A stretch of 10,598 nucleotides of DNA from Sphingomonas sp. (GTDB taxonomy: Bacteria; Pseudomonadota; Alphaproteobacteria; Sphingomonadales; Sphingomonadaceae), in the NCBI GenBank assembly GCA_030146605.1, contig JASLBO010000424.1:1-10598 (forward strand), read 5' to 3'. The stretch's first letter is position 1. Every line of letters begins with the position of its first letter. Both the position numbers and the translations under genes were made by a program. The notes below the pieces were generated by a model, which saw only the letters and a program-made list of their open reading frames with translations, had not been told where the DNA came from and searched no databases. Of the stretch, positions 1-10,598 are shown in pieces.

Positions 1-209
1 ACGGAACGCGCTCCGTGAACCGCGCTGGCGCAACGGCAGCTAACCCTAGCTTAAATGCCCAAAGCCGACGTTCCGCTACACCCGATAGCGGACACTCACG
101 CCGGATGCGCGTGAGTGTCCGCTATCGGGTGTAGCGGAACGTCGGCTTTGGGCATTTAAGCTAGGGTTAGCTGCCGTTGCGCCAGCGCGGTTCACGGAGC
201 GCGTTCCGT
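1..209. repeat. Long perfect inverted repeat at the left end (fold-back)
   Basis: Bases 1-101 are the exact reverse complement of 109-209, leaving a 7-base loop (CGGATGC, 102-108). I checked the arms in ten-base blocks and found no mismatch. The right arm runs on without a break into the membrane protein gene whose stop codon is at 209-211, so 109-209 is probably the genuine genome sequence and 1-101 the inverted copy. The arm holds no gene. It contains a smaller hairpin (CCGCTA 119-124 with TAGCGG 132-137) and a GTTAGC motif at 166-171. A perfect fold-back starting at base 1, matched by another at the opposite end, is typical of chimeric reads or amplification products at a contig edge. A replicon closed by hairpin telomeres would look similar. 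Confidence 0.95.
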
Positions 210-544
210 TACAGCAGGCCGCTGGCCTCTCGCGCTGCTCTGATCCTGAGCATTCGGCCAACGCAGTACCCAACGAATACAGCGATCATCCAGCATAGGG
301 TCGGCTTTGATAGTGCGGTCATCAGAAGCGCGATAATCAGCATCGCGCTATATGGTGCAGGATCCTCCGGGTGTGAGCCAACCGATGAGAGAAAGCGACA
401 CAAGGCGACTGTGACCGGCAAGGTGAACATCGCGACAAACATCCCGCGCCGTGCGACAGAAGCCCTCACCAGAACGGCGGTGACAGCCGCTAAAATGGCG
501 ATGAGGGGCAGAGCATAAAGCACTTCAGAGTGATAACCGCTCAT
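209..544 (-). CDS. Small four-helix membrane protein of unknown function
   Basis: This frame encodes 111 residues starting at MSGYHSEV. I see four hydrophobic stretches, at about 8-27, 34-53, 66-81 and 83-102, joined by short loops. The loop between helices 2 and 3 is polar and acidic (GSHPEDPAP), and the C-terminus is basic (RMLRIRAAREA). It is probably an inner-membrane protein; I recognise no family. I chose the ATG at 544-542 because AGGGG lies 10 nt upstream and the first helix follows directly. An in-frame ATG at 610 would add 22 polar residues and run through the upstream repeat. The TAA stop is followed at once by a short imperfect hairpin (194-209). The gene sits between two copies of a CAGCTAAC-containing repeat, so it may be a mobile cassette. 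That it is a gene is likely; its role is unknown. Confidence 0.6.
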   Translation of the reverse strand: MSGYHSEVLYALPLIAILAAVTAVLVRASVARRGMFVAMFTLPVTVALCRFLSSVGSHPEDPAPYSAMLIIALLMTALSKPTLCWMIAVFVGYCVGRMLRIRAAREASGLL

Positions 545-555
545 CTTTGACGATC

Positions 556-643
556 CCCTAACGCTCCCATCGAAAGTTTGGGCAACTTCCGCTTCAAGCG
601 ACTGCCGCACCGCCTGCTAACGTCCGCAGTTGAGGCGTTAGCT
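556..643 (-). repeat. attC-like repeat upstream of the small membrane protein gene
   Basis: On the minus strand this segment begins GCTAACGCC (about 642) and ends GCGTTAGGGG (about 556). TAACGC at 559-564 is complementary to GCGTTA at 635-640, enclosing about 70 nt. A second, tighter inverted repeat pairs GCTAACG 616-622 with CGTTAGC 636-642. Integron attC sites have this layout: an inverse core ending AAC, a core starting GTT, and a total of roughly 60-140 bp. The gene start follows the GTTAGG end by about 12 nt, as in cassette arrays. Downstream of the gene stop the same orientation of GCTAAC recurs (171-166), and both copies share ACGG(T)CAGCTAAC. Against this, the inner L-box pairing is poor and no integrase is present. 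It could simply be a dispersed noncoding repeat. Confidence 0.3.
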
Positions 644-695
644 GACCGTCCGCTTTAGCCCCGCCGGGGCGGCAACTCGGCCGCTGGCGGGGGCC

Positions 696-854
696 TCAGA
701 CTCCGGCCATCGCATTGGTCGCGGTTCCGAAGATGGTGGCGAGGTTCAGCCCGAGCGCCTGAAACGCCATGATGCAGGCGACGGCGATCAGCGCGGCGAT
801 CAGCCCATATTCGATGGCCGTGGCGGCGGTCTCGTCGCGGATTAGATTGCGCAT
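696..854 (-). CDS. Flp family type IVb pilin
   Basis: This 52-aa protein has the full Flp prepilin layout. A short charged leader (MRNLIRDETA) is followed by the mature start ATAIEYGLIAALIAVA, with the Glu+5/Tyr+6 pair of class IVb pilins, then a hydrophobic helix and a short tail ending NAMAGV. Prepilin peptidase should cut after residue 10, where this protein has Ala instead of the usual Gly. Flp subunits are exported and assembled by the Tad machinery into adhesive pili. No tad or cpa gene lies nearby, so the partners must be elsewhere. The ATG at 854-852 has AGAGGGG 7 nt upstream. In-frame upstream starts would add non-pilin sequence and were rejected. The Shine-Dalgarno bases can pair with an upstream CCCC run. 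Confidence 0.9.
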   Translation of the reverse strand: MRNLIRDETAATAIEYGLIAALIAVACIMAFQALGLNLATIFGTATNAMAGV

Positions 855-860
855 GTCTGG

Positions 861-876
861 TCCCCTCTTGGGGGGA
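861..876 (-). promoter_or_regulatory. Small hairpin covering the flp ribosome binding site
   Basis: On the minus strand TCCCCCCAAGAGGGGA can form a five-pair stem (TCCCC with GGGGA) around a six-base loop. The right arm is the Shine-Dalgarno sequence of the pilin gene, seven bases before its ATG. If it forms in vivo it would limit translation of an abundant secreted subunit. The stem is short and could be chance in GC-rich DNA. Confidence 0.25.
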
Positions 877-961
877 TTGTCGGTCAGGAGGGGTTGCCGG
901 GGCGTTAACCTGCACCATCGGCGTTGCGGCTCAAGGGTCAGTTTCATTTAGGCTGATACTA

Positions 962-1038
962 TTCCCCTGCGAAAGCAGGGGTCCAGGGTCATAAGCGGGG
1001 CCGCTCTCGGCTCCTGGGCCCCTGCTTTCGCAGGGGAA
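962..1038. repeat. Dispersed palindromic repeat (alphaproteobacterial REP-like element)
   Basis: Arms 962-987 and 1013-1038 are 26-base reverse complements with one mismatch. Each arm is itself a small hairpin (CCCCTGC-GAAA-GCAGGGG). In one frame it reads as SPAKAGAQ...DPCFRRG, a signature I remember from spurious short proteins annotated in sphingomonads and related alphaproteobacteria, where this element occurs in many intergenic copies. It lies between the 340-aa gene (ending at 1070) and the pilin gene, both on the minus strand, and may stop or process the upstream transcript. No poly-T tract follows, so I do not call it a standard terminator. Confidence 0.8.
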
Positions 1039-1069
1039 CTGAACTGCTTCAACTTAGGTGGAATTGACG

Positions 1070-2092
1070 CTAGGTCTCGCTGCTTCCGGCCTCGCCTCTC
1101 CGGCGGGCCTTCCACTCGGCCCAGCTGTCCTCGCGCGCCGCAGCCTCCCACTCCAGTTGCGCCTCGGCAATCCGATGCTCTGCAGCAGCCTGTGCGCGCT
1201 CCCGCTCGTTGCGCGTCTCACCGGAACCCAAATAGGAGCTAGGCAGGGTCTCCCACAAGTGAACGGCCGGCCGGTCCGGCTCTCCACACTGCTCCCACAC
1301 GGCCCGGCGGAAAGTGTCGAGCCTTTGGCTGAGCGGCGATGCGAACAGCGCCTTCCGGCCATATGCATGCTCGTCCTCCCCCGACGTCAAATGCTCGATG
1401 AGATCGAGGCCGAGACCGCCGCAATCGAGGATGAGTTCGATGTGAGTCAGCTGACGCAACGTGAAGTCGGCAGCGACAACTCGGCCGCTCAACCGATAAT
1501 ATCGCTCCGAGCGGATCTTGGCTTTGTAGCGCTTGAGGATATCGGCGAACCATGCCTCTCTCTGCTTCTCCTGCTCGGGCGTTGCGGGTTGCTCTGATTG
1601 CCCCGCCTCGGCGCGTGCCCGACACACAGGACAATTCTCTTGCGCCTCCCGCGCCACCGTTTCGGGGTTCCGCGTGCCTGCGGCGAGCGCGCCCGCGCCG
1701 AACCTGCCGGGCAGATAGTGGCGTAGGATGAACGTGATGAGCCGATCATTGTACCAGCGCCGCTCGCCGCACTGCTCGCCCTTGTAGAAAATCGGAATGG
1801 GTACGCCCTCTCGCGCACGCTCAATGGCGATGTCGGCAAGGCTTTGAACGCCGTGCGCGAGGGCGGCTTCCCAGGCTGCCCGAAAGCTCTCCGAACCCGG
1901 GGCGAGCCGGAGCTGATAAGCGCCGACCGACGCCATGTTCACGCGCTTCGCGGCGGCGAGCACCGAACCGGTCTCTGCAAGCGCAGCGATGAAAGCGCGC
2001 TGACGCTCGGCGGTCCAGCCGTCGTAGCGATACTTCCTCGGCACCGGCGTGAAATCGGGAACGATGAGGGTGGATGGGACCCGGTTCTGCAT
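1070..2092 (-). CDS. Hypothetical protein with N-terminal helix-turn-helix
   Basis: This 340-aa protein begins with a basic tail. Residues about 28-60 (ERQRAFIAALAETGSVLAAAKRV...) form a helix-turn-helix of the homeodomain/terminase-small-subunit kind. A conserved block follows (FRAAWEAALAHGVQSLADIA, then RRWYNDRLITFILRHYLPGRFG to about 131), then a charged linker with one CPVC pair (154-157), a middle region, and a highly charged Ala/Glu/Arg-rich helical C-terminus (about 293-333). I recall similar N-terminal blocks in uncharacterised sphingomonad proteins but cannot name a function. DNA binding is an inference from the HTH. The ATG at 2092 has no Shine-Dalgarno; a -10-like TATAGT five bases upstream suggests a leaderless message. 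The gene lies 110 nt downstream of the EcoRII-type gene on the same strand and may have its own promoter. Confidence 0.75.
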   Translation of the reverse strand: MQNRVPSTLIVPDFTPVPRKYRYDGWTAERQRAFIAALAETGSVLAAAKRVNMASVGAYQLRLAPGSESFRAAWEAALAHGVQSLADIAIERAREGVPIPIFYKGEQCGERRWYNDRLITFILRHYLPGRFGAGALAAGTRNPETVAREAQENCPVCRARAEAGQSEQPATPEQEKQREAWFADILKRYKAKIRSERYYRLSGRVVAADFTLRQLTHIELILDCGGLGLDLIEHLTSGEDEHAYGRKALFASPLSQRLDTFRRAVWEQCGEPDRPAVHLWETLPSSYLGSGETRNERERAQAAAEHRIAEAQLEWEAAAREDSWAEWKARRRGEAGSSET

Positions 2093-2110
2093 TCACGACT
2101 ATATAACCAA
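2093..2110 (-). promoter_or_regulatory. Candidate leaderless promoter (-10 TATAGT) of the 340-aa gene
   Basis: Minus strand TATAGT (2103-2098) matches five of six bases of the -10 consensus and ends five bases before the ATG, so transcription would start at or next to the start codon. That would explain why no ribosome binding site is visible. The -35 region is poor (TTCCTA or TCCTAC at 17-18 bp). The stretch 2093-2160 is clearly richer in A and T than its surroundings. Confidence 0.35.
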
Positions 2111-2202
2111 ATGGGTTTGTGTAGGAAAGAGATTTGTTCCGTGTATGTTCAGCAGGTTGGGATCTCGACGCGATCGCCAGCGACTGCGTTATTCGCGCGC
2201 GA

Positions 2203-3429
2203 TTAGCCCATTGCCGTCTGCCGTCCCTTGACCAGCGACAGGAACGTCCCGAGGGATATCAGCCAGCTTTGCTGCGCTGGACGATAAGTGAGGTGGAGCC
2301 GCGAGGGCAGAACCAGACGAAGCTGCCTCGCCTGCATCTCTCGCGTCTGGTTCTCGGAGATGCCGGGTTCGAGCGTGAGCAGATGCTTTTCGGAGATGCG
2401 GTCGGCTTCCGAGAGGATCTGACGCCACCGGTCCTTGGCGGTCGATTTGGCGCCGAGCATGGTCAGCCGTGAATCGGGAAAGGCCGGATCGCGATATTGC
2501 ATCGGGCCGGGAAAGAGGAAGTCGGGCTTGTTGCGGTTCTCGGTTGCGGCGCCGCGGCGATGCTGGATCCCGTGTGCCACGAATATCGCTTCCAGATGAT
2601 TCTCGAGCGCTTGTCCGGCGCGCGACTTGCGGCGATTCTGCACGCTGAGCGAGAAGGACAGGAAACCGTCCACATCCGCGCCGTCTGACGCCATGAACCC
2701 CGCGGCGATCCGCTCGGCGACGATCCGTCGTTCGAGCCGGCGGAATAATTGCTCTTCACGATCCATCCACTCGACCAGAACCCGATCCGGATCGTCCAGC
2801 GGAGAGATGTGCGACAGCGACGATCGCGCGAGTTCCGAGAATGTGCGCGTCGATGGCATTGTGAGGCCGAAGGGTTCGATGAGCGTGTCGAGCTGTCTCG
2901 CTGCCGGCTCGTCAGGGGCGATGCCGAGTTCGTCGAGGATATAGCGCGCGGCAAAGTCGAGCTCGGCGTCGTTCGGTCCCTCGATCGACTGGAAGGTGAA
3001 GCCGAACATCGGCTGATCATGCAAGCCGAACAGCCAGAGGAGCTGGTTCTGGATCGTGCTTTCCGCCGGGGTGATGACCGCAAGCAACGATCCGTCGCGT
3101 CTCAGTGCGATGAATAGCATGTCGTCCGCCCGCATCATCTCGGTGACCGCGTTGGTCGAGTAATAAAGGTGAAATTCGGGCGCGCGCGGCTTGCCTTTCC
3201 GCACGTTGGACCAGCTCATGAATCCGTCTTCAGCCAGCGCTTCCTGCTCGCCGGAGAGCCAGATGAAGCGCGTCGGGATGCGCCTGCGGTCCTCGAGGCC
3301 GAGCAATTGCCGTAGCGGCAGTGTCCCCTGAAACTCGTGCTGATTCGACTTCTCGGTGATCGTTTCGACAAGGGTGAGGCGCTTGGCCACGACTCCTGCG
3401 AAAAGGTCTGAGAGAAATCCACGCCGCAT
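2203..3429 (-). CDS. EcoRII-type restriction endonuclease (CCWGG)
   Basis: This 408-aa protein is close to the 404 aa of EcoRII, a type IIE enzyme that cuts before CCWGG and is stimulated by a second site. Residues 1 to about 180 should be the effector DNA-binding (B3-like) domain, including WSNVRKGKPRAPEFHLYYS at 73-91. The C-terminal half is the PD-(D/E)XK nuclease: KPDFLFPG (D303), Y312, then GAKSTAKDRWRQIL with K328 and K332, and E341. These sit at a constant +4 offset from the EcoRII residues D299, Y308, K324, K328 and E337 as I remember them, so the active site looks intact. I chose the ATG at 3429 because it overlaps the vsr stop (TGATG) and AGGGGA lies six bases upstream; an ATG at 3474 would intrude 46 nt into vsr. 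It is last in the dcm-vsr operon. Confidence 0.93.
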   Translation of the reverse strand: MRRGFLSDLFAGVVAKRLTLVETITEKSNQHEFQGTLPLRQLLGLEDRRRIPTRFIWLSGEQEALAEDGFMSWSNVRKGKPRAPEFHLYYSTNAVTEMMRADDMLFIALRRDGSLLAVITPAESTIQNQLLWLFGLHDQPMFGFTFQSIEGPNDAELDFAARYILDELGIAPDEPAARQLDTLIEPFGLTMPSTRTFSELARSSLSHISPLDDPDRVLVEWMDREEQLFRRLERRIVAERIAAGFMASDGADVDGFLSFSLSVQNRRKSRAGQALENHLEAIFVAHGIQHRRGAATENRNKPDFLFPGPMQYRDPAFPDSRLTMLGAKSTAKDRWRQILSEADRISEKHLLTLEPGISENQTREMQARQLRLVLPSRLHLTYRPAQQSWLISLGTFLSLVKGRQTAMG

Positions 3430-3881
3430 CAACTTCCCCTGATTTCTAGCCTCGGGATCTCCGATCTGATCCATTCTGCGCAGGAGGCCAGCACGTCTTC
3501 AATCGGCAATCGCGTCCGTCCCTTCAGCGCGCATTCCCAGATCACCGCATAGCGCCAGTCGGTCTTCGCGAGCGTCGCCTCGGCCTTCGCATCGAGCTCC
3601 TGGTTCCGCGCGATCTTCGTCCGCCAGAATTCCTCGCGCGTCTTGGGCCATTTGAATAAATGGCAGTCATGGCCGTGCCAGAAGCAGCCATGCGCGAAGA
3701 GGACCGCGCGATGGCGCGGCAGAATGATGTCCGGGGTTCCGGGAAGCGATTTGTCGTGCAGCCTGAAACGGAAGCCGCGGGCGTGCAATCCTTTGCGGAG
3801 CAGCAGTTCCGGATTGGTGTTCTTGCCCTTGATGCCCGCCATCATCCGGCTGCGGACCGCAGCCGAGACCACGTCAGCCAT
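3429..3881 (-). CDS. vsr: Very short patch repair endonuclease Vsr
   Basis: Vsr nicks DNA 5' of the T in T:G mismatches made when 5-methylcytosine in CCWGG deaminates, starting repair back to C:G. The 150-aa protein (E. coli Vsr is 156 aa) keeps the key residues at E. coli numbering as I recall it: E25 in NPELLLRK, catalytic D51 in GTPDI, H64 and H69 in FAHGCFWHGHDCH, and the zinc ligands C66, H71, C73 and C117. It should be active. Its ATG lies inside the dcm coding end (8-nt overlap), much as vsr overlaps dcm in E. coli, and its TGA overlaps the endonuclease ATG. No clear Shine-Dalgarno precedes it, so translation is probably coupled to dcm. The frame ends with a short variable tail. Confidence 0.96.
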   Translation of the reverse strand: MADVVSAAVRSRMMAGIKGKNTNPELLLRKGLHARGFRFRLHDKSLPGTPDIILPRHRAVLFAHGCFWHGHDCHLFKWPKTREEFWRTKIARNQELDAKAEATLAKTDWRYAVIWECALKGRTRLPIEDVLASCAEWIRSEIPRLEIRGS

Positions 3882-5115
3882 AAGCGACTGCCGGCTCCCG
3901 ATCGGGTCGCGAGACGGAGACGGGGGTCGCGTGCCCGGTAGTCGGTTGCGCCAGCGCGTCTGCCAGATAAGGCTTCATGGCCTGGGCGAGGAACTCGACC
4001 ACCGGCACGACCACGGCATTGCCGAACTGGCGATACGCCTGTGTGTCGGACACCGGGATGTGCCAGCGGCGGTCGCCGCGGTCGAAGCCCATCAGCCGGG
4101 CGCATTCGAGCGGGGTGAGGCGGCGCGGGCGCTTGCCGGGTTGCGCGATCAGGATCTCCGAGCCGTCCTTGTAATAGCGCGCGGAAAGGGTGCGGGCGAC
4201 GTCGTTCGGGCCGAACAGACTGTAGCCGAAGCCGTTGCCCTTCGACGCGTGCTTCGCCTTATATGCCTGGAGATAGTCCCAGAGGCGCGGGGTGAGCGTG
4301 TATTTGGGATCCACCTCGTCATGCGGCTGGAGGATGCTGCCGAGCTTCGGGCCGTCAGTCGGCAGTTCGAGCGCCTCGAGATCGAACGCGGTCTTTTCAC
4401 GGAAGCCCAGGATGAAGATCCGCTCGCGCTTCTGCGGCACCCAGGGCGCGGAGCTGATCACGCGCGTCTGGACATGATAGCCTAGTTCGTTCTCGAGCAC
4501 GTTGATGATCGTCGCGAAGGTGCGGCCCTTGTCGTGCCGTTCGAGATTTTTGACGTTTTCGAGCACGAAGGCCGCCGGGCGGTGATGCGCGATGATCTGC
4601 GCGGTATCGAAGAACAAGGTGCCCTGTGTGTCGCACAGGAAGCCATGTGGGCGGCCCAGCGCGTTCTTCTTCGAGACGCCCGCGATCGAGAAAGGCTGGC
4701 ACGGGAAGCCGCCGAGCAGCAAATCGTGCTCGGGAACGCGCTCAGGATCCTCGGCAAAGGGGCGGATATCCCCGGCGAGCGGATGATTGTCGCGGAAATT
4801 GCGCGAATAGGTCTCCTGCGCCTTGGCGTCCCATTCGGAAGTGAAAACGCAGTGACCGCCGATCGCCTGAAAGCCGATCCGGAGGCCCCCGATCCCCGCG
4901 AACAGATCGATGAAGCGGAAGGCCGCGTCGTTGGATGCGGCGGGGGTGAGTTTGGCGATCATCTCGAGCGTGCGATAGATCGGCGCCTTGGGCTCGATCT
5001 CGCCCCGCTCCCAGCGATATACCGCGCTGGCGGAATAGCCGAGCTCGCTGGCCAGCTCCTCGACGCTCATCCCGGTCCGCTGCCTGAGTTCGGAAAAGCT
5101 TAGCGCACCGTGCAT
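3874..5115 (-). CDS. dcm: DNA (cytosine-5) methyltransferase, Dcm/M.EcoRII type, with N-terminal HTH
   Basis: This 413-aa enzyme transfers methyl from S-adenosylmethionine to C5 of the inner C of CCWGG, protecting DNA from the neighbouring EcoRII-type nuclease. Visible motifs are I (FIDLFAGIGG, 68-77), IV with catalytic C139 (GGFPCQPFS), VI (ENV, 186-188), VIII (QKRERIF, 228-234), IX (RRLTPLECARLMGF, 331-344) and X (QFGNAVVVPVV, 363-373). The recognition region (about 250-325) carries LTPRLWDYL, KGNGFGY and RTLSARYYKDGSEILI, which resemble E. coli Dcm. Residues about 7-55 form an XRE-like helix-turn-helix, a part used for self-regulation in some relatives such as M.SsoII. I chose the ATG at 5115 because AGAGGT lies five bases upstream; a TTG six codons earlier overlaps that signal. 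It is the first gene of the operon. Confidence 0.95.
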   Translation of the reverse strand: MHGALSFSELRQRTGMSVEELASELGYSASAVYRWERGEIEPKAPIYRTLEMIAKLTPAASNDAAFRFIDLFAGIGGLRIGFQAIGGHCVFTSEWDAKAQETYSRNFRDNHPLAGDIRPFAEDPERVPEHDLLLGGFPCQPFSIAGVSKKNALGRPHGFLCDTQGTLFFDTAQIIAHHRPAAFVLENVKNLERHDKGRTFATIINVLENELGYHVQTRVISSAPWVPQKRERIFILGFREKTAFDLEALELPTDGPKLGSILQPHDEVDPKYTLTPRLWDYLQAYKAKHASKGNGFGYSLFGPNDVARTLSARYYKDGSEILIAQPGKRPRRLTPLECARLMGFDRGDRRWHIPVSDTQAYRQFGNAVVVPVVEFLAQAMKPYLADALAQPTTGHATPVSVSRPDREPAVAYG

Positions 5116-5126
5116 CGAACACCTCT

Positions 5127-5140
5127 GGGACAATTTCTGG
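5127..5140. promoter_or_regulatory. Possible operator half-site in front of dcm
   Basis: GGGACAA (5127-5133) is followed by TTTCTGG (5134-5140), about 12-25 bases before the dcm ATG. The GGACAA half matches one arm of the operator I remember for the HTH-bearing methylase M.SsoII (an inverted repeat of GGACAAATTGTCC type). The second arm here matches poorly. With an HTH domain on this Dcm, binding at this spot would repress the operon. This is inference from one half-site. Confidence 0.25.
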
Positions 5141-5162
5141 CATTCTGATCGAGAGGCTCACA

Positions 5163-5195
5163 GCGCGCAAGAACAAAAGAAGATCGCTTGCGCGC
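5163..5195. promoter_or_regulatory. Perfect 9-bp inverted repeat upstream of the R-M operon
   Basis: GCGCGCAAG (5163-5171) and CTTGCGCGC (5187-5195) are exact reverse complements around a 15-base A-rich loop. The repeat lies about 50 nt upstream of the dcm ATG and about 40 nt downstream of the 178-aa gene. It could end that gene's transcript, although no T-run follows the stem on the minus strand, or it could be an operator for the methylase operon. A weak -35/-10 pair (TTGCGC, 17 bases, CAGAAT) overlaps its dcm-proximal arm. Confidence 0.4.
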
Positions 5196-5232
5196 ATTCT
5201 GTGGATGACGGCGCGCGTTCAGCCCCCGATCC

Positions 5233-5769
5233 TCACCCCATCGCCGAGCGCAATTCCGCCATCCGCGCGTCGATCGGTTCGAGCCGCCGCTGGTCCTCGG
5301 GCGAGAAGAGCGGCAGCACGTCCATCCCCGGCTCCCAATAGGGCCGGGTGATCGCGCCGCGCTGCGCGACGAGCGCGATATATTCGCGGACCAGCGTTTC
5401 ATGCCCGTCGGGCGCCATGATGTTGGGGCGGAAGGTGGTGGGGTCGAACGGCGCGGCGGGATCGGGCAGGAACAGCACGCGCGCGGGTTCGCCGGGCTGG
5501 GGCGTGACGTCGAGCAGGTCCCCGTCCGGGCCGCGCCACACGGCGTGGTGCTCGGCCTCGAACCAGCGGCCCGGCCAGCGCCAGATCGCCCAGCCATAGA
5601 CCGCCTCGCCGCCGTTCGCCTGCGCATGCGTCTCCGAATTCTCGAAGCAATAAGCGGGTTTGGCGATCGCGGCGGGCTGGACGGGCACGTAGACGGGCGT
5701 TTCGGGCGAGATCGTCGCGCAAAAGGCGAGGGTGGCCGAATCGAGCTGTTCGGGAGGTCCGAGGATCAT
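5233..5769 (-). CDS. Protein of unknown function with conserved Cys-His-Asp pattern
   Basis: I do not recognise a named family for this 178-aa protein. Its centre looks conserved: CFENSETHAQANGG (C41), YGWAIW (58-63), FEAEHHAVW (H74, H75) and DLLDVTP (D87). A Cys, then a His, then an Asp within about 50 residues, on what look like beta strands, recalls cysteine peptidase/transglutaminase-like folds or a metal site. No signal peptide or membrane segment is visible, so it is probably cytoplasmic. It starts at the ATG 5769-5767, with only a weak AGG directly upstream. It diverges from the aminotransferase fusion gene across 132 bp, and lies 117 nt ahead of dcm on the same strand with a hairpin between. 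Nothing ties it firmly to either neighbour. Confidence 0.7.
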   Translation of the reverse strand: MILGPPEQLDSATLAFCATISPETPVYVPVQPAAIAKPAYCFENSETHAQANGGEAVYGWAIWRWPGRWFEAEHHAVWRGPDGDLLDVTPQPGEPARVLFLPDPAAPFDPTTFRPNIMAPDGHETLVREYIALVAQRGAITRPYWEPGMDVLPLFSPEDQRRLEPIDARMAELRSAMG

Positions 5770-5901
5770 CCTGCCGGGCTAGCCCCGGCGCGGCGCCGCG
5801 TCCATCCGCGCGCGGCGGCGGCTTTACGAAATCGAAGGCTCGGCGCGGCTAGGCTCGCGCGATCGTGCCGGCGCGTCCGGCGAACTGCGTGGGGGATGTT
5901 T

Positions 5902-8412
5902 ATGGATCGGCTGCCGCTGATCGCGCCGCGCCCGCCGAAGCTGAGCCTGATGGGCGAGGCGCTGGCCGGGATCGAGGCGCGGGGGGTCTATTCGAATGGC
6001 GGGCCGGTGGTGCGCGGCTTCGAGGCGGCGGCGACGGCGCAATTGTTCGCGGGCACGGGGGATTGCCTCGCGGTGGGCAATGCGACGCTGGGGCTGATGC
6101 TGGCGATCCGCCACGCCGCGGGGCCGCGCGCGGGCAAGGGGCAGTTCGCGCTGATCCCGGCCTTCACCTTCGCGGCGACGGCGCATGCGGCCGAATGGGC
6201 GGGGCTGGTGCCGCTGCTGTGCGACGTGGATCCGGAGGATTGGGCGGCGAGCGCCGCGGCCGAGGCGCAGGCGTTCGACAAATATGGCGACCGGATCGCG
6301 GTGGTGGTGCCCTATGCCACCTTCGGGGCGGGGATCGATCTGGCGCGCTATCGGGACTATGCCGCGCGGGGCGTGGGCGTGGTGATCGATGCGGCGGCTT
6401 CGCTGGGGGCGCTGGACAGCGACGGGCGGCAGTTCGGCGCGGGGGCGCCGTTCGCGATCGTCTATTCGATGCACGCGACCAAGGTGTTCGCGACCGCCGA
6501 GGGCGGGCTGGTCCATTCGGGCGATGCGGGGCTGATCGACACGCTGCGGCGGATGAGCAATTTCGGCTTTGCCGGGGGGCGATCGGCCGAGGGGCCGGGG
6601 TTCAATGCGAAGCTGCCCGAAGTGCTGGGGCTGGTGGCGCGGGCGAAGCTCGACGAGATCGAGGGGGTCGCGGCGCACCGGATGACGCTCGACGCGGTGT
6701 ATCGCAAGGCGCTGGGCGGGTTCGCGGCGGAAAAGGGGTTCGAGTTTCAGGAATTGCGCGGGTCGCGGCCGGCGCTGCAGTTCCAGTCGCTGCTGCTGCC
6801 GCGCGCCTTTGCCGGGCACAGGCAGGCGATCATCGAGACGCTAGCGGCGCAGGGGATCGGCGCGGCGTGCTATTTCAGCCCGCATCTCGGCGAGCAGCCC
6901 TGGTTCCGCGCGCACGGCGTGAGCGAGCCGCTGCCGGTGTGCGACGATATCGCGGCGCGGATATTGTCGCTGCCGGTGACCGACGGGATGACCGCGAGCG
7001 ATGTCGAGCGGGTGTGCGCGGCGCTGATGGAGGCGTGCGCGGAGTCGGGGCGCAAGGGGTTGCCCAGGGCCGAGCGGCGCGGGGGGCATGTTCATGCGGC
7101 GCTGATCGTCGGCGGCGGGCCGGCGGGGACGGCGTTGCTGACCGCGGCGAGCAAGAGCGATGCGCTGGTGCGGCTGGCCGAAGCGGGGCTGGCGGTGGTC
7201 GAGCGCGACGCAGTGCTCGGGCGGGGCGAGATCGGGAATTACGCGATCACTTCCGACAGCAGTGCCGAAACGTTCCTGACGGCGGTCAAGGGCAATGCGC
7301 ATGCCCGGATCGCGGCGCTGGAGGGGCATAGTTCGGGGCAGGAAGTCGCGATGCACGCGGGCAGGCTGGGCGTGCCGCTGGCGCGGACCTCGCCGTTCCT
7401 GGAGGCTACGGGGGCCGAGCTGGCGGCGATCGTCGCGGGGCACGGGGGGATCGTGGCGACGCGCAGCGACGTGGTCGAGGCGCGGCGGACGAGCGACGGC
7501 GTGTGGGCCGCGCGGGTGCGCAACCTCGTCACCGGCGAGGTCCGGGTGATGCGCGCCGCCACGCTGGTGATCGCGACCGGCGGGTACCAGACCCGCGCCA
7601 ACGTCTATGCCGTGCGGGTTGCGGGGGCCGAGCTCGGCGCGCTTGCCGGCGAGCGGCTGATGACGGGGGACGAATTCCTGCGGATCGGCGGGCTCGACGC
7701 ATTGCGCGCGCGGATCGCCGGGGTGCCGGCACCGCGGATCGCGATCGTCGGCGGATCGACCAGCGCGCTCGCGGCGGCGGCGTTGATCCTCAAGGCGGCG
7801 CCGGCATTGCCGCTGGGGGCGGGCGCGCTCGCGCTCTACCATCGCCGGCCGCTGCGGCCTTTCTATCCCTCGGCCGAAGCGGCGCACGCGGACGGGTTCA
7901 GCGATTTCGGGCCGCAGGACATCTGTCCGGTGAGCGGGTTTGTCTACCGGCTGGCGGGCTTCCGGCTCGAGGCGCGCGAACTGGTGCTGCGGATGCTCGG
8001 CGTCGGCGGGCGGGCGCCCGATCCGCGGATGGCGCTGCGGCAGATCGGCGTGTTCGAGGACGCGGCAATCCGGGCCGAGATCGAGAATGCCGATCTGGTG
8101 ATCGGCGCGCTCGGCTATCGCCCGCGCGCCCTGCCGCTGTTCGATATGGACGGGACCCGGATCGCGCTCGCCGCCGATGCGCCGGGGCGGCCGCGGCTGG
8201 TCGACCAGGCATGCCGGGTGATCGACATGGAAGGGCGGCCGGTGCCCGGGGTGTTCGGGATCGGGCTCGCATCGGGGCATGTCCCCGACGGGCGGCTCGG
8301 CGGCGAGGCGAGCTTCAGCGGCAAGGCCAACGGCCTGTGGCTGTGGCAGAACGACATCGGCCAGATGATCGTCGACCAATTGCTGGGTGAACAGGCGCAG
8401 GCAGTCGCATGA
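5902..8412 (+). CDS. Fusion of DegT/StrS-type aminotransferase and FAD-dependent monooxygenase-like oxidoreductase
   Basis: One open frame of 836 residues joins two enzymes. Residues 1 to about 385 are a sugar-type PLP aminotransferase: SNGGPVVRGFE near the start, FTFAATAHAAEWAGLVP, VVIDAAASLGA with the pyridine-binding D163, and YSMHATKVFATAEGG with Schiff-base K194. Such enzymes usually aminate nucleotide-linked ketosugars. From about 398 an FAD-binding fold follows: LIVGGGPAG (404-409), E434 ending the next strand, a second dinucleotide site IAIVGGSTSALAAAA (about 614-626), and a GALGYRP signature near 735-741. This two-nucleotide layout resembles N-hydroxylating monooxygenases (SidA/PvdA class). 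I chose the ATG at 5902 for the GGGGG six bases upstream; an in-frame ATG lies at 5896. The frame is also open upstream to 5401, but that part shows no domain. The stop overlaps the glycosyltransferase start. Substrate unknown. Confidence 0.85.
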   Translation: MDRLPLIAPRPPKLSLMGEALAGIEARGVYSNGGPVVRGFEAAATAQLFAGTGDCLAVGNATLGLMLAIRHAAGPRAGKGQFALIPAFTFAATAHAAEWAGLVPLLCDVDPEDWAASAAAEAQAFDKYGDRIAVVVPYATFGAGIDLARYRDYAARGVGVVIDAAASLGALDSDGRQFGAGAPFAIVYSMHATKVFATAEGGLVHSGDAGLIDTLRRMSNFGFAGGRSAEGPGFNAKLPEVLGLVARAKLDEIEGVAAHRMTLDAVYRKALGGFAAEKGFEFQELRGSRPALQFQSLLLPRAFAGHRQAIIETLAAQGIGAACYFSPHLGEQPWFRAHGVSEPLPVCDDIAARILSLPVTDGMTASDVERVCAALMEACAESGRKGLPRAERRGGHVHAALIVGGGPAGTALLTAASKSDALVRLAEAGLAVVERDAVLGRGEIGNYAITSDSSAETFLTAVKGNAHARIAALEGHSSGQEVAMHAGRLGVPLARTSPFLEATGAELAAIVAGHGGIVATRSDVVEARRTSDGVWAARVRNLVTGEVRVMRAATLVIATGGYQTRANVYAVRVAGAELGALAGERLMTGDEFLRIGGLDALRARIAGVPAPRIAIVGGSTSALAAAALILKAAPALPLGAGALALYHRRPLRPFYPSAEAAHADGFSDFGPQDICPVSGFVYRLAGFRLEARELVLRMLGVGGRAPDPRMALRQIGVFEDAAIRAEIENADLVIGALGYRPRALPLFDMDGTRIALAADAPGRPRLVDQACRVIDMEGRPVPGVFGIGLASGHVPDGRLGGEASFSGKANGLWLWQNDIGQMIVDQLLGEQAQAVA

Positions 8413-9449
8413 GCGTGCCTACGGTCTCGGTGATCATGGCGGTGTACGAAGGCGCGGCGTTGCTGCCCGAGACGCTGGCGAGCCTGCGCGCGCAGACGCT
8501 GCAGGACTGGGAGCTGATCGCGGTCGACGATTGCTCGAACGACGACAGCGTCGGGGTGCTCGAGCGCTTCGGCGATCCGCGGGTGCGGGTGATCCGCTCG
8601 GAGAGCAACGGCGGACCGGTGGTGGCGCGCAACCGCGCCTTTGCCGAGGTGCGCGGGCGCTATGTCGCGGGGCTGGACCAGGACGATATCAGCCTGCCCG
8701 GGCGCTTTGCCCGGCAGGTCGCGTGGCTCGATGCGCATCCGGACACCGCGCTGGTGAGCTGCGCGACCGATTTCCTGATCGAGGGCAGGCGGCAGCCCGG
8801 CCATTGGCCGCGGCCGCTGAGCCCGGTGCTGATCGACTGGCTGATGCTGGTGCAGAACCCGATCGCCTGGTCCTCGGTGATGTTCCGCGCCCATGCCGCG
8901 CGCCGGCTCGACCCGTTCGAGCGGCCGGCGATGCGCTATGTCGAGGATTTCGACCTATACCAGCGGCTGCGGCCGTTCGGGCGGATCGCGCAGATCGACG
9001 AAGTGCTGATGCTCTATCGCTGCCATGCCGGCGGGGCTTCGCAGATGTTCAACGCGACGATGCGGGCGCACGCCGAATTGCTGCTGCGCGAGCGGCACGC
9101 GGCATTGCTTGGCGATGCGGCGCCGGACATTGCCGGGCTGCTGGTCCGCCATGTGATGGCGCGCGAGCCGGTGTCCGACATCGAAACGCTGAACCGATTG
9201 TTCGAGGGCGTGGAGGTGCTGCGGACGGCGTTCGGCGGCGCGAACCCGCACGAGGATCTGGCCGCAGTCGATCGCGAGATCTCGCTCTTGTGGTGGCGGA
9301 TCTGCCGGGCGAGCGTGCGCTCGGGATCGCTGCTGCTGCACCGGACGCTGGGCAACCGGCCGCTGCCGCTGGGGCAGGCGGCGGACCTTGTCGCCAGCCA
9401 GATGATCGGGGGGATGCGCAAGGTGAAGCGGGGGCTGACAGGGCGGTGA
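8409..9449 (+). CDS. Family 2 glycosyltransferase
   Basis: This 346-aa protein has the GT-A fold of family 2. The N-terminus (VSVIMAVYEGAALLPETLASL) is followed by VDDCS with D40/D41 for nucleotide-sugar binding, NGGPVVARNRAF (67-78), GLDQDD (88-93) as the metal-binding DxD equivalent, and VEDFDLYQRL with the probable catalytic E179/D180. The C-terminal third (about 210-346) is helical and not conserved in a way I can name. There is no strong membrane segment, so it is probably a cytoplasmic or peripheral enzyme that transfers a sugar to a lipid carrier, polysaccharide or other acceptor. Its ATG overlaps the TGA of the fusion gene (ATGA), so the two are translationally coupled and probably act in one pathway. 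Donor and acceptor cannot be read from the sequence. Confidence 0.92.
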   Translation: MSVPTVSVIMAVYEGAALLPETLASLRAQTLQDWELIAVDDCSNDDSVGVLERFGDPRVRVIRSESNGGPVVARNRAFAEVRGRYVAGLDQDDISLPGRFARQVAWLDAHPDTALVSCATDFLIEGRRQPGHWPRPLSPVLIDWLMLVQNPIAWSSVMFRAHAARRLDPFERPAMRYVEDFDLYQRLRPFGRIAQIDEVLMLYRCHAGGASQMFNATMRAHAELLLRERHAALLGDAAPDIAGLLVRHVMAREPVSDIETLNRLFEGVEVLRTAFGGANPHEDLAAVDREISLLWWRICRASVRSGSLLLHRTLGNRPLPLGQAADLVASQMIGGMRKVKRGLTGR

Positions 9450-9462
9450 GGGGCCGTCCAAG

Positions 9463-9488
9463 CTCCCCTTCCGCTTGCGGGAGGGGAG
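9463..9488. terminator. Hairpin between convergent genes, likely bidirectional terminator
   Basis: CTCCCCTTCCGC (9463-9474) pairs with GCGGGAGGGGAG (9477-9488), 12 bases with one G-T type mismatch and a very tight loop. It lies 14 bases after the glycosyltransferase stop and 31 bases beyond the SDR stop on the other strand. No clear T-run follows. The sequence is also of a kind I remember as a common dispersed repeat in sphingomonads (reading SPSPPASGRG in one frame). Confidence 0.6.
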
Positions 9489-9518
9489 GGGCTTCGTGTC
9501 AGCAACGGTCGCGCCTTC

Positions 9519-10298
9519 TCAGTCCGCCCTGGCGAACTTCGCCACCAGCGCGTCGGGGAGCAGGCGCGCGGCGGCGGCCTTTACCTTGCCGGTGAGCGCG
9601 GGCGAGATGATATGGTCCTTGCCCTCGAGCATCGCCTCGTAGCCGGCGCGGGCGACGGTTGCCGGATCGGCCTTGGGCTCGCGCGCGGTGAGCGAGTCCG
9701 GATCGACCCTGGCGCGTTCGAAGAAGCCGCTCTGCGTCAGATCGGGCATCAGCGCCGTGATCGTCACTCCGCTGTCGGCGATCTCCTCACGCACCGCCTC
9801 GGCGAAGTTGCGCAGGAACGCCTTGGTCCCCGAATAGACTGCGAGGCGCGGCGAGGGGCCGAGCGCGACCACCGAGGAAGTGATCAGCACGCGGCCCGAG
9901 CCGCGGGCGACCATCGCGGGCAGGAACAATTTGGATGACTGGACCACCGATGTGATGTTGACCGCGATCGACTGGAGCTCGAGATAGAGATCGCTCTGGC
10001 CGACGAAATCGCCCCATGCGCCGGTGCCGGCATTGAGGCAGAGAAAGTCGGGAAGCCCGGCGAACTTCTCGGTCTCGTGGAACAGCCGCGCGCCGCCGTC
10101 GGGCGCGCCGAGATCGATCGACCAGGCATCGACCTGCGGCGCACCAGCGGCGCGCAGTTCGTCCGCGGCGCGATCGAGCTTGTCGCGATCCTGCGCGACG
10201 ATGATCAGCCGATGGCCGTCCCCGGCGAGGCAGCGCGCGAGCTCGAGGCCGATTCCGCTCGATCCGCCGGTTACCAGCGCGAGACCCGTCTGTGTCAT
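9519..10298 (-). CDS. Short-chain dehydrogenase/reductase (SDR)
   Basis: This 259-aa protein is a complete classical SDR that oxidises or reduces a carbonyl/alcohol substrate with NAD(P). The cofactor loop is TGGSSGIG (10-17). A strand ends in CLNAG (N89-G91). The catalytic set is N114, S141/S142, Y155 and K159 (YSGTK). The usual PG after strand 6 is PD here (185-186). The end of the second strand is VAQDRDK, with Asp37 and Arg38 near the cofactor ribose, so NADH or NADPH preference is unclear. The C-terminal 60 residues are basic and may shape the substrate pocket. The substrate is unknown. The ATG at 10298 has GGAGGA six bases upstream, a strong signal. The gene converges on the glycosyltransferase and diverges from a truncated Tat-exported protein gene. 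Confidence 0.93.
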   Translation of the reverse strand: MTQTGLALVTGGSSGIGLELARCLAGDGHRLIIVAQDRDKLDRAADELRAAGAPQVDAWSIDLGAPDGGARLFHETEKFAGLPDFLCLNAGTGAWGDFVGQSDLYLELQSIAVNITSVVQSSKLFLPAMVARGSGRVLITSSVVALGPSPRLAVYSGTKAFLRNFAEAVREEIADSGVTITALMPDLTQSGFFERARVDPDSLTAREPKADPATVARAGYEAMLEGKDHIISPALTGKVKAAAARLLPDALVAKFARAD

Positions 10299-10300
10299 GC

Positions 10301-10598
10301 AATGTCCTCCGGCCTGCTCAACCAGCGGCGGGCCTCAGGGGTCCTTGCCGACGACACGGGACGTGCTTCATAGCATTTCGCGATGATCGACCGGCGTGCC
10401 CTTCTGATCGGCTTCGGCGCGGCGGCGCTGGCGGTGCCGCGCGCGCGCTGGCGGCGCAGCGCGGCCCGCCAGCGCCGCCGCGCCGAAGCCGATCAGAAGG
10501 GCACGCCGGTCGATCATCGCGAATGCTATGAAGCACGTCCCGTGTCGTCGGCAAGGACCCCTGGGGCCCGCCGCTGGTTGAGCAGGCCGGAGGACATT
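10301..10598. repeat. Long near-perfect inverted repeat at the right end (fold-back)
   Basis: Bases 10301-10442 pair with 10459-10598 around a 16-base GC-rich loop. I find three differences: T at 10335 opposite G at 10564, an extra T in the TTT run ending about 10377, and an extra T at 10435. The left arm is continuous with the SDR gene and holds the SDR/Tat-protein intergenic region, so it is the genuine locus. The right arm is its inverted copy and carries no independent gene. The small indels between arms look like read errors in a chimeric fold-back read rather than an evolved repeat. Confidence 0.93.
10383..10457 (+). CDS. Start of a Tat-exported protein, truncated by the end fold-back
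   Basis: From the ATG at 10383 the frame reads MIDRRALLIGFGAAALA, a short basic start with an RR pair, a hydrophobic core rich in Gly/Ala and then a polar region. This is typical of a twin-arginine signal peptide of a periplasmic protein. Only about 20-25 codons precede the fold-back. The inverted copy repeats the same start on the minus strand (ATG at 10517-10515) but lacks one T at the equivalent of 10435. The copies therefore diverge after ALA: VPRARWRR here, GRAAPPARA in the other. The second reads more like a signal-peptide end, so the extra T may be an error. The identity of the mature protein cannot be known. No clear ribosome binding site is visible. The gene diverges from the SDR across 84 bp. 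Confidence 0.55.

What the first reader, a model, noticed from the sequence alone, without database searches (positions are those of the whole stretch)
5902..8412. Aminotransferase fused to an FAD monooxygenase-like enzyme
One continuous 836-aa frame carries an intact DegT-type aminotransferase (K194) and an intact two-nucleotide flavoenzyme. I know of no such characterised fusion. It suggests channelling: install an amino group on a sugar or related ketone, then oxidise it, perhaps to a hydroxylamine or further oxidised nitrogen. With a coupled glycosyltransferase this could be an unusual surface sugar or small glycoside pathway.
Basis: partly seen in the sequence, partly recalled or inferred. 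Interest (0 to 1): 0.7.

Follow-up and report, generated by a model that had tools for sequence, protein, structure and literature searches.

The report
Fused aminotransferase and nitrogen-oxidising-type flavoenzyme
In Sphingomonas-type bacteria, an enzyme that probably puts an amino group on a sugar is fused to a flavin enzyme shaped like those that oxidise amino groups, nearly always next to a sugar-attaching gene, which suggests that the cells decorate surface sugars with an unusual oxidised nitrogen.

Summary
The fusion is real. One intact frame (5902-8412, 836 aa) holds a DegT aminotransferase (AT) and a two-nucleotide flavoenzyme (FAD). In 80 fetched sphingomonad loci both halves share one frame in 79; the exception breaks inside the AT half. 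A GT2 glycosyltransferase is adjacent in 79 of 80. Of 23 sampled genomes with the FAD gene, 22 have an AT fused or adjacent: AT-FAD fusion (12), AT then FAD (5), FAD then AT (4), reversed FAD-AT fusion (1). An acidobacterial plasmid has the reversed fusion too. Most wider loci of split and reversed forms carry polysaccharide genes. Remote FAD relatives sit beside other PLP enzymes, including an FR-900098-like gene set and an NRPS/PKS cluster. The FAD domain folds most like N-hydroxylating and FMO-type monooxygenases but lacks their classical motifs. Best reading: the AT makes a nucleotide-linked amino sugar, the FAD domain oxidises its nitrogen to a hydroxylamine, and GT2 transfers it to a surface glycan. 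Partnership and fold are shown; chemistry and substrate are inferred.

The parts
5902..8412 (+). AT-FAD fusion gene, 836 aa
5902..7032 (+). DegT/DnrJ/EryC1/StrS aminotransferase domain (about residues 1-377)
   Evidence: PF01041 21-375; best PDB sequence match 3ju7, E 2.2e-60, then DesI 2po3, E 3.2e-39
6481..6483 (+). K194, presumed PLP Schiff-base lysine
   Evidence: K in 114 of 114 loci with an AT match
7033..7086 (+). variable linker (about residues 378-395)
   Evidence: pLDDT under 50 at 384-395 in the full-length model; variable columns in A1
7087..8409 (+). FAD/NAD(P)-binding domain of class B monooxygenase-like fold (residues 396-836)
   Evidence: model pLDDT 93.8; Foldseek and VIA
7111..7128 (+). 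FAD-binding GGGPAG motif (residues 404-409)
   Evidence: invariant in 22 of 22 rows
7750..7767 (+). second nucleotide motif GGSTSA (residues 617-622, presumed NADPH)
   Evidence: a G-[AGSN]-S-[TH]-S-[AS] form in 64 of 67 rows of A3
7918..7926 (+). family signature D-I-C (D673, C675) of DICPVSGFVYRLAGFR
   Evidence: D and C invariant in A3 (67 rows) and in A4 (22 rows)
8409..9449 (+). GT2 glycosyltransferase, 346 aa; ATGA 4-base overlap with the fusion gene
   Evidence: PF00535 E 3.3e-30; adjacent in 79 of 80 loci; overlap read

Best explanation
A two-step nucleotide-sugar modifying enzyme. The N-terminal PLP domain transaminates a nucleotide-linked 4-keto-6-deoxy sugar (dTDP-4-keto-6-deoxyglucose is the likeliest). 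The C-terminal FAD/NADPH domain N-hydroxylates the new amine through a flavin hydroperoxide, giving a hydroxylamino sugar, possibly oxidised further. The overlapping GT2 gene's product then transfers this sugar to a surface glycan or glycolipid. Fusion keeps the two steps together. Shown: the fusion, its conservation, the repeated AT-FAD partnership, the GT2 coupling, the polysaccharide context of most relatives looked at, and the monooxygenase-type fold. Inferred: N-hydroxylation, the sugar, channelling, the glycan target.
For: Fusion continuous in 79 of 80 loci and GT2 adjacent in 79 of 80. AT fused or adjacent in 22 of 23 sampled genomes with the FAD gene. Fusion also in reversed order (L096; Granulicella L105), one clade apart in the FAD tree (99/91). 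The FAD family partners ATs on very long, separate branches; L099's AT is nearest the LegC-type model, while those of L103, L105 and the window are nearest DesI. Polysaccharide genes (Wzc/Wzz, GTs, flippases) in L095, L096, L103-L105, and by shared gene clusters in L100 and L101; GT4 and FkbM in L099. FAD model: 44 of the 50 Foldseek rows listed are N-hydroxylases, six different proteins with SidA chains most numerous; the other six rows are DiatB (3), NADH peroxidase (2) and YpdA (1). An AT relative on a Peribacillus plasmid (38% over 373 residues) sits by rfbA, rfbB and rfbD. Remote FAD relatives in Priestia and Erwinia sit beside an NTP-transferase + CobD-like PLP enzyme and an Antibiotic_NAT domain, with DXP reductoisomerase in Priestia, resembling the FR-900098 pathway, whose flavoenzyme FrbG N-hydroxylates a CMP-linked amine (passages of PMC7347517). 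Profile match of the two FAD groups: E 1.7e-54.
Against: The classical NMO motif (recalled) is in 0 of 67 A3 rows and the FMO and BVMO motifs in 0 of 67. The window's FAD domain does not match PF13434; 14 of 67 members match it at E up to 0.1. VIA ranks FMOs and the disulfide reductase YpdA above the NMOs, so the fold alone does not fix the reaction. In the Sphingomonas loci the neighbours beyond GT2 that I scanned have no link to glycans (8 proteins), so the glycan context there rests on GT2. In L097 (G339, split pair) the two neighbours scanned are a Clp protease and a GH32 hydrolase. The Shinella PLP partner is a Cys/Met-type enzyme, not a transaminase family by Pfam's best match. One of 23 sampled genomes (G680) has no AT near the FAD gene. 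The Peribacillus AT has no FAD gene among its annotated neighbours. RfbB occurs over cut-off in 25 of 25 genomes but also in 10 of 14 controls, so it does not single out the substrate.
Confidence: 0.55

Rival explanations
1. The FAD domain acts first: it oxidises a sugar hydroxyl to a ketone, which the AT then aminates, so the product is an ordinary amino sugar.
For: Dehydrogenase-then-aminotransferase pairs are common in amino sugar pathways (recalled). Weak partial matches of the FAD profile to glycerol-3-phosphate dehydrogenase (E 1.1e-4), malate:quinone oxidoreductase (0.0014) and an L-amino acid oxidase (0.0027).
Against: A second nucleotide motif and a fold near FMO/NMO enzymes. In the FR-900098-like gene sets the PLP partner would already yield the amine (pathway from passages and recall).
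Confidence: 0.15
2. Same order as the best explanation, but the flavoenzyme oxidises the nitrogen beyond hydroxylamine, to nitroso, oxime or nitro, giving a nitrosugar or a deaminated sugar.
For: Other flavin enzymes take amino sugars to nitroso sugars (nitrososynthases, recalled).
Against: Those enzymes have an acyl-CoA dehydrogenase fold (recalled), unlike this model; the N-hydroxylases listed there stop at N-OH (recalled).
Confidence: 0.15
3. The FAD domain is an NAD(P)H-dependent reductase or redox partner, for example reducing an imine or a PMP-bound intermediate, not an oxygenase.
For: YpdA and thioredoxin reductase structures score in the same range as monooxygenases.
Against: K194 kept in 114 of 114 loci, unlike the recalled dehydrase subfamily that needs a reductase; CxxC anywhere in only 5 of 67 A3 rows.
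Confidence: 0.1
4. Sequencing or assembly artefact joining two genes.
For: Split genes with ATGA or GTGA overlaps exist in G758 and G339, so a one-base shift could join them.
Against: 79 of 80 loci keep one frame through both halves, and the one broken locus breaks inside the AT half.
Confidence: 0.01

Closest known systems
DesI-type dTDP-4-keto-6-deoxyglucose 4-aminotransferase (TIGR04427; PDB 2po3) and 3ju7
   Same: DegT fold, PLP lysine; best NCBIfam and PDB relatives
   Different: 165.4 bits against an equivalog cut-off of 650; fused to a flavoenzyme
N-hydroxylating flavin monooxygenases (SidA, PvdA, KtzI, putrescine N-hydroxylase, DfoA)
   Same: Most of the Foldseek rows listed for the FAD domain, E down to 2.9e-13
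   Different: 10-19% identity in those alignments; classical motif absent; those act on free amino acids or diamines (recalled), not beside a sugar AT
FrbG with FrbH in FR-900098 biosynthesis
   Same: FrbG N-hydroxylates a nucleotide (CMP)-linked amine and resembles group B FMOs (passages of PMC7347517); remote FAD relatives sit in FR-900098-like gene sets
   Different: No FrbG chain appeared in the PDB sequence searches with these relatives; its substrate is a phosphonate, not a sugar
CalS13 aminotransferase and CalE10 N-oxidase of calicheamicin
   Same: Same proposed logic: 4-amino sugar made, then N-hydroxylated (CalE10 seen only as a reference title; CalS13 as PDB 4zas; the rest recalled)
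   Different: CalE10 is a P450 (recalled), a separate protein, and serves an antibiotic

Membership tests
DegT/DnrJ/EryC1/StrS aminotransferases (PF01041) | Score over Pfam cutoff | tested here: met
   197.5 bits against 19.8
DegT/DnrJ/EryC1/StrS aminotransferases (PF01041) | PLP lysine and aspartate (transaminase rather than dehydrase form) | tested here: met
   K194 and D163 in 114 of 114 loci
DesI equivalog TIGR04427 | Score over equivalog cut-off | tested here: not met
   165.4 against 650 bits
N-hydroxylating monooxygenases (PF13434) | Pfam PF13434 match | tested here: not met
   Not among the matches of the window's domain at E 0.1; 14 of 67 members match at E up to 0.1. Remote relatives pass the cutoff of 21.3: Priestia 23.6, Shinella 26.2
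N-hydroxylating monooxygenases (PF13434) | Dx3[LF]ATGYx4[HP] motif (recalled) | tested here: not met
   0 of 67 A3 rows; a loose D/E-x6-GY form in 65 of 67
N-hydroxylating monooxygenases (PF13434) | Two-dinucleotide-binding-domain fold | tested here: met
Class B FMO/BVMO | FxGxxxHxxx[YF] or [FY]xGxxxHxxxW[PD] (recalled) | tested here: not met
   0 of 67 A3 rows
Low-Mr thioredoxin reductase / disulfide reductases | Redox CxxC | tested here: not met
   CxxC anywhere in 5 of 67 A3 rows, not conserved
FrbG-type nucleotide-linked amine N-hydroxylases | Sequence or structural match to FrbG | tested here: inconclusive
   No FrbG chain among the rows listed; FrbG sequence not at hand
Amino sugar N-oxidases | NADPH- and O2-dependent N-hydroxylation | not testable with these tools
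   Needs enzyme assay

The most novel reading that the evidence does not exclude
A new, widespread family of flavoenzymes that N-oxidise nucleotide-activated amino sugars, recruited repeatedly next to aminotransferases and fused to them in both orders, so that many environmental bacteria build hydroxylamino (or nitroso/nitro) sugars into surface polysaccharides, a class of glycan chemistry that my searches did not find described.
Probability: 0.4. Interest if true: 0.85.

Novelty: new variant of a known kind. Interest (0 to 1): 0.62.

Why it matters
If right, N-oxidised sugars, known to me only from a few antibiotics, would be a common part of bacterial surface glycans, and one self-contained fused enzyme would make them testable in vitro. 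Hydroxylamines are chemically reactive, so they could serve metal binding, cross-linking or phage avoidance (inference). It also gives a function hypothesis for a protein family whose listed members, where a source gives a name, are named only after the aminotransferase half.

Tried and rejected
Artefact or frameshift at the junction: rejected. Reductase for a PMP-dependent dehydrase: disfavoured because K194 is kept. A fixed Sphingomonas gene neighbourhood: only GT2 is constant by my rough gene calls. One search scanned 9 proteins: 8 from fusion-bearing loci (S15 peptidase, DEAD helicase, Mo-cofactor enzyme, LepA, outer-membrane efflux protein, NAD-binding protein, enoyl-CoA hydratase, 2Fe-2S protein) and one from L102 without a match. 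RfbB co-occurrence as a pointer to the sugar: uninformative. Literature: searches returned 0 papers; one search listed 14 of 16 papers, none on such a fusion by title or start of abstract; one search listed 1 paper; others (12 of 150 listed; 8 of 1,089 listed, the N-oxidised sugar terms absent from those 8) showed nothing on N-oxidised sugars in bacterial polysaccharides; some searches served FrbG/NMO background. Papers were seen only as listings or as passages; most subscription papers are not held. Viral contigs: 26 pattern matches, 0 relatives. FrbG not among the PDB rows listed.

The FR-900098 reading of the Priestia, Erwinia and Rahnella gene sets is itself inferred: no PEP mutase is among the annotated features shown, and I did not search for one beyond reading the ORFs of L108 7300-9990. 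The Rahnella genes were not scanned; their layout is read from the annotation. The comparison of A3 with A4 shares sequences and is not used; A2 against A5 and against A6 do not share any. The genome search scored only the top few candidates per genome, so some FAD genes may have been missed. The full-length model has pTM 0.52, so it says nothing about how the two halves face each other.

In one search a strict motif scan saw 75 of 81 sequences (window and 80 loci) as one frame; L028, L041, L049, L050 and L056 were missed by that scan but have one stop-free match (motif variation presumed), and L020 is frame-broken at about residue 220.

Full report
What is there. The window's frame 5902-8412 encodes 836 aa. 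The first ~377 residues are a DegT aminotransferase whose best solved relatives by sequence are 3ju7, deposited as a putative PLP-dependent aminotransferase, and DesI. The NCBIfam ranking also puts DesI first, though far below its equivalog cut-off. Residues 396-836 carry, by motif, an FAD site and a second dinucleotide site. They had no useful single-sequence match in the PDB (one row, E 0.71). The next gene, a GT2 glycosyltransferase at 8409-9449, overlaps the stop by ATGA.

Is the fusion real. A database search found 825 proteins at E<=0.001; 119 of the 120 listed (the query included) are 809-853 aa. A scan of species genomes found 279 relatives, of which 80 loci were kept, mainly Sphingomonas with Novosphingobium, Stakelama, Hephaestia, Blastomonas and unnamed bins. 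In 79 of 80 one stop-free match runs through both halves; L020 is frame-broken inside the AT half. GT2 lies directly after the gene in 79 of 80 loci, the exception being L032; in L064 only the first 59 residues of GT2 are on the contig.

Where it came from. Samples drawn evenly from the class (6 of 385 genomes with a match), the phylum (11 of 398) and the family (13 of 298) of one such genome give 23 different genomes with the FAD gene. The gene is thus patchy. Around it: AT-FAD fusion in 12 (G940 read across a contig break), separate AT then FAD in 5, separate FAD then AT in 4, a reversed FAD-AT fusion in 1 (G050) and no AT in 1 (G680). In G758, a genome of the family sample, the two genes are split with an ATGA overlap; in G339 with GTGA. 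The Acidobacteriota plasmid pACIX904 carries a reversed fusion followed by a glycosyltransferase. In the FAD tree the reversed fusions form one clade (99/91) apart from the AT-FAD fusions, and the AT-FAD label needs two changes because G758 joins six fused rows; one fusion with one later split, or two fusions, both fit. The aminotransferases of G071/G208 and of G437/G441/G514/G709 are on very long branches, so different kinds of DegT enzyme have partnered the same FAD family. Some FAD-tree rows have long branches and their deep places are unsure, as the tool warned.

Context. I looked at wider stretches of 10 sampled genomes (L095-L104) and of the Granulicella plasmid (L105). Polysaccharide genes: Wzc-like kinase, GT2 and GT4, a MurJ-like flippase and a NusG-like factor (L103); a Wzc-like kinase (L104); the same gene clusters in L100 and L101; Wzz/GNVR, flippase, FkbM and GT4 (L095); GT4 and FkbM (L099, with the same two clusters in L098); GT2 and flippase (L096); Wzz, export protein and sugar transferase (L105). 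G680's FAD gene (L102) lies near GTs, a flippase and a nucleotide-sugar dehydratase-like protein. The exception is L097 (G339), whose two scanned neighbours are a Clp protease and a GH32 hydrolase. In the Sphingomonas loci only GT2 is constant and the other neighbours scanned have no link to glycans.

The remote relatives. Profiles of the Sphingomonas FAD domains match those of a group that includes Priestia, Photorhabdus, Pseudomonas and Erwinia proteins over 415 columns (E 1.7e-54). In Priestia, the gene stands near an NTP-transferase/CobD-like PLP enzyme, an Antibiotic_NAT protein and a DXP reductoisomerase. This resembles FR-900098 biosynthesis: FrbG N-hydroxylates a CMP-linked aminopropylphosphonate and uses the NADPH domain to recognise the CMP (passages of PMC7347517), and FrbH is a cytidylyltransferase (passages of PMC6697681). 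That FrbH also has a PLP domain, and that DXP reductoisomerase is the drug's target, I recall. In Erwinia and, by annotation, Rahnella similar sets occur. In Shinella the gene sits beside a Cys/Met-type PLP enzyme in an NRPS/PKS cluster. So this flavoenzyme family is repeatedly placed beside PLP enzymes, of which the DegT enzymes and, by analogy, the CobD-like ones would yield an amine.

Mechanism. The simplest reading: the AT makes a nucleotide-linked 4-amino-4,6-dideoxy sugar, the FAD domain N-hydroxylates it, GT2 transfers it. RfbB, the source of dTDP-4-keto-6-deoxyglucose, is over its cut-off in 25 of 25 genomes checked but also in 10 of 14 controls. A Peribacillus AT relative lies by rfbA, rfbB and rfbD, without an annotated FAD neighbour. 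The chemistry is inferred. The closest logic is calicheamicin's CalS13/CalE10 (recalled; CalE10 seen only as a reference title).

Verdict. I rate it a new variant of a known kind: known domains, a recurrent pairing that I found undescribed in the searches named, and possibly new glycan chemistry.

Noticed in passing
window 2203-5133 (-): A likely restriction-modification set on the minus strand: EcoRII-C restriction protein (423 aa, PF09019), a 150-aa Vsr-like ORF (3429-3881, judged by eye only) and a C5 cytosine methylase with an N-terminal HTH (3874-5133).
   Followed up: partly
window 5233-5769 (-): A 178-aa ORF without Pfam or NCBIfam match. An ORF cluster of the same length and place stands upstream of the fusion in 7 loci by my rough gene calls (cluster 30); identity to the window's ORF was not tested.
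   Followed up: no
L106 9575-17679 (Priestia megaterium pBM700): An FR-900098-like gene set (ATP-grasp pair, FAD enzyme, Antibiotic_NAT, NTP-transferase/CobD-like PLP fusion, DXP reductoisomerase) near a lantibiotic cluster; possible DXR-inhibitor biosynthesis in a Gram-positive.
   Followed up: partly
L108 9980-20972 and L110 9980-20887: Nearly the same annotated gene layout on Erwinia rhapontici and Rahnella plasmids: FAD enzyme, NTP-transferase/PLP fusion (scanned in L108), CDP-alcohol phosphatidyltransferase, HAD, ATP-grasp, MFS; uncharacterised small-molecule cluster.
   Followed up: partly
L020 about 10660: Sphingomonas xinjiangensis copy is frame-broken inside the AT half (matches in two frames); error or pseudogene not decided.
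   Followed up: no
L099 7627-9117: A DegT aminotransferase with an N-terminal CBS domain extension, next to an FAD-family gene.
   Followed up: no
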